Positions 1 to 64,000 of a DNA stretch of 64,000 bases are shown here, piece after piece (the stretch's first letter is position 1; the number at the start of each line of letters is the position of its first letter). Source of the stretch: Oleiharenicola lentus (GTDB taxonomy: Bacteria; Verrucomicrobiota; Verrucomicrobiia; Opitutales; Opitutaceae); contig NZ_SDHX01000001.1 in NCBI RefSeq assembly GCF_004118375.1, forward strand, positions 2,173,693-2,237,692, written 5' to 3'. The notes beneath the pieces are model-generated. The model saw nothing but the letters and a program-made list of their open reading frames with translations. It made no database searches and had not been told where the DNA came from. The position numbers and the translations under genes are program-made.

Positions 1-292
1 AAAATCATTCGGCAAGGGCTCCGTCCAGAGCGTGATCGAGCTGGACAACGGCGAGGGCCTGCGGCTCACGACCGCACGCTACTACACGCCCAGCGGCATA
101 ACCATCCACGAGCGCGGCATCCTGCCGCATGTCGAGGTGGAGGTCAGTCCCGAGGATGAGGCGCGCATCCGCGTGCAGCAGGCGCGGCCGGATCTGGCGG
201 TTTCCACCGAGGATGATTTCAAGCCCATTGAGGACATCCAGCTGGCCGCCGCCGAGGAAGTCCTGGCGGGCGTGCTGGCTTCCGGAAAATGA
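1..292 (+). CDS. C-terminal processing protease (peptidase S41, CtpA/Prc type), 3' end only
   Basis: Only the last 96 residues lie in the window; the frame is open from base 2. The family is a periplasmic serine protease with a Ser-Lys dyad that trims protein C-termini after a PDZ domain docks the substrate. The fragment begins with SFGKGSVQ, the block holding the catalytic lysine (codon 14-16) and the conserved glutamine four residues later (26-28). LTTARYYTPSG follows, a signature stretch of S41 peptidases. The PDZ domain and catalytic serine are upstream of the window. The stop overlaps the tsaD start in an ATGA tetramer at 289-292, so the two genes are probably translationally coupled. 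Confidence 0.9.
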   Translation, partial: KSFGKGSVQSVIELDNGEGLRLTTARYYTPSGITIHERGILPHVEVEVSPEDEARIRVQQARPDLAVSTEDDFKPIEDIQLAAAEEVLAGVLASGK

Positions 293-1329
293 TCCTCGCG
301 CTGGAGAGCTCCTGCGATGAGACGGCGGTTGCGGCCTTCGATCCGGCCGCCGGTTTTGCCGGTGAATGGGTGCACAGCCAGATTGCGTTGCACGAGACCT
401 ACGGTGGCGTCGTGCCGGACCTGGCCAGCCGCGAGCACCTCGCGCATTTCGGACCGATTTTGCAACGTGCGCTGGCCACGATCCGGCCGGAGCAGGTCAC
501 GCAAATTGCGGTGACCCGGGGGCCGGGGCTCGCGGCCTGCCTCGCGATGGGCCTGGCCGCAGCGAAGTCGCTGGCGCTCGTCTGGCGCGTGCCGGTGGTG
601 GGCGTGAATCACCTCCGCGCGCACGCCTTTTCACCGTTCATCTCCCTGCACGCGGCCAATCCGGCAGCCTTCGACACGGAACTTGCCCGGCTCCTGCCGC
701 ACCTCGGCCTGCTGGTGTCAGGCGGCAACACGGCCCTGTTCAGCATCGATGAGGCGAGGCGCATCACGCTCCTGGCCTCGACGATGGACGATGCGGCCGG
801 CGAGGCGCTCGACAAGGGGGCCAAACTGCTCGGACTCGGCTATCCCGGCGGCCCTCAGGTGGAGAAGCTGGCGGCGGCGGGCGATTCCGCCGCGTTCGCC
901 TTTCCCAAGGCCGTGGCGCAGCGCTCCACGCTCGAGTTCAGTTTTTCCGGGCTCAAGACCAGCCTGCGTTACCAACTCGAAAAAATGCAGCCGGCCGGGG
1001 TGGAGATGCGCAAGGCCGACCTCTGCGCCAGTTACCAGGCGGCGGTGTTTGATGCGCTGGTGCGCAAAAGCCGGCTGGCGTTGGAGCGGGGGGCTTACCG
1101 CAGCTTCGGCCTGTCGGGCGGCGTGGCCAACAACCGCATCCTCCAGGCTTTGCTCGAGAACGTCGCGCGGAGCCAAAATCTGCCATTCTGGCGGGCGCAG
1201 CCGAAGCACACCGGGGACAACGCCGGCATGATCGCGTTTGCCGCCAGCGTGGAGCGAGAAGCCGGTGGTGTGAGTCAGGCGGGGCTGGGCTTGGAAATTG
1301 CCCCGAGTCTGCCTTTGACCGCATCCTGA
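289..1329 (+). CDS. tsaD: tRNA N6-threonylcarbamoyladenosine transferase TsaD
   Basis: TsaD transfers the threonylcarbamoyl group from TC-AMP to A37 of ANN-decoding tRNAs, working with TsaB and TsaE in the cytoplasm. The 346-residue product has the family length. It opens with LALESSCDETA and carries the metal-binding HLRAH motif (residues 108-112), the SGGNT phosphate-binding loop near 146, and GEALDKGAKLLGLGYPGGP. The ATG overlaps the upstream protease stop by 4 bp. A short insertion (about 20 residues) follows the HxxxH motif. The partner gene tsaB is in the same window at 49076-49759 but on the other strand. Confidence 0.97.
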   Translation: MILALESSCDETAVAAFDPAAGFAGEWVHSQIALHETYGGVVPDLASREHLAHFGPILQRALATIRPEQVTQIAVTRGPGLAACLAMGLAAAKSLALVWRVPVVGVNHLRAHAFSPFISLHAANPAAFDTELARLLPHLGLLVSGGNTALFSIDEARRITLLASTMDDAAGEALDKGAKLLGLGYPGGPQVEKLAAAGDSAAFAFPKAVAQRSTLEFSFSGLKTSLRYQLEKMQPAGVEMRKADLCASYQAAVFDALVRKSRLALERGAYRSFGLSGGVANNRILQALLENVARSQNLPFWRAQPKHTGDNAGMIAFAASVEREAGGVSQAGLGLEIAPSLPLTAS

Positions 1330-1372
1330 AGTCCCGCTTGCTGGTCCGCCGCCGGATTGCTTTGCTGACGGG

Positions 1373-3187
1373 GTGTTGACGCGTTGCCTGCTCCTCGCAC
1401 TCCTGCTTTGCGGTTCGATCGCGGCCCAGGAAACCCTCGCCATTCCGGCCGAAGAACTGGCCCGGGCTCCGACCGCGGCGCGCATTTCCGCCCTCGTGGA
1501 TCGGGCCACGGCGCAAGGGTGGGGCAGCGTGATGCCCGCGCTGCGGTCGGGAGCGCAGTCGGCCTACGCGGCTAACAGCGGCTACTCGGCGCAGTGGTAT
1601 TACCTTTACCGTTGGGCCCGGCTGCTGGGCACGCCTTACGCGAAGGCGATCCAGGACTGGATCAAGTCCGTCGAGAAGGCGCAGGTCGCCCACGCCAACA
1701 TGGCGGCGAGTTACGAATACCGCCCCGGCTCGCTCGCGGCCGGACTTTCCCGGGAGCTGCTGCTGGCGCTGCTCGGCAACGCCACGATGTCGGAAGAATT
1801 TTTCCAACTGCTGTCCCCGCTCGACAATCCGGCCGAGGTGCTGGCGATCCTGCAGAAGATCCAGCAGAAGGAGCCGGCCCTGTTTGCCGCCTATCCGTCC
1901 TTGGCGCTGGCCGTGGCGGTGGTCCACGATGTGCCCCCTTCACCCCAATGGCCGCACGGCCAGGTGAGCGCGACGTTGTTGCCCCGGAAGCCGCCGCCGC
2001 CGGAATTGCTGTTCGGCCATCTGGCCCGGCAGGACCGCGCCAACGGCACGGGCCACAAACTGGTCCGGCTCCCGGCGAGCGAGCTGAAATTCCTCGTGGA
2101 TATCGTGACGCCCTTCGCCGAGCTGGACTGGGCGCGCCAGAACGTGGCTCCGGGACTCGCCGATCTGGGCAAGGCCTACGACCTGATCAAATACCGGAAG
2201 GACCGGGTCGCCGCCAACCAATACAACTGGCCGGGCAACGCCTACACTTTGCCGGTGATCTTTCAGCAGGGCGGCATCTGCGTGGACCAGGCCTATTTCG
2301 CGAGCACGGCGGGCAAGGCCAAGGGCATCCCGACGATCATGTTCCGGGGCGCAGGCCTCGACGGACGGCATGCGTGGTTTGGTTTCCTCGACGCCAACCA
2401 GCGCTGGCAGCTCGATTGCGGCCGTTACGAGGAGCAGAAGTTTGTCACCGGCCTGGCGTTCGATCCGCAGACTTGGGGCAACATCAATGACCACGAGCTG
2501 CTGTTCATCACGGAGCGTTTCCGCGCGCTGCCGACCTACAAGTTGTCGGTTCTTCATGCGGAGTTTGCCGGCGACTACCTGCGCGAAGGGCGCCTGGACC
2601 TGGCGCTGAAAGCGGCGCGCGAATCGGTCAACCGCGACCGGCGCAACCTCGACGGCTGGGAAATCCTGCTGGCCGCGCAGAAGGCCGGTGCGCCCGCTGA
2701 CCTGCGGGCGCAGGAGGCAATCCTGCGCGAAGCAGTGCTGGCGTTTCAGAAGTATCCCGACCTTGAGATCAGGTTCTCGCGCGCCTTGATTGAAATCCTC
2801 CGCCAGCGCGGGGAGACCAGCCTGGCGGCCTTCGAGGAGCAGCGGTTGGCCAAAAAATATCAGGCCGGCCGGCAGGATCTCAGCCTGGGACAGATGGCCG
2901 CGGTCATGCAGCGGAGCATGAAGACCGACGATCTGGCCACGCAGATCAAGGTCTTCAACCGCACGCTGGACACGAGTGGCCGGGGCGCGGGCATTGATTT
3001 TTACGACAATCTCGTGGTGCCGTTCGTGGTCCACCTCGCCAGCCAGGGCCAGATGCCGGCCGCCTTGCAGGCGGTGGAGCGGGCGAAGCGGACGCTGCGG
3101 GTGGAGCCCGGTTCACAGCTGGAGGGTGAAATCGCCACCCTGGCCGCGCGGCTCAAATCGGCAGATTTTCCCAAAAAAGCGGATTGA
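1373..3187 (+). CDS. exported transglutaminase-like protein with C-terminal helical repeats
   Basis: The 604-residue product starts at GTG (1373), with TTG (1376) as an alternative. It has a signal peptide of about 18 residues ending near SIAAQ. The middle contains a transglutaminase/papain-like triad: Cys303 in GGICVDQA, His333 in GRHAWFGF and Asp348 in WQLDCGRY, in the order and spacing of the transglutaminase-core superfamily. The C-terminal third is helical and looks TPR-like (repeated pattern of A/L-rich pairs such as YLREGRLDLALKAARESV). The substrate is unknown. It lies between tsaD and an exbB/exbD pair, but I cannot say whether they act together. Confidence 0.75.
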   Translation: MLTRCLLLALLLCGSIAAQETLAIPAEELARAPTAARISALVDRATAQGWGSVMPALRSGAQSAYAANSGYSAQWYYLYRWARLLGTPYAKAIQDWIKSVEKAQVAHANMAASYEYRPGSLAAGLSRELLLALLGNATMSEEFFQLLSPLDNPAEVLAILQKIQQKEPALFAAYPSLALAVAVVHDVPPSPQWPHGQVSATLLPRKPPPPELLFGHLARQDRANGTGHKLVRLPASELKFLVDIVTPFAELDWARQNVAPGLADLGKAYDLIKYRKDRVAANQYNWPGNAYTLPVIFQQGGICVDQAYFASTAGKAKGIPTIMFRGAGLDGRHAWFGFLDANQRWQLDCGRYEEQKFVTGLAFDPQTWGNINDHELLFITERFRALPTYKLSVLHAEFAGDYLREGRLDLALKAARESVNRDRRNLDGWEILLAAQKAGAPADLRAQEAILREAVLAFQKYPDLEIRFSRALIEILRQRGETSLAAFEEQRLAKKYQAGRQDLSLGQMAAVMQRSMKTDDLATQIKVFNRTLDTSGRGAGIDFYDNLVVPFVVHLASQGQMPAALQAVERAKRTLRVEPGSQLEGEIATLAARLKSADFPKKAD

Positions 3188-3247
3188 GCATGAACCTTTT
3201 CCGCCTTGTAGGCGTCATACAGCCGGCTTCACTGCCAGTCACTCATC

Positions 3248-3811
3248 ATGTTCGAAATCATCAAGGGCGCCGGCCTGCTCATTTACCCGCTCTCGCTGTG
3301 TTCAGTCGTGGCCGTTTACATCATCTGTGAACGGCTCTTTGCGCTCCGCAAGGAGGCGGTGCTGCCGGACGATTTGGTGGACAAGATCATCGAGGGGAAA
3401 ATTCCCGAGGGCGGCCGTCACTCCGTGATGGCGCGCATCGTGGACTATGCCAGCCGCCACAAGGGCGACCCGGAGGCGGTCAAGGCCTTTGCCCGGCTGG
3501 AAATCAACCGCATGGAGCGTGGTATTCCGTATCTCGACGTCATCTACATCGCGGCGCCGATGCTCGGCCTGACCGGCACGGTGATGGGCCTGCTGAGGGT
3601 GTTCGGGCAGATATCGCCCGAAACCGGTCTGCCTGATCCGGCGGCCTTCACCAAGGGTGTGTCGCTGGCCCTGTCCGCGACTCTGATCGGTTTGATTGTG
3701 GCGCTCGTTTCCATCGTGCCCGCCGGCTACCTCCAGCGGAAGATCGAGAACTACGCGGCGAAGATCGACCTGCTCCTCGAGCGCATCCTCGCGACCCACG
3801 CCAAGTCATGA
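3248..3811 (+). CDS. MotA/TolQ/ExbB-family proton channel protein
   Basis: Inner-membrane proton-channel subunit of an ExbB/TolQ-type motor that energises outer-membrane processes. The 187-residue product has an N-terminal membrane segment (about residues 10-27), a cytoplasmic loop, and two further segments near 97-117 and 135-160. It has the family pattern APMLGLTGTVMGLL and a Gly/Ala-rich last helix (SLALSATLIGLIVALVSIVPAG). The stop overlaps the next gene, an ExbD-type subunit, in an ATGA tetramer at 3808-3811. No TonB or TolA gene is adjacent, so the energised partner is not identified here. Confidence 0.9.
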   Translation: MFEIIKGAGLLIYPLSLCSVVAVYIICERLFALRKEAVLPDDLVDKIIEGKIPEGGRHSVMARIVDYASRHKGDPEAVKAFARLEINRMERGIPYLDVIYIAAPMLGLTGTVMGLLRVFGQISPETGLPDPAAFTKGVSLALSATLIGLIVALVSIVPAGYLQRKIENYAAKIDLLLERILATHAKS

Positions 3812-4206
3812 GCGGCCTGCTTCTCAAGCGCCGGCGCCGCCCGGAACTCAATCTCCTCCCGTTGATCGACGTGCTGGTGATGCTCGTCTTCTTTGCCTTT
3901 GTCACGATGCAGTTCCGCTCGATGACGACGATGAACCTGACGCTCCCCAAGGTGGAAACCGCCGGCAAGAGCGAGATCAAGGACTCGCTCACAATCAGCA
4001 TTACCAAGGACGGCGGGGTCGAGGTCAACGGACGCCCGGCCAGCATGCAGCTGCTGGAACAGCTGGTGCAGGAGATCGGCCGGGTCAGCAAGGATGTCAC
4101 CGTCGTCATCCGCTCCGACGAGAACACGCCGTTGCGTTATGTGACGCAGGCGATGGACACCTGCCGCAAGCAGGGGCTGAACAAGATCCGGTTGCAGTCG
4201 CGGTGA
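3808..4206 (+). CDS. ExbD/TolR-family biopolymer transport protein
   Basis: Periplasmic partner of the preceding ExbB-like channel. The 132 residues comprise a short basic cytoplasmic tail (KRRRRPE), one membrane helix with the conserved proton-relay aspartate (Asp21 in PLIDVLVML), and a periplasmic domain ending in KIRLQSR. Gene order, the 4-bp overlap and protein size all match ExbB-ExbD operons. Which outer-membrane receptor or assembly it drives cannot be read from this locus. Confidence 0.9.
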   Translation: MSGLLLKRRRRPELNLLPLIDVLVMLVFFAFVTMQFRSMTTMNLTLPKVETAGKSEIKDSLTISITKDGGVEVNGRPASMQLLEQLVQEIGRVSKDVTVVIRSDENTPLRYVTQAMDTCRKQGLNKIRLQSR

Positions 4207-4208
4207 GT

Positions 4209-4261
4209 GCAGGAGCTTGCTTGCAAGCGATTAACTTGGCCGCCGGTAAACCGATTCCTGC
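4209..4261. repeat. short palindromic intergenic repeat, REP-like
   Basis: The arms GCAGGA (4209-4214) and TCCTGC (4256-4261) enclose an inner palindrome GCTTGC-tt-GCAAGC at 4215-4228. The unit resembles the GTAGGAGC-type REP elements of other Gram-negative bacteria. It ends exactly at the base before the SDR start codon. Function is unknown. Confidence 0.5.
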
Positions 4262-4951
4262 ATGAAAAAGCTCATCGTCATCACCGGTGTCACACGCGGA
4301 CTGGGCCGGGCCCTGACGGATTGGTTCATCGCCAACGGTCACACCGTGGCGGGCTGCGGGCGCGGGGCGGCGATTCTTGACATGCGTTTCGATTATCCGG
4401 CGCCCAATGATTTCTCCGTGGTGGACGTGGCGGAGGACAACAAGGTCGCGCTTTGGGCGGAAAAGACGCTCGCGGCCCATGGCGCCCCGGATCTGCTGAT
4501 CAACAATGCGGCGCTCATGAACGACCCGGCGCCACTGTGGAAAGTGCCCGCCGCACAGTTGAACAAGCTGATCGACGTGAACATCAAGGGCGTGGCGAAT
4601 GTCATCCGCCATTTCGTGCCGGCGATGGTGGAGCGGAAGTCCGGCGTGATCGTGAACTTCAGTTCCGGCTGGGGCCGCAGCACCTCGCCCGAGGTGGCAC
4701 CTTATTGCGCATCGAAGTTTGCGATCGAGGGACTCACCCAGGCCCTCGCGCAGGAACTGCCCGCCGGTATGGCGGCGGTGCCGCTGAATCCGGGGGTGAT
4801 CGACACCGACATGCTGCGGCAATGCTGGAGCGAGGGGGCGTCGTCCTATCCGAAGGCCGAGGCTTGGGCCCAGGTGGCGGCGCCGTTCATCCTCTCGCTC
4901 GGAGCGAAGGACAACGGACATTCAGTAAGCGTGAAGGCCTTCGAGGATTGA
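4262..4951 (+). CDS. short-chain dehydrogenase/reductase (SDR)
   Basis: NAD(P)-dependent oxidoreductase of the classical SDR fold, 229 residues. The cofactor loop TGVTRGLG is at residues 8-15, NNAA follows the central strands, and the catalytic set is Ser135, Tyr148 and Lys152 (YCASK). The proline-glycine segment LNPGVIDTDM matches the post-catalytic loop of the family. The substrate cannot be assigned. It follows the exbD gene after 55 bp occupied by a palindromic repeat, so it may not belong to that operon. Confidence 0.88.
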   Translation: MKKLIVITGVTRGLGRALTDWFIANGHTVAGCGRGAAILDMRFDYPAPNDFSVVDVAEDNKVALWAEKTLAAHGAPDLLINNAALMNDPAPLWKVPAAQLNKLIDVNIKGVANVIRHFVPAMVERKSGVIVNFSSGWGRSTSPEVAPYCASKFAIEGLTQALAQELPAGMAAVPLNPGVIDTDMLRQCWSEGASSYPKAEAWAQVAAPFILSLGAKDNGHSVSVKAFED

Positions 4952-4980
4952 AATAAAAATGCCCGGCTGGTCGGCCGGGC
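4951..4980 (-). terminator. rho-independent terminator for the DUF3016 gene
   Basis: A 7-bp GC-rich stem GCCCGGC/GCCGGGC (4961-4980, 6-nt loop) is followed on the minus strand by ATTTTTATTT (4960-4951). It sits 27 bp past the stop of the minus-strand gene ending at 5007 and directly after the SDR stop. It could also slow plus-strand transcription. Confidence 0.75.
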
Positions 4981-5006
4981 AGGCGGGGCGCAAGGGCGTG
5001 TCGTGC

Positions 5007-5513
5007 TCAGGACTTCAATTCCTTGGCAATCCAGTCGGTGAGGAGAGCCTTGTCGTAGAAGAGCGGCTCGCTGCGGCCGATAAGTCCCGGGTTGTTCATG
5101 AAGTTGAGGTCGGTCAGGCGGCGTTCGCCTTCCTTGATGACCTGACCCTGTTCATCGAGCAGCCGGAACGTCAGCTTCTGCCGGGGAATCCAGATGTCCC
5201 GGATCACGCGGACATCATGCGCATTGGCATTGGTCGGAACAAAATCACCGGCCAGGTCGATGTCGGTGAACGTCACTTCCAGTTTCTGACCCGGCGCCAG
5301 GCGCCTTTCGGCCGACTTTTTCAGGTGCGTGGCCAGAGTGTCCAGGTAGTGCTTGTCAGTTTCACCGCCGAAGCTGGAGCGGGCGTCCGTGAACTTGTCG
5401 GATTCGTGGAAGGCAACGCTGACGCTCTCCTTCTTGGCGTCCTCGGCCATGAGAGCCGAGCACGCGACGAGAGCCGCGGCCATCAGCAGGGAGGGAGTAA
5501 GGTGGATTTTCAT
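5007..5513 (-). CDS. exported DUF3016 family protein
   Basis: A 168-residue product with a typical signal peptide (MKIHLTPSLLMAAALVACSA, mature part from about residue 24). The remainder matches the DUF3016 pattern as I remember it: FHESDKFTD, a YLDTLATHLKKSAERRL helix, GQKLEVTFTDIDLAGDF, then RDIWIPRQKLTFRLLDEQGQVIKEGERRLTDLNF. The biochemical role of the family is unknown. The ATG at 5513 was chosen because the open frame upstream overlaps dtd and lacks a sensible protein. A terminator follows the stop. Confidence 0.85.
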   Translation of the reverse strand: MKIHLTPSLLMAAALVACSALMAEDAKKESVSVAFHESDKFTDARSSFGGETDKHYLDTLATHLKKSAERRLAPGQKLEVTFTDIDLAGDFVPTNANAHDVRVIRDIWIPRQKLTFRLLDEQGQVIKEGERRLTDLNFMNNPGLIGRSEPLFYDKALLTDWIAKELKS

Positions 5514-5575
5514 GGTGATGAGAATGACAGGCCGATCCGGGCTTTGTGCCATGGGGGAGCGGATTTTTTCGCCGG

Positions 5576-6028
5576 CTAATCCCGTGAATGGGAGTCGATT
5601 ATCAGGGTTACCGGACCGTCGTTGGTGAGCGTCACCTGCATCATTGCGCCAAACTCGCCCGTCTGCACGGGACGGCCGAGGGCCGTGCCCAGCTGGACGA
5701 TGAACTGTTCGTAGAGCGGACGCGCGGTTTCGGGGCGCGCGGCGGCGTTGAAGGACGGTCGCGTGCCCTTGGCCGTGCTCGCGTGGAGCGTGAACTGGCT
5801 GACAAGCAGGAGATCGCCGCCGATGTCGGCGACGGATTTGTTCATCTGGCCGGCGTCGTCGGGGAAGATGCGCAGTTTGGTGATCTTCTGCGCAAGCCAC
5901 TCTCCGTCAGCGGCGGTGTCGGCTGCTTCAATCCCTTGGAGGATGAGCAACCCACGGCCAATCTGTCCGCTCACGCGTCCATCGATCGTGACACTGGCGG
6001 AGGAGACGCGCTGGAGGACAACTCGCAT
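5576..6028 (-). CDS. dtd: D-aminoacyl-tRNA deacylase Dtd
   Basis: Dtd hydrolyses D-aminoacyl-tRNA and Gly-tRNA(Ala), protecting translation from wrongly charged D-amino acids. The 150-residue product has the family length. It begins [13 protein letters not shown] and carries the SQFTLHA motif with Thr80 and the Gly138-Pro139 motif (DGPVT) that supplies the cross-subunit Gly-cisPro selectivity filter of the dimer. An upstream in-frame start at 6046 would add six residues, but ATG 6028 gives the canonical N-terminus. It lies between fabV and a DUF3016 gene on the same strand. Confidence 0.96.
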
Positions 6029-6056
6029 GGCGGTTCGAAGTAACAAGTATCAGGTA

Positions 6057-6110
6057 ACAGGTGCCAAGAAGCAGACCCGACGGGGAGCCGTCCTGATGCT
6101 TGGCACTGGT
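6057..6110. repeat. nested imperfect palindrome between fabV and dtd
   Basis: The outer arms share GTGCCAAG (6061-6068) with CTTGGCAC (6099-6106), and an inner hairpin GACGG-ggag-CCGTC lies at 6079-6092. The flanking word CAAGTATCAGG (6044-6054) recurs in variant form at 27794-27802 and 30277-30286. It looks like a degenerate dispersed element rather than a terminator, because no T-run follows. Confidence 0.4.
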
Positions 6111-6130
6111 GATGTCCCACCTGCCGGGGC

Positions 6131-7318
6131 TCAGAGCATCGGCAGGTGCGGCTCGACCTCGGCGTCGTAGTCGATGCCGGGCAGGCCGAAGCCGAACATC
6201 TTCAGGAACTCCGTGCGGTAGCCGGCGATATCGGTGAGAGCGGCCAGGTTCTCGGTCGTGCATTGCGGCCAGATCTTCGAGACCTCGGCCTGCACGTCGT
6301 CGCGCATTTCCCAGTCGTCCACGCGCACGCGGCCCTCGCTGTCGAACTTGGGCTGGTTGCCGTTGTAGAGCTGCGTGGCGAAGAGGCGCTGCATCTGCTC
6401 GATGGTGGCCTCGTGAATGCCTTTGGCCTTCATCACCTTGTAGAGGATGGAAATGTAGAGCGGCACGACCGGGATGGCCGAGCTGGCCTGGGTGACGAGC
6501 GCCTTGTTCACCGAAATGAAGGCGCGACCGCCGACCGTGGCCTTGAGCTTGGCGTCGATGGCCTTGGCGGCGCGTTCGAGATCGATCTTGGCGCGGCCGA
6601 TGGTGCCATCCTTGTAGATCGGCCAGGTGTGCACCGGTCCGATGTAGGAGTAGGCGACGGCGGTGGCGCCGGGGGCGAGCAGCTTGGCGTCGCCCAGGGC
6701 CTGCATCCACATTTCCCAGTCTTCGCCGCCCATGACGGCGATGGTGTCGGCGATGCCGGCTTCGTCGGCTGGCTGGATGGTGACCTCGCTCACGATGCCC
6801 TTGTCGGTGTCCACCGTCTTGTTGGTGTACGGCGCGCCTATGGGCTGGAGGGTGGATTTGTGCACGGCACCGGTGCGGGGATGCTGGCGGCGGGGCGAGG
6901 CGAGGGAATAGACGACGAGGTCAACCTGCCCGAGGTCCTTGGTGATGTTCTCGAGGGCCTGCTTCTTGATGTCGTCGGAGAAGGCGTCGCCGTTGATGTT
7001 CTTGGCGTAGAGGCCGGCGGCGTGGGCGGCCTTGGTGAAGGCGATGGTGTTATACCAGCCGGGGGTGGCGGGGCGACCTTCCTCGGACGGGCGCTCAAAG
7101 AAGATGCCGAGCGTGGCGGCGCCGGAGCCGAAGGCGGCGGTGATGCGCGAGCCGAGGCCGAAGCCCGTGGAGGAACCGATCACGAGAACCTTCTTGGGGC
7201 CGGACTGGATCGGGCCCTTCGACTTCACGTAATCAATCTGCTGCTGGATGTGGGCGGAGCAACCCGTGGGGTGGGCGGTCACGCAGACGAAGCCGCGGAC
7301 CTTCGGTTTGATGATCAT
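6131..7318 (-). CDS. fabV: trans-2-enoyl-ACP/CoA reductase FabV
   Basis: FabV carries out the last reduction of each fatty-acid elongation cycle, using NADH to saturate trans-2-enoyl-ACP. It replaces FabI in some bacteria and is known for triclosan tolerance. The 395-residue product has the family length. Visible motifs are MIIKPKVRGFVCVTAHPTGC at the N-terminus, the cofactor loop VIGSSTGFGLGSR, VYSLASPRR, and the FabV-specific Y-x8-K active site in IYKDGTIGRAK (near residue 235-245). No other fatty-acid synthesis gene is adjacent; it lies downstream of an ECF sigma/anti-sigma pair. Confidence 0.96.
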   Translation of the reverse strand: MIIKPKVRGFVCVTAHPTGCSAHIQQQIDYVKSKGPIQSGPKKVLVIGSSTGFGLGSRITAAFGSGAATLGIFFERPSEEGRPATPGWYNTIAFTKAAHAAGLYAKNINGDAFSDDIKKQALENITKDLGQVDLVVYSLASPRRQHPRTGAVHKSTLQPIGAPYTNKTVDTDKGIVSEVTIQPADEAGIADTIAVMGGEDWEMWMQALGDAKLLAPGATAVAYSYIGPVHTWPIYKDGTIGRAKIDLERAAKAIDAKLKATVGGRAFISVNKALVTQASSAIPVVPLYISILYKVMKAKGIHEATIEQMQRLFATQLYNGNQPKFDSEGRVRVDDWEMRDDVQAEVSKIWPQCTTENLAALTDIAGYRTEFLKMFGFGLPGIDYDAEVEPHLPML

Positions 7319-7413
7319 TGCCGGCGAATTCTTGCGGGGCCCCCGGGGCTGACAAGAGCCAAGTTAAGACCGCAAAATCTTGCTTGCGCCGCTCCGGCGG
7401 CGAGGCGCGCGGC

Positions 7414-8256
7414 TCAGATCTCGGGCAGTTTGCCGAGCAGGACGATAGGACCTTCGGCTTTCGGCACGCCGCCCTTCTTCTCCAGGCTGATGGCAAAGGC
7501 CGTGGCCCGGGTGACGGGCTGGTCCGGACGGAAAGCCAGGGATACGCTGCCGTCACGGGCGACATGGAATACGCCGCCGTTGACGGGATTCTGATAAGCC
7601 GGGTCGATCACCCAGATCTGGTAATCCTGTTCGTCCGCGATGGCGGGCAGCTTTTCGAAGGTGAGCAGACCAGCCTGCTGCTCGGGGTCCCACACGGCGA
7701 TGGCACGGGCCTCGGCGGTGTTGCCGGCGAGCGAGGCGAGCGCGGAAACCTTGAGCCGCGCGAGATTCTCGGAGCGTTGGAGGCGCTGGCCGAGTTCGGT
7801 GATCATCTGCTCTGCCACCAGTGAGCGCTCGGCCAGCTGGTTGCGCGCGCTTTCGTAGGCAATCTGGTCAAGCCGCTGCTGGGCGCGGAGTGAATCGTTT
7901 TGCGAGCGGAACGAGAATGCCTGGGTGGCAAACCAGGTGGTGCTCAGGGCAAAGGCCGCGGCCGCGGCCCACGGAACATAACGCCAGAGGGGAAACTCCA
8001 CGGTTGCGGCGGGGGCGGGGCGGTCTGTTTCGGAACTCGGGGTGCAGGCGGCCAGAACACTGGCCTTGAGTCCGGCCGGGACCGGAATGGACGGGGCGGC
8101 GAGCGCAAGCGCGGCGGTCGGTTCGGCGAGCGAAGCAACCAGACCTTGGAACTCCTGACTGCCGGAAAGCTCGGACTCAAACGCGCTCCGATCGTTGCCG
8201 TCGAGGAGACCGAGGGCGTGCAGGGCAGCCAATTCTTCGTGGCGTTCCGTGATCAT
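7414..8256 (-). CDS. RskA-type membrane anti-sigma factor
   Basis: A 280-residue product that starts four bases inside the sigma-factor stop (ATGA, 8253-8256). The N-terminal cytoplasmic part (about residues 1-90, ERHEELAALHALGLLDGNDRSAFE) resembles anti-sigma domains that hold the sigma factor. A membrane helix lies near residues 91-108 (VPWAAAAAFALSTTWFA). The periplasmic part is a coiled coil followed by the anti-sigma-K domain, with YQIWVIDP and the terminal LLGKLPEI. The partner is the adjacent ECF sigma factor. The signal that releases it, probably by regulated proteolysis, is unknown. Confidence 0.9.
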   Translation of the reverse strand: MITERHEELAALHALGLLDGNDRSAFESELSGSQEFQGLVASLAEPTAALALAAPSIPVPAGLKASVLAACTPSSETDRPAPAATVEFPLWRYVPWAAAAAFALSTTWFATQAFSFRSQNDSLRAQQRLDQIAYESARNQLAERSLVAEQMITELGQRLQRSENLARLKVSALASLAGNTAEARAIAVWDPEQQAGLLTFEKLPAIADEQDYQIWVIDPAYQNPVNGGVFHVARDGSVSLAFRPDQPVTRATAFAISLEKKGGVPKAEGPIVLLGKLPEI

Positions 8257-8846
8257 AACCGGGCGGGAAGACGGTCCTTGAGCTTGAGCAGGCCGCGACG
8301 GATGCGCGCCTTGATCGTGCCGAGCGGCTCCTTCAGCCGTTGGGCGATCTCCTGCTGGGTGAGCCCCCCGAAGAAGGCCAGTTCGATGGCTTCCTGCTGG
8401 TCGGGAGCGAGCTCGGCGAGGGCGGCGCGCACGGCGGCGCTTTTTTCGCGCAGCCAGAGCGATCCGGCGGAATCAGCCTCGCCGGCCGGGGCGGGCTGCA
8501 GGTCCGGGGCGGCCGTGGAAAGAATCTCGGACCGGCGTTGCCGCATGCGAATGCGGTCAATCGCGCGGTTGCGGGTGAGGGTGACAGCCCAGGAGAAAAC
8601 ACTGCCCCGGCCCGCGTCGTAGCTGGCCGCCGTGCGCCAGAGCTGGATGAAAATGTCCTGCGTGAGGTCCTGCGCCTCGGTCGCATCGCCCAGCATCCGG
8701 ATCGCCAGGGAATAAAGCGGGCCGCTCAGCTGGTCGTAAAGCGCCGCCATGGCCTGTTTGTCGCCCTTGGCCATGGCCGCAACCAGTCGCGCCTGCTCCT
8801 GCTGGCGGTCGTCGCCGTTGGGGGGAGTGGGGTCTCCCTGACTCAT
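8253..8846 (-). CDS. RNA polymerase ECF sigma factor (SigK/RskA-paired type)
   Basis: A 197-residue sigma-70 family protein with only regions 2 and 4. Region 2 holds DLTQDIFIQLW and WAVTLTRNRAIDRIR (the -10 recognition helix). Region 4 holds LAPDQQEAIELAFFGGLTQQEIAQRL and GTIKARIRRGLLKLK (helix-turn-helix for the -35). ATG 8846 was chosen because the upstream frame has no sigma-like sequence. The gene overlaps its anti-sigma factor by 4 bp. The exosortase locus upstream on the same strand is a possible target, which is inference. Confidence 0.94.
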   Translation of the reverse strand: MSQGDPTPPNGDDRQQEQARLVAAMAKGDKQAMAALYDQLSGPLYSLAIRMLGDATEAQDLTQDIFIQLWRTAASYDAGRGSVFSWAVTLTRNRAIDRIRMRQRRSEILSTAAPDLQPAPAGEADSAGSLWLREKSAAVRAALAELAPDQQEAIELAFFGGLTQQEIAQRLKEPLGTIKARIRRGLLKLKDRLPARL

Positions 8847-9000
8847 GCGACCGGCGTGCCCCCATTCACGTCCGGACGGACGGAGACCGCTGACAGGGTG
8901 TGCGGAAACTGTGGCCAGGAGCATGGCATGGGATACGTGTGATGGGCAGGCACGGATGCAACGGTCGGGAATTCCTCCGGCATGGCAATCCCAATGCCAC

Positions 9001-9093
9001 TTACAACACGGCCAGACCGATCAACCCCAGCACCACCAGCGTCGCGACAACCGCGAGCGTGAAAATTTCCTGCTTGGTCAGGGAGAAGGGCAT
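9001..9093 (-). CDS. 30-residue single-span membrane peptide coupled to exosortase
   Basis: The start codon lies 2 bp after the exosortase/EpsI stop (9096) and the frame ends at a TAA (9001). The product is MPFSLTKQE, then a hydrophobic helix of about 20 residues (residues 10-30) with no charged residue. Third codon positions are almost all G or C, like the neighbouring genes, which favours real coding. I do not recognise the family. Position suggests a subunit or assembly factor of the exosortase, or a remnant; both are inference. A hydrophobic frame of this length can also arise by chance. Confidence 0.5.
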   Translation of the reverse strand: MPFSLTKQEIFTLAVVATLVVLGLIGLAVL

Positions 9094-9095
9094 GG

Positions 9096-10709
9096 TCAGA
9101 GGCCGGCTTTGGCCAGGCCGCGCAGGATATCCTGCATGAGAGGTTCAGCGGCAAGTTCGTTCCAGGGGCGGTTGCTGGAGAGCCGCACGAAATACTGGCT
9201 GCCCTGCCGGCGGAAGCCGTAGCGCCAGGCGATTTGCAGCAGGGCGGGGATGGAGTAGGGGTCGCGGTAGTCGATCACCCGCCCGTCAAACACATGCCAG
9301 AACCACACATGCTGGGCGAGCCCGCGGTCAGTGCGGAAGACCCGGTGCTCAGCCGGAGCGAGAGCGCCACCTGCGGCGGAAAGGGTCTGGCGACGATCCT
9401 CGTTGCTGGTCTGGCTGGTCCAACCGGCACCGGGCCAGCAGGCGTCGGGCGTGTGCGAGGCCACCCGGCTCACGGAGGTCTGGCCGGGCGGCCAGTAGGC
9501 GATGTAAACGGTGACTTGCGCAGGGTGCCCGCTGATCGACGGGTGCAGGTAAGTGCGCTCCATCAGGTGGGTGGTCTCGAGAATGCCGGTGAACTGGTAG
9601 AGATCGTCGGAGTCCCGCGCCAACCATCCGGGCGCGGCCGCCGGCAGGAACTCGCCCAGCCGGGGCGGATCGGTTTCCGTCACGGAGTGTTCGCGTGAAT
9701 GCGCGAAGAAGAACAATCCCAAGCCGGCGGTCAGCGCCGTTCCGGTCCAGAAAATCGCCAACAGCGGCCGCGGGATCAGTCCGGAAATGACTTCCGGAGA
9801 TGCGGGCCGGTCGCGCTCCTTGGATTCCAGCAAAACGGCAAGTCCGGCCAGCGCGGCGGCCGTGAGCCCAAGAATGGCGAAACCCGTGGCGTCGTGCCAG
9901 GTGCCGGCGATGTCCACGCCATCGTTGGCCAGCAGGGTCAAGGCGAGCGAACGCAGGAGGTTCATGCCGAGCGCCAGCACCGGGGCCGCCGCGATCAGCA
10001 CCAGGCGGCGGAGCGGGCGACGCACCTGCCAGGCGGCAAAAAAGAATCCCGCATACACGCACGAGATCAGGCTGCGCACACCGCTGCACGCCTCCTCGAC
10101 GCCGACCGTGGTGCGGGCCAGCTCGATCACGTTGCCGTGCTGCCGCGCGGGCACGCCGATAAGGTGCAGCACGTTCATGACATTGTCCGTCACCCAGGTT
10201 TGGAGACCGAGGGTGAGCCTGGCATAGGTGCCGTCGGGAATCGGCGCGACCAGCACCCATAGCAGCACGGCGGTCACACTGATCCAGTTCAGGGGCACCA
10301 GCCGGAGATTCTCGTGGGCCAGCACCAGCAGGCCTCCGCCCAGCAGGCAGACCAGCGAGGCCGAAAGCAGGAAAAGCACGACGGCATGCGACCAGGCCAG
10401 GGTGGCGGCAAAGAGTCCCGCCAGGGCGAAGCCCAGGAGCGCGGCGCCGAGCAGCGCGCCGAGCAAGGGTGCGGTCCAGGCGCGATCCGGCATCCAGCGC
10501 CAAGGACCCTGCTGACGGCTTTCCCGGATCAGCAGCAGGAAAATCAGCGGGGCGAAGAACCCGTGGGAGAGATCGGGATTCCGCCGCCATTCCGGCCAGA
10601 GGAACAGGCAGACGAGGATCGTGCCCAGCAGCAGAACCGCGAGCACGCCGGTCGTGCGGGGCGAAGGGCGGACGGCCGTGGGCGCCGGACTGGAAACGGC
10701 GTCGGTCAT
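9096..10709 (-). CDS. exosortase fused to an EpsI domain
   Basis: A 537-residue polytopic membrane protein. The N-terminal two thirds is an exosortase: several helices, then the catalytic set Cys208 (EEACSGVRS), Arg253 (NLLRSLAL) and His272 (GTWHDATGF). The family cleaves C-terminal PEP-CTERM signals of exported proteins. The C-terminal third, after another helix near residue 315, is an EpsI/DUF3485 domain (VTVYIAYWPPGQ, HTPDACWPGAGW). It overlaps the TPR gene by 4 bp. No protein with a PEP-CTERM tail was seen in the window, so substrates must be encoded elsewhere. Confidence 0.92.
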   Translation of the reverse strand: MTDAVSSPAPTAVRPSPRTTGVLAVLLLGTILVCLFLWPEWRRNPDLSHGFFAPLIFLLLIRESRQQGPWRWMPDRAWTAPLLGALLGAALLGFALAGLFAATLAWSHAVVLFLLSASLVCLLGGGLLVLAHENLRLVPLNWISVTAVLLWVLVAPIPDGTYARLTLGLQTWVTDNVMNVLHLIGVPARQHGNVIELARTTVGVEEACSGVRSLISCVYAGFFFAAWQVRRPLRRLVLIAAAPVLALGMNLLRSLALTLLANDGVDIAGTWHDATGFAILGLTAAALAGLAVLLESKERDRPASPEVISGLIPRPLLAIFWTGTALTAGLGLFFFAHSREHSVTETDPPRLGEFLPAAAPGWLARDSDDLYQFTGILETTHLMERTYLHPSISGHPAQVTVYIAYWPPGQTSVSRVASHTPDACWPGAGWTSQTSNEDRRQTLSAAGGALAPAEHRVFRTDRGLAQHVWFWHVFDGRVIDYRDPYSIPALLQIAWRYGFRRQGSQYFVRLSSNRPWNELAAEPLMQDILRGLAKAGL

Positions 10710-12193
10710 TTCGTGGCGGGCATGTCGGCGCGTTCGAGCATGACGTAGAGAATTTCCAACGGCACGGGGACCAGGGTCAGCAGCTGCCCCACTTGCGGCA
10801 GGCTGTTGGGTTGGTGCAGGAGTCCGCCGACGGCGCGCAGGGCTTTGGCGTCGGATCCGGTGAACCGGCTGACTTGCTCCGCCAGGCGCTCGGCCCGGTT
10901 GCTATCGCGGCCGGCTACGGCGGCCAGATAGACCGCATGGTAAAGCGGCAAACTTTCGTTGGTCAGAGCCGGTCCGTCCCGTAGAAAACGGTCAACAAAA
11001 CGGGCGAGCCCCGCGGGTTCGGGATGGCGGATGAAGCTGGCGGAGAGCTGCGCGACCAGCCGCGGGGTGATGGGGTAGCTCAGAAGGGTGTCGTATTCCG
11101 CCGCAATCAGGGAGGTCCAGCGCTTGGTGTGGAGGATTTGCAGGCGCAGGATTGAAGCCTCGTCGGCGGGCAGCAGGTTGCCCTGGGCATTGATCAGCTC
11201 GAGCGCCTGTTCGGGGCGTTCGAGCTGCAGCAGGCGTTCCACCTGATAAAGCGGAACATACGGGCTGCCCGGGCGGCGGCTGAACCGCGTCAGCCGCGCG
11301 ATCGCCTGGTCTTCGCGGCCCTGCAAAAAAAGAATCTCGGTCTGCACGATCTCGAGGCACCAGTCGGGCAGGCTGGTGTGTTCCTGGATGAGATTCGCGA
11401 GTGCGGCTTCATCCTGGGTTTGGCGCACGGCAAAGAGCAGGCAGTGGAGCCAGGCCTCCCGCCGGCCGGCGTCCTCGGTGAGCATGGCGGCGGCCAGCGG
11501 CTTGATCTGGGCGTATTGGCCGCGGGCGAGCAGGGTGCGCACCCAGATCTGCGCGGTGGCCGGGCGTTGCTCGGGCACGTCGCGCATCAGGCGCTCGTAG
11601 ATGTGTTCGGCCACGTAGGGCTGGCCGGCCATTTGCGAAAGACCGGCCAGGGTCAGGCCGGCGGCGTAATTGCGCGGGTTCAATTCACAGACGCGCTGCA
11701 AGGCGAGCAGCGCCTCGGGGTAGCGACCCGCGGCGATGGCCTGCTGCGCCTGCGTCGCGTAGAGCTTCTCCTGGGAGGCGCGCAACTCCGGCCAGGCCGG
11801 CGGCCAGGCAACACTCACGTAACTGACTTCGTAACTGGCGCTCCGCAGGAAGGCGAACACGACCACCGTGCCCGCCGCATAGAGGACGGCTCCGGCCGCC
11901 GCACCGTAAAGGGCGGCCCGCCCCCAGAAGGGGCGCACGCGCTCGGCATCCACGCCGCAACGCCAGCCGTCCTTGGTCTGGGTCAGCAGCGGACATGCCC
12001 GCCGAAACCGTTCCGGTCGGCGCCAGTGCGTGATCGCGCTGCAACGGGAGTCGAGGGCGTGGCCGGAGTCGCTGTAGTGCTGGCAGGGGCACGAGTCGCG
12101 ATGCGCTCCGCGCAGACGGAACCACGTTTTTCGGACGTTCCAGTAAAGGAGCGCCCACCAGAACAGGAAAAAATCTGTCAGCCAGCCAGCCAC
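10706..12193 (-). CDS. membrane TPR protein with Cys-rich N-terminus, exosortase-linked
   Basis: About 495 residues if it starts at GTG 12193; the open frame continues upstream but overlaps the divergent thioredoxin-like gene, so that part is not believed. The start remains uncertain. Order of parts: a hydrophobic stretch (WLTDFFLFWWALLYW), a Cys-rich segment with CPC and three more cysteines that may bind metal, a second membrane helix (GAAAGAVLYAAGTVVVFAF), then TPR-like helical repeats such as GRYPEALLALQRVCELNPRNYAAGL. The stop overlaps the exosortase start by 4 bp. A scaffold role for the export machinery is inference. Confidence 0.75.
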   Translation of the reverse strand: MAGWLTDFFLFWWALLYWNVRKTWFRLRGAHRDSCPCQHYSDSGHALDSRCSAITHWRRPERFRRACPLLTQTKDGWRCGVDAERVRPFWGRAALYGAAAGAVLYAAGTVVVFAFLRSASYEVSYVSVAWPPAWPELRASQEKLYATQAQQAIAAGRYPEALLALQRVCELNPRNYAAGLTLAGLSQMAGQPYVAEHIYERLMRDVPEQRPATAQIWVRTLLARGQYAQIKPLAAAMLTEDAGRREAWLHCLLFAVRQTQDEAALANLIQEHTSLPDWCLEIVQTEILFLQGREDQAIARLTRFSRRPGSPYVPLYQVERLLQLERPEQALELINAQGNLLPADEASILRLQILHTKRWTSLIAAEYDTLLSYPITPRLVAQLSASFIRHPEPAGLARFVDRFLRDGPALTNESLPLYHAVYLAAVAGRDSNRAERLAEQVSRFTGSDAKALRAVGGLLHQPNSLPQVGQLLTLVPVPLEILYVMLERADMPATK

Positions 12194-12295
12194 GGCGGTA
12201 CCGTAGGGTTGCGGGTGGTCGCCGCAACGCGCAATTGAGGGGCGGACTTTGACGGAAAGGGATTTCTGGCTAGGATTCCGGCTCCATTCCACGCC

Positions 12296-12913
12296 ATGAA
12301 ATCGTTCACCCACACCCTCCTGGCCGGAGCCGCGCTGACGGTTCTGGCCCTCGCTGCCCAGGCGGCGCCCGCAGTCGGCCAACCCGCGCCGGACTTCTCC
12401 CTCACGGACATCCACGGCAAGACGCACAGCCTGTCTGCCTACAAGGGCAAGGTTGTCGTGCTCGAGTGGGTGAATCCCGAGTGTCCCATCGTGATGAAAC
12501 ATTACGAAAAGAGCGGCAACATGCCCGCGACCCAAAAGGCCGCGCAGGCCGAGGGGGCCGTGTGGTTGTCCATCAACTCCGGCCACCCGGGCGCCCAAGG
12601 GGACTACGACGCCACCAAGGTCGGCACCTGGAGCCAGAAGAACGGCGCGGCCTTCAGTGCCTATCTCCGCGATCAGGATGGCAAGGTGGGCAAACTCTAC
12701 GACGCCCGCCACACGCCGACGCTCTTCATCGTCGATGCCGAGGGGAAGCTCGTCTATGCCGGCGGCATCGACAGCATCAGCTCGGGCAACGCCGCCGACA
12801 TTTCACGCGCGACGAACTACGTGAAGGCCGCTTTCGAGGACATCAAGGCCGGCCGCCCGGTCGGCAAGTCCGTGACCAAGGCCTACGGCTGTAACGTGAA
12901 ATACGCCAACTGA
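12296..12913 (+). CDS. exported thioredoxin-like (AhpC/TSA, redoxin) protein
   Basis: A 205-residue product with a signal peptide (cleavage near AQAAPA, residue 24). The mature part is a peroxiredoxin/TlpA-like thioredoxin fold: GQPAPDFSLTDIHGKTHSLSAYKGKVVVL, then a single cysteine, Cys63 in NPECPIV, in place of a CxxC. The cis-Pro loop is TPTLFIVD. A second cysteine, Cys199 in AYGCNVKY near the C-terminus, could form the resolving disulfide. The role is probably thiol redox or peroxide handling in the periplasm. It is transcribed away from the TPR/exosortase operon and is followed by a strong terminator. Confidence 0.88.
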   Translation: MKSFTHTLLAGAALTVLALAAQAAPAVGQPAPDFSLTDIHGKTHSLSAYKGKVVVLEWVNPECPIVMKHYEKSGNMPATQKAAQAEGAVWLSINSGHPGAQGDYDATKVGTWSQKNGAAFSAYLRDQDGKVGKLYDARHTPTLFIVDAEGKLVYAGGIDSISSGNAADISRATNYVKAAFEDIKAGRPVGKSVTKAYGCNVKYAN

Positions 12914-12937
12914 GCCGCCACAGACTTCAAGCCTTCA

Positions 12938-12970
12938 GGCCGGGGTGATTCACCCCGGCCTTTCTTTTTC
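12938..12970 (+). terminator. strong rho-independent terminator
   Basis: A perfect 10-bp stem GGCCGGGGTG/CACCCCGGCC with a 3-nt loop (12938-12960) is followed by TTTCTTTTTC. It lies 24 bp after the redoxin-like gene and ahead of the convergent ADOP gene. Confidence 0.92.
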
Positions 12971-12991
12971 AGCGGGCTTCCGCACGGATCT

Positions 12992-15397
12992 TCACTCGGT
13001 GCGCAGGGCCTCCAAGGGATCGACCTTCGTCGCGCGGCGCGCGGGGATATAGCAGGCAAACAGGGTCACAACCAGCAACAGTCCGGACACCGCCGCGAGG
13101 GCGGGCAGGTCCAGGCCGGCGGCGCGCGGCATGATTGAGCCCAGAAAGCGACTCAGCCCGATCGCGCCGCCTAGTCCAAGCGCCAGCCCGGCGGCGGCCA
13201 GGCCAAGACCATGGCGCATCACCAGCTGCAGCAAATTGGAGGGACTCGCCCCGAGCGCGAGGCGGATGCCAAATTCGCCGGTGCGCTGCGTCACGAGGTT
13301 GACCGTCACGCCGTAAACGCCAACGGCGGCGAGGCCGAGTCCGAGCAGGGCAAAGGCTCCGAGCAGCTGCGCCGAGAGGCGGAGATTATGCTGCGCGCCA
13401 CGGACTGCTTGGGGCACCGTCTGGATGCCAAAAGCAGGCATGTCGGGATCGAGGGCTTCGACGGCCCGACGCATCGGTTCGACGAGCGTCTCGGGCCGGT
13501 CGCTGCGGACCACGAGATAAATCCAGCCCCAGGGCTCATGGACCAGCGGCTTGTAAACCACGAAAGGCGTGGAGGGCGGCTGCAGACTTGCGACGCTTTC
13601 TACGTCGCGCACGACCCCGATGACCTCCGCCCAGTAGGGCTGACCGCTGTCCATGCTGCACAACCTTTGACCGACGGCGCTGCGGTCGGGCCAGAGGGCC
13701 TTGGCCAGGCTGGCGTTGATGACGACCACCCGCGGTCCCCTGGCTTGGATGTCCGCATTGAAGAGCCGTCCCTCCAGCAGCGGAATGCCGACGGTGGAGA
13801 AATATCCCGGGGTCACCATCGTGTGACTGGCGGTGGGGAATTGGGCGCTTGAGCCCGGCGCCTGACCCTCGGTCAGCACCTGGCGGTCGGCATTGTAGCC
13901 GTTGACCGGCAGGGAGGTCGCGAGGGCCGCGCGCTCGACTCCGGGAAGGGCGGAGAGGCGCCGCTCCAGCTCCTGAAAATACACGATGCGCTGCGGGTCG
14001 TTGTTGATGCGGGTGGCGGGCACGGGCAGGGTGGCGGTGAGCACGCGGTCGGAGTCCCAGCCCGGCTCCCGTTCCAGCATGCGCTCGAGGCCGCGTTGCA
14101 TGACGCCGGCGCCGCCGAGCAGGACCAACGCCAGGGCAACCTCGGCCACGATGAGGAGATTGCGGGCCCGGCCAAGGCCGCGACCGGCGCTCGAGCCGCG
14201 GGACTGCTGCTTCAGCACGGCGTTCACGTCGGTGCGCGCGGCCAGCCACGCGGGGAAAATTCCGAACAGCACGCCCGTGACGAGCGATACGCCGAAAGTG
14301 AGGGCGAGCGTGACCAGATCGAGGGAAAGCGTCGCGCCGGCGGCTCCTCCCGTCAGCAGATGGCGTTCGATGAGCCGGTTGAGGGCGGTGGCGACAAGCA
14401 GGCCGAGCGCGCCGCCGGCCAGGGCGAGCACGAGGCACTCGCGCAACTGGTGGCCGATCAGGCTGCCGCGCGTGGCGCCCAAGGCGGCCCGGATCGCGAG
14501 TTCCCGGGCCCGCGCGGTGGTCCGCGCGAGCTGGAGGTTGGCGAGATTCGCGCAGGCGATGAGCAGCACAAAGACCGAGAGGGCCAGGAGCATCCAGGTC
14601 ATGTTCCGCATGAGGCCGTCGGTCACGGCATCCTGGAGCGAGAGCACGCGGTAGCGCAGACCGTTGTAGATGGACGGATGGTCGCGCGCCTGTGTGGTCG
14701 CGAGCGGGGCCAAAGTGGTCGCGGCGGCGGCCAGCGTCGCCCCGGGCCGGAGACGGCCAAACAGCGTGAACACCCGGTAGTCGCGCCATTCCTGTTGTTC
14801 GCGGGTGAAGTTGAGCGGCCGCCAGTAGCTCGCTCCTTCCCACAGCGGCCGGTATTCGAAGATGGGTGGCATCACGCCGACAATCTCCACCGGCTGGCCG
14901 TCAAGGCGGACGATCCGGCCGAGCACGTCCAGGCTTCCGCCGTAGCGCTGCTGCCAGAGGGTGTGGCTGATGATGATCACCGTGCTGCGGCCGGGCTGGG
15001 TTTCCTCGGCCGTGAAAGCGCGCCCGATCAGCGGCCGGGCTCCAAAAAGCGCAAACAGCTCAACCCCGCCCAGCACGCCGCGCAAACGGGTGGTGGCCTG
15101 CCCGGGCTCGGCATAGGTGGTGTAATCCCAGCCGAGTGTGGCCAGGATTTCGAAATCCTGGGCGCTGGCCCGGATTTCGTTGAGTTCCGCATAAGAAAAA
15201 AGATCCATGCGGCCCTGCGGCGTCACCCCGATGATGCGGGCGATTTTATCCTCCCCGGGAAACGGCGCCGAGTGGAACAAAAGGGCCTGCACGCCGCTGA
15301 CCATCGAGGTGTTGATTCCGATGCCGAGCGCCAAGGTGACGAGCGCGACGATCGTATGGGCCGGACTGCGGAGGAGGGAGCGGATCGCGTGGATCAT
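12992..15397 (-). CDS. ADOP-type permease (MacB-like periplasmic core plus FtsX domains)
   Basis: An 801-residue member of the acidobacterial duplicated orphan permease (ADOP) group of MacB/FtsX-like proteins, which are not encoded with their own ATPase. Order: N-terminal helix (IVALVTLALGIGINTSMVS), periplasmic MacB-type domain (GVMPPIFEYRPLW), FtsX helices, a second periplasmic domain, and final FtsX helices ending in PARRATKVDPLEALRTE. The start ATG overlaps the ApbE stop in ATGA (15394-15397). It stands apart from the four tandem relatives at 22800-32870 and instead ends an operon with ApbE and two glycosyltransferases. Cargo is unknown. Confidence 0.88.
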   Translation of the reverse strand: MIHAIRSLLRSPAHTIVALVTLALGIGINTSMVSGVQALLFHSAPFPGEDKIARIIGVTPQGRMDLFSYAELNEIRASAQDFEILATLGWDYTTYAEPGQATTRLRGVLGGVELFALFGARPLIGRAFTAEETQPGRSTVIIISHTLWQQRYGGSLDVLGRIVRLDGQPVEIVGVMPPIFEYRPLWEGASYWRPLNFTREQQEWRDYRVFTLFGRLRPGATLAAAATTLAPLATTQARDHPSIYNGLRYRVLSLQDAVTDGLMRNMTWMLLALSVFVLLIACANLANLQLARTTARARELAIRAALGATRGSLIGHQLRECLVLALAGGALGLLVATALNRLIERHLLTGGAAGATLSLDLVTLALTFGVSLVTGVLFGIFPAWLAARTDVNAVLKQQSRGSSAGRGLGRARNLLIVAEVALALVLLGGAGVMQRGLERMLEREPGWDSDRVLTATLPVPATRINNDPQRIVYFQELERRLSALPGVERAALATSLPVNGYNADRQVLTEGQAPGSSAQFPTASHTMVTPGYFSTVGIPLLEGRLFNADIQARGPRVVVINASLAKALWPDRSAVGQRLCSMDSGQPYWAEVIGVVRDVESVASLQPPSTPFVVYKPLVHEPWGWIYLVVRSDRPETLVEPMRRAVEALDPDMPAFGIQTVPQAVRGAQHNLRLSAQLLGAFALLGLGLAAVGVYGVTVNLVTQRTGEFGIRLALGASPSNLLQLVMRHGLGLAAAGLALGLGGAIGLSRFLGSIMPRAAGLDLPALAAVSGLLLVVTLFACYIPARRATKVDPLEALRTE

Positions 15398-16230
15398 GCA
15401 GGAGGGATTTGCAGGGTGCCAAATGCGAGCAGGGAGCCGTCGTCGTGCACATAAGCCGCCCCGATTTCGGGATGCGCTGCACAAAATTCCCGAATCGCGT
15501 CCGGCGCCATGATGAAGAAGGCCGTCGAGAGTGCGTCGGAAACCGCGGCGTTGGGCGCGAGCGCCCAGGTGCGCCGGGTGCGCTCCGCCGGCCGGCCGCT
15601 GCGGGGATCGACCAGATGCGAGCCCTTCACTGCGATACCCGAGCCACTGAGCGCGGCATGGATCAGGGGGACCGTGCGGTAGGTGTCGCCTTCGCCGAGC
15701 CCGAGATGCCAGCCGGGTTCGCCGGCGGGGGCGTCGAGCGCGAGGGCTGTGCTGCCGCCGCTCTGGAGCAGGGCGGCGGTGATGTCCCACTCGCGCAGCG
15801 TGGCAGCCAGGCGGTCGAGTGCGTAGCCTTTGCCGACGGCGCCCAGATCCAGATGCAGGCGCGCGGCGTGGGAGGTCAGCGTATGCTGCCCCGGGTCGAG
15901 CGAGTAAAGGGGGGCGTCAGGTGCGGCGCCCTCGGCCGCCACGGAAGCGTAGGCCGGGTCGAAGGTGCGGCGGGTCGCTGCGGAGACCTCGGCGGCGACA
16001 AGCAGGCAGTGCAGCGCGTCTTCGCCGAGCACGATGCTTTCACCGCAGTCTAGCCGGTTGGCGCGCGCAATGTCGCTGGATTCGACGTAGCGGCTCAGCT
16101 CCGACTCCAGCCGGTCGAGTTCGCGAAACGCGGCGGTCGCCGCTTGACGCGCGTAGGCGGTGTCCTGCCCGGCGATAAAGAGGCCGAAGGTCGTGGCCAT
16201 GGCCTCGTGTTCGAAGCGGGCGGGAGTCAT
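15394..16230 (-). CDS. apbE: FAD:protein FMN transferase (ApbE family)
   Basis: ApbE attaches FMN to a threonine of exported flavoproteins such as NqrB, NqrC or RnfG. The 278-residue product has EHEAMATTFGLFI at the start, LDLGAVGKGYALD in the middle, then SGSGIAVKGSHLVDPRSGRP and the metal-site region SDALSTAFFIMAP, all typical. No clear signal peptide is visible from ATG 16230, which may indicate a cytoplasmic form or a missed start. It overlaps both neighbours by 4 bp, between a glycosyltransferase and an ADOP permease, which is an unusual setting. No flavoprotein target is nearby. Confidence 0.93.
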   Translation of the reverse strand: MTPARFEHEAMATTFGLFIAGQDTAYARQAATAAFRELDRLESELSRYVESSDIARANRLDCGESIVLGEDALHCLLVAAEVSAATRRTFDPAYASVAAEGAAPDAPLYSLDPGQHTLTSHAARLHLDLGAVGKGYALDRLAATLREWDITAALLQSGGSTALALDAPAGEPGWHLGLGEGDTYRTVPLIHAALSGSGIAVKGSHLVDPRSGRPAERTRRTWALAPNAAVSDALSTAFFIMAPDAIREFCAAHPEIGAAYVHDDGSLLAFGTLQIPPA

Positions 16231-16925
16231 CGCGGAAACCTCCGGCGGAGTTCGCCGCGCAGGCGGAGCATGGCGAGGGCGGGCTTGAGCCAGAGGCGGA
16301 GGAAGCCGTATTTCGAGTCGCCATGCCGGCGCGGATGGTGGCGCACCTGGCGCTCGCCGACGCGAAAGCCGGCGGCCACCGCGATGGCGGGGAGGAAGGA
16401 TTGCATCAGCTCGATGGGGAAGAGGGCTGTGCGGACCTCGCGGCGCATCACGCGGAGCTGACAGCCGGCGTCTTGCACGCCGTCGGCGAGGAAGCGGCGA
16501 CGGACAGCGTTGCCCAAACGCGACATCGCCTGGCGCAGGAGGGAATCGTGCCGGTCGGCGCGCCAACCGCAGGCGACATCGAGATCGCCGCGCTCAACGA
16601 GGTCGAGCAGTTCGGGAAAGTCGCGCGGGTCGTTCTGGCCGTCACCGTCCAGGGTCAGCAATAGTTCGCCCCGCGCGGCGTGGAGACCGGCCAGCAGGGC
16701 GGCGGCCTGGCCGCCGTGGGGCAGGGGCAGGTCGCGGCATTGCGGCCAGCGGGAGCAGGCGGCGGCAATCTCCTCGGCGGTGGCGTCGGTACTGCCGTCA
16801 TTGGCGAGGATGATCTCGAAGTCACCCTCGCGGGACTTGAGCACGTCCACGCAGACCTCGACAAGCGGCAGGATGTTGCCGGCCTCGTTGTAGAGCGGGA
16901 TGACGAGCGAGAGGTGCGGTGTCAT
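16227..16925 (-). CDS. GT2 glycosyltransferase, polyprenyl-phosphate sugar synthase (DPM-like)
   Basis: A 232-residue GT-A glycosyltransferase. It has the family start LSLVIPLYNEAGNI, the LANDGSTDATAE loop, and the metal-binding LTLDGDGQNDP. The absence of C-terminal membrane helices resembles DPM1-type enzymes, which make polyprenyl-phosphate-linked sugar donors for membrane GT-C enzymes. The next gene upstream is such a GT-C-type protein, and the two overlap by 4 bp. The donor sugar is unknown. Confidence 0.88.
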   Translation of the reverse strand: MTPHLSLVIPLYNEAGNILPLVEVCVDVLKSREGDFEIILANDGSTDATAEEIAAACSRWPQCRDLPLPHGGQAAALLAGLHAARGELLLTLDGDGQNDPRDFPELLDLVERGDLDVACGWRADRHDSLLRQAMSRLGNAVRRRFLADGVQDAGCQLRVMRREVRTALFPIELMQSFLPAIAVAAGFRVGERQVRHHPRRHGDSKYGFLRLWLKPALAMLRLRGELRRRFPR

Positions 16926-18355
16926 GGCTGGCGCTTGAAGACCACCAGCGTGAACCCGGGCCGCAGGCCGACGAAGCTGGACGTGTAGCGGCCCTTGAGT
17001 TTGGCCTCAACCTGCCCGGCGAGTCCGGCGGAAGCGATCACCAGCGTTCCGTCGCAATCGTCGGGCACGGTGTTCCAGTAGCCGACGTTGTTCAGTCCGC
17101 GCCAATACCAGGGCAGCGGCCAGACCTCTTCGCTGATGACGCGCACCGGACCGTCGGAGGCGTCGGCCAGCGGGCGAATTTTCAGGATGTCGGGCGAGGT
17201 GTGAACGTAGGCGTAGGGATTGCGCTCGTCGGCCGGCCGCTGGAAGGAGGTAAGCTTGACCTGTGAACTCAGCGTGAAGAGGACGACGAAAGCCATGAGG
17301 TTGCCGGCCTGGGTCCAGCGTTCCGGCACGGCACCGAGCGCTCCGGCGGCAAGAATCGCCAGACCGGGCCCCAGATGAATAACATGCCAGGGCGTTTTGT
17401 AGGAGGCAAAGGACAGGATTAGAACCAGCACGACGGTGAACCCCGCGGCACCGCGCAGAAGCGTTCGCTTGGTGGAAAACAGAGCGACGACCAGGCCGCT
17501 TAACGCGAGCAGGGAAATGCCCAGCTGATGGGTGATCACGCCTCCCTCCTGACGCCAGCCGAAGAGGGAGAAGTAATACCACCACGGCTTCTCGTGGCCG
17601 GTGAGGCCCGCGGCCAAGCGCGTACCGAAAGTCGTGTAGGTATCCCACGCTGCGCCCAGTCCGGCGAAGTGGGTGCCGAAGGAAGAATAGAACAGACCGG
17701 CGACGAACACGGCCATGAGCAGAGAGAAAATGAGATGGCGTCTGATTTGAGCAGGCGCGGGTGGCAGCGGGCGCGCGACAGCGAGGCCGGCCAGCGCAGC
17801 GAGGACGAAAAGCGGCGCGCTCGCCTTGGTCGCCTGCATGAGGCCGGCGCAGACACCGGCGGCGAGGGCCCAGCCCAACCGGCCGCTGCGCCACCATTGC
17901 ATGCCGGAAAACAATGCCCCAAGCGCGAAGGCCAGCAGCAGGGATTCCTGGATGAAATAGCGGCTGTAGTAAACCGCCGGCGGCGAGAGCGTGAAAAAGG
18001 CGGCGGCGAGCAGGGCAGGCCTGTGGCCGAGAGGTAAGGCGAGGAAGTAGAGCAGCAGCACGGCAACGGTGCCGGCTATCGCGGGGACGAGGCGCACCGT
18101 GGTCTCGCTCAGCTGCGCGAGGGTGTGTTCGCCACGGAGCCAGGCGACGGGCAGAACGGCATAGTAAAGCGTGGGGCCGTGGTGGTCGGCGGGGTCGAAG
18201 GTGTAGCCTTGGCCTGCGAGCAGCTGGCCGGCCTTCACCGCCTGGTTGGCTTCGTCGGCGTGCATCGGCCGCCGGTCGAGATCCCAGACGCGCAGCCCAA
18301 GCGCGAAGCAAGCGATCAGCGCGAGGGGGAGCCAGCGTTGCCAGACGGGTGACAT
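16922..18355 (-). CDS. GT-C type membrane glycosyltransferase, Agl23/TIGR03663-like
   Basis: A 477-residue polytopic protein with about ten membrane helices and a soluble C-terminal tail. Its first loop carries the acidic pair typical of PMT/ArnT-like enzymes (MHADEANQA), followed by DHHGPTLYY, which matches my memory of the Agl23 (flippase-associated) family TIGR03663. Such enzymes use lipid-linked sugars on the outer side of the inner membrane. The DPM-like gene that follows, overlapping by 4 bp, could supply the donor. ATG 18355 was preferred over an upstream start at 18394, which would add 13 residues without a helix. Confidence 0.82.
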   Translation of the reverse strand: MSPVWQRWLPLALIACFALGLRVWDLDRRPMHADEANQAVKAGQLLAGQGYTFDPADHHGPTLYYAVLPVAWLRGEHTLAQLSETTVRLVPAIAGTVAVLLLYFLALPLGHRPALLAAAFFTLSPPAVYYSRYFIQESLLLAFALGALFSGMQWWRSGRLGWALAAGVCAGLMQATKASAPLFVLAALAGLAVARPLPPAPAQIRRHLIFSLLMAVFVAGLFYSSFGTHFAGLGAAWDTYTTFGTRLAAGLTGHEKPWWYYFSLFGWRQEGGVITHQLGISLLALSGLVVALFSTKRTLLRGAAGFTVVLVLILSFASYKTPWHVIHLGPGLAILAAGALGAVPERWTQAGNLMAFVVLFTLSSQVKLTSFQRPADERNPYAYVHTSPDILKIRPLADASDGPVRVISEEVWPLPWYWRGLNNVGYWNTVPDDCDGTLVIASAGLAGQVEAKLKGRYTSSFVGLRPGFTLVVFKRQP

Positions 18356-18405
18356 GGGGCGACCCAAGTCAATGCGCTTGCCGCACGGTGGCAATCCCGG
18401 GCAGC

Positions 18406-18431
18406 AAAAAGGGCGCGCCTGAGACGCGCCC
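18406..18431 (-). terminator. rho-independent terminator after the discoidin-like gene
   Basis: A 7-bp stem GGGCGCG/CGCGCCC (18411-18431, 7-nt loop) is followed on the minus strand by TTTTT (18410-18406). It lies 24 bp downstream of the stop at 18455. Confidence 0.75.
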
Positions 18432-18454
18432 CTGGAGAGAAGGATGCCTTTCGC

Positions 18455-19117
18455 TTACTTGGCCGGGGTGCCGAAGACCTCGACTTCGCAGTAGTGGTTG
18501 AGCTCGTTGGAAGTGTTGCCGTTGGAGTACAGGCGGACGTAGCGGGCCTTGGTGCCCTTGGCGTCCACGATACGCCCCATGTTGCTTTCGATGTAGTTCA
18601 CATCCTTGCCGGCGCCGAGGGCGGACGAGTTGTCGTCGTCGGTGTTGTAGAGGGTGGTGACACCGGTCTTGAAGGTCTTGTCGTCGGAGACCTGCACGAT
18701 GAAGTCGTGATAGACGCGGGCCTGCGAGTGGAAGTGCCAGACCACGATGGCGGCGAGCGGCGAGGAGGCGCCGAGGTCGATCTGCACCCATTGCGTGCCG
18801 GGTCCGATTTCCAGGAACGATCCGTCCATGCCGGTCTTGTCACCGTCGGTGACAAAGCCCAGTTCGCCGATGACGGGGAACTCGTCGCTGCTGGTGACTT
18901 CCTTGCCGGCGGAGAGGAGCACGGTGCCGGCGGGCACCATGAAGTCGGGGCGCTTGTGCGAGAAGACCTCGAGGTTGGCCATCTTGATGGGGCGCGGCGT
19001 GCCGACGAAGAGCGGCTTGGGCAGGTCGAGCTGGAGCGCGACCTGTTCCTGCGCGGAGACCGCACAGAGACCCAGGGTGAGGGTGAGCGTGAAGGTGAGG
19101 AGGGAGCGGAGTTTCAT
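18455..19117 (-). CDS. exported discoidin (F5/8 type C)-like protein
   Basis: A 220-residue product with a signal peptide (MKLRSLLTFTLTLTLGLCAV, cleavage near SAQE). The mature part has the jelly-roll pattern of F5/8 type C domains: GTQWVQIDLGASSPLAAIVVWHFHS, then YHDFIVQVSDD and ARYVRLYSNGN. These domains bind carbohydrate or surfaces; no catalytic domain accompanies it. It ends in EVFGTPAK, so it has no PEP-CTERM sorting tail. It is followed by a terminator and preceded by a palindromic repeat, so it is probably a single-gene unit. Confidence 0.82.
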   Translation of the reverse strand: MKLRSLLTFTLTLTLGLCAVSAQEQVALQLDLPKPLFVGTPRPIKMANLEVFSHKRPDFMVPAGTVLLSAGKEVTSSDEFPVIGELGFVTDGDKTGMDGSFLEIGPGTQWVQIDLGASSPLAAIVVWHFHSQARVYHDFIVQVSDDKTFKTGVTTLYNTDDDNSSALGAGKDVNYIESNMGRIVDAKGTKARYVRLYSNGNTSNELNHYCEVEVFGTPAK

Positions 19118-19153
19118 GGGAAGGGGGAGCGGTGGTGGATTCTTGAACCGGTG

Positions 19154-19248
19154 TGTCATCCTGAGCCCAGCGAAAGATCCAGAGGTAAAGCGAGACAGGA
19201 CAGGACGACGGTTGTGCCTCTGGATTCTTCGCGTAGCTCAGAATGACA
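19154..19248. repeat. dispersed inverted repeat, TGTCAT-CCTGAGC family, copy 1
   Basis: Two arms of about 32 bp, starting TGTCATCCTGAGC and ending GCTCAGAATGACA, form an imperfect palindrome with a short variable centre. The second copy is at 54481-54568 in the same orientation (variable base of the left arm C, right arm T). This kind of element is familiar from many bacterial genomes as a short dispersed palindrome. Confidence 0.8.
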
Positions 19249-19265
19249 GGCTTCGGGAGTGCCAG

Positions 19266-20654
19266 TTAAATGACAAAGTCCTCCGGCTTGAAGGTGAGCA
19301 TCTGGCGGGCGGCGATGGCCTCGTTGACCTTGAGCACGGTGACGGCGCTGGCGAAGGCGGATTCACCGGGGCAGTTCAGCGGCGTGCCCTGGCGGATCGC
19401 GTCGAAGAAGTTCTCGAGGTGCGGCTGGTGGATGGCCTTGTCGAGGGTGACGGGGATGTCCCAGGCCGAGAGCTCGGCCGTCTCGCGGACGTCCACCGTG
19501 GCTGCCTTGGAGGGGCCGCCGAGCTTGGGCTTCGGCTTTTCCCAAGGCTTGACCGGAGCGGGGGCGCCTTCGCCGGAACCCGGGCGGAGGATGAGGCCCT
19601 TGTCCACCCACTGGTCCCACTCGGGCGCACGGGCCTCGCGGTAGAGTTTGGTGTACTTGGGATTCTCGGAGATCTTCAAGGCGCCCTCGTCGCCCATGAA
19701 GTATTCGTGGTAGCCGCCGCCCGCGCTCGTCGTGGTGAGCACCTGGTAGGTGGCGCGAACCGGGCCGGCGGGTGTCGCGTATTCATAGATGGCGAAGGCG
19801 TTGTCATACCACTCGTGGTTCTTGTAGTAGTCCACGCCACCGCCGGCCATGACCGAGGTGGGGTTGGCGCCGAGCAGCCAATTGAAGATGTCGATCTGGT
19901 GCGCGCCAAGGTCGGAGATCGGGCCGCCGGCGTAACGTTTGAACCAGCGCCAGTTCCGGAACTCGTGCATGTTGGCGTAGCCGTATTCGGCGAGCTTGGC
20001 CTCGGGCAACGCGTAGCGGGCCGGGTAACCGAGATCCTCGGTCACCGCGCGGTTCCACTGGCCGGAGGCGTTGGTGATGCGGCCGAGCATCTTCGCGTCG
20101 CGGACGATCTTGTCGCGGGCGTGCTGGTAGCGCGGGTTGCTGCGGCGCTGGTGGCCGACCTGCAGCAGCTTGCCGGACTCGCGGGCGGTGACGACCATCG
20201 AGCGGGCGGCATCCACGGTGTGGGCCATGAGCTTCTCGCAATACACGTGTTTGCCGGCCTTGAGGGCGGCGTTGGTGTGCTCGGCGTGGACGAAGTCCGG
20301 CGTGGCGACGATGACGGCGTCCAGATCGGGCACCGCCGACAGCATCTCGCGGTAGTTCTCGAAGGGCTTGGCCTCGTGGCCGAACTTGCCCAGCAGGCGC
20401 TCGGCGTAGGTGCGGTTGTAGGGCCAGATGTCGCAGACGGCCTTGAAGCGGATATCCGGGATCTTGAGCGCGGCGTTGAGGAGCACGCGGCCCTGTTCGC
20501 CGCAGCCGATGAGGCCGATGTTGAGGGTCTGGCTGCCGGACGCCGCGCGGATCACGCTGGGCGCGGCGACGAGCACGGCCCCGAGCTTTGCGCCGGTGGC
20601 GAGGAAGTCGCGCCGGGAGAAGGACGGGAAGGAGGAAGGAGGAGTCGCGGGCAT
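19266..20654 (-). CDS. Tat-exported Gfo/Idh/MocA family oxidoreductase
   Basis: A 462-residue protein with a twin-arginine signal (SRRDFLATGAK) followed by a hydrophobic stretch, so it is probably exported folded with its cofactor. The Rossmann motif IGLIGCGEQG begins near residue 48. The family EKP motif reads EKLMAHT here: the lysine is kept but the proline is replaced by leucine. A C-terminal substrate domain follows (WNRAV, GGPISDLGAHQIDIFNWLLG). The likely role is NAD-dependent sugar oxidation or reduction in the periplasm; the substrate is unknown. It is separated by 10 bp from a DoxX gene. Confidence 0.88.
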   Translation of the reverse strand: MPATPPSSFPSFSRRDFLATGAKLGAVLVAAPSVIRAASGSQTLNIGLIGCGEQGRVLLNAALKIPDIRFKAVCDIWPYNRTYAERLLGKFGHEAKPFENYREMLSAVPDLDAVIVATPDFVHAEHTNAALKAGKHVYCEKLMAHTVDAARSMVVTARESGKLLQVGHQRRSNPRYQHARDKIVRDAKMLGRITNASGQWNRAVTEDLGYPARYALPEAKLAEYGYANMHEFRNWRWFKRYAGGPISDLGAHQIDIFNWLLGANPTSVMAGGGVDYYKNHEWYDNAFAIYEYATPAGPVRATYQVLTTTSAGGGYHEYFMGDEGALKISENPKYTKLYREARAPEWDQWVDKGLILRPGSGEGAPAPVKPWEKPKPKLGGPSKAATVDVRETAELSAWDIPVTLDKAIHQPHLENFFDAIRQGTPLNCPGESAFASAVTVLKVNEAIAARQMLTFKPEDFVI

Positions 20655-20664
20655 GGCGCGGGGA

Positions 20665-21123
20665 TCAGTTCTTGTCCGCCCAGAGGGCGAAACGGTTGTG
20701 CTTCACGAGCACGAGGGCGCCGGCGATGAGGCCGACATGGATGGCCAGCCAGGCGACGCCTTCGGCCTCCTGCACAGCCATGAGGCCGAAGGAGAGCCCG
20801 ACGTAGAGGAGGCCGGTGAGGATGAGCGAGCAGCGGGTACGCAGGCCCAGCAGCAGCATGGCGCCGAAAAGGATGAGCAGGTAGCCCAGCGCCATCGCGA
20901 AGCTCTTGGTCATCCACAGCGGCATGAACGACGCCCCGGTGATGCCCGAGGCCATGCGGGCCATGTTCGCGTAGTAGTTCTCGAAGGAGTATTTGCCGCC
21001 GGACTCGAACTTCTCGATGCCGGCCAGCAGGGTGCGCAGGCCCAAAAAGAGCCGGAGCAGCAGGAAGGCAGCGGTGTATTCGGAACAGCAGGATTTGGCG
21101 GTGGGGGCGGTGTTGTCGCTCAT
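20665..21123 (-). CDS. DoxX family membrane protein
   Basis: A 152-residue protein with four membrane helices (about residues 16-36, 73-95, 98-118 and 125-142). The pattern LLLRLFLGLRTLLAGIEKFESGG matches DoxX-like proteins. The function of this family is poorly defined; members often sit beside oxidoreductases. Here it lies between two Tat-type Gfo/Idh/MocA genes with intergenic gaps of 10 and 31 bp, suggesting one transcript. Confidence 0.85.
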   Translation of the reverse strand: MSDNTAPTAKSCCSEYTAAFLLLRLFLGLRTLLAGIEKFESGGKYSFENYYANMARMASGITGASFMPLWMTKSFAMALGYLLILFGAMLLLGLRTRCSLILTGLLYVGLSFGLMAVQEAEGVAWLAIHVGLIAGALVLVKHNRFALWADKN

Positions 21124-21154
21124 GGTGATGAAAGGATGTGACTGGGGCGGAATT

Positions 21155-22480
21155 TCAAACGCCGTGGCCGGGGCGATAGGACTTGGTGACGTATTGGTTG
21201 GCCTCGGGAAGGTTGGTGATCTTCATGGCGGCGGAGTCCCACTCGATCGGACGGCGCGCACGCACGGCGATGTTGCTGAGCAACACGGTCTCGGTCAGCT
21301 GCGCGGCGTATTCGAAATTGGCCCCCGCAGGCGTGCCGCCCTTGCAGGCGCGGACCCATTCGGCGAAGTGGCCGCCCTGCACGCGGGGCAGGGTCTTGGC
21401 CGGGAGCGTCGGCGCGAGTTCGCGGCGCTTCACCTCGGGGATGATGCGGGCGCTGGCATAATAGGTGTCGGCAAAGACCGTGGCCTTGCTGCCAACGATC
21501 AGCGTGCCGTTGGGCTCGAGTTTGCGCGTGGCTTCCAGGTCGTCGGGCAGAAGCGGCATGAGGCCGCCGTCATACCAGGTCCATTTGAGGGCCGGATATT
21601 GGCCGCGGGCCGGGAAGTGGTAGGTGACAACCGAGGCGGTTGGCGGGCTGAGATCGGTCTGGCGGGCGCTGATGGCCTCGACGCGGGTGGGTTGCGTGAG
21701 TTCGAGCGCCCAGTAGGAGCCGTCCATGATATGGCAGCCCATGTCGCCGAGCGCGCCGGTGCCGAAATCCCAGTAGCCGCGCCAGGCGAAAGGCACGTAA
21801 GCCGGGTCATATTCGCGCATCGCGGCCACACCGAGCCAGAGATCCCAGTCGAGCGTGGAGGGCACCACCGGCATCATCTTGCTGTGGTCGGGAGCGCCGA
21901 CGCCCTGCGGCCAGATCGGCCGGTCGGTCCAGCTGTGGAGCTCGCGGACTTCGCCAAGCACGCCGGCCTGGTGCCATTCCTTGATGAGGCGCATGCCCTC
22001 GTTGGCGTGTCCCTGGTTGCCCATCTGGGTGGCGACCTTCTTTTCGCGGGCGAGCTTGTCGAGCTGGCGGGCCTCGGCGACGGTGTGGGTGAGCGGCTTT
22101 TCCACGAAGACATGTTTGCCGAGCGACAGGGCGGCCATCGCGATGGGAAAATGCATGTGGTCCGGGGTGGAAACCGTAACCGCGTCGATCTGGTTGCCCA
22201 TCTTCTCAAGCATCTTCCGGTAGTCACGGAAATGGGGCACGTTCGGAAACTCCTCGTAGGTGCGGGCGGCGCGGGCGTCGTCCACGTCGCAAAAGGCCAC
22301 GAAGTTCTCGCCTTTCAGGCCCTGCACCGCGTCCCAGCCGCGGCCGCCGACGCCCACGCAGGCGATGTTCAGCTTGTTGTTGGGCGACTGGCTGCGAAGG
22401 ATGGCGGGGAAGGCCAGGGCCGCAGAGGCGAGGGAGGACGTCTTGATGAAGTCGCGACGGGAGAACGAGGGGGTATTCAT
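21155..22480 (-). CDS. Tat-exported Gfo/Idh/MocA family oxidoreductase
   Basis: A 441-residue protein with a twin-arginine signal (SRRDFIKTSSLASAALAFPA). The dinucleotide loop IACVGVGGRGWDAV follows, then the canonical motif VEKPLTHT and a C-terminal domain with GTGALGDMGCHIMD and DLWLG. It belongs to the large group of bacteroidete and verrucomicrobial secreted oxidoreductases and differs clearly from the relative at 19266-20654. Together with the DoxX gene it probably forms one operon read from the promoter region upstream of 22480. Confidence 0.88.
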   Translation of the reverse strand: MNTPSFSRRDFIKTSSLASAALAFPAILRSQSPNNKLNIACVGVGGRGWDAVQGLKGENFVAFCDVDDARAARTYEEFPNVPHFRDYRKMLEKMGNQIDAVTVSTPDHMHFPIAMAALSLGKHVFVEKPLTHTVAEARQLDKLAREKKVATQMGNQGHANEGMRLIKEWHQAGVLGEVRELHSWTDRPIWPQGVGAPDHSKMMPVVPSTLDWDLWLGVAAMREYDPAYVPFAWRGYWDFGTGALGDMGCHIMDGSYWALELTQPTRVEAISARQTDLSPPTASVVTYHFPARGQYPALKWTWYDGGLMPLLPDDLEATRKLEPNGTLIVGSKATVFADTYYASARIIPEVKRRELAPTLPAKTLPRVQGGHFAEWVRACKGGTPAGANFEYAAQLTETVLLSNIAVRARRPIEWDSAAMKITNLPEANQYVTKSYRPGHGV

Positions 22481-22799
22481 GGGGTGACGGCGGACTGAGG
22501 TGAGTGACGGGGATGTCCCGCGGGGAAGGCGCAGCGTAGTTAGCCCGGAAGCCGTGCGCCAAGCGGGAAAAACGACGATCTGTTGCTGAATACTTATACA
22601 AATTTGTCCTCGCGCAAGGCGGGGATCACTCCCGGGACCACGAGAATCACGCCCTGCGGCCCGCTTCCGGGGCGTTTACCGGGGGGGGAGGGGTACGACG
22701 GCGGTTGTCGTCCTGCCCTCGCAGGGAGCATGAGCGGTGATGCGCGCGGCTTTTGCGCGCCAGTGCTTGCCTTTATACTTGTCCGGAATGCACGGCAGC
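22481..22799. other. intergenic region, probable promoter and hairpins
   Basis: No convincing gene. On the minus strand an AT-rich patch at 22588-22612 (TTTGTATAAGTATT) is the best candidate promoter for the oxidoreductase operon starting at 22480. A hairpin of GCGCGC arms lies at 22742-22760, downstream of the ADOP stop at 22800, but it has no T-run. A run of eight G at 22681-22688 is notable. Confidence 0.4.
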
Positions 22800-25250
22800 T
22801 CACTCGCTGCGCAGCGCGACCACCGGGTCCACCTTCGCGGCCCGGCGCGCGGGCAACCAGCAGGCGAGCAGGGCGGCGGCGGAGAGGAGACCAACTACGC
22901 CGAGGAAAGTGACGGGGTCGAAGGCCTGGATCTGGAAGAGCTGGCTGCGCAGGAAGTGGGCAAGTGCGAACGAGCCGACGAGGCCGAGGAGGATGCCGGC
23001 GCCGACGATGCGCATGGACTGGCCGATCACGAGGCGCAGCACGCCGGCCCGGTCGGCCCCGAGCGCCTGGCGGATGCCGATCTCCTTGGTGCGTTGCGTG
23101 ACGTTCCACGAGACGACGCCATAGATGCCGACCGCGGCAAGCACCAGCGCGACGCCCGCAAAGAGTCCGAGCAGGATCGTGTTGAAGCGCGTGCCCTGCA
23201 GCAGTTCGCCCGCCAGCAAGTCGGCGGTGGCGATGCGACCGAGCGGCAGGTCGGAGTCGAGCGACTTGACCACGCTGCGCAGCGCAGGGATCACGTCGGT
23301 CGGCCGGTCCGACGTGCGCACGACCAGGAGCATGAAGCGCCGCAGTTGCGCGTAGTCGAAGCCCTGGCGCACCGGCAGGTAGGCCGCGGGCGGCGCGTCG
23401 TTTTGCTGGCCGAAATAGCGCACGTCCTGCACGACGCCGACGACGGTGGCCCACTGGAATTTGTCCATGCCCGGCGGCAACATGCCGGGCGTGATGAGGT
23501 GGTCGGGCGCGCCGAGCATCACGCGTTGGCCGAGCGGGTCGCCCTCGGAGAGGAATTTTTTCACGGCGGCCTCGTTGAGCACGATGACGGGCTGAGTGCC
23601 GGCGCGGTCGTTGTCGTCGAAGATGCGGCCGCGCCGCAGCGTCAGGCCCTGGGCGCGGAAATAGTCGCGCGTCACGAGCGAAAAGATGACGCCGTCGAGC
23701 TGGTTGACGTCGGTGTAGGTGCGGCCCTCGACGACGAGCGGCATGCCGTTGACGTTGGCGAAGGGCGCGCCGGTGCTGGCGGCGACCGCGGTCACGCCGG
23801 GCAGGGTGCCGATGCGCTCGACCGCATTCTCGAAGAAGGTGGTGGCCTGTTCGCTGCCGCCGTAGCGGGACTCCGAGAGCTGCACGGGGATCAACAGCAG
23901 GTTCTCGCGGTTGAAACCGAGATCCACGGCATGAATGCGGGCAAAACTGCGCAGAAGCAGGCCGGCGGTGGCGAGGAGCATGAGGGAGAGACAGACCTCG
24001 GCGATGATGAGGCCGGCGCGCACGCGGCCGGTGCGGACGCCGGCGGTGCCGCGCGCGCCTTCCTGCAAGCTGTGGCTCAGGGCCGCACGCGAGCCTTCCA
24101 ACGCCGGAAAGAGCGTGAAGAGCAGGAGCGTGCCAAGGGTGACCACGAGCGAAAAGAGGAGGACCGGGCCGTTGATGCGGATCACGGATTCGGCGGGCAC
24201 GGCGTCGCGCGGCAGCAGCGCGAGCAGCGCATCGAGGCCAAAGGCGGCGAGGCCGAGACCGGCGGCGCCGCCGAGCAGGGCGAGCGGCAGGCTTTCGACG
24301 AGGGTCTGGCGGATGAGCTGGCCGCGGCTGGCGCCCAGCGCGGCGCGCACGGCGAACTCGCGTTGCCGGGCGCTGGTGCGCGCGAGGAAAAGGTTGGCGA
24401 CATTGGCGCAGGCGATGAGGAGGACCATCGCGACGGCGGAGAGCAGGAGCATCAGCGGTCCGCGCAGCGGGCCGGAGACGGACGCGCTGAGGTGGCGAAC
24501 CTCAACGCCGACGCCCTTGTTGGTGTCAGGATGGGCGAGGGCGATCTGGGCGGCGAGGTGGTTGAGTTCGGTGCGGACCTCCTCGGGTGTGAGCCCGGGT
24601 TTGGCGCGGGTGACGACCCAAGAGTCCATGCGCATGATGCGGCTGCGCATCTGGTCGGTGTCGGCCTGCAGGTCCACCGGCGTCCAGCAATCACCCGCCC
24701 AGAACTTGAACCGCGGCGGCATGACGCCAACGACAGTGTAGAGACGTCCGTCGAGGGTGATCGGGCGGTTGAGGATGGCGGGATCGCCGTTGAAATGGGT
24801 TTGCCAGGTCGCGTGGCTGAGCACGACCACCGCCTCGGCGCCCACGTGGTCCTCGGCCTCGGTGAACACGCGGCCGAGTTCCGGCGCGATGCCGAGCAGG
24901 GGCCAGGTGTTGGCGGAGATGGCGGCGTTGCGGAGTGAAACGGGCTCGGCAATGCCGGTAAGCGTCGCCGAGTTCCCGGCAGCGAATGCAAGATGCTCGA
25001 CCGTCTTGGCGGAGGCGCGCCAGTCGAGGTAGTCCGGGTAGGTGACCGGCATCTGGCTGCCCGGCTGGTCGGTACGGTTGGAGCCGACGAAGAGGAGCTT
25101 GTTGCCCTCGTGATAGGGGAAGGGGTTGATGAGAACCGCGTGGATGACGCTGAAGATCGCCGTCGTCGCGCCGATGCCGAGCGCGAGCACCAGTGTCACA
25201 GTGAGGGTAAAACTGGGATTCTTGCCGAGCTGACGAAAGGCGAGACGCAT
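22800..25250 (-). CDS. ADOP-type permease, tandem copy 1
   Basis: An 816-residue MacB/FtsX-like protein without an associated ATPase. It starts RLAFRQLGKNPSFTLTVTLVLALGIGATTAIFS, has a first periplasmic domain with VVGVMPPRFKFWAG, FtsX helices that include ANVANLFLARTSARQREFAVRAALGASRGQL in shorter blocks, and a C-terminus PARRAAKVDPVVALRSE. A 12-bp palindrome (25273-25284) lies upstream of its start. It is the last gene of a four-copy array read on the minus strand. Confidence 0.88.
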   Translation of the reverse strand: MRLAFRQLGKNPSFTLTVTLVLALGIGATTAIFSVIHAVLINPFPYHEGNKLLFVGSNRTDQPGSQMPVTYPDYLDWRASAKTVEHLAFAAGNSATLTGIAEPVSLRNAAISANTWPLLGIAPELGRVFTEAEDHVGAEAVVVLSHATWQTHFNGDPAILNRPITLDGRLYTVVGVMPPRFKFWAGDCWTPVDLQADTDQMRSRIMRMDSWVVTRAKPGLTPEEVRTELNHLAAQIALAHPDTNKGVGVEVRHLSASVSGPLRGPLMLLLSAVAMVLLIACANVANLFLARTSARQREFAVRAALGASRGQLIRQTLVESLPLALLGGAAGLGLAAFGLDALLALLPRDAVPAESVIRINGPVLLFSLVVTLGTLLLFTLFPALEGSRAALSHSLQEGARGTAGVRTGRVRAGLIIAEVCLSLMLLATAGLLLRSFARIHAVDLGFNRENLLLIPVQLSESRYGGSEQATTFFENAVERIGTLPGVTAVAASTGAPFANVNGMPLVVEGRTYTDVNQLDGVIFSLVTRDYFRAQGLTLRRGRIFDDNDRAGTQPVIVLNEAAVKKFLSEGDPLGQRVMLGAPDHLITPGMLPPGMDKFQWATVVGVVQDVRYFGQQNDAPPAAYLPVRQGFDYAQLRRFMLLVVRTSDRPTDVIPALRSVVKSLDSDLPLGRIATADLLAGELLQGTRFNTILLGLFAGVALVLAAVGIYGVVSWNVTQRTKEIGIRQALGADRAGVLRLVIGQSMRIVGAGILLGLVGSFALAHFLRSQLFQIQAFDPVTFLGVVGLLSAAALLACWLPARRAAKVDPVVALRSE

Positions 25251-25339
25251 GGCGTGAAGTTTGAGGGAGAAGCTTAAATTTAAGTGCGGAAAACGGGCCG
25301 GGGTTAGGCTTCAACTTGGGGCATCCACTGCGCTCCGCG

Positions 25340-27766
25340 CTATTCCGCCCGAAGCGCGGTATTCGGGTCCACTTTGGCCGCGCGCCGGGCCGGGAGCCAG
25401 AGGGCGAGAAGACCGATCGCGCTGATGGTGACCGCGACGCCGACGTAGATGAGCGGGTTGTTGGTCATCGAGCTGCCGAAGACCTGCTCCAATGGACGCG
25501 TGAGCAGGAATCCGCCAACGAGGCCGATGGCCAGACCCAGTGCGATTTGCTGACCGCCCTGCCGCAGAACGAGGCGAAGGAGCTGGCCTACGGTGGAGCC
25601 GAGCGCCATGCGCACGCCGAATTCGCGGGTGCGCCGGTTCACGGCCTGGGTGGTCACGCCGTAAACACCAATGGCGCCAAGGAAAAGAGAGATGAGGGCG
25701 AAAACGGCCGCGAGAATGCCGAGGATGGTGAAACCCCGCAAAGCCTGGGCCGTCTGGCTGGCGAGGGTGCCAACGGAGTGGATCGGCTGATTCGGGTCGA
25801 TCTCGGCGATCGCCCGGCGCATGGGGTCCACCAACTGGAGCGCGTCGGCCTTGGTGCGGATGAACAGATCCAGCCAACCCCAGCCCATCTGATCCTGGGC
25901 CAGATAGAAACCCGCCTCGTTGCGGCCCGGTTCGTCGAAGGTGCCCTGCATCTGCAGGTCGGGCACGACGCCGATGACGGTGACCCATTTTTCCTGGGTC
26001 TGGTTGGTGCGGAAGCGCCGGCCTAGCGGATCCTGGCGGGGGAAGAAGCGGCGGGCGAAGGAATCGTTGATGATCACGGATCGCTCCTCGGTGATCGTTT
26101 GCTCGCGATTGTCGAAGAGACGGCCGGAAACAGGTTTGACCGATATCAGGCGGAAGAAATCGCTTGAGACGACCTCGAGCCAGGCGACCGGCCGTTCGTT
26201 GACATTGGCGAAGGTGCTGCCTTCCGTTTCAATCTGGGTGGGGACGCCGGGGCCGATGAAATTGCGGCTGCTGACGGCGACGGCCTCCACACCGGGCTCG
26301 GCCTGCAGTCGCTCCAGCAGACGGCGATAGAAACGGGCCCGGGCCTCCGGCGTGGGCTGGGTGCCTTCCTGCAGTTCGATGCGGCCGGTGAGCAGCTTGT
26401 CGGGATTGTAGCGGAGATTGACCAGGCGAGCCTCGTAAACCGTGAGACTCATCACGCCCGCGGCCACGAGCAGCATCGTGGCAAATGCGATCTGGGCCGA
26501 AACCAGCCAGCGGGTCAGCCGCCCGGCGCCTGCACCGGAGGAACCGCGGCCCACGTCCTTGAGCGCCGTGTTGACGTCAACGTGGGAGCACTGCCAGGCC
26601 GGGACAATTCCGGCGAGAATCCCCGCCAGCAGCGTTGAAATGACGGCGACAGCCAGCACGCGCTCGTCGAGGCGGAATTCCATCCACTCGGGCACGGTGC
26701 GCTGCGTCACGAGGTAGCCCTGCAGGAAATCCACCCCGGTCTGGGCGACGAGGAGGCCGCCGAGGCATCCCAGGATGGCGAGCAGCAGCGATTCCAGCAG
26801 CAACTGAAAAATCAGATGCCCGCGCGTTGCGCCGACCGCGGCACGCACGGCCAGCTCGCGGGTGCGCAGGGTCGCGCGGCCGAGCAGCATCGTCGCAACG
26901 TTCACACAGGCCAGCGCGAGGATGAAGAGCGTCATGGCCAGCATCAGGAACAGCATGGGGCGGGCGCCGCCACCGGAGTAGGCTTGAACCACCGTCTGGA
27001 GATTCGCCCGGTCGTAACCGGCATTGGTCTCGGGCCAGAGCTTCGCGAAGCTTGCGGCCAGGCCGTCGAGTTCGACCTTGGCCAGCTCTGGCGTGGCCTC
27101 CGGCTTGAGGCGGCCGAAGACCTCGACGCGATCGACGAGACGCTCGCGCGGGTCGGCCGGGATGGCCCGCAGGTTAATCCATAGCTCGGCCGAGCCCGGG
27201 AAGGCGAACTTGGGCGGCATGATGCCGATGATGGTGCCGGGTTCGCCGTTGATGTTGACCTGGCTGCCGAGCACTGCCGGTAAGCCGCCGAATGCTTCCT
27301 GCCACAGGGTGTGGGAGAGAATGATGAACAGCGGTTGTCCGGGGCGGTCCTCCTCCGCCGTGAACCAGCGGCCCAGCATCGGCTGCATCCGCACGGTCTC
27401 AAGGAGGTTGGCAGTCGTCAGGGAACCGGTGTGGCGCGAGGGCACGCGGCCGGTGCCGCTCAGGTTCAGCCCGAGCCACTGGGTGGCCGCCAGAGACTCG
27501 AAATGGGTCTGGCGCTCGCGCAGCAGCAGGTAATCGCGGTGGGGCAGCACGTCCCAGCGCTCAGGTTCGCTGGTCTTTGGGAGCTGCCACCCGATGTGGT
27601 AGAGTTTGCCCACGTCCGGCAGCGGCATGTTGCGCAGGAGCACCGCGTCAATCAGGCTGAACTGCGTCGCCACCAGCCCGATACCGAGGGCGAACGACGC
27701 GACTGCCGTGATCGTGAAGCCGGGTGACTTCACGAGCTGACGGAGGGCGAAGCGGAGGGAGGACAT
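25340..27766 (-). CDS. ADOP-type permease, tandem copy 2
   Basis: An 808-residue relative of the neighbours, with the same plan: N-terminal helix (LRFALRQLVKSPGFTITAV), MacB-type periplasmic domain (GIMPPKFAFPGSAELW), central FtsX helices with ACVNVATMLLGRATLR, a second periplasmic domain, and end motif PARRAAKVDPNTALRAE. ATG 27766 was chosen because it matches the start position in the other copies. The gap to copy 1 is 89 bp, so separate promoters cannot be excluded. Cargo is unknown. Confidence 0.87.
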   Translation of the reverse strand: MSSLRFALRQLVKSPGFTITAVASFALGIGLVATQFSLIDAVLLRNMPLPDVGKLYHIGWQLPKTSEPERWDVLPHRDYLLLRERQTHFESLAATQWLGLNLSGTGRVPSRHTGSLTTANLLETVRMQPMLGRWFTAEEDRPGQPLFIILSHTLWQEAFGGLPAVLGSQVNINGEPGTIIGIMPPKFAFPGSAELWINLRAIPADPRERLVDRVEVFGRLKPEATPELAKVELDGLAASFAKLWPETNAGYDRANLQTVVQAYSGGGARPMLFLMLAMTLFILALACVNVATMLLGRATLRTRELAVRAAVGATRGHLIFQLLLESLLLAILGCLGGLLVAQTGVDFLQGYLVTQRTVPEWMEFRLDERVLAVAVISTLLAGILAGIVPAWQCSHVDVNTALKDVGRGSSGAGAGRLTRWLVSAQIAFATMLLVAAGVMSLTVYEARLVNLRYNPDKLLTGRIELQEGTQPTPEARARFYRRLLERLQAEPGVEAVAVSSRNFIGPGVPTQIETEGSTFANVNERPVAWLEVVSSDFFRLISVKPVSGRLFDNREQTITEERSVIINDSFARRFFPRQDPLGRRFRTNQTQEKWVTVIGVVPDLQMQGTFDEPGRNEAGFYLAQDQMGWGWLDLFIRTKADALQLVDPMRRAIAEIDPNQPIHSVGTLASQTAQALRGFTILGILAAVFALISLFLGAIGVYGVTTQAVNRRTREFGVRMALGSTVGQLLRLVLRQGGQQIALGLAIGLVGGFLLTRPLEQVFGSSMTNNPLIYVGVAVTISAIGLLALWLPARRAAKVDPNTALRAE

Positions 27767-27841
27767 CGGTGGAGGAAGCGCCAAGAATCAGGGATCAAGT
27801 ATCAGTAGCTGCGGAGGGGGCGGCCTTGTTGCGGGTGGAAT

Positions 27842-30247
27842 TCATTCCGCCCGCAGGGCCGTGATCGGGTCGATTTTGGTGGCGCGGCGGGCGGGCAGGT
27901 AGCACGCGACGAGAGCGACGATGATCAGCAGGAGCGTGGTCAGGGGCAGGACGACGAGGTCGATGCCGGCTTCGCCGCTGAACAGGGCGCTCAAGCCGAA
28001 GCTCATCAGGGCCGAGCCCAGAAAGCCGAGCCCGGCGCCGATGAGCGCCAGCTTGAAGCCCATGCCCATGATGAGGGTGAGAATGTCGCGCCATTGCGCG
28101 CCCAGGGCCATGCGCACACCGATCTCGGCGGTGCGCTGCATGACGAGGCGCATGATCACGCCGTAGAGCCCGAGCGCGGCGAGGAAGAGTCCGAGCAGGC
28201 TGAAGGCGAAGAAAATCTTCGTGATGAGCTCCATGCCCCGGATGCCGGTCTTGGCGAGTTCGTCGGCCGTATTGAGCATCTGCACGGGGATGTTGGGGTC
28301 GAGCGCCTGCACCGCCTGACGCAGGGGCTCGGTCATCGGCTGCGACGAACGGATCATCACCGCCACGTAGTTCCACGGCTCCTGTGCGAGGGGCAGGAAG
28401 ACCTGGTAGGGCGTGGCCGTGGGCGAAGGGTTGCCGGCCATGCCGACGTCGCGGAACACGCCGACAATCTCGGCGGTGACGCGAGTGGCGCCCTCGCCGG
28501 AGGAGAGGCGGCGACCGACGGCGTTTTCTCCGGGGAAAAGCGCCTTGGCCATCGATTCGTTGATCATCACGACGCGGGACGCCTCGTGGTGGTCGGAGTT
28601 CGAAAACGGGCGGCCGGCGAGCTGCGGGATGCGCAGCGTGTCGAGGTAGGACGGGCTGATGGCGTTGACGAGAGCGACCGGCTCCTTCCCGGGCGGCGGC
28701 GGTTCCCGGCCTTCGACGACAAAGGTGCGGGTAGTGGGGAAGAGATAGATCGGAGCCATCCAGCCGATGGCGACGTTCTCAACCCCGGGCAGGGCCCGCA
28801 GACGTTCTTCCAGGCTTGAGTAGAGGCCGAGGGTCTGTGCGGGCGTGGTGTAACGCGCGGCGGGCGGGCTGATGATGCCATGGGTGACGCCCGCAGGCGT
28901 CCAGCCCGGGTCACGGGTAAGCAACAGTTTCATGCCCCGCAGGAAGAAGCCGGCCGAGCTGAGCAGGATGAGAGCGGCGGCGAACTGGAGCACGATGAGC
29001 GCATTGCGCATGAAGTGCTGCGAGCGGTCGCCGGTGGCGGAACGGCCACCGGACTTCAGGGCCTCGCCGACGTTGACGCGCGACGAGAGCAGGGCCGGGG
29101 CAAGGCCGAAAACGAGGCCGGTGAGCAGGGATAGACCCACGGCAAAGGCGAGCACCCGCCAGTCGATGGAAAGGTCGAAGTTGACGGGCAGGTTTTCGCT
29201 CAGGCGCTTGGAGATCCACTCGTTGCCCCAAACGGTGACAAGGATGCCGAGCACGCCGCCGGTCAGGGCGAGCAGAACGCTCTCGGTCAGCAACGGTTTC
29301 AGCAGATGCGCACGCGAGGCGCCGAGCGCGGCGCGCACGGCGAACTCCCGGCCGCGGGAAACGGCGCGCGCCAGCTGGAGGTTGGCGAGGTTGCCGCAGA
29401 CGATCAGGAGGACGAAGCCGGCGAGGCAGAGCAGCATGATCGTCGAAATGCCGGTGCCCGGCGGGATGGTGGATCCCTGCAGGGAGATGGCGTTGATGCC
29501 GTCCTCGCTCTGGTCGCGCGGGCGGGTGTCGGCGAGGTTGGTGTAGATCGTGGCGAGGCGGGCGTTGAGCTGCTCCGGCGTAACGTCGGGATTGCGGCGA
29601 CCGATGATCTGGACACCGACATCATCGCGGTTGGCCTTCTCCTGTTCGCTGAGGCCAAAGGGCCGGAAGGCATCACCCGGGCCCCAGAGCATGAGGTTGG
29701 AAAAGTTCTCAGGCAGCACGCCGATCAGCGTGGTAGAGAGGCCGTCGATGGTGAAAGTCCGGCCGACCACACCGGGATCGCCGCCGAAATGCGCCATCCA
29801 CGCAGCGTGGCTGAGGATAATGACCTGGTTGCCCGGCTGATCTTCCTCCGGGGTGAAGGTGCGCCCGTAGGCGGGCTGGACCCCGAGCACGTCAAAGAAG
29901 TCGGCGGAGACGCGGAGCGAACTGAGATTGACCGGGGTGCGGCCGGGCTGGGTGAGCGTATATCCCCACTGGCGGTAAGCCGCGAGACGCACGAAATCGG
30001 CCGATTCGCGCCGGAGGTCGATGAAGGAGGGCGCACTGTGATCGTTGCGCGGATTCTGCGGCGTGGTGCGGAACACACGAACCAGCTGGTCCTTCTCCGG
30101 GTAGGGCAGCGGACGCAGGATGAGCAGGTTCATCAGGCTGAACATCGAGGTGTTCAGGCCGATGCCCAGGGCCAGCGTGATCACGGCGATGAGCGTGTAG
30201 CCGGGGGACTTGAAGAGCTGGCGGAAAGCGAAACGCAGATCGTTCAT
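27842..30247 (-). CDS. ADOP-type permease, tandem copy 3
   Basis: An 801-residue protein beginning NDLRFAFRQLFKSPGYTLIAV. The N-terminal MacB core contains GVLPENFSNLMLW, the middle FtsX part has CGNLANLQLARAVSRGREFAVR, and the C-terminus reads PARRATKIDPITALRAE. Domain order equals that of copies 1, 2 and 4, and sequence similarity is visible by eye mainly in the helices and loops, while the periplasmic domains differ. That pattern fits specialisation after duplication. Confidence 0.87.
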   Translation of the reverse strand: MNDLRFAFRQLFKSPGYTLIAVITLALGIGLNTSMFSLMNLLILRPLPYPEKDQLVRVFRTTPQNPRNDHSAPSFIDLRRESADFVRLAAYRQWGYTLTQPGRTPVNLSSLRVSADFFDVLGVQPAYGRTFTPEEDQPGNQVIILSHAAWMAHFGGDPGVVGRTFTIDGLSTTLIGVLPENFSNLMLWGPGDAFRPFGLSEQEKANRDDVGVQIIGRRNPDVTPEQLNARLATIYTNLADTRPRDQSEDGINAISLQGSTIPPGTGISTIMLLCLAGFVLLIVCGNLANLQLARAVSRGREFAVRAALGASRAHLLKPLLTESVLLALTGGVLGILVTVWGNEWISKRLSENLPVNFDLSIDWRVLAFAVGLSLLTGLVFGLAPALLSSRVNVGEALKSGGRSATGDRSQHFMRNALIVLQFAAALILLSSAGFFLRGMKLLLTRDPGWTPAGVTHGIISPPAARYTTPAQTLGLYSSLEERLRALPGVENVAIGWMAPIYLFPTTRTFVVEGREPPPPGKEPVALVNAISPSYLDTLRIPQLAGRPFSNSDHHEASRVVMINESMAKALFPGENAVGRRLSSGEGATRVTAEIVGVFRDVGMAGNPSPTATPYQVFLPLAQEPWNYVAVMIRSSQPMTEPLRQAVQALDPNIPVQMLNTADELAKTGIRGMELITKIFFAFSLLGLFLAALGLYGVIMRLVMQRTAEIGVRMALGAQWRDILTLIMGMGFKLALIGAGLGFLGSALMSFGLSALFSGEAGIDLVVLPLTTLLLIIVALVACYLPARRATKIDPITALRAE

Positions 30248-30264
30248 AAGGAGGGAAGATGTAT

Positions 30265-30333
30265 CAAGTGACTGGTATCAAGTATCCGGATGAAGAGGGT
30301 CGGGAGTTCTTGTTGCTTGAAACCTGTCACTTG
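30265..30333. repeat. imperfect inverted repeat between ADOP copies 3 and 4
   Basis: The arms CAAGTGACTGGTATCAAG (30265-30282) and CTTGAAACCTGTCACTTG (30316-30333) are 18 bp long with two mismatches. The embedded word ATCAAGTATC (30277-30286) recurs near 27794-27802 (TCAAGTATC) and, as CAAGTATCAGG, at 6044-6054. Confidence 0.55.
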
Positions 30334-30353
30334 GGACTTGTTGCATTTGCGCG

Positions 30354-32870
30354 CTATTCCGTGCGCAGCGCCACCATCGGGTCCACGCGGGTGGCGCGGC
30401 GGGCGGGGATGAAGGTGGCGAGGAGCGAGACAGTGCTCAGGAGCGCGAAGACCGTGGCGTAGGTGAGCGGGTCGTGGGGCTTCACCTCGAACAGGAAGTT
30501 CTGGATGCCGGCGGCGGCCAGCAACGCGGCGGTGAGGGCGGCGCCGAGGCCGAGCGTCAGGCCGATGCCCAGCTGGATCAGGCCCTGGCGCAGCACCATC
30601 GCGAGGATGCTGCCGTTGTCGGCGCCCAGCGCCATGCGGATACCGAACTCCTGCGTGCGCTGGTTGACGGAGAACGACGTGACGCCGTAGAGGCCAACCG
30701 CCGCAAGGATGAGCGCCACCACGCCGAAGATGGTAAACATCGTGGCGATGATGCGGTTTTGCCCGAGCGTCTCGTTCAAGAGGCGCTGCGGCGTGCCGGC
30801 GAAATAGAGCGGCAGGTTCTGGTCGATGGCCTGCATCTCGCGGCGGGTGAGAGCCGCGGCGTTTTCGCCCGGTTGGCCGCCGCGCGGCCGCACGACGATG
30901 GTGGAGAACTGCGGCGCGGGCAGCGCCGCGGGCACGGGGCCGAAGATGTTGGCGTAAAGCGGCACGTAGAAACCCTCCTCGCCGGCGGGGCCGTTGTTGC
31001 CGTTGAACGGCGCGCGCATCCGGAGCTCGGGCGCCACGCCGACGATGGTGCGCCACGGGCCGAAGAAATTGTTCGGGCCGACAGTGCGGAAACGGCGCCC
31101 GAGCGGGCTCTCCCCGTTGAAGAACTTCCGCGCGAAGGCGGTGTTCACGATGGCGACGGGCTGCTTGAGGTCGTCGTCCTCGGCGTTGAAATCACGGCCC
31201 TCGACGAGACGGTGGCCGAGCGTGGTGAAGAATCCATCGGAGACGTTCTCGAAATTGGCCAGCGGCCGGTCGGTCTCCTTGGCGTAGGTGCGGCCCTCGA
31301 TCTCGATGTTGCCGTTGCCGGAGAACGTCAGGCGGAAGCGCGAGCTGAAGGCCGCGCTCTCGACCTCGGGGTTGGCACGAAGCTGGCGCAGAACGCGGTC
31401 GTAGAACTGGCGCTTCGCCTGCGGGGTCGGGTAGTCGGCCTCGAACAGCCCGAGGCGCGCGGAATAAACCGAGCCGGTGTCGTAGCCGTAGTTGATGGAC
31501 TGCTGGCGGAGGATGGACTGCAACTGCAGCAGCGAACCGACGAGCAGGATGCTGGTGACGAGGATCTGGAGAACGACGAGGCCGCGGGTGATGAGGTTGG
31601 TCATCCGGCCCGTGTTGCCGCGGCCGGATTCCTTGAGCACGTCGGAGGCGTTCGTCCGCGAGGCGAGCCAGGCCGGAATGAGGCCGGAGCCGATGGCGGC
31701 GAGCATCGTGGTGCCGACGGTCGCGGCCAGCACGCGGCCGTCGATGGTGAACACGATCCAGTAGGGCAGCGGGAAGGGCAGGGCCTTCACGGCCTCGGAG
31801 AGCAGGTCCACGGCCCAGTAGGAACCGGCCACGCCGAGGATGGCGCCGATCAGGGCGAGCAGCAGGCTCTCGGTGAGCATCTGCCGGATGAGACGCACGC
31901 GCGTGGCGCCGAGGGAGGAGCGGATGGCCAGCTCCTTGGCGCGCAGGGTGGCGCGGGCGAACTGCATGTTCATCACGTTGACGCAGGCGATGAGCAGCAC
32001 GCCGAGGCAGAAGGCGAGCATCACGAACATCAGGCCGCGGAGCTGCGGGCCGGTGAAATTGTTGATGAGCGCCTGCACGCGCGCGGCGGGCACGTCCTTG
32101 TTCGTCTCGGGATTGGCCAGGGCGAGATTGGCCGCGATGCCGGTGAACTCGGCGCCGGCCTGCTCGGCAGACACGCCGGGTTTGAGACGGCCGACAATGG
32201 CGATGTTGTTGGCCGCCTGGTCGGTGCGCGGGCGGACGGGGAACTCGCTGTAGAGGGGAATCCAGATCTGCTCGTTGACCGGGAAATTGAACCGTGGCGG
32301 CATCACGCCGATGATGGTCGCGCTGCGGCCGTTGATGCGCACGGCCTCGCCGACGATGTCGGGATTGCGGCCGTAATCGCGCTCCCAGAGACTGTGGCTG
32401 ATGAGGGCGACGCGCTCGGCGCCCGGGCGGTTGTCCTCGGCGGTGAAGTTGCGGCCGAGGATGGGCGCGATCCCGAGGATGGGGAAAAACTGCTCGGTCA
32501 CATAGGCGCCGGTGTAGCGCTGCGGGGTGCCGCGGTAGGTCACGTTGACGGTCGAGCCGTTCATGTAGCCGGCCATGGCCGAGAACGACGTCTGCACGGC
32601 CTTCATGTCCTCGTAATCGAGGGCGGTCACGCGACCGTTGAAGTTATTGGCGTTCGGGTTGGTCGGGTCCACGAGCTGCACGTCCATCAGCTGGTGGCTG
32701 TCGGGAAACGAGAAGCCACGGAGCACCGTGGCATTGACGACGGTGAACTGCGTGGTGACGGCGCAAATGCCCAGGGTGAGCACGAAAACCGCGAGCAGGC
32801 AGAAGGATTTTTCCTTGAGGAGGACGCGGAACCCGATGCGCAGGTCCTGCAGGAAGGTTTCAGCGATCAT
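30354..32870 (-). CDS. ADOP-type permease, tandem copy 4
   Basis: An 838-residue protein, the first ADOP gene of the array in reading order. It begins LQDLRIGFRVLLKEKSFCLLAVFVLTLGICAVTTQ and its periplasmic domain has GVMPPRFNFPVNEQIW. The FtsX part has ACVNVMNMQFARATLRAKELAIRSSLG in shorter blocks and it ends PARRATRVDPMVALRTE. Its start codon lies 11 bp inside the 3' end of a small membrane-protein frame (32860-33123), hinting at translational coupling. Confidence 0.88.
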   Translation of the reverse strand: MIAETFLQDLRIGFRVLLKEKSFCLLAVFVLTLGICAVTTQFTVVNATVLRGFSFPDSHQLMDVQLVDPTNPNANNFNGRVTALDYEDMKAVQTSFSAMAGYMNGSTVNVTYRGTPQRYTGAYVTEQFFPILGIAPILGRNFTAEDNRPGAERVALISHSLWERDYGRNPDIVGEAVRINGRSATIIGVMPPRFNFPVNEQIWIPLYSEFPVRPRTDQAANNIAIVGRLKPGVSAEQAGAEFTGIAANLALANPETNKDVPAARVQALINNFTGPQLRGLMFVMLAFCLGVLLIACVNVMNMQFARATLRAKELAIRSSLGATRVRLIRQMLTESLLLALIGAILGVAGSYWAVDLLSEAVKALPFPLPYWIVFTIDGRVLAATVGTTMLAAIGSGLIPAWLASRTNASDVLKESGRGNTGRMTNLITRGLVVLQILVTSILLVGSLLQLQSILRQQSINYGYDTGSVYSARLGLFEADYPTPQAKRQFYDRVLRQLRANPEVESAAFSSRFRLTFSGNGNIEIEGRTYAKETDRPLANFENVSDGFFTTLGHRLVEGRDFNAEDDDLKQPVAIVNTAFARKFFNGESPLGRRFRTVGPNNFFGPWRTIVGVAPELRMRAPFNGNNGPAGEEGFYVPLYANIFGPVPAALPAPQFSTIVVRPRGGQPGENAAALTRREMQAIDQNLPLYFAGTPQRLLNETLGQNRIIATMFTIFGVVALILAAVGLYGVTSFSVNQRTQEFGIRMALGADNGSILAMVLRQGLIQLGIGLTLGLGAALTAALLAAAGIQNFLFEVKPHDPLTYATVFALLSTVSLLATFIPARRATRVDPMVALRTE

Positions 32871-33123
32871 GCGTGGGAAGGATCTGGGGGACGAGCAGCC
32901 AGAGGCGCAGAGCGGCGCGCGGCCAGGCGGACTTCCGCTGGTCGGCCGGTGCGGGAGAAACCGAAGACTCCGTGGCGGCCACGAGGATGGGCGCGGTGGA
33001 GGAGACGCAGGTGAGGCTGCTGAAATGCAGTCCCCCTGCTCCTACGATCATAAGCAGGGCCGCGAGCAGGGCCACACGAAGCAGCCGGTCGGGTCGGACG
33101 GAAAATATGCTCACGAGGCCCAT
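32860..33123 (-). CDS. small membrane protein upstream of the ADOP array
   Basis: An 87-residue frame that starts 7 bp after the stop of another small frame (33131) and overlaps the ADOP start by 11 bp. It has one membrane helix (about residues 15-32, LRVALLAALLMIVGAGG) and a Pro/Ala/Ser-rich tail. Third codon positions are mostly G or C, like real genes here. I do not recognise the family. It could tether or regulate the permease, or be a chance frame. Confidence 0.45.
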   Translation of the reverse strand: MGLVSIFSVRPDRLLRVALLAALLMIVGAGGLHFSSLTCVSSTAPILVAATESSVSPAPADQRKSAWPRAALRLWLLVPQILPTHDR

Positions 33124-33130
33124 CGTGGAT

Positions 33131-33250
33131 TCAGGTCACCAGCAGGACGAGCGAGGCGAAGTAGCTGGCAACGGTCGCCAAAGCGATGGCCAGGGTGAGG
33201 CAAACGGTCGTGTGAACGCGGAAATGCAGGGTGTGCGAGGCCAGCAGCAT
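33131..33250 (-). CDS. 39-residue single-span membrane peptide
   Basis: A short N-terminal tail (MLLASHTLHFRVH) is followed by one hydrophobic helix (TVCLTLAIALATVASYFASLVLLV). Codon third positions are G/C-rich and the stop is 7 bp from the next small frame. The upstream frame up to 33499 does not look like protein, so the start at 33250 was chosen. Family and function are unknown. Confidence 0.4.
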   Translation of the reverse strand: MLLASHTLHFRVHTTVCLTLAIALATVASYFASLVLLVT

Positions 33251-33404
33251 GCCACCAACATTGCATCGTCCGTGCCAAGGACTCGGGCGGATTGCTAAGC
33301 ACTGAAGGTCAGCGATTAGTGCACGGCACGGGATTTCTGTCAGGGACGTTTTGCCCTGAAAGTGAAATCGCGCCGTCCCGATTGTGGGATGCGGAGGGGG
33401 TCGC

Positions 33405-33884
33405 TCAACCGCTGGTTTGAGCGGGCGCTTCGGCGGCCCAGACGACGAGCCAGCCGCTTTCCTTGTCCACGTAAACCAAGGTCGAAGCCGTGGCGTCACC
33501 CGCTTCGACGAATTCGGCCCGGGCCTCGGTCACGACATTGGGCGACGTGGTCTCCGGCGAGTGCGGCAGCAGGACAAAGGCGAGCGCTGCTGCGGCTGCG
33601 ACCGGCAGGCCGAACCAAATGACCGGGGCGAGCGGACGTTTCTTTTCGCGCCACGCCGGCGACGACATGCGGCTCTGGAGTTCGCGCCACGCTTGGTCGG
33701 CGTCGGGCACACGCACAGCGGAGAGACCAGCCTGATAGGTGTCGGTTGCTGTGTTGACCGAGGTCCGGAGACGCAGACAACTCGGGCAGGCCGCGACATG
33801 GTTCGAGAGGGCGGTGAGCTGAGGTTTGGTCAGCGCGCCGTCCCGTTCGGCCAGAATCAGGGATTCGCTGTCGCGGCAGTTCAT
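33405..33884 (-). CDS. zinc-finger anti-sigma-like (zf-HC2) membrane protein
   Basis: A 159-residue product. The N-terminus has the zf-HC2 pattern: Cys3 (NCRDSE), then HVAACPSCLRLR giving H-x3-C-x2-C, as in ZAS-type anti-sigma factors. A membrane helix follows near residues 89-106 (WFGLPVAAAAALAFVLLP), with a short C-terminal domain outside. No ECF sigma gene is adjacent, so its partner is encoded elsewhere or it has another role. A GTG at 33902 would add six residues. Confidence 0.8.
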   Translation of the reverse strand: MNCRDSESLILAERDGALTKPQLTALSNHVAACPSCLRLRTSVNTATDTYQAGLSAVRVPDADQAWRELQSRMSSPAWREKKRPLAPVIWFGLPVAAAAALAFVLLPHSPETTSPNVVTEARAEFVEAGDATASTLVYVDKESGWLVVWAAEAPAQTSG

Positions 33885-33896
33885 GGATTTTTTCTT

Positions 33897-33969
33897 AACC
33901 ACTAATGGACACTAATTGGGCACTCATGGAAATTCCGTATTAGTGAATTCTTAGTGTGGATTAGTGGTT
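33897..33969. repeat. inverted repeat AACCACTAAT family
   Basis: The arms AACCACTAATGGACACTAA (33897-33915) and TTAGTGTGGATTAGTGGTT (33951-33969) pair with two mismatches. Shorter ATTAGTG/CACTAAT words lie between them. It sits between two convergent-spaced minus-strand genes and resembles dispersed AT-rich elements of GC-rich genomes. Confidence 0.65.
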
Positions 33970-33983
33970 CAACCAGGGTCGGC

Positions 33984-34424
33984 TTAGCGGCGATAATCGC
34001 GGTCGCGCCGGTTGTCGTAGCCGTTGCGCCGGTCGTCGTGGCGGTCATTCCGGTCGTAACGGTTGTGGCGGTCGTAGGAAACCCACACGCGGTCGGTCCG
34101 GACCTCGTAGTGACCTTCCACGTAGTAGCGGTGGGTGCGGCCGTGGCGGCGTTCGCTCACCCAGTAGCCGGGCACCCAGGTGCGCACCTCGACGCGCTTC
34201 CAGTAACCGTCGTCGTGGCGGTTGTGGTCGTAATAACGGTGATTGTGGCTGGCCACGACCACGCGGGTGTCGTGGTCGTCGGCGTCGGCGAGAACGGCGC
34301 CAAGGATGATGCCGCCAATCAGCCCGCCCACGAGGGCGGCTTCCTTGTCACCCGCAACAGCGGGCTTCGGCGTGAAGGCAAAGGCGGTGGCGGCGAGGGT
34401 CAGGACAGTGGCTTTGAGGTTCAT
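33984..34424 (-). CDS. exported His/Arg/Asp-rich protein, glycine-zipper-like segment
   Basis: A 146-residue product with a signal peptide (NLKATVLTLAATAFAFT, cleavage near AVAGD). A Gly-rich hydrophobic stretch (ALVGGLIGGIILGAVLA) follows. The rest is low complexity, rich in His, Tyr, Arg and Asp (HNHRYYDHNRHDDGYW, then RRDRDYRR at the end), with one ordered-looking block (VRTWVPGYWVSE). Family is unclear; metal or polyanion binding is a guess from composition. ATG 34424 was preferred over an upstream start because it gives a clean signal peptide. Confidence 0.7.
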   Translation of the reverse strand: MNLKATVLTLAATAFAFTPKPAVAGDKEAALVGGLIGGIILGAVLADADDHDTRVVVASHNHRYYDHNRHDDGYWKRVEVRTWVPGYWVSERRHGRTHRYYVEGHYEVRTDRVWVSYDRHNRYDRNDRHDDRRNGYDNRRDRDYRR

Positions 34425-34541
34425 GGTAGTGGTCTCCAAGGGTTGAAGTTGAGCTTCTGTCCTTGGGACGCACCCGGCCCCGGCTTTATTCAAAATTGCC
34501 GTCCAATCCCGGCAGGTGCCTGGAATTCAGGCACTAAGACC

Positions 34542-36266
<1,725 letters not shown>

Positions 36267-36271
36267 GGGCG

Positions 36272-37384
36272 TCAGTAAGGTGATCCGGACGATTTCAGCA
36301 ACTCCGAGAAGAGATTTTCGTAACGACCGATCATCAGTCCGGTGGAGAAACGTGCCGGAACCTCTGCCTGGCCGCGCGCGGCGACGGCCTCGATCTCCGG
36401 GCCGCCGGCGAGCACCCGGCGCAGGGTTTCGGCGAGCGCGGCATCGTCGCCGGTGGGGAAGAGCCAGCCGGTTTGACCGTGCTGGATAATGTCGGGCACG
36501 CCCGGGGCGTTGCTGCCGATGGCGGCGCAGCCGGCGGTCATGTAATCAATCAACACCAGCGGCAGGCCCTCGTAGTGCGTGGAGAGCACGGCGGCGCGGC
36601 AGCGGTGGTAAAGCGGAGCGGCGTCGGAGACGCGTCCGAGAAAATCAACGCGGCCGGCAATGCCCAGGGATTGGGCCAGCTTCTCGCAGGCGCGGCGGTG
36701 CGAGGGCTTGCCGTCGCCCCCCAATATCAAGCGGCCGGTCCAGCCGGTGTCGGCGAGGCGTTTGGCGGCCCGGATAAGCGTGGGCTGGTCTTTCTGCCGG
36801 GCGAACCGTGCCACCATGATGATGTCCTGGCTGCGCGTTGCGAACGGCGGGGCGCCCACCGCGTAGCGCGACGGGTCGCTGCCGTTGTGGATGATCTCGA
36901 GCCGCGGGCCGATCAGGCCGCGCGGGCGCAGGTGGTCGGCCACGCCTTGGGAAACACAGACGGTGGCGCTGGTGCGGGCGGTCAGCGGTCGCGCCGCCCA
37001 CAGGCGCCAGAAGGCGTAGCGTTCGCAGTTCTGCTCGATGTGCACGACCACCGGCACCTGGGCGGCGAAGGCCGCCTGTCGGCCCCAGATGTGTTCGCTG
37101 AAGCCGTGCGCGGCGAAGACCTGCGGTTTGAACTCGGCGATGAGCGCGGCGAGCTGGCGGCGGGTCGTCCACTTGGGCCAGTCGTCCACCCAGGACGTGC
37201 GCAGACCGGTCGCCTCAATCTGTTTCTGCATCGGGGTGGGCAGCGGGACTTTCTTCCGCCGCATGACGAGGAGCGGTTCAAAGTTTCCGGAGCGAAGATG
37301 GCCAGAGGCAACATCGAGCGCGACCTTGGTGGCGCCGGAGCCGCCACCGGTGACGAAATGGATGACGCGGGGCTTCGGGCTCAT
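36272..37384 (-). CDS. GT4 family glycosyltransferase
   Basis: A 370-residue retaining GT-B enzyme. The N-domain opens VIHFVTGGGSGATKVALDVASGHLR; the C-domain has IIMVARFARQKDQPTLIRA, a LGRVSD loop, and the donor site STHYEGLPLVLIDYMTAGCAAIGSNAPGVPD in shorter blocks (E-x7-E pattern changed to E-x3-VLID). Such enzymes add sugars to lipopolysaccharide or exopolysaccharide on the cytoplasmic side. The start overlaps the stop of a GT9 gene by 4 bp, placing it in a surface-glycan operon. The sugar is unknown. Confidence 0.88.
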   Translation of the reverse strand: MSPKPRVIHFVTGGGSGATKVALDVASGHLRSGNFEPLLVMRRKKVPLPTPMQKQIEATGLRTSWVDDWPKWTTRRQLAALIAEFKPQVFAAHGFSEHIWGRQAAFAAQVPVVVHIEQNCERYAFWRLWAARPLTARTSATVCVSQGVADHLRPRGLIGPRLEIIHNGSDPSRYAVGAPPFATRSQDIIMVARFARQKDQPTLIRAAKRLADTGWTGRLILGGDGKPSHRRACEKLAQSLGIAGRVDFLGRVSDAAPLYHRCRAAVLSTHYEGLPLVLIDYMTAGCAAIGSNAPGVPDIIQHGQTGWLFPTGDDAALAETLRRVLAGGPEIEAVAARGQAEVPARFSTGLMIGRYENLFSELLKSSGSPY

Positions 37385-38397
37385 GATTTGGGCAGGTAGG
37401 GCTCCAACGCGGCTTGGACCTCGGCCACCGTCACGCGCAGGAGCGGCCGCGGGCCGGAGACATCAGCCGGGCGCACGATGGTGTGCTTGGTGTCCCACGG
37501 ATGCCAGCGCCACGGCTCGAGCGGTCCGTAGAGGCCGACCACGGGAACGTGGAACGACGCGGCGATGTGGATGAAGCCCGTGTCGATGCCAAGGCACAGC
37601 TGCATGCGCCGCATGAGCGAACCGGCTTCGCGGATGGAAAGATCGCGGCTCCAGTCATGGCAGTGTGCCTGCAGCTCCGCGGGCACGCCGGCGAGGATCT
37701 GCGCGTAGTAACCGGCGTTGCCGGGCGAGTCGCAGAAGTGCACCTCGCAGTTCTGTTCACGCAGCAGCCACATGAGAACCTCGGCGAAGCGTTCCGGGGC
37801 CCAGTCCTTCAAGTCGAACACGGATTTGGCGCAGACGAAGACGCGGAAGCGTCCGTTGTCGGCGAGGCGTGCATCCACGCGGGCGTCGGTGGCGGGATCG
37901 GTCCAGTTTTCGTTGCGCGTGCTCGTGATCGGGATGCCGTCGGCGCGCAGCACGTCGAGGAAGCACTCGACCTCGTGCTTGTCGGGGTAGGGCGCACTGC
38001 GGTTGAGGAGCCAGCCGCGGCCGTCGGTCGCGAAGCCCACGCGGTGCGGAATGCCGGCCAGCAGCGGCAGGATGGCGCTGGAGAAGGAGCGGCGCAGGAT
38101 GTAGCAGCGGTCGTAGCCGCGGGCGCGGAGGAAGCGGGCGGCACCAAGCGCGCCGGTCGGGAACTTGGCCTGGCGCTTGCGCTCACCTTTCAGCCGCGGT
38201 CCGTAGTAGAGCAGGTCGTTCTTGTAGGGACAGTGAGCGAGCGTGTCGCCGGAGATGGGCTCGCTGAGGACGTCGATGATCGCGTTTGGAAATGCCTCGC
38301 GCAGGTTGCGCAGGGTAGGGATGGCAAGGACGGTGTCACCGATGAACCGGTAGCGGATCACCAAAATGCGCAGCGGACGCAGATCGGGCCAGGGCAT
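37381..38397 (-). CDS. GT9 heptosyltransferase-like glycosyltransferase
   Basis: A 338-residue GT-B enzyme of the ADP-heptose:LPS heptosyltransferase group. It begins RPLRILVIRYRFIGDTVLAIPTLRNLREAFP, a family signature, and ends with LCLGIDTGFIHIAASFHVPVVGLYGP before DPWR-like residues. ATG 38397 was chosen because the frame upstream is only the shadow of the acyltransferase gene. It lies 2 bp from that gene's stop (38400) and overlaps the GT4 gene by 4 bp. Whether it transfers heptose or another sugar cannot be decided. Confidence 0.9.
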   Translation of the reverse strand: MPWPDLRPLRILVIRYRFIGDTVLAIPTLRNLREAFPNAIIDVLSEPISGDTLAHCPYKNDLLYYGPRLKGERKRQAKFPTGALGAARFLRARGYDRCYILRRSFSSAILPLLAGIPHRVGFATDGRGWLLNRSAPYPDKHEVECFLDVLRADGIPITSTRNENWTDPATDARVDARLADNGRFRVFVCAKSVFDLKDWAPERFAEVLMWLLREQNCEVHFCDSPGNAGYYAQILAGVPAELQAHCHDWSRDLSIREAGSLMRRMQLCLGIDTGFIHIAASFHVPVVGLYGPLEPWRWHPWDTKHTIVRPADVSGPRPLLRVTVAEVQAALEPYLPKS

Positions 38398-38399
38398 GC

Positions 38400-39311
38400 T
38401 CAGTAAACCTCGGGGTAACCCTCGCCGCGGGCCTTGAAGCGCTTGTGGACCCAGAAATACTGTTCGGGGGCGAGGCGGATGTTGTCCTCGATGAGCCGGT
38501 TGATGCGCACCGCGTCGGCGGACAGGTCGTCGGTGGGGAAATTTTCCAGGGCCGGGTGGATGACGAGCGTGTAGGAACCGTCGGGCTCGCGGCGGGCGAA
38601 GTAGGGGACCACGGCCGCGCCGGTCATCTTGGCGATCTTGGCCGTGGCGGTGTTGGTGATGGCGGGCACGCCGAAGAAATGGAGAATTTCCGAGCCGGGC
38701 GTGCGCTTGCCCTGGTCGGGCGCATACCAGATCGCGTGACCGGAGCGGAGCGCGCGGATCAGGCCCTTGAGGTCGTCGAAGTGGACGGCGATGGAGGCGA
38801 CGCGCTCCCGGTGCCGCCGCATGGGCACGGCCACGATCGGGTTGTTGGGCTCGCGGTAAAGGCAGCCGACGGGGATGCGGGCGGTCAGGTACACGCCGCA
38901 GATTTCGAGTGTGGTGAAATGGGCGGTCAGCAGGACCACGCCCTTGCCCGCGGCGAGGGCGCGTTGCAGGTGCTCGACGCCGACCACGCGATGGGCGGGG
39001 AGCTGATCGACCGGCTCCCACCAGCCGGCGGTGGTTTCAAAGAGTCCGTAGGCCAGCGCCTCGTAATGCGCGAACGCCAGTGCCCGGATTTGCTCCTCGG
39101 ATTTTTCGGGAAAACACAGCCGGAGGTTCACCAGCACGACCCGGCGGCGCAGCCGGACGACATGGAAGATGATCCAAGCGATTCCCCGCGCTAGGCGGCG
39201 GCGCTCCGACCAGGTGAGGAAACGCGCGCAGAGCCAGAAGAGGCCGAGGCCGCTCCACATCGGCCAGTGCTGGGGAGCCCAGAGGCGGGATTGCTCGCTG
39301 GCGCGACTCAT
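38400..39311 (-). CDS. lipid A biosynthesis acyltransferase (LpxL/HtrB family)
   Basis: A 303-residue inner-membrane enzyme that adds a secondary acyl chain to lipid A. It has an N-terminal membrane segment (GLGLFWLCARFLTW), the family motif VNLRLCFPEKSEEQI, and the catalytic H-x4-E in TAHFTTLE (near residue 130). WYAPDQGKRTP and the terminal EQYFWVHKRFKAR fit too. It overlaps the DUF4254 gene by 4 bp and sits beside GT9 and GT4 genes, consistent with lipopolysaccharide assembly. Confidence 0.93.
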   Translation of the reverse strand: MSRASEQSRLWAPQHWPMWSGLGLFWLCARFLTWSERRRLARGIAWIIFHVVRLRRRVVLVNLRLCFPEKSEEQIRALAFAHYEALAYGLFETTAGWWEPVDQLPAHRVVGVEHLQRALAAGKGVVLLTAHFTTLEICGVYLTARIPVGCLYREPNNPIVAVPMRRHRERVASIAVHFDDLKGLIRALRSGHAIWYAPDQGKRTPGSEILHFFGVPAITNTATAKIAKMTGAAVVPYFARREPDGSYTLVIHPALENFPTDDLSADAVRINRLIEDNIRLAPEQYFWVHKRFKARGEGYPEVY

Positions 39312-39895
39312 GCCTTGGCGGGCTGACGGTAGAGCTGGGGGTTCAGCGCCGGGTCGTTATACATCTTGAACTGGAAATAGACCGAGAAGGTGCGGCGACC
39401 GGCAGCCACGTCGGCGAGCAGTTCGCCCAGGCAGGCGGTGAGGTCGTCGCGCTGGCGGCGGATACGGGCGAGCTTCTCGGCACACTTGGCGCGGTGCTCG
39501 GCCGAGGCTTCGGGTCGGACGGTTTCCTCGTGCATGTGGTATTCCTTGAGCGCGAGGATGGAAAGGCGGTCGATGATCATGCCGGGCGTCTCGGAGTTGC
39601 GCGGGCAGCCCGACTCGCGGGGCTTGAGTGTGGCGACAAGGGCCTTGTCCATCTCCTCGGCAAAGTTGTTTCGCTCCTGGTTGAAGCGGTCGATGTTGCG
39701 CTTGGCGCGGTAGATCGGCTCGGAGCCGAGATCGTCCCGGCGGGCGATGTCCTCCTCGTGCCAGAGGGAGAAGTTGCGGAGGTGATTTTCCTCGATCAGA
39801 CGCGCAAAGCCCTCGCCGGTGGCGGCGGGGGCGGTTTGGTGCCAGCGCGCGGTCAGCGCGGCCTGGTGGGCGGCAATCTCGGAGGCGGAGACCAT
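39308..39895 (-). CDS. DUF4254 family protein in surface-glycan operon
   Basis: A 195-residue soluble protein, rich in helices, without membrane segments. The blocks FSLWHEEDIARRDDL, IDRFNQERNNFAEEMDKAL and ETPGMIIDRLSILALKEYHM agree with my recollection of DUF4254, which is often found among LPS genes. Its biochemistry is unknown. It is the first gene of the minus-strand operon and its stop overlaps the acyltransferase start by 4 bp. ATG 39895 was chosen; the upstream frame is not protein-like. Confidence 0.82.
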   Translation of the reverse strand: MVSASEIAAHQAALTARWHQTAPAATGEGFARLIEENHLRNFSLWHEEDIARRDDLGSEPIYRAKRNIDRFNQERNNFAEEMDKALVATLKPRESGCPRNSETPGMIIDRLSILALKEYHMHEETVRPEASAEHRAKCAEKLARIRRQRDDLTACLGELLADVAAGRRTFSVYFQFKMYNDPALNPQLYRQPAKA

Positions 39896-39995
39896 GCCGC
39901 AGCGTGTGCGGAGCCCGCCGGGCTTGGCAAGCCGCGGATGGCCGGCAGGATTTCTCGCTGTCAATCCGGCGGGCGAGCGGCTAGGCACAGCCGCC

Positions 39996-40709
39996 ATGGT
40001 CAATGTGATCTGCATGAAGTGGGGCACGAAATACGGCCCTGAATACGTGAACACGCTGCGTTCGATGCTCAACCGCCACCTGAAGCGGCCGCATCGCTTC
40101 ATCTGCTTCACCGACGACGGCACGGGCATCGTCCCGGGCGTCGAGATCAAGCCGCTGCCGACGATGGACCTGCCGCCCGACAAGGAGCGCGGCTGGCGCA
40201 AGCTTTCCACGTTTCAGAACCCGTTCTCCGACCTGACCGGACCAACGCTGTTTCTGGACCTCGACATCGCGATCACGGGCAGCATCGACTGCTTCTTTGA
40301 TCATCCGGGTGAGTTTTGCATTATCCGCGACTGGGCCAAACCCGACAAGACGGGCAACTCCTCGGTTTACCGTTTCACGGCCGGGGCCCATCCGGACATC
40401 CTGGAATTCTTCCTGAAGCACATCGACCAGGTGAAAGCCGAGGTGCGTAACGAGCAGGAATACCTCACCCGGCAAATGAACCGGAAGGGACTCGTGACTT
40501 ACTGGCCGGAGGAGTGGTGCGTAAGCTTCAAACACAGCTGTCTGGCCACGTTTCCGCTCAACCTTTTCCTGACGCCCCGCCTGCCCGAGGGCGCCAAGAT
40601 CGTGGTCTTCCACGGCAATCCAAACCCGCCGGAGGCCGTCGTCGGCAAGAGCAAGAACCTCTACCGTCATGTGCGCCCCACGCCCTGGGTCGCCGAGCAC
40701 TGGCGCTAA
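39996..40709 (+). CDS. GT-A-like glycosyltransferase, family unassigned
   Basis: A 237-residue soluble protein, divergent from the DUF4254 gene with a 100-bp gap. It has a GT-A-type metal site LFLDLDIAITG near residue 95, preceded by RWRKLSTFQNPF-like residues, and ends with NPNPPEAV and YRHVRPTPW. The order of motifs (YGPEYVNTLRSMLNRHL, then HRFICFTDD) resembles GT8-like or poorly described sugar transferases. I cannot name the donor. Its place next to heptosyltransferases supports a role in surface glycan synthesis. Confidence 0.72.
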   Translation: MVNVICMKWGTKYGPEYVNTLRSMLNRHLKRPHRFICFTDDGTGIVPGVEIKPLPTMDLPPDKERGWRKLSTFQNPFSDLTGPTLFLDLDIAITGSIDCFFDHPGEFCIIRDWAKPDKTGNSSVYRFTAGAHPDILEFFLKHIDQVKAEVRNEQEYLTRQMNRKGLVTYWPEEWCVSFKHSCLATFPLNLFLTPRLPEGAKIVVFHGNPNPPEAVVGKSKNLYRHVRPTPWVAEHWR

Positions 40710-40781
40710 GGCAGGGAGCATCTGCGTAGAAATACGCAGTCGGTCCGGCGCAAAAAACGTGTAACTGTGCCGTTTCCAGCG

Positions 40782-40830
40782 TCTTCGCGTTTGCCTTCTG
40801 GCGCGAAGAGTTACTCTTTCTTCTTAGGAA
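40782..40830 (+). terminator. possible terminator after the GT-A-like gene
   Basis: The arms TCTTCGCG (40782-40789) and CGCGAAGA (40802-40809) form an 8-bp stem with a 12-nt loop, followed by the T/C-rich stretch ACTCTTTCTTCTT. A separate hairpin CTGCGTA-gaaa-TACGCAG with a GNRA-type loop is at 40722-40739, just after the stop. Confidence 0.45.
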
Positions 40831-40863
40831 CGCCGCGCGGACCACGCGGTCAACCGAGACACC

Positions 40864-41853
40864 ATGCCGGAAATGCTCATCATCATGACCTCGCCGCTGC
40901 GCGACATCGCGCACGGGTTGCAGGTGGCGGCATCGATCAAGGCGCAGAAGCCGGAATGGCGCATTTCCTGGATCGTGCGCGATATCTTCGCCCCCCTGGT
41001 GCGCTCGTCGTCGGCCGTGGACCGGGTATTTGTTTTCCAGCGCTACGAGGGCGCCCGCGGTTTCCTCCGGATGATGCGCGAGGTGCGAAAGCACGAGTTC
41101 GACCTCGTGTGTGACTTCCAAGGCCTGCTGCGCACCGGCCTCATGACCAAATGGGCGCGCGGCCTCCGCAAGGTCGGGCGCACGGACTCGCGCGAAGGCT
41201 CGGGCTTTTTCTACCAGCAACGTTCGCCGCTGCCCGCCGAAGGCCGGCAGGCGCACCTGTTGGATATCATGCTCCAGTTTTGCACCGTGGCCGGCGCCGA
41301 GCCCCGGTTGACCGGCCCGTTACATTTCCGCGACCTTGAGCGGCTCAACCTGAGCTTCATGGATCCGCGGAAAGGGCAGCGCCCGATCCTGATCTTCCCC
41401 GACAGCGGCCAGCACAGCAAGAAGTGGAATGGCTTCAGCCAGCTCACCGCGATGCTGATTCGCGAGGGCGGCCGCAAGGTCGTCTGGGCGGGCAGCCATT
41501 ATCTGCCGTGCAAGGAGTCGTTTCCCGAGGGCGCCTTTGTCAACCTCACCGGCAACACCAGCCTGACCTCGCTGCCGGCATTGCTCGCGAAAGCTGACTG
41601 GGTGATCTCCAACGACAGCGGCCCGATGCATCTTTCCGCCGCGATGGGGCTGAAGACCATCGGCTTGTTCGGGCCGACCGATCCGCGCCGCTTCGGACCT
41701 TACCCGGTCAAGAGTCCGACCAACTACGCCATCCAGGCGCCGGTGGGCGATCTGGCGAATCTCTCGGCGAAGGAAGTATATTACCTCTTCAACCGCATCG
41801 AGGCCTCGCTGCAGCGCAGCCAGGCCAAGGCGGCGATGGCGCACGTCAGCTGA
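40864..41853 (+). CDS. GT9 heptosyltransferase-like glycosyltransferase
   Basis: A 329-residue GT-B enzyme of the LPS heptosyltransferase family. The start IMTSPLRDIAHGLQVAASIKAQKP, the acceptor-side LVCDFQGLLRTGLMTKWARG, and the donor-side block SNDSGPMHLSAAMGLKTIGLFGPTDPRRFGPY are typical. It is the second GT9 enzyme within 5 kb, on the opposite strand to the one at 37381-38397. The two differ enough to have distinct acceptors. No acceptor can be named. Confidence 0.9.
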   Translation: MPEMLIIMTSPLRDIAHGLQVAASIKAQKPEWRISWIVRDIFAPLVRSSSAVDRVFVFQRYEGARGFLRMMREVRKHEFDLVCDFQGLLRTGLMTKWARGLRKVGRTDSREGSGFFYQQRSPLPAEGRQAHLLDIMLQFCTVAGAEPRLTGPLHFRDLERLNLSFMDPRKGQRPILIFPDSGQHSKKWNGFSQLTAMLIREGGRKVVWAGSHYLPCKESFPEGAFVNLTGNTSLTSLPALLAKADWVISNDSGPMHLSAAMGLKTIGLFGPTDPRRFGPYPVKSPTNYAIQAPVGDLANLSAKEVYYLFNRIEASLQRSQAKAAMAHVS

Positions 41854-41922
41854 CGCCGGGTGGCCCGGTCGGAGAAATTTAGCCTGTTCAACCGGGACGT
41901 TCCGCGTTGAATGCCTCCTCCC

Positions 41923-43191
41923 ATGCTCGATCCCAAGCTCCTTCGCGATTCTCCCGCCACCGTCCGCGCCGCCATCGCCCGCAAGCACCTCGACGTCGAT
42001 CTCGACGCCGTCCTGGCGCTGGACAATGAGTGGCGCCGGCAGCTGGCCGAGGTCGAGGCGCTGCGGGGCAAGCAGAAGGCCGCGAACAACGAGATGGCCG
42101 CGCTCAAGAAAGGATCGCCGGAGTTCATCGCCAAGGTGACCGAGATGAAGGGTGTGTCCGCCCAGGTGAAGGCGGCCGAGGAGGCGATGAAGCCGCTCGA
42201 TGAGAGGCTGCACGCCGCCATGCTCTCGCTGCCGAACATCCCGCACGCGAGTGTGCCGGACGGCAAGACGCCCGAGCAGAATGTCGTCCACGCCACTCAC
42301 GGCTCGGTCGAGGCCGTTTCCAGCCAGGCGATGCCTCATTGGGAGATTGCGGGCTTCAACAGTCTCATCGACTTCGGCCGCGGCGCAAAGGTGACCGGCG
42401 CGGGCTTTCCGTTCTACGTCGGCGACGGCGCGAGGATCGTGCGCGCGCTGCTCCAGTTCTTCCTCGATGAGGATGTGAAGGCCGGCTACACCGAGGTGGC
42501 GCCGCCGATCTTCGTCAACGCCGCCAGTGCCACGGCCACCGGCCAGCTCCCCGACAAGGAGGGGCAGATGTATGAGACGGCGGACAAGCTCTACGCGGTG
42601 CCGACCGCCGAGGTGCCGCTCACCAATTTCTTCCGCGACGAGATCGTCGAGCAGGACGCGCTGCCGATCAAGCGCTGCGCCTACACGCCCTGCTTCCGCC
42701 GCGAGGCCGGCAGCTACGGCAAGGATGTGCGCGGGTTGAACCGTCTGCACCAGTTCGACAAGGTCGAGCTGCTCAAATGGGTTCATCCGTCGTCGAGCTA
42801 CGACGAGCTCGAAGCGCTCCGCGCCGATGCCGAGCGCCTGCTGCAGAAGCTGGAGCTGCCTTACCGCGTGCTGCTGATGTGCGGCGGCGACCTCGGCTTT
42901 TCCCAGTCGAAGAAATACGACCTCGAGGTGTGGGCCGCGGGACAGAAGCGCTGGCTGGAGGTATCGAGCTGCTCGAACTTCGAGTCCTTCCAGGCGCGGC
43001 GCGCACAGATCCGTTTCCGCAACAAGGAAACCGGCAAGCCCGAACTCGTGCACACGCTCAACGGCTCCGGCCTCGCCGTGCCCCGCGTGCTGGCCGCCTT
43101 GCTCGAAAACAACCTGCAGGCCGACGGCCGGGTGAAGCTGCCCGCCGCGCTTGTGCCTTATTTCGGTAAGGAATATCTCAGCTTCAAGTAA
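41923..43191 (+). CDS. serS: seryl-tRNA synthetase
   Basis: Charges tRNA(Ser), a class II synthetase. The N-terminal coiled-coil arm (LALDNEWRRQLAEVEALRGKQ and following) is visible, then the class II motifs: TGQLPDKEGQMY, a FRREAGSYGKDVRGLNRLHQF motif 2, and NGSGLAVPRVLAALLEN motif 3. The product from ATG 41923 is 422 residues and starts MLDPKLLRD, the usual N-terminus. An in-frame ATG at 41911 would add four residues (PPPM region). The stop is followed at once by a palindromic repeat and then by tilS. Confidence 0.97.
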   Translation: MLDPKLLRDSPATVRAAIARKHLDVDLDAVLALDNEWRRQLAEVEALRGKQKAANNEMAALKKGSPEFIAKVTEMKGVSAQVKAAEEAMKPLDERLHAAMLSLPNIPHASVPDGKTPEQNVVHATHGSVEAVSSQAMPHWEIAGFNSLIDFGRGAKVTGAGFPFYVGDGARIVRALLQFFLDEDVKAGYTEVAPPIFVNAASATATGQLPDKEGQMYETADKLYAVPTAEVPLTNFFRDEIVEQDALPIKRCAYTPCFRREAGSYGKDVRGLNRLHQFDKVELLKWVHPSSSYDELEALRADAERLLQKLELPYRVLLMCGGDLGFSQSKKYDLEVWAAGQKRWLEVSSCSNFESFQARRAQIRFRNKETGKPELVHTLNGSGLAVPRVLAALLENNLQADGRVKLPAALVPYFGKEYLSFK

Positions 43192-43243
43192 TGGAGGGCC
43201 CCGCTCCCGCTGGGCCGCGGCCCGTCAGGAGACGGGCCCTCCA
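43192..43243. repeat. GC-rich palindromic REP-like element between serS and tilS
   Basis: The ends TGGAGGGCCC (43192-43201) and GGGCCCTCCA (43234-43243) are complementary, with an inner GGGCCGCGGCCC palindrome at 43212-43223. It starts directly after the serS stop. The composition is that of REP elements found outside genes. Confidence 0.75.
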
Positions 43244-43255
43244 CCAAGGGCCACC

Positions 43256-44305
43256 GTGAGCACCAAGCGACACCTCCGCACCAGCTGGCCTGCAGTCGCT
43301 GCGGCGTTCGTGCAGGAGATCGACCACGGCGACCTGCACCCGGTGCCGATGCTTCGGTCTCTGGCCGAGCATCAAAAGGAGTCGCGGCGGGGCGGGAAAC
43401 CATCGCGCTGGGCGCTGGCTTTCTCGGGCGGAGCGGACTCGCTCGCGCTGTTGCTGATTTTCTGGGCGGAGGGACGGGGCCGTTGGGGCCGGGACTTTGT
43501 GGTGTTGCACTTTGACCACCGGTTGCGCGGTGCCGCCTCCACGGCGGACGCGCGTTTTTGCCGGCAGGTCTGCCGCGCGCTCGGCGTGGCTTGCGTCGTG
43601 GGGCGCTGGAGTGGTGCCCGCAAGGGCGCCAGCGAGGCCGAGGCGCGAGCCGCGCGGCAGGCCTTTTTTGCCCGGGAAATGAAACGCCGGAATCTGCGCC
43701 TGCTGTGGCTGGCGCACCAGCAGGACGACATCGCCGAAACCATGCTCATGCGTCTGGCCCGTGGCAGCGGGGCGGGGGGGCTGGCGGCACCGCGACCGGT
43801 GCAGGAAATGTCGGACGGACGCATCCACCTGCGCCCGATGCTCACCCTGAAGAAATCCGAAATTGAAAAGGCGTTGCGCAAAGCCGGTGCGGTGTGGCGC
43901 GAGGACGCATCGAACCAGCGTGACGATCATTTCCGCAACCGGGTGCGGCGCTCCGTGCTGCCGGCCTGGCTGAAGGCCGCCGGACGAGATGCGGTCGCGG
44001 GGGCTGCCCGTTCGCGCGAGCTGCTGGAGGAAGATGAGACCGCGCTTGAGGCCTGGGTCGATCAAATCGCCTGCCTGCGCCGAGGCGTGCTGGATGTGAC
44101 GGCGTTGCGCGGGCTGCCCCGTGCCGTGGTGCGCCGTGCGTTGCACCGGTGGCTGCTGGCGGTGCGGCCTGCGACCGATCTTTCCCGTCAGGGTTTCGAA
44201 ATGCTGCTGGCGGCGGTCGAGAAGGGCGCGCCCACGCGTTTCAGTCTGGGGCGCACGGATTTCGCCGTCATCAGGCAGGGGCGACTGGCGTTGAAAAGGG
44301 GATAG
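43256..44305 (+). CDS. tilS: tRNA(Ile) lysidine synthase TilS
   Basis: TilS converts C34 of tRNA(Ile)(CAU) to lysidine with ATP and lysine, so the tRNA reads AUA. The product is 349 residues from GTG 43256. The N-type ATP pyrophosphatase loop is WALAFSGGADSLALLL, followed by LHFDHRLRG, LLWLAHQQDD and RLARGSGAGGLAAPRPV, with RED near NQRDDHFRNRVRR. An earlier in-frame start would run through the repeat after serS and is rejected. The C-terminal part is short compared with the E. coli enzyme. Confidence 0.93.
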   Translation: MSTKRHLRTSWPAVAAAFVQEIDHGDLHPVPMLRSLAEHQKESRRGGKPSRWALAFSGGADSLALLLIFWAEGRGRWGRDFVVLHFDHRLRGAASTADARFCRQVCRALGVACVVGRWSGARKGASEAEARAARQAFFAREMKRRNLRLLWLAHQQDDIAETMLMRLARGSGAGGLAAPRPVQEMSDGRIHLRPMLTLKKSEIEKALRKAGAVWREDASNQRDDHFRNRVRRSVLPAWLKAAGRDAVAGAARSRELLEEDETALEAWVDQIACLRRGVLDVTALRGLPRAVVRRALHRWLLAVRPATDLSRQGFEMLLAAVEKGAPTRFSLGRTDFAVIRQGRLALKRG

Positions 44306-44396
44306 GTTCCGTTCCGATTTCGATAAAAGTTTCGAGTGCCGCGTCGGTTGACTTATCCTACAGGAACCTCCACGTTGCCCGATACTCTAACCTCTC

Positions 44397-46412
44397 ATGT
44401 CCGATAACGAAAACAACAAGAAGCGCCGCCCCCTCAAAAGCATCCCGCCGGACGGCTTCCCCCTCAAGACCGGCCTGATCTGGGTGCTGATCATCGGTGC
44501 GATTGTCGCCCTTTTCCTGCTGAACCCCGCGAAGTCTCCGCAACCGGCCGTGCTGAATGTGCAGGAAGTCCTGGAACTGGCCGAGCAGGGCAAGATCGCC
44601 AAGGGCAACATCCGCAGCGACTCGACGGGGGGCAAAGACTGGCATGTGATGTCCGGTGAAACCACCGAGCCCATCCTCCGCAACGCCGCGGGTTTGGAGA
44701 CCAAGGCCTTCACGATGTCGGACCGTGTGACCGACAGCAGCTACGAAAAGCTCCAGAAGACCAAGGTGATCGTGGCCAAGCCCGCCACCACCGCCATGAC
44801 CCAGCTGCTCTACAACATCCTGCCCTTCATCCTGGTCATCGGTCTGCTTTATTTCCTCTTCGTCCGGCAGCTCAAGAGCGCCGGCAAGGGTGCGCTCAGC
44901 TTTGGCAAGAGCCGCGCCAAGATGCTCACCCGGGACAAGGACCGCATCACCTTCGCCGATGTCGCCGGTTGCGACGAGGCCAAGGAAGAGGTCGGCGAGG
45001 TCGTCGAGTTCCTCAAGGATCCGAAGAAATTTCAGAAGATCGGCGGCCGCATTCCGAAGGGCATCCTCATGGTCGGTCCCCCGGGCACCGGCAAGACGCT
45101 CCTCGCCAAGGCCATCGCCGGCGAGGCCGACGTGCCGTTCTTCTCGATCAGCGGTTCCGACTTCGTCGAGATGTTTGTCGGCGTCGGAGCGAGCCGCGTC
45201 CGCGACATGTTCGAGCAGGGGCGCAAGAACGCGCCCTGCCTGATCTTCATCGATGAAATCGATGCCGTCGGCCGGCAGCGCGGCGCTGGTCTCGGCGGTG
45301 GCAACGACGAACGCGAGCAGACGCTCAATTCGCTCCTCGTTGAGATGGACGGTTTCGACACCCAGGAGGGCGTCATCATCATCGCCGCCACCAACCGTCC
45401 CGACGTGCTCGACAGCGCATTGCTGCGTCCGGGCCGGTTTGACCGCCAGGTCACCATCGACCTGCCCGACATTGTGGGGCGGGAACAGATTCTCCGGGTC
45501 CATGCGCGCAAGATTGCCCTGTCCGACAATGTTGAACTCGCGGTGATCGCGCGCGGCACGCCCGGCCTGTCCGGTGCCGAACTCGCCAACCTGCTCAATG
45601 AAGCCGCGCTGCTGGCGGCCCGCCGTAACAAGAAGAAGGTGGACATGTCCGACATCGACGAGGCGCGGGACAAGATTCTCTGGGGCCGCGAGCGCCGTCG
45701 CGTCATGGATGACAAGGAGAAGCAGGCGCTGGCCTGGCACGAGGCCGGCCATGCCATCGTGGGCGCGGTTCTCGACGACGGCACGGTACCCGTCCACAAG
45801 GTCACGATCATTCCCCGTGGCCAGAGCCTCGGCAGCACCACCTACATTCCGACCAAGGATATTTTGGGTCGAACCAAGAAACAGTATCTGGATCGCATCT
45901 GCACGGCCATGGCCGGCCGCATCGCGGAAGAGTTTGTCACCGGCGACATCAGTGACGGCGCGTCGGGCGACATCAAGCAGGCGACGAAGATCGCCCGCAT
46001 GATGGTGTGCGACCTGGGCATGAGCGAGTTGGGTCCGATCTCGATGGGCGACAACCAGGACACGGTGTTTCTCGGCCGCGACATCACCCGCTCCCAGCAT
46101 ATCAGCGAGGAAACCGCGCGTCGCGTCGATGCGGCGGTCACCGAAATCATCACGGGACAATACAAACGGGCCTCTGAGATCCTGACCGGCCACCGCGCGG
46201 CGCTCGACAAGGTTGCCGCGGCGCTGCTCGAGCACGAAACCATCGAAGGCGTTCATGTAACCGAGATCATCAAGCATGGTGAAATCAAGTCGCCCGTCGT
46301 TGCCGTGAAGCCACCCAAGTTGCCGCCCGCCGATTCGGCCAAACCGGCCGGCAAGTCCACGTCGGAGGCCTCCGATGGTCCGGCCGGCGCGCCGGCTCCC
46401 AGCCCGGCCTAA
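44397..46412 (+). CDS. ftsH: ATP-dependent zinc metalloprotease FtsH
   Basis: Membrane-anchored AAA+ protease that degrades misassembled membrane and some cytoplasmic proteins. The 671-residue product has two membrane segments (about 24-42 and 140-157). The Walker A loop GPPGTGKT begins at residue 227, and [13 protein letters not shown] is Walker B. The second region of homology ends RPGRFDRQV. The zinc site is HEAGH at residues 448-452. The tail is Pro/Ala-rich. It follows tilS, an arrangement known from other bacteria, and is followed by a terminator. Confidence 0.98.
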
Positions 46413-46441
46413 CTTTAAATCTCCTTGGTTTTTCCCGAGAG

Positions 46442-46470
46442 GCCGGCACCATGCCGGCTTCTTTTTATTT
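46442..46470 (+). terminator. rho-independent terminator after ftsH
   Basis: A 7-bp stem GCCGGCA/TGCCGGC with a 3-nt loop (46442-46458) is followed by TTCTTTTTATTT, which runs right up to the UDP-glucose dehydrogenase start codon at 46471. Confidence 0.85.
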
Positions 46471-47838
46471 ATGAACATCTGCTGCATCGGCGCCGGTTAT
46501 GTAGGTGGCCCCACCATGGCCATGATCGCCCTCAAGTGTCCCGATATCACCGTGACGGTGGTGGACATGAACGCCGGCCGCATCGCGGCCTGGAACAGCG
46601 ACAAGCTGCCGATCTTCGAGCCGGGGCTGGATGACGTCGTGAAACAGGCTCGCGGCCGCAACCTGTTCTTCTCCACCGACGTGGCCGGTCAGATCAAGAA
46701 ATCAGACATCATCTTCGTGGCCGTAAACACACCCACCAAGACCTACGGTGTCGGTGCCGGCCGGGCCGCTGATCTGCGTTACATCGAGTCGGTCGCCCGC
46801 ACCATCGCCGAGCACGCCGAAAGCGGGAAGATCATCGTCGAGAAGTCCACCATACCGGTGAAGACCGCCGATGCGATCAAGGCGATCGTCGCCTCCAATT
46901 CGAAGGGCCATAAGTTCGAGGTGCTTTCCAACCCTGAGTTCCTCGCCGAGGGCACTGCGATCCAGGATCTCACGGCGCCCGACCGCGTGCTCATCGGCGG
47001 TGAACGCACTCCCGGCGGGGAGAAGGCCATCGAGGCCCTCGCCAGTGTCTATGCCCGCTGGGTTCCGCGCGATCGCATCATCACGACCAACCTGTGGTCG
47101 TCCGAGCTCTCCAAGCTCGTGGCCAACGCCTTTCTCGCGCAGCGCATCTCCTCGATCAACTCGATCTCCGCCCTTTGCGATGCGACCGGTGCCGACGTGG
47201 ACGAAGTGGCCAACGCCATCGGCAAGGACAGCCGCATCGGCCCGAAATTCCTCAAGGCGTCCGTCGGCTTCGGCGGTTCTTGTTTTCAGAAGGACATTCT
47301 CAACCTGACCTATCTCTGCGAGAGTTTCGGCCTGCCCGAGGTCGCCGCTTACTGGAACAGCGTCGTCGGCCTCAACGACTGGCAGAAGAGCCGCTTTGCC
47401 GCCCGCATCGTCAAGGCGCTCTTCAACACCGTCGCTGACAAAAAAATCGCCGTGCTGGGCTTTGCCTTCAAGAAGGACACCAACGACACGCGCGAATCCG
47501 CCGCGATCAACGTCTGCCGCGACCTGCTTTCCGAGCACGCGAAAGTGTGCGTCTATGACCCCAAGGTCCCGGCCGACGAGATCAAGGTGGATGTGCTGGG
47601 CAAGGGGGTGGAGAACGCGCGCCTCTCCATCGCCAAGGACGCCTACGAGGCCTGCGCCGGTGCGCACGCCATCGCGATCGTGACCGAGTGGGACGAGTTC
47701 AAGACCCTCGACTACGCGAAGATCTACGCCGGGATGCCCAAGCCGGCCTTCCTCTTCGACGGTCGCAACATCGTGAATCTTGCGGCCCTTCGCCAGATCG
47801 GCTTCACCGCCTCCGGCATCGGCAAGCCGGCGGTTTGA
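46471..47838 (+). CDS. ugd: UDP-glucose 6-dehydrogenase (UDP-glucose/GDP-mannose dehydrogenase family)
   Basis: Oxidises UDP-glucose twice with NAD+ to UDP-glucuronate, a precursor of surface polysaccharides. The 455-residue product opens with the Rossmann motif [12 protein letters not shown] and has [22 protein letters not shown] and the catalytic Cys271 in [10 protein letters not shown]. The C-terminal domain has [16 protein letters not shown]. Substrate choice between UDP-glucose and related sugars is by family inference. The ATG follows a terminator T-run with no Shine-Dalgarno visible, so a start further in cannot be excluded. Confidence 0.93.
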
Positions 47839-47843
47839 GTGAC

Positions 47844-47927
47844 GTAGCCGCGTCGGATCCCGCGTCTGCGGGGGACAGCGTGGTCAGTTTGCGGCCACGC
47901 ATTCGCCCAGAGCTCTAGTGCGGCTAC
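47844..47927. repeat. palindromic element between ugd and alr
   Basis: The ends GTAGCCG (47844-47850) and CGGCTAC (47921-47927) are complementary. Two inner hairpins are visible: CCCGC-gtct-GCGGG (47859-47872) and GCGTGG/CCACGC with an 11-nt loop (47878-47900). It lies between convergent genes and may also end transcription. Confidence 0.6.
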
Positions 47928-47936
47928 AATCATCCC

Positions 47937-49079
47937 TCACACTCCGCTCGCGTTGCGGTAATGCCGCGGCACGCGCTTGGTGACCGAGCACAGCGTTTCC
48001 CATGCGATCGTGTCGGCCCAGTTGCTGAACTCCTGAATGGAGATTTCGACGCCGCCCTGACGGCCCACCAATACGACCGAGTCGCCGCAGCGCACTTCGC
48101 CAGGCACGTCGGTGATATCCACGATCGTCTGGTCCATCGTCACGCGTCCGAGGGCGGGGCAGCGCCGGCCGTTGATGAGCACCTGGGCGCGACCGCTGCT
48201 GGAACGGGCAATGCCGTCGCCGTAGCCGGCCGTCAGCACGGCGACGCGGGAGTCGCGCTTAAGTTGTGAGGTGCGGCCGTAGCTCACACTCGTGCCGGCG
48301 GGAAGTTCTTTCACCAGGCCGACCCGAGTATGGAAACTGAACACCGGCTCAGCATGAACTCGCGCCAGCATCGAGTGCGGGTGGGGCAGGATGCCGAACT
48401 GGAGGAGACCGACCCGCACGGCGTTGAAGACGCCATCTCCGGGCGTGGTTTCAAGGCCGGCGCTGTTGTCGGCGTGGATCAGCAGGCCGGTCGGGTCCAT
48501 GCCTTCCAACGCCCGCAGGAAAATTTGCCGCTGCTCCGCGGTGAACGCCGGGTCCTCGTCAGCGCTGGAGAAATGCGTGAACACACCCGCCAGTCGCAAA
48601 CCCGGCGCGGCGCGGATCGCGTCGTAAAGCGCCCGGGCCCCCGTGTGCCAAACGCCCAGCCGCCCCATGCCGGTATCGATTTTCAGGTGCACGGTGATGG
48701 GCTGGCCGGCGGCGCGGCCCACGGCGTCAAAACGCCGGATCTCTTCAGCCGAGGAAACGGTGGCGGCGAGATCATAGTCGGCGAGGTAGCGATCTTCGTC
48801 GGGCAGAACCGGACTGAGCAGCAGCACGGGCCAGTCGGTGCTGAGTTCGCGGATGGTCATGGCCTCGGCGATGTTGGCCACGGCGAAAAGATCAGCCCCC
48901 GCGTGCATCAGGCGCGCGGCCACCTGCGGCAGGCCGTGACCGTAGGCGTCGGCCTTCACCACGGCCACAAATTTGATGCGCGGTGGCAGCGTGGCGCGGA
49001 TGAGCTTCAGGTTGCGCTCCAGCGCGGCGAGGTCGATCTCGACCCAGCAACGGCGCGGCAGTTGGGCGGAAATGCTCAT
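47937..49079 (-). CDS. alr: alanine racemase
   Basis: PLP enzyme that interconverts L- and D-alanine for peptidoglycan. The 380-residue product carries the PLP lysine Lys42 in VVKADAYGHG and the opposite catalytic tyrosine at about residue 267 in VSYGRTS. HLKIDTGMGRLGV and RVGLLQFGI fit the family too. ATG 49079 overlaps the tsaB stop in ATGA (49076-49079); the frame upstream only shadows tsaB. Fusion-free and of usual length. Confidence 0.96.
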   Translation of the reverse strand: MSISAQLPRRCWVEIDLAALERNLKLIRATLPPRIKFVAVVKADAYGHGLPQVAARLMHAGADLFAVANIAEAMTIRELSTDWPVLLLSPVLPDEDRYLADYDLAATVSSAEEIRRFDAVGRAAGQPITVHLKIDTGMGRLGVWHTGARALYDAIRAAPGLRLAGVFTHFSSADEDPAFTAEQRQIFLRALEGMDPTGLLIHADNSAGLETTPGDGVFNAVRVGLLQFGILPHPHSMLARVHAEPVFSFHTRVGLVKELPAGTSVSYGRTSQLKRDSRVAVLTAGYGDGIARSSSGRAQVLINGRRCPALGRVTMDQTIVDITDVPGEVRCGDSVVLVGRQGGVEISIQEFSNWADTIAWETLCSVTKRVPRHYRNASGV

Positions 49080-49759
49080 GTGCGGGCGGCGAGGGTGGCG
49101 GCGCTGTGCGGTTGCGCGGTCCACTTCTTGTAGTCGGGCGCCTCGTGTTGCAGGGCGTCGGGTGTTTCGATGGGACGAAACAGATCGGCGTCGCCTGAGG
49201 CCGTCGTCAGTGCCGCGAGATCGTAATCGCACGAACCGAGCTGGGCGGGTGGCTTGGACCACACGCGGAAACCGGCCGGCATCAGGAGTTCGCCGGCCGG
49301 GAGTTCATGGGTGGGGAGGCGTGCTGCGGTTCCCAGCCGGCCATCGGCCGCCACGGGCTGCACATGCCAGCTTTCGCGCCGGGCGTCGGCGATGACCGCG
49401 AGGCGGCGGGGGGCGCGGCGCCACTCGGCGCAGCCGGCGAGCGCCAGGCTCTGATAGGCGAACACCGGGCGCGGCTTGAGCACCAGCCAGGTGCGCAGGG
49501 CCATGGCGATGGTGCGGGTGCCGAGCATCGAGCCCGGGCCTTCGCAATAGGCAAAGGCTGCGATATCGCCGAGACTGGCGCCGGCCCTTGCCAGGACTGT
49601 TTCTGTGCCGCGGAACAGCCCGCGTCCGGCCTCGTCGGCGGTGTGCTCCCAGAGCGGGGATTGCCCGGTCCGCAGCAGCCCGATCTGCACCCGCTGCGAC
49701 GCCGCGTCGAACACGAGGATACTCCCGTGGGCGGCAAGGAGTTGGGCGAGGCAGGACAT
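49076..49759 (-). CDS. tsaB: tRNA threonylcarbamoyladenosine biosynthesis protein TsaB
   Basis: TsaB is a TsaD-like protein that pairs with TsaD in making t6A-modified tRNA. The 227-residue product begins with the actin-like fold (SILVFDAASQRVQIGLLR) and carries CEGPGSMLGTRTIAMAL, the family equivalent of GPGSFTGLRIG. It lacks the TsaD metal site. The start ATG 49759 was chosen to match family length; an upstream start at 49828 exists. The gene precedes alr with a 4-bp overlap. Confidence 0.85.
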   Translation of the reverse strand: MSCLAQLLAAHGSILVFDAASQRVQIGLLRTGQSPLWEHTADEAGRGLFRGTETVLARAGASLGDIAAFAYCEGPGSMLGTRTIAMALRTWLVLKPRPVFAYQSLALAGCAEWRRAPRRLAVIADARRESWHVQPVAADGRLGTAARLPTHELPAGELLMPAGFRVWSKPPAQLGSCDYDLAALTTASGDADLFRPIETPDALQHEAPDYKKWTAQPHSAATLAART

Positions 49760-49857
49760 GGGGGCAGCTTGGGTGGGGGGCGGACGAAAATCAAAGGCGG
49801 ATTGCGCCTGATGCGAGCCAGACGGCAAAAAGCCCTCAAATTAGGACGCCACCGTGT

Positions 49858-49910
49858 CGAAAGAGGCCTTGACCGGGTCAGGCGGGGCTAGTTACTTCGG
49901 CCTCTTTTCG
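49858..49910 (+). promoter_or_regulatory. leader hairpin upstream of tig
   Basis: The arms CGAAAGAGGCC (49858-49868) and GGCCTCTTTTCG (49899-49910) form an 11-bp stem with one bulge, leaving a 30-nt loop that has its own small TTGACC/GGTCAG dyad. It lies 28 bp before the GTG start of tig on the same strand, so it may act as an attenuator or a folded leader. A role as terminator for minus-strand RNA is less likely, since no minus-strand gene ends nearby. Confidence 0.4.
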
Positions 49911-49938
49911 CTGAAGAAACCTCCCTGAATTTTACACC

Positions 49939-51261
49939 GTGAACGTTCAAATCACCGACATCAACGAGACCCGCAAAACGCTGACCGTCACCCTCGACAA
50001 GGGTGAGGTGCAAGGCGAATACACCAGCCTGCTCGGCGAATATACCCGCCAAGTCAGCCTGCCCGGCTTCCGCCCCGGCAAGGCCCCGGCCGCCATGGTT
50101 GCCAAGCGCTTCGGCAAGGAGTTGAAGGACGAGTTCAAGAACAAGGTCATCGGCAAAGCCTACCGCGAGGGCTTGGAGCAGTCGAAACTCGAGGTGCTTT
50201 CGCTGGTCGATGTCGAGGAGGGCCAGATCGAGCCCGAGCTTTCCGCCGCCATCAAGCTGACCGTGGACATCCGCCCGGAATTCCAGCTGCCCGAATACAC
50301 CGGCATCGAGACGCAGATCGAATCCACCGAGCCCACCGACGCCGAGGTCGACGCCGTGATCGAGGGACTCCGCGGCGAACGCGCCGACTTCAAGGTTGCC
50401 GAGCGTCCTGCCGCCAAGGGCGACTACGTCCGCTTCGGTTACACCGGCACGCTCGACGGCAAGCCGCTCGATGAGGTCGTCGGCGATAAGAAAATCTACG
50501 CCGCCGCTCCCCAGACTTGGGAAGAGGTCGAGGGCGCCAACGAGGGGCTGTTGCCCGGTGTCGCCAAGCAGATCTCGGGCCTCAAGGCCGGCGACAAGAA
50601 GAGCATCGACGTGGCCTTCCCGGCCGAGTTCTCCGCCGTGCCCGCGCTGGCCGGCAAGACCGTCGCCTACGCGATCGAGGTGCAGGAAATCCGCGAGCGC
50701 GTGCTCGCTCCGCTCGACGAGGCATTCTTCAAGTCCCACCAGGTTGAGAACCTCGACGGTCTCAAGGCCCAGGTACGCGGCAACCTGACTGCGCGCAAGG
50801 ACTACGCCAACCGCGGCGCCCAGCGCCGCCAGATCACCGAGGCGCTCGCCGCCAAGGCGAACTTCCCCGTGCCGGACAGCCTCGTGGCCTCCGAGCGCGA
50901 CGCGCTGCTCCGCCAGTTCATCGAGGAGAACCTCCGCAACGGCATCCCGCAGGAGAAGATCGAGGAGAACAAGAAGGAACTCTTCGAGAACGCCTCCAAG
51001 GCCGCCTCCACCCGCGTGAAGATCCAGCTCATCCTCGCGAAGATCGCCGAGGCCGAGAAGATCCAGGTGGACGAAAAGGACTTCAACAACTGGATCATGC
51101 GCGAGGCCATGCGCAGCGGCCAGCGTCCCGACAAGCTCGTGAAGGACCTCGGCAAGGATCGCGACCAGGTTCGCGCCGTGCAGCAGCAGCTCACGTTCGA
51201 CAAGGCCCTTGATTTCCTCGTCTCCAAGGCTAACGTCAAGACGGTCACCAACAAAGCATGA
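49939..51261 (+). CDS. tig: trigger factor, ribosome-bound chaperone and peptidyl-prolyl isomerase
   Basis: Trigger factor sits at the ribosomal exit tunnel and shields nascent chains. The 440-residue product starts at GTG 49939. It has the ribosome-binding signature GFRPGKAP at residues 45-52, an FKBP-type isomerase domain in the middle ([31 protein letters not shown]), and a helical C-terminal chaperone domain (residues 250-440). The start and the 4-bp overlap with clpP support the start choice. It heads a tig-clpP-clpX run. Confidence 0.96.
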
Positions 51262-51875
51262 GCTACTACGTACCCATCGTCCTTGAGAATACCGGCCGCG
51301 GCGAGCGGTCGATGGACATTTACAGCCGCCTCCTCAAGGACCGCATCATCTTCATCGGCACGCCCATTGACGACGGCGTGGCCAACGTGGTGATCGCGCA
51401 GATGCTGTTCCTCCAGATGGAGGACCCGAAGAAGGACATCCACGTTTACATCAACTCGCCCGGCGGCGTCGTGACCGGTGGCATGGCCATCTACGACACG
51501 ATGAATTTCCTCCAGTGCGACATTGTCACCTACTGCGTGGGCATGGCTGCCAGCATGAGCACCGTGCTCCTCGCCGCCGGCACCAAGGGCAAGCGCTTCG
51601 CGCTCCCGAACAGCCGCGTGATGATCCACCAGCCCTCGGGCGGCGCGGGCGGCCAAGCGGCCGACATTGCCATCCAGGCCCGGGAAATCATCCGCTGGCG
51701 CCAGACCCTCAACAACGTCATCGCCAAGCACACCGGCAAGACCCCGGAGCAGGTGGAGAAGGATTCGGACCGCGACTACTACATGAGCGCCGAGGAGGCC
51801 AAGGCCTACGGCATTGTGGACCACGTCGTCACCTCCACGCGCGACGCGCAGCAAATCTCCCAAAGCGCAGCCTGA
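51258..51875 (+). CDS. clpP: ATP-dependent Clp protease proteolytic subunit
   Basis: ClpP forms the tetradecameric proteolytic chamber used by ClpX or ClpA. The 205-residue product has the catalytic triad Ser99 (GMAASMS), His124 ([12 protein letters not shown]) and Asp173 ([12 protein letters not shown]). The ATG overlaps the tig stop in ATGA and clpX follows after 75 bp, as in many bacteria. Confidence 0.97.
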
Positions 51876-51950
51876 GTGCGCTTTGCCCCGCCGGAGCGTC
51901 CGACGGAAAATCCCTCGACTAACGCCGACTTGGGCCGATTATAACCCGCA

Positions 51951-53255
<1,305 letters not shown>

Positions 53256-53281
53256 GGCCGGCTATTGTGGGCAGAGATTGC

Positions 53282-53312
53282 AAGGTCCGCTGCGGCGGGC
53301 CTTTTGCTTTTG
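53282..53312 (+). terminator. rho-independent terminator after clpX
   Basis: A 9-bp stem AAGGTCCGC/GCGGGCCTT with one G-U pair and a 4-nt loop (53282-53303) is followed by TTGCTTTTGC. It separates the tig-clpP-clpX run from recF. Confidence 0.8.
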
Positions 53313-53361
53313 CACGCCCGGCTTGCCAGCGGCGTCTGCACGGACAAGCGTGCGCCGGCAC

Positions 53362-54438
53362 ATGCGTTTTGCCGCCGTCACCCTGCAGGACTTTCGCAAC
53401 CTGCCGCTCGCCGAGGTCGCTCTGGTCGGCCGGCGGACCTTCCTGCTCGGCAGCAATGCGCAGGGTAAGACCAACTTTCTTGAGGCGATGGGCTACGTGA
53501 CCGCGCTGCGCTCGTTTCGCGCGGCGGAGACCCGGGCGTTGATCGGAGTGGGGCGTCCGCAGGCCGGCATGGCTTTCGGGATCGAGCACGAGACTTTCGG
53601 CGCCAGCCGCGTGACCATCACCCTCCGGCCCGACGGTCGCGAGGTCATGTGGGAGCAAGGGAAGGTGACCCGCCTCGGTGATTTTCTGGGCCGGTTTCCG
53701 ACCGTGGTGTTCTCCTCGCAGGACAACCAGTTTCTGCGCGGCGCGCCGGCCCTGCGGCGACGCTGGCTCGACCTTACTCTGGCCGCCATGGATCCGGCCT
53801 ACCTGATCGCGCTGCAGAGCTGCACACGCGCGCTGGCTGAGCGCAACCTCCTCCTCAAGCAAGGCGGACGCGACACCGGCGCGATCGAGGCTTTCGAGCA
53901 CGAACTCGCCGCTCACGCCGTGACGCTCGTGGCCAAACGCGCCGCGGGGATCGCGGAACTGGGCGAGGCGTTTCGCGCGGCCCATGCTCGGCTGGTGCCG
54001 GATTCGGAAACCGCCGGCTTGATTTACGCCCCCGACAGCGCCGCCGCCACGCGCGAGGCATTCGCCGCCTTGCTGGCGAAGAATCGCCCGCGCGACACGC
54101 TGCTGAAATCCACCGAACACGGCCCCCACCGTGACGACATCGAACTTTTGCTCAACGGTCGTCCTGCCCGCCAATTCGCTTCCGAAGGCCAGCAGCGTTG
54201 CCTCGTGATCGCGCTGCGCCTGGCGCAGGCGGCCTACTTCAAGGCCAAGGGCGGCGTCACGCCGGTGCTGCTCTGCGACGACGTGCTCGGCGAACTGGAC
54301 CCCATGCGTCGCGAACGCTTCTGGGCCTCGCTGGAGCACGACCCGCAGGTCGTGGCAACGGGCACGAGTCTGCCGGCGGATGCGGCGGGCTGGCAGGTGT
54401 TGAGGGTTGAAGGAGGAGCGGTGATGGCAGAGGTATGA
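53362..54438 (+). CDS. recF: DNA replication and repair protein RecF
   Basis: RecF is an SMC-like ATPase that loads RecA at gaps with RecO and RecR. The 358-residue product has the family Walker A GSNAQGKT at residues 30-37. It also has FRNL near the start, FSSQDNQFLRGAPALRRRWLD, HGPHRDDIEL, the signature ASEGQQRC and VLLCDDVLGELD (Walker B and D-loop). ATG 53362 gives the canonical N-terminus; upstream frame overlaps clpX. Its position after clpX rather than beside dnaA and dnaN is notable. Confidence 0.94.
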   Translation: MRFAAVTLQDFRNLPLAEVALVGRRTFLLGSNAQGKTNFLEAMGYVTALRSFRAAETRALIGVGRPQAGMAFGIEHETFGASRVTITLRPDGREVMWEQGKVTRLGDFLGRFPTVVFSSQDNQFLRGAPALRRRWLDLTLAAMDPAYLIALQSCTRALAERNLLLKQGGRDTGAIEAFEHELAAHAVTLVAKRAAGIAELGEAFRAAHARLVPDSETAGLIYAPDSAAATREAFAALLAKNRPRDTLLKSTEHGPHRDDIELLLNGRPARQFASEGQQRCLVIALRLAQAAYFKAKGGVTPVLLCDDVLGELDPMRRERFWASLEHDPQVVATGTSLPADAAGWQVLRVEGGAVMAEV

Positions 54439-54480
54439 AATAGGAATGAGGACGTCCAAACCACAGTCATCCACTCCAGC

Positions 54481-54568
54481 GTGTCATCCTGAGCGCAGCG
54501 AAGGATCCAGAGGAATTCGAACATGATGCACGCAATGACTGGATTCTTCGCGGCGCTCAGAATGACAC
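54481..54568. repeat. dispersed inverted repeat, TGTCAT-CCTGAGC family, copy 2
   Basis: The left arm GTGTCATCCTGAGCGCAGCG and the right arm CGCGGCGCTCAGAATGACAC pair as an imperfect palindrome of about 29 bp with a 30-nt centre. It is the second copy of the element at 19154-19248, in the same orientation, and fills the recF to TauE-like gap. Confidence 0.8.
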
Positions 54569-54577
54569 GAAACGGGA

Positions 54578-55327
54578 ATGCAATCCATGCACTTTGATCC
54601 TTGGCAATGGACGCTGCTGGCCGTGGCGGCGGTGTTCTTCGGGTTTTCCAAGACCGGTATTCCGGGAATCTCAATTCTGTCGGTCGGGATTCTTGCAAAC
54701 CTGATCCCGGCCAAGCAGGCGACCGGCGTGGTGCTGCCGATGCTGATCTTCGCCGATGTCTTTGCCTTCTTCGTCTATCGCAAGAATCTCGACTGGGGTC
54801 GCGTAGGCCGGCTGTTGCCGTGTGCGGTGGGCGGCGTGGTGCTGGGCTGGCTGGCTCTCGGGCGAATCGATGACCGGCAGACGGCCCGGCTGGTGGGCGG
54901 CATCCTTGTCCTGATGCTGGGGCTGCAACTTTGGCGCCGCTGGCGGAACCCCGACGAGGCCGCGGCGCACGCACCGGCGTGGTTCGGGCCGGTCATGGGG
55001 TTGTTTGCTGGTTTCACGACGATGATCGCCAATGCCGCCGGTCCAGTGATGACGCTCTACCTGCTCGCCATGCGCCTTGATAAGCTCGGCTTCCTGGGCA
55101 CGGGTGCGGCCTTTTTCCTCGTGATCAACTGGATCAAGGTGCCCTTCGCCGTGCAGCTGGGCATCATCAATGCCTCCAGCCTGTCGCTCAACCTCTGGCT
55201 CTTGCCGGCCGTGGCGCTCGGTGCGCTGTTGGGCCGCCCGGTCGTCGAGCGCGTCAACCAGCGCTGGTTTGAGAATCTCGCTCTCGGTTTCGCCGCCCTG
55301 GCCGCGCTGAAGCTGGTGTTTTTCTGA
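54578..55327 (+). CDS. TauE/SafE (TSUP) family membrane permease
   Basis: A 249-residue protein with about seven to eight membrane helices, typical of the TSUP family of probable anion or sulfonate exporters. The start TLLAVAAVFFGFSKTGIPGISIL and the repeat GLFAGFTTMIANAAGPVMTLYLL match family blocks. Substrate is unknown. A second in-frame ATG at 54587 would shorten it by three residues. It is preceded by a dispersed repeat. Confidence 0.88.
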   Translation: MQSMHFDPWQWTLLAVAAVFFGFSKTGIPGISILSVGILANLIPAKQATGVVLPMLIFADVFAFFVYRKNLDWGRVGRLLPCAVGGVVLGWLALGRIDDRQTARLVGGILVLMLGLQLWRRWRNPDEAAAHAPAWFGPVMGLFAGFTTMIANAAGPVMTLYLLAMRLDKLGFLGTGAAFFLVINWIKVPFAVQLGIINASSLSLNLWLLPAVALGALLGRPVVERVNQRWFENLALGFAALAALKLVFF

Positions 55328-55342
55328 GCGAGCGAATGGGCT

Positions 55343-55405
55343 GTTGTATTCCTGCAGGGGCGTCCCTTGGGACGACCTCATTCGCCGGAAACTGCGCCTT
55401 ACAAC
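55343..55405. repeat. palindromic element upstream of ruvC
   Basis: The ends GTTGTA (55343-55348) and TACAAC (55400-55405) are complementary, and an inner hairpin CGTCCC-tt-GGGACG lies at 55361-55374. At 55428-55452 there are three copies of TTTCGTG spaced 9 bp apart, a short tandem repeat often seen in GC-rich genomes. Confidence 0.5.
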
Positions 55406-55463
55406 CGATAGCCAATCCCGACTTCTCTTTCGTGCATTTCGTGTGTTTCGTGATGACACCCGC

Positions 55464-56042
55464 ATGGCACGCACCTCCGTCAGGCAACTTTGGAAGGCTA
55501 AGATCGAGGGCAAGCTCGCGTCCCCCAGCTGGCCGGAAGCCCCGACGCTGCAACGCCCGGCATTTGCCGGCCGCGTGCTCGGCGTAGACCCCAGCTTGCG
55601 CGGGACCGGTCTGGCCTTGATTGAGTTCGCGCCGGGCCGTCAGCCGGTGCTGCTGCGCTGCCTGACCGTGAAAGTCGCGGCGAAGCATCCCATGCCGCAT
55701 TGTCTGGCGGAGATTCACCGGGCGGTGGCGGCGTTCATGGCGGATTTCGAGCCGCGGCACGTGGCGCTGGAGCAGACGATCTACGTGCAGAATTTCCAAA
55801 CAGCGCAGATTCTCGGCGCGGCGCGCGGAGCGGCCATTGCGGCGGCGGCTTTGCAGCAGTCGGAAATTTTCGAATATGCCCCGTTGCGGGTGAAGCAGGC
55901 CGTCGTGGGTGCGGGGCGGGCGAGCAAGGAGCAGATGGCCCGCACGGTCATGTCCATGCTCGGACACGGCCGCACCCTGGCCTTCGACGAAGCAGATGCC
56001 GCGGGCGTCGCCCTGTGCCACGCCATGACCTGGCGCGGGTGA
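55464..56042 (+). CDS. ruvC: Holliday junction resolvase RuvC
   Basis: RuvC cuts Holliday junctions that RuvAB has migrated. The 192-residue product has the first catalytic aspartate at residue 42 (VLGVDPSLRGTG), the glutamate in HVALEQTIY and the terminal acidic pair in DEADAAGVALCH. The enzyme has an extra N-terminal segment of about 35 residues (rich in Arg, Lys and Pro), compared with the usual start near residue 1. A later start is possible but no suitable codon precedes the catalytic strand closely. ATG 55464 was chosen because upstream sequence is repeats. Confidence 0.92.
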   Translation: MARTSVRQLWKAKIEGKLASPSWPEAPTLQRPAFAGRVLGVDPSLRGTGLALIEFAPGRQPVLLRCLTVKVAAKHPMPHCLAEIHRAVAAFMADFEPRHVALEQTIYVQNFQTAQILGAARGAAIAAAALQQSEIFEYAPLRVKQAVVGAGRASKEQMARTVMSMLGHGRTLAFDEADAAGVALCHAMTWRG

Positions 56043-56738
56043 TCAGAACGGCGCTTTGGTGTGCGGGCGGTGGCTGCGTTCGTAATGCTTGATCACGGTG
56101 TAACCCACGCCGGCGATGCCGCTCAGAGCGGCCGGGAAGAGCAGGGTGTCGTAGCCCCAGTTGCCGTAGCCAAGGCCGCCGAGCACGGCTCCGGCGAAAT
56201 AGCCGAGGATCAGGACGCCGTAGATGCGGAACTTGAACCAGTCCACCTCCACGCCGCGGAAGAAATGGCCGCACGCAATGCCCAGATCGGTGACCATGCC
56301 GGTGATGTGGGTCGTGCGCATGGTCGAGCCGCTGTAGGTGGAGACCATCGCGTTTTGCAGACCGCAGGCCATGGCCGCGAGGTAGTCGCCGACGTTCGCG
56401 CCGCGCCGCAGGAAAAACAGCGCCGCCACCAGCAGCGCCGATTCCAGGGAAAGGGCGACCCCGTAGCGCCGGCCGAGGCGGAGCGAACTTTGCCGGATGA
56501 TCATGCCGCTCAGAAGACAGCCCAGAAAGAAGGCGGTCAGAATCGCCAGGGCGTGGAGGGCCACCCCGTAGCCGGCGCGCGCCAGTTCGTAGCCGAGCAC
56601 CGTCACCGTGCCGGTCATGTGGCTGAGCGCCTGGTGGTGCTGGCCGAGAAAGCCGACGGCGTTGATCACGCCGGCGATGGTTGCGAGCGTGAGGCCGCCC
56701 AAATAAATCCAACTGGGGGTGGGATGGTGCTTGATCAT
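56043..56738 (-). CDS. DUF1275 (YoaK-like) membrane protein
   Basis: A 231-residue protein with about six membrane helices. The start GGLTLATIAGVINAVGFLGQHHQALSHMTGTVT in short blocks and the middle ACGLQNAMVSTYSGSTMRTTHITG fit the YoaK/DUF1275 family. Function is not established. It ends directly beside the ruvC stop (convergent, no spacer) and overlaps the SulP start by 4 bp, so it is probably co-translated with the transporter. Confidence 0.87.
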   Translation of the reverse strand: MIKHHPTPSWIYLGGLTLATIAGVINAVGFLGQHHQALSHMTGTVTVLGYELARAGYGVALHALAILTAFFLGCLLSGMIIRQSSLRLGRRYGVALSLESALLVAALFFLRRGANVGDYLAAMACGLQNAMVSTYSGSTMRTTHITGMVTDLGIACGHFFRGVEVDWFKFRIYGVLILGYFAGAVLGGLGYGNWGYDTLLFPAALSGIAGVGYTVIKHYERSHRPHTKAPF

Positions 56739-58504
56739 CGGTCAGGAAGAGGAGGTGACGGCTGGTTGAGAATCTCCCGTGCGCGGGCGAGTGCGTCGTC
56801 GAAATGGGCGCGGATGTTCTTTCGCCCGAGCTGCTCAATGAACCCGGCCTTCATCATCATCTCCAGCGGCTGCCGGTGCGGGCCGCTCAGCACCACCGTT
56901 CCACCGGAGGCCTGCATGCGTTCGACGATGCTTTCGAGCGCGTTCAGGGCGGTCGCGTCCATGGCTGGCACGAGCTGCATGCGGAGGATAAGCACTTTCG
57001 GAAGCGTGCCGACGCGCTGCAGGGCGTCCTCCATCTTTTCGGCGGCGCCGAAGAAGAACGGCCCGAAAATGCGAAAGACCACCACTCCTTCGGGGATGAC
57101 CTTGCCGTGGGCGACTTGCTCGGGGGTTTCGAGTTCGTCCCGCGTTGTCACCTGCGCGATCTCGGTGGTTTCGGCCATGCGTTTGATGAAGAGGATGGCC
57201 GCAAGAACCATGCCGACCTCGACCGCAATCACGAGGTCGAAGACCACCGTCAGGCCGAAGGTCGTGAGCAGCACGAGCGCATCGCTGCGCGGCATCCGCC
57301 GGAGGCGGGCCAGCTCATGCCATTCGCCCATGCGGAAGGCCACCACGACGAGCACCGCGGCGATGGCGCCCATCGGCACGAACTGCGCGTAGGAGGAGAA
57401 GAACAGCACGATGAGCAGGAGCGTCACCGCATGGACGATGCCCGCGAGCGGGGTGCGGCCGCCGGCCTTCACGTTGGCGGAGGTGCGCGCGATGGCGCCG
57501 GTGACCGGCATGCCACAGAGGAACGGGCAGCAGATGTTGGCCACGCCCTGGGCGATGAGCTCAGTGTTGGAATCGTGCCGGTCGTTGATCAGGCCGTCCG
57601 CGACCACCGCCGAGAGCAGCGACTCGATGGCCCCGAGCAGGGCAATGGTGGTGGCCGGGCCCAGCAGGTCGCGAATGCGTTCGAGGCTGATTTCCGGCCA
57701 GACCAGCGGGGGCAGCCCGTGCGGGATGGCCTCGGGACCAAAGCGCGAGCCGATGGTCGCGACTCCGGCCGCTTTTTCCCAACCGAACCAGGCGACCAGC
57801 ACCGCCGTAACGATCATGGCGATGATCGCGCCCGGCACGCGTCCGGCATGCAACCGCTCGCGAAACCGGGGCCAGAGATGAATAAACAGCGCCGACCCGG
57901 CGGCGATGACCAGCGTATGCAGGTTGAGTCCGGGCAGGTGCGTGAACAGCCAGGGCACCTTCTCCACGAACTCCCGGGGCGGAGTGCCGCTGACACCGAG
58001 AAACTCCGCCGCCTGGCCCGCGATGATCGCGACGGCGATGCCGGTCGTGAAGCCGCTGGTGACCGGGTAGGGGATGAACTTGATCAGGCTGCCGAGCCCG
58101 CTGGCACCCATCAGCACGAGGATGATGCCGGCCATGACGGTCGCCAGCAGCAGTCCGTCGTAGCCGTGTTTCTCGACCACAAGCAGGATGACGGTGACGA
58201 AGGCCGCCGTGGGACCGGAAATCTGCACGCGGCTGCCACCGAGAAACGAAACGATGAAGCCACCAATGATTGCGGTGAAGATGCCGATGGCCGGCGCCGG
58301 GAAGGGTGTCGCGATTTCCGGCGGGACACTCGCCACGCCCAGCGCCAGCGCCAGGGGCAGGGCGATCAATCCCACCGTGAGGCCCGCCAGCACGTCGGAC
58401 ACCGCGTCCTTGCGGGTGTAGCCTTGCCGCAGCAAGGCGAACAGCCTTGGCCGGAACTTCAGCGACGGCCGGGGCCAGATGCTGTTGGACGCAGGAGGGT
58501 TCAT
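56735..58504 (-). CDS. SulP family anion transporter with STAS domain
   Basis: A 589-residue inner-membrane anion carrier (sulfate, bicarbonate or related). The N-terminal signature DVLAGLTVGLIALPLALALGVASVPPE, ISGPTAAF and GIVHAVTLLLIVLFFSSYAQFVPM are typical. The C-terminal STAS domain has FRIFGPFFFGAAEKMEDAL and PAMDATALNALESIVERM. ATG 58504 was preferred over an in-frame start at 58525. It is the first gene of a two-gene unit with DUF1275. Confidence 0.92.
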   Translation of the reverse strand: MNPPASNSIWPRPSLKFRPRLFALLRQGYTRKDAVSDVLAGLTVGLIALPLALALGVASVPPEIATPFPAPAIGIFTAIIGGFIVSFLGGSRVQISGPTAAFVTVILLVVEKHGYDGLLLATVMAGIILVLMGASGLGSLIKFIPYPVTSGFTTGIAVAIIAGQAAEFLGVSGTPPREFVEKVPWLFTHLPGLNLHTLVIAAGSALFIHLWPRFRERLHAGRVPGAIIAMIVTAVLVAWFGWEKAAGVATIGSRFGPEAIPHGLPPLVWPEISLERIRDLLGPATTIALLGAIESLLSAVVADGLINDRHDSNTELIAQGVANICCPFLCGMPVTGAIARTSANVKAGGRTPLAGIVHAVTLLLIVLFFSSYAQFVPMGAIAAVLVVVAFRMGEWHELARLRRMPRSDALVLLTTFGLTVVFDLVIAVEVGMVLAAILFIKRMAETTEIAQVTTRDELETPEQVAHGKVIPEGVVVFRIFGPFFFGAAEKMEDALQRVGTLPKVLILRMQLVPAMDATALNALESIVERMQASGGTVVLSGPHRQPLEMMMKAGFIEQLGRKNIRAHFDDALARAREILNQPSPPLPDR

Positions 58505-58633
58505 GACGAGGGTGGGCGGGCGCACGGAGTCTGCGCCAGCGCCACCGGGCCTGCAATCCCTGATCCGTTTCCAGCGAAGCGCGCTTGAACCTCCGACCGA
58601 AAGCGGCGTTTATCGGGTTGAGAATCCGCCCTA

Positions 58634-60580
58634 ATGAACGCTTCACCGTCCGATCCTGTTTCCGCCGACCTCGGTGCGCTGCTGAACCGGGCGACGTTGC
58701 ACCTCAGCCCCGACGTGAAGGCGGCCACGCTCACCAAGGAGCGGGTGGCGCTGAAATACCGGCCGGGCCGCGGCTATCTGGTGGTGACGCCCCGGCAGTG
58801 GGAGACGCTGCAGGCGTTCAAGGACGGCAAGACCGTCACGAGCGTGCTTTGCAATCTCATCGCCGCCCAGCGCAACCCCTCGCTGCGCGAACTGTATGAG
58901 CTCGTGATCAAGGCCGTGCGCGCGGGCGTGCTGCAGACATCGGAACACCCGCTGCCGTCCGAGCAAAAGCCCGCGAGCTGGCCGGTGCGGCTCAACGGCA
59001 CGGCGGTGCGCTGGATGACGGTCGCGGCTGCCTTGGGCGCGACGGGCTGTCTGTTTCTGCGGCCGGTCACGATGCCGGAATCTGCGCAATGGTTGGGCCT
59101 GGGCTGGCTGGCGGCGTGTGTAGCGGCGAGTTTTGGAGCGATTCTGGCGGCTTCGGTGCTGCGGGCGGCCGACGGAGATGTTTACCGGTTGCATTTCGGT
59201 TGGAAAACTTTCTTGCCGGGCCTGCGCGCCGATCTGGGCGACACACTTCTTGGCGGCAGGGGCCTCGGCGTAAATGTCGCGCTGGCGCAGCTTGCGCCGC
59301 ATTTTCTATTTCTCTGTCTTGCCGCGTGGCGCTGGCCGGGTCTGCAACTGCCGGTGCTCGCCGGAACGCTGATCGTGCTGTCACCGCTGTGGCCCTCGCC
59401 AGTACGGGAGTTGCTCGGCGCGCTTTATCGGGATTATCGCCTTTCCACCGAGGAATCATCGGCGCTGGGTAGCGGTCGTTGGGCGGCGTGGGTGCGGCGT
59501 GTCCGCCTTGAGCTGCACAACCGTGGTTACTACCTCGCCTGTCTCACGGTCGGGCTGGCGTGGATTGGACTGGGGGTGGCGCTGGTCGTCCGGTTTTTGC
59601 CAGCGGAGGTGCGGGCGCGGTTCGGCTGGTCCGAGACCCTGGCGAGTGCGCAGCAGGCGGGAATGGTGCTCGGCTTGGCGTTGGGCGTGATGGCGGCGCT
59701 GGCGGTGCTTGGTGCCGTGGTGTGGCTGGGCTGGGCTATTGTCAGCTGGTGGCGCGAGCGGGCGGAGCGGCGGCTGCGTCCGCAGGCGGTGCTCGTGTCG
59801 CCGCAGACCATAGCCGAATGGCTCGGAAGGACAGTGATGTTCCGCGACCTGCCGGCCGAGGAGCTGGCCGCCGTGGCGGCGACGGTGAAGTCCGAGGAGC
59901 ACAGGCGCGGGAGTTTTGTGGTGCGCGAGGGCGAGCCGGGCGAAAAACTCTACATCGTGCTGTCGGGCCGGCTGGAAGTGCGCCGCGACTACGCGCCCGG
60001 CCGGTCGGAGCCTGTGGCTGAGATGGGCGAGGGCGATGTGTTCGGCGAAATCGCGCTCCTGCACGGCGGTCCGCGCACGCGCTCGATCCGCAGCCTTGGC
60101 CGCAGCGTGCTGCTGGCGCTGGACAAGGCCGAGTTCGAGCGGCTGGTGCTCACCAAGCTGTCGCGACAGGCCGTGGCCGACGCCGTGCAGAAGGTGGGCT
60201 TCCTCCAGCACACCGAGCTCACGCGCAACTGGAGCCACGCCACGCGCGCCGCCTTCGCTCGTCGCGCCATGCTGCGCGAGGCGGAGCAGGGTTCAGTGGT
60301 CCTCGCCGAGGGCGCGGCCAACCACTGGTTCTTCCTCGTCCACCGCGGCGAACTCACCGTGAGTGTGAAAGGGAAGGAGCTGCGGACGCTCAAGCCCGGC
60401 GACAGCTTCGGCGAACTCAGCCTGCTCGGCAACGGCTACGCCACGGCCACGGTCACCGTGGCCAGCAAGCTCGCCAGCGTGCTCGTTATCCCTGCCCGGG
60501 ATTTCCTCGAATTCGTTTCTCAAGACTTCATCGTTGGCCTCGGCTGGGAGGGCACCCGCAAGGATCGGAAGGAGCGGTGA
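58634..60580 (+). CDS. membrane protein with N-terminal PqqD-like region and two cyclic-nucleotide-binding domains
   Basis: A 648-residue protein of unusual build. Residues about 20-100 resemble the PqqD/winged-helix type (PGRGYLVVTPRQWETLQAF). Residues about 125-390 are membrane helices that look like a degenerate peptidase M50-type domain without HExxH. Residues about 405-515 and 540-640 are two CNB domains with EGEPGEKLYIVLSGRLEVR, GDVFGEIALLHGGPRTR and, in the second, PGDSFGELSLLGNG. CNB domains bind cAMP or cGMP or act as ligand-free sensors. The overall function is unknown and is inferred only from the domains. Confidence 0.78.
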   Translation: MNASPSDPVSADLGALLNRATLHLSPDVKAATLTKERVALKYRPGRGYLVVTPRQWETLQAFKDGKTVTSVLCNLIAAQRNPSLRELYELVIKAVRAGVLQTSEHPLPSEQKPASWPVRLNGTAVRWMTVAAALGATGCLFLRPVTMPESAQWLGLGWLAACVAASFGAILAASVLRAADGDVYRLHFGWKTFLPGLRADLGDTLLGGRGLGVNVALAQLAPHFLFLCLAAWRWPGLQLPVLAGTLIVLSPLWPSPVRELLGALYRDYRLSTEESSALGSGRWAAWVRRVRLELHNRGYYLACLTVGLAWIGLGVALVVRFLPAEVRARFGWSETLASAQQAGMVLGLALGVMAALAVLGAVVWLGWAIVSWWRERAERRLRPQAVLVSPQTIAEWLGRTVMFRDLPAEELAAVAATVKSEEHRRGSFVVREGEPGEKLYIVLSGRLEVRRDYAPGRSEPVAEMGEGDVFGEIALLHGGPRTRSIRSLGRSVLLALDKAEFERLVLTKLSRQAVADAVQKVGFLQHTELTRNWSHATRAAFARRAMLREAEQGSVVLAEGAANHWFFLVHRGELTVSVKGKELRTLKPGDSFGELSLLGNGYATATVTVASKLASVLVIPARDFLEFVSQDFIVGLGWEGTRKDRKER

Positions 60581-60607
60581 ACGCGGCTCAGAGCGGTCGA
60601 GTTTTCC

Positions 60608-60988
60608 TTATCCCTGTTGCTCCAAGTTAAACTCTGTCTCCACGAAGACTACATTTTCAGGATATGCTTCCTTTAGATTGGCGATGATCTCATTTCGACG
60701 AGAGAGCGCCCAACTAGGAGAAGTAAACCAATTTGCAGCGGAGGGAATGAGGATGCTCTTTAATACATAGCCATGTCCCAGCGGCTCCCATGTGGTTTCG
60801 AAATCAATCGGAGACCACAGTCCCCTTTCATCTCTTTCTAAGTATCTGAAGAAAGGATGAACTACCCAAAGGCGCCAACCACGGCGATTTTCCCGATAAT
60901 CTACGACTTTTTCTCGGAAAACAAATATCGTGCCCACGATAGCGATGATGCCCGCAATCCACAATATAGACTTGGTCATTGTATCCAT
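60608..60988 (-). CDS. orphan membrane-anchored protein in a low-GC patch
   Basis: A 126-residue protein from ATG 60988 (or 60979). An N-terminal membrane helix (ILWIAGIIAIVGTIFVF) is followed by a basic, aromatic soluble part (RRGWRLWVVHPFFRYLERDERG, in pieces). No family is recognised. Base composition is far below that of its neighbours: 29 G/C of 60 at 60661-60720 and 26 of 60 at 60721-60780, compared with 44 of 60 at 61501-61560. This suggests recent acquisition or relaxed selection. Confidence 0.65.
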   Translation of the reverse strand: MDTMTKSILWIAGIIAIVGTIFVFREKVVDYRENRRGWRLWVVHPFFRYLERDERGLWSPIDFETTWEPLGHGYVLKSILIPSAANWFTSPSWALSRRNEIIANLKEAYPENVVFVETEFNLEQQG

Positions 60989-61083
60989 CTGTGAGGGGAG
61001 ATTCAGACAACGACAGGCTAATGAATACACATTAACTCACAAAATACGCTGCTTGGGATCAAGGCCGGAAATCCTGAAGCCGC

Positions 61084-63768
61084 TCAGCTCCCCAGCACTT
61101 TCTTCAGCACCCGTCCCAGATCGCCCACGCGGTAGGGCTTCGTCAGGTAGCCGAGGAAACCCATGTCGAGGAACTGGCGGGCCATGTCGTCGTTGTCGTA
61201 GCCGCTGGCGATGATGGCGCGGACCTCGGGGTGCAGGTCGCGCAACATGCGGAAGGTCTGCTCGCCGCCCATGCCGCCGATGATGGTGAGGTCCATGATG
61301 ACGACGTCGTAAGGGCGGCCGATGTTGAGGTAGCGCTTGTAGAACTGCACGGCTTCCTCGCCGGTCTTGGCGATGTCGAACTTGTAGCCGAGACCCTCGA
61401 GCATGCCGCCGGTGAGGGCGCAGATCTGCGGGTCGTCGTCCATGAAGAGCACGCGGCCGGTTTTGGTGGCGACGTTGAACGTCGGCGCCCGGCGCGCCTC
61501 GACCTCGGCGGGCTGCTCGGCCACGGGCAGGAAAACGGTGAACGCCGAGCCGACGCCCAGCTCGGATTCGACGCCCATCTGGCCGCCGTGGCGTTTGACG
61601 ATGGAGAGCACGGTGGCGAGGCCCAGGCCGGTGCCGTTTTTCTTGGTGGTGAAGAACGGCGCGAAAATCTTCTCCAGGTGCTCGGGCTTGATGCCGCTGC
61701 CGTTGTCCCGCACCTCGACGGTGACGTAGGTCCCACCGACCAGGCCCGAGACTTCAGCGGGCGCGAGCGTGACATTGGCGGCCTTGATCCAAATCCGGCC
61801 CTGACCGGTGGGCATGGCCTGGATGGCGTTGATGACGAGGTTCTGGAAAACCTGGAGCATCTGGGCGCGGTCCACGCAAATGGTGCCGGTGTCGGGCGCG
61901 ACCTCGACCTCGACCTTCACGGTCGAGCCGGCGGCGGCGAGGCGCACGGTGTCGGCCAGGATGTCGGCCGGGCGCACCACCTGGCGGACGCCGCTGCCGC
62001 CGCGCGAGAAGGTGAGGAGCTGCTTGCTGAGGCCCTTGGCGGCGAGGCAGGCGCGCTCGCTGTTTTCGAGGCCGGAGTAGTCACGGTTCTCCTTGGCCAG
62101 CGACACTCCGCCGAGGATGGTCGTGAGGAGGTTGTTGAAGTCGTGGGCGATGCCACCGGCGAGCTGGCCGAGCGCCTCGAAGCGGTTGGCACGCACGAGT
62201 TCCTCGGGTGTCAGGCTCATCTCGCTCGGGAGACGGAAAACGACGACCGCCCCCGCGGGGCGACCAGTGGCGTCGGGCACGGCGCGCGCACTGAACGCGA
62301 CGGGCTGCGGCGCAGCGTCGCCGGCCTCCAGGGCGAACTCGGTGTTGAGCGCCGTGGGCTCGGCGGTGGCGAGGACTTTGGCGACGGGATTCTCTCCCGG
62401 CTGGCCGCTCTGGAGGTGAACCAGGCGGAAAACTTCGCCGGCCTCCTGTCCGAGGCACTGGGCCAGCGTGCGGCCCAGCAGCTTCTCAGCCTTGGGGTTG
62501 AGATGGAGCACGTTTCCTCCGGCATCGGCCACGAGCACACCCTCGTGCAACTCGGCCAGCAGTGCGGCGAGCGGAGGCGCCGAGAATGCCTCCTCGGGAG
62601 TCGGTGCGAGACCTTCGGCCAGCGGCATGACGTAGCCGAGCACGCGCTGCAGCTCCTTCTTGCGCGAGATTTGCCGGATCACGCAGGCCTGCACCGGCAC
62701 GTCGCGGCCCTCGCGGTGGCGGAGGTGAATGACATCGAAGTAGGCGATCTGGCCGGGATGGCGGGAGAGAAAATAGGCCTGCGCTCCGCCGGTGGTCTCG
62801 TCCATCGGCAGGCTGCGTAGCACGGATTCCAAGGTGTCCGGCAGCTCCGCCGCGGAGTAGCCGAGGAAGGTCTTGAAGCCCGGCGAGAGCCAGTAGAGCC
62901 CCGCGCTGAAATCCAGGTCGAAGAGTCCCGCGCGGCCCGCGCCGCCGAACTCGCGCATGCGCTCCTCCGCCCGCAGACCGAGTTCCTCGAACTCCTTGCG
63001 GTCGCCGATTTCGAGATTGGCGCCAATCACGCGCTGGAGCGCGCCGTTGGGCCCATATACCTGCACGCCCACGCACTGCAGCCACACGTAGTGGCCGAGC
63101 GCATGTTTCATGCGGAACTCGTGCGAGAACGGCCGGGTGCCCGTGGCGACGCGGCCCTGGCGGTCGGGGGCGGCGGCGGAATCATCGGGATGAATCAGCG
63201 CAAGCCAGGCCTCGTAGGTGTTGGGCATCGCGTCGTCAGCGTAGCCGAGCAGCTTCTTCCAGGTGGGCGAGTAATAGGCCTCGTTGCGGAGGAAGTTCAG
63301 GTCGAAGAAACCGAGCGGACCGCGGTCGTTCAACAACCCGAGAAAATGCTCGGCGGGGGCTGCGACCGGCGCGATGGCCGTCACGGTGGCGACGGGGGTA
63401 GTGCCGGCGCCTGAAGCCGGACGGGCGACAAAGACGAGGTGTTGCGGAGGATTGCCCGCGGCGGGCTCGATGCGCACCAGGCTTTCAAAATCGGAGGCCT
63501 CTTTGGGCTGGAGGCGGAGCGCGATGGGGCGGCTGGCGGCTGCCGCGACCAGCACTTCCCATTGTGACTGGACCCAGCCGGGCTCCTGCGACGTGACCTC
63601 AAAGACAAAAAGGTTGGGGAAGAAGTCACCCGCCAGTTCGTCGGGCCTCGCCTGCCACAATGCGGCGGCGGCGGCGCTGGCGAGCTGGATGCGGCCGTCA
63701 TGGGCGACGACAAGAACCGCTCCGTCCGCGGCGGTCGCTGGAGCGACAGACTGGGAGGTCGAGTGCAA
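61084..63768 (-). CDS. PAS-domain hybrid sensor histidine kinase with receiver domain
   Basis: An 894-residue soluble-type protein: at least three PAS-like regions (about residues 15-115, 150-265, 275-385, and another near 405-520), then the HisKA block with the phospho-histidine His542 (GGIAHDFNNLL). The HATPase domain has VINAIQAMP, DNGSGIKPEHLEKIFAPFFTTK and GTGLGLATV. A C-terminal receiver has LFMDDDPQ, Asp826 (VIMDLTI) and LTKPYR. No membrane helices are visible, so it senses a cytoplasmic signal. It starts at TTG 63768. No separate response regulator is nearby. Confidence 0.92.
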   Translation of the reverse strand: MHSTSQSVAPATAADGAVLVVAHDGRIQLASAAAAALWQARPDELAGDFFPNLFVFEVTSQEPGWVQSQWEVLVAAAASRPIALRLQPKEASDFESLVRIEPAAGNPPQHLVFVARPASGAGTTPVATVTAIAPVAAPAEHFLGLLNDRGPLGFFDLNFLRNEAYYSPTWKKLLGYADDAMPNTYEAWLALIHPDDSAAAPDRQGRVATGTRPFSHEFRMKHALGHYVWLQCVGVQVYGPNGALQRVIGANLEIGDRKEFEELGLRAEERMREFGGAGRAGLFDLDFSAGLYWLSPGFKTFLGYSAAELPDTLESVLRSLPMDETTGGAQAYFLSRHPGQIAYFDVIHLRHREGRDVPVQACVIRQISRKKELQRVLGYVMPLAEGLAPTPEEAFSAPPLAALLAELHEGVLVADAGGNVLHLNPKAEKLLGRTLAQCLGQEAGEVFRLVHLQSGQPGENPVAKVLATAEPTALNTEFALEAGDAAPQPVAFSARAVPDATGRPAGAVVVFRLPSEMSLTPEELVRANRFEALGQLAGGIAHDFNNLLTTILGGVSLAKENRDYSGLENSERACLAAKGLSKQLLTFSRGGSGVRQVVRPADILADTVRLAAAGSTVKVEVEVAPDTGTICVDRAQMLQVFQNLVINAIQAMPTGQGRIWIKAANVTLAPAEVSGLVGGTYVTVEVRDNGSGIKPEHLEKIFAPFFTTKKNGTGLGLATVLSIVKRHGGQMGVESELGVGSAFTVFLPVAEQPAEVEARRAPTFNVATKTGRVLFMDDDPQICALTGGMLEGLGYKFDIAKTGEEAVQFYKRYLNIGRPYDVVIMDLTIIGGMGGEQTFRMLRDLHPEVRAIIASGYDNDDMARQFLDMGFLGYLTKPYRVGDLGRVLKKVLGS

Positions 63769-63960
63769 GAGGTTGCGGAGAGGTTGAAAAATCCGCCTGC
63801 ACTTCGCGAGCCAAGACAGCCGGAACGTGCCATGGGGACCTGGTTTCAGTCGCTTTTGACGACGAAATAGAACTTTTGGCCCATGGCTCCTATGGCCATT
63901 GGGAGGGGGCGCATCCCCCGTGTGTCCGGCGGTCCGCGCAACCGTCCGCTGCGGGAACGC

Positions 63961-64000
63961 TTACTGAGCCTGGCGGGCGACTTTGAACTCCTTCGGCTTC
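63961..64000 (-). CDS. 3' end of an unidentified gene at the window edge
   Basis: The minus strand has an open frame ending at TAA (63963-63961) that reads KPKEFKVARQAQ. It is only 12 codons long, so family and even coding status cannot be judged. The 192 bp between it and the kinase start hold no clear gene. Confidence 0.3.
   Translation of the reverse strand, partial: KPKEFKVARQAQ

Follow-up and report, generated by a model that had tools for sequence, protein, structure and literature searches.

KdpF is a small single-helix subunit of a membrane enzyme. CydX and AcrZ each act together with a larger membrane protein, as described in the accessible parts of the respective reports (PMC4325964 and PMC7267776). 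A second described system, the PEP-CTERM/EpsH system, is resembled by the locus analyzed here as far as the accessible part of its report goes (PMC1569441): a window of 64,000 nucleotides of Oleiharenicola lentus DNA, the whole stretch that was analyzed, carries an EpsH-type exosortase with an EpsI-like tail beside a gene for a TPR-repeat protein, and the genome of the window likewise encodes PEP-CTERM proteins. Directly behind this exosortase gene lies an ORF of 30 codons. With moderate confidence, and drawing on sequence comparison and on analogy with known small proteins, we propose that this ORF is translated into a single-pass microprotein of the inner membrane (about 28–33 residues in its family) that would tune or stabilize a larger partner encoded away from the exosortase.

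The translation of window positions 9001–9093 on the minus strand is MPFSLTKQEIFTLAVVATLVVLGLIGLAVL, followed by a stop codon. In the list of ORFs no start lies between the preceding stop and the ATG (9093–9091), which, as an earlier note on this DNA had stated, stands 2 bp past the exosortase stop; because two bases separate TGA and ATG, the peptide is read in a different frame from the exosortase. No ribosome-binding-like sequence was evident by eye at the exosortase/peptide junction (9094–9098), which is consistent with re-initiation. The G/C-rich third codon positions pointed out in the same note were confirmed by counting by hand (26 of 30). Among the 173 ORFs of 24–40 amino acids within the window, the peptide is the sole one with a 17-residue stretch at a mean Kyte-Doolittle value of 2.5 or higher. 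The features of the locus are listed in Table 1.

Table 1. Features of the peptide locus, in window coordinates.
Feature	Position	Strand	Basis
fabV, enoyl-ACP reductase	6131..7318	-	NF043048, 629.5 bits, over cut-off
Gene for an ECF sigma factor, downstream of the peptide	8253..8924	-	TIGR02937, 1.4e-28
30-residue single-pass membrane microprotein (unnamed family)	9001..9093	-	Translation, relatives, dN/dS, AlphaFold2
E9 codon, fourth capping-box residue	9067..9069	-	E in 59/59 and 39/39
T6 codon, predicted helix N-cap	9076..9078	-	T in 59/59 and 39/39; model helix from residue 7
Junction: exosortase TGA (9098-9096) and 2-nt gap to the peptide ATG	9094..9098	-	Sequence; spacing in relatives
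Exosortase with fused EpsI-like C-terminal domain, 537 aa	9096..10709	-	PF09721, 2.5e-40; DUF3485, 2.5e-11
TPR-repeat protein gene, 4-nt overlap with the exosortase start	10706..12712	-	ORF list; TPR_19, 7.4e-08

For the comparison with relatives, a total of 80 loci from named public genomes were taken via the exosortase alone, and 79 of these contain the gene end, one of them extending just 173 nt past it. A matching peptide ORF was located within 600 nt of the exosortase in 68 of the 79 loci, a count that required the T..E motif and hence is no proof of the motif itself. The 30-residue hydrophobic frame claimed in the earlier note thus recurs in frame, length and position: 61 of the 68 adjacent ORFs encode 30 residues, five encode 29, one 31 and one 32, and the start codon is ATG in 64 and GTG in four. 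The start lies no more than 30 nt after the exosortase stop, or overlaps it, in 58 of the 68 copies, and a -4 overlap was found in seven. Since the spacing is short or negative, re-initiation is suggested, and in Opitutaceae the peptide is probably made by translational coupling or re-initiation after the exosortase stop.

The pooled dN/dS of the peptide was 0.27 for 23 non-overlapping close pairs, with 237.7 synonymous differences on 598.8 sites and 194.3 non-synonymous differences on 1402.2 sites. The ratio of synonymous to non-synonymous differences was 5:0 and 7:0 in the two closest pairs, two single pairs approached 1 (pN/pS 0.83 and 0.96), and the window peptide and its nearest relative gave a pN/pS of 0.24. 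Loss of the frame in relatives and a ratio near 1 in close genomes had been named in advance as signs against a gene; the frame is kept at the loci counted above, and the pooled ratio stays well below 1. A tblastn search with the peptide at the permissive limit of E <= 1 gave matches in 58 of 95 relatives, among them chance matches such as that in genome G082 (locus L113). Judging from these comparisons, the peptide ORF is a real gene under purifying selection and not a product of chance, a conserved and short coding sequence for a single helix, and we infer that it is translated. The suspicion that a membrane peptide gene, easily missed, stands beside the exosortase is supported, and in Opitutaceae the two genes are closely linked. 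A chance ORF that is untranslated or neutral, or a leader peptide with an irrelevant product, might be suspected from the very short length and from a scan of window positions 8700–9400 that gave no promoter- or terminator-like site, but is scarcely credible in the face of the synonymous excess, the invariant T6 and E9 (see below) and the conservation of the peptide in other gene contexts.

The signature of the microprotein family consists of T-x-x-E, L13, a small residue at position 23 and G26. In 59 sequences gathered by tblastn match or by position, including four (tagged x) that come from longer frames or are without a clear ATG, both T6 and E9 were present in all 59. Within the set of 39 sequences representing the order, T6 and E9 were found in 39 each, L13 and G26 in 37 each, and G, A, C or S at position 23 in 38. 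The exceptions, all beyond these two sets, are S for T6 in L267, D for E9 in L188, and N for E9 in L263 and L264. Of the K-Q-E tail, for which the earlier note had proposed a check of conservation, only the last residue held: E9 is invariant together with T6, whereas among the 59 sequences only 24 have K at position 7 and 20 have Q at position 8. The arrangement T/S-x-x-E/D is the classic helix capping box. AlphaFold2 predicted one helix of residues 7–29 (mean pLDDT 93.5, pTM 0.48), and because isolated helices are readily predicted, the model adds just the point at which the helix starts. A conserved helix face was not significant, as 6,908 and 10,229 of 20,000 permutations reached the observed moment. 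A hydrophilic tail of approximately 16–30 residues follows the helix in L090, L093, L105, L198 and L204.

A profile made from 37 peptide sequences matched 131 of 273 genomes of the order at E <= 0.05, and 96 of these, counted by hand, were below 1e-4 and are referred to as the confident set. The remaining 142 genomes gave no profile match, for which absence and divergence are both possible. A wider profile matched 111 of 246 genomes of the order, with one match each (111/111). Outside the order only weak matches were obtained, and at the 23 loci examined there (15 + 8) nearly all matches fall in small ORFs that also carry the LT..E..L signature.

The earlier note regarded the peptide as a possible subunit of the exosortase. 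Such a dedicated accessory subunit would dock with its helix to the multi-pass enzyme and aid the recognition or release of PEP-CTERM substrates, and a number of observations agree with it. In addition to the position of the peptide directly behind the gene in the 68 loci, 58 of them closely spaced or overlapping, 10 PEP-CTERM matches exceed the Pfam cut-off in the genome of the window (G000). A fused exosortase orthologue at E <= 1e-60 was found in 44 of 61 family genomes (G000–G060), and all 44 have the peptide, 41 in adjacent position (<= 400 nt), these two counts coming from a set of 63 loci, 44 of them with this exosortase, that includes the window and was partly chosen for a peptide match. 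When the confident set was compared with any PF09721 exosortase in the 273 genomes of the order, 88 had both, eight the peptide only, 114 the exosortase only and 63 neither; the association is positive, with the peptide in 88 of 202 genomes with exosortase and in eight of 71 without, and small genomes tend to lack both. With respect to the enzyme itself, the nearest named (exception-type) exosortase models score below their curated cut-offs for the window exosortase. Three PF09721 exosortases are present in G000, that is, several sorting enzymes in one genome.

Against a subunit of the exosortase stands the retention of the peptide in 11 of the 17 family genomes without the fused exosortase. 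Among the six family genomes with neither, G008 is 80% and G031 67% complete. In L077 (genome G014) dapF, the peptide gene and the sigma gene follow one another without an intervening exosortase, and the peptide has exactly the sequence found in L076 (G006), in which the exosortase is present. The eight of the 96 confident genomes without a PF09721 match are G038, G067, G091, G129, G160, G161, G218 and G289, among which G091 is a single contig of 97% completeness, the corresponding values being 67% for G161 and 80% for G218. The converse was also observed: 114 of the 202 exosortase-bearing genomes gave no confident peptide match, and among the 11 genomes in which no peptide adjoins the exosortase, six carry it elsewhere, apart from the exosortase, and in five none was detected. 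In three family genomes the exosortase is located elsewhere, and the peptide still follows the TPR gene, the usual predecessor of the exosortase, in L084 and L111 but not in L097. Furthermore, an exosortase lies within 7 kb of the peptide in 46 of 64 family loci versus none of 39 other loci of the order. The peptide is accordingly found also without exosortase, and its presence in every genome with exosortase holds for the family set (44/44) and not for the 79 loci. These observations altogether indicate that either gene can occur without the other and that in Opitutaceae the two are linked at the level of the locus. The close linkage claimed in the earlier note therefore stands for this family, a general role as exosortase subunit does not, and a subunit role specific to Opitutaceae is weakened but may hold; we consider a dedicated exosortase subunit unlikely.

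The surroundings of the peptide were compared by seeking eight genes, named from Pfam and NCBIfam, within 7 kb of the peptide in a total of 118 loci, 64 from the family, 39 from the rest of the order and 15 from outside the order; contig ends lower these neighbour counts. In the 64 family loci, FabV was found in 53, exosortase in 46, Dtd in 41, redoxin in 33, sigma in 32, TPR in 31, DapF in 27 and DsbD in eight. FabV is the steadiest neighbour in the family and was present in 14 of the 18 family loci that have no exosortase nearby. Among the 39 other loci of the order, exosortase, FabV, sigma, TPR and DsbD were each absent within 7 kb, and there remained Dtd in three (three of six in family f8), redoxin in two (two of three in f4) and DapF in two (the single locus of f9 and one of nine in f21). 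None of the eight genes was found within 7 kb in the 15 loci outside the order. One constant neighbour throughout the order was rejected, none of the eight genes being constant in the 118 loci, and FabV, DsbD, redoxin, Dtd and DapF were likewise rejected as leads to a partner, none being constant enough. Since no neighbour is constant, the partner is not nameable from the gene neighbourhood. Neighbours at single loci, among the loci listed, were FtsZ (L192), a polyprenyl synthetase (L203), DUF1501 (L174) and a DUF4136-like protein below the cut-off (L206).

Within the window, the overlap of the TPR and exosortase genes (10706–10709) means that the TPR gene, the exosortase and the peptide may form one coupled transcript; the true start of the TPR gene probably lies downstream of the listed GTG. 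Immediately downstream of the peptide (7414–8924), the ECF sigma factor gene, the true start of which is perhaps near 8846, is followed by an RskA-type anti-sigma gene. The sigma gene stays near the peptide in the exosortase-free loci L077, L084, L099, L110 and L111. In eight exosortase-free family loci (L092, L104, L105, L112, L090, L093, L208 and L210) a DsbD gene is divergent just upstream of the peptide, as confirmed for L112 (PF02683), and in some loci a redoxin gene lies behind DsbD.

Longer look-alikes of the peptide were found behind leuS. Polysaccharide-export-like genes stand right behind leuS in three of four Opitutaceae regions that extend from leuS to the peptide (L418, L420 and L422, not L419), and those of L418 were confirmed as Poly_export and Wzz. 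A single-helix protein of 43–72 residues with LT..E was observed directly behind leuS in L301, L307, L308, L311, L312, L158, L162, L163, L164 and L169, overlapping the leuS stop by 4 nt in the last five. Among the 23 long forms found by profile outside the order, 12 lie behind leuS as named by TIGR00396. A short hydrophobic ORF was located within 400 nt behind leuS in eight of 30 leuS loci of the class, five with the motif (L301, L307, L308, L311 and L312) and three without (L319, L321 and L322), and in none of 27 usable leuS loci from relatives within the order. L301 and L307 had already been found by profile, and L308, L311 and L312, found by position alone, obtained 13.8, 10.3 and 15.4 bits from the profile of the short form. 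For 327 small hydrophobic ORFs lacking the motif that were scored as well, the highest value was 7.6 bits.

In 11 of the 16 family genomes with both genes on one contig, the peptide shares the strand of leuS and lies 11–27 kb downstream of it, a distance biased towards short values by fragmented assemblies. In the genome of the window itself the two are 437 kb apart, and in G123, which belongs to another family, the peptide lies 20 kb upstream of leuS. The position downstream of leuS in these 11 genomes favours kinship, and the peptide is possibly related to the small protein of 43–80 residues that certain genomes of other orders encode behind leuS; this kinship is limited to a short motif and a partial linkage, as only five of the 30 leuS loci of the class show an ORF with the motif. 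A further reading starts from this kinship: the ancestral microprotein of a leuS transcript would have been a subunit of a core inner-membrane machine, exosortase and exopolysaccharide genes would have intervened in Opitutaceae, and the exosortase would have adopted the peptide as a coupled second partner. Because the leuS-linked form is confined to five of 30 loci, we hold this ancestry to be decidedly unlikely.

The N-terminus of GspM carries an S/T-x-x-E-like motif ahead of one membrane helix, and the peptide shares with it a short N-terminus with such a motif before a single helix. The peptide might accordingly be a relic, or the split-off N-terminal membrane anchor, of a larger GspM- or ComEA-like protein, as would agree with the hydrophilic tail of the five family or order members noted above and with the long form L157, which resembles the N-terminus of the T2SS protein M, although it scored 17.6 bits against PF04612, below the cut-off of 27.8. 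The peptide of the window (P0001), in contrast, gave no PF04612 match and contains no further domain, the motif [LIVMFT]T..E[KRQ] was absent from the frames of eight scanned HHH loci (of 30 fetched), and the exact length of 30 residues in 61 of 68 copies together with purifying selection does not fit decay. Such an origin appears very unlikely.

Type I toxins of the TisB, Ibs and Ldr class are very short and hydrophobic, and the peptide is similar to them in size and hydrophobicity. As a toxin or stress peptide, it would insert as a free hydrophobic helix and lower the membrane potential. The single match per genome, the long-term conservation at the pooled dN/dS given above, and the outcome of Rfam, which covers known RNA families and gave nothing over a family cut-off at window positions 8200–10000, differ from what this class would lead one to expect and make a toxin most improbable.

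The peptide P0001 matched none of the Pfam or NCBIfam families up to E 5, where the CydX, KdpF and AcrZ families are expected. There was no PADLOC match up to E 1, and the best match in PHROGs was only E 0.24. PsbJ, the sole match of a PDB profile search at E 0.27 or worse, was not taken as kinship. In the titles and abstract openings of the open-licence papers that our searches listed, no report of the peptide was found.

Comparison of these loci indicates that the peptide is found in many families of the order while its gene neighbours change. Since the peptide persists where its neighbours differ between families, its partner is probably an inner-membrane complex whose genes lie elsewhere, and not the exosortase. 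For the favoured reading, a microprotein that serves such a partner, we envisage the following. The short N-terminus with K or R would stay in the cytoplasm, an inward orientation being suggested by K or R around positions 7 and 10–11; T6 would cap the helix, with E9 completing the capping box; and the hydrophobic part would cross the membrane, where the helix may pack via the small residues 23 and 26 against the larger membrane partner. The peptide would then stabilize or tune this partner as CydX, KdpF and AcrZ do. In Opitutaceae, the gene behind the exosortase would be expressed by translational coupling. The step from a conserved helix to a subunit of another complex is one that we infer by analogy.

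A gene of 30 codons is thus kept across many families of the order despite changing neighbours, and is unnamed in the profile libraries searched. Adjacency to an enzyme gene can mislead, and only the genomes free of the enzyme reveal that the two are separable. If the partner of the peptide were identified, a membrane complex in a phylum that has been little studied would gain a conserved component.

In comparison with the PEP-CTERM/EpsH system, for which the accessible part of the report (PMC1569441) describes no component of the size of the peptide, the peptide differs in occurring also without exosortase. The likeness to CydX, AcrZ and KdpF is one of form: the peptide is likewise one hydrophobic helix, very short and missed by gene finding. 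It differs from these in giving no profile match to the named families, and by analogy with them it may associate with a larger protein.
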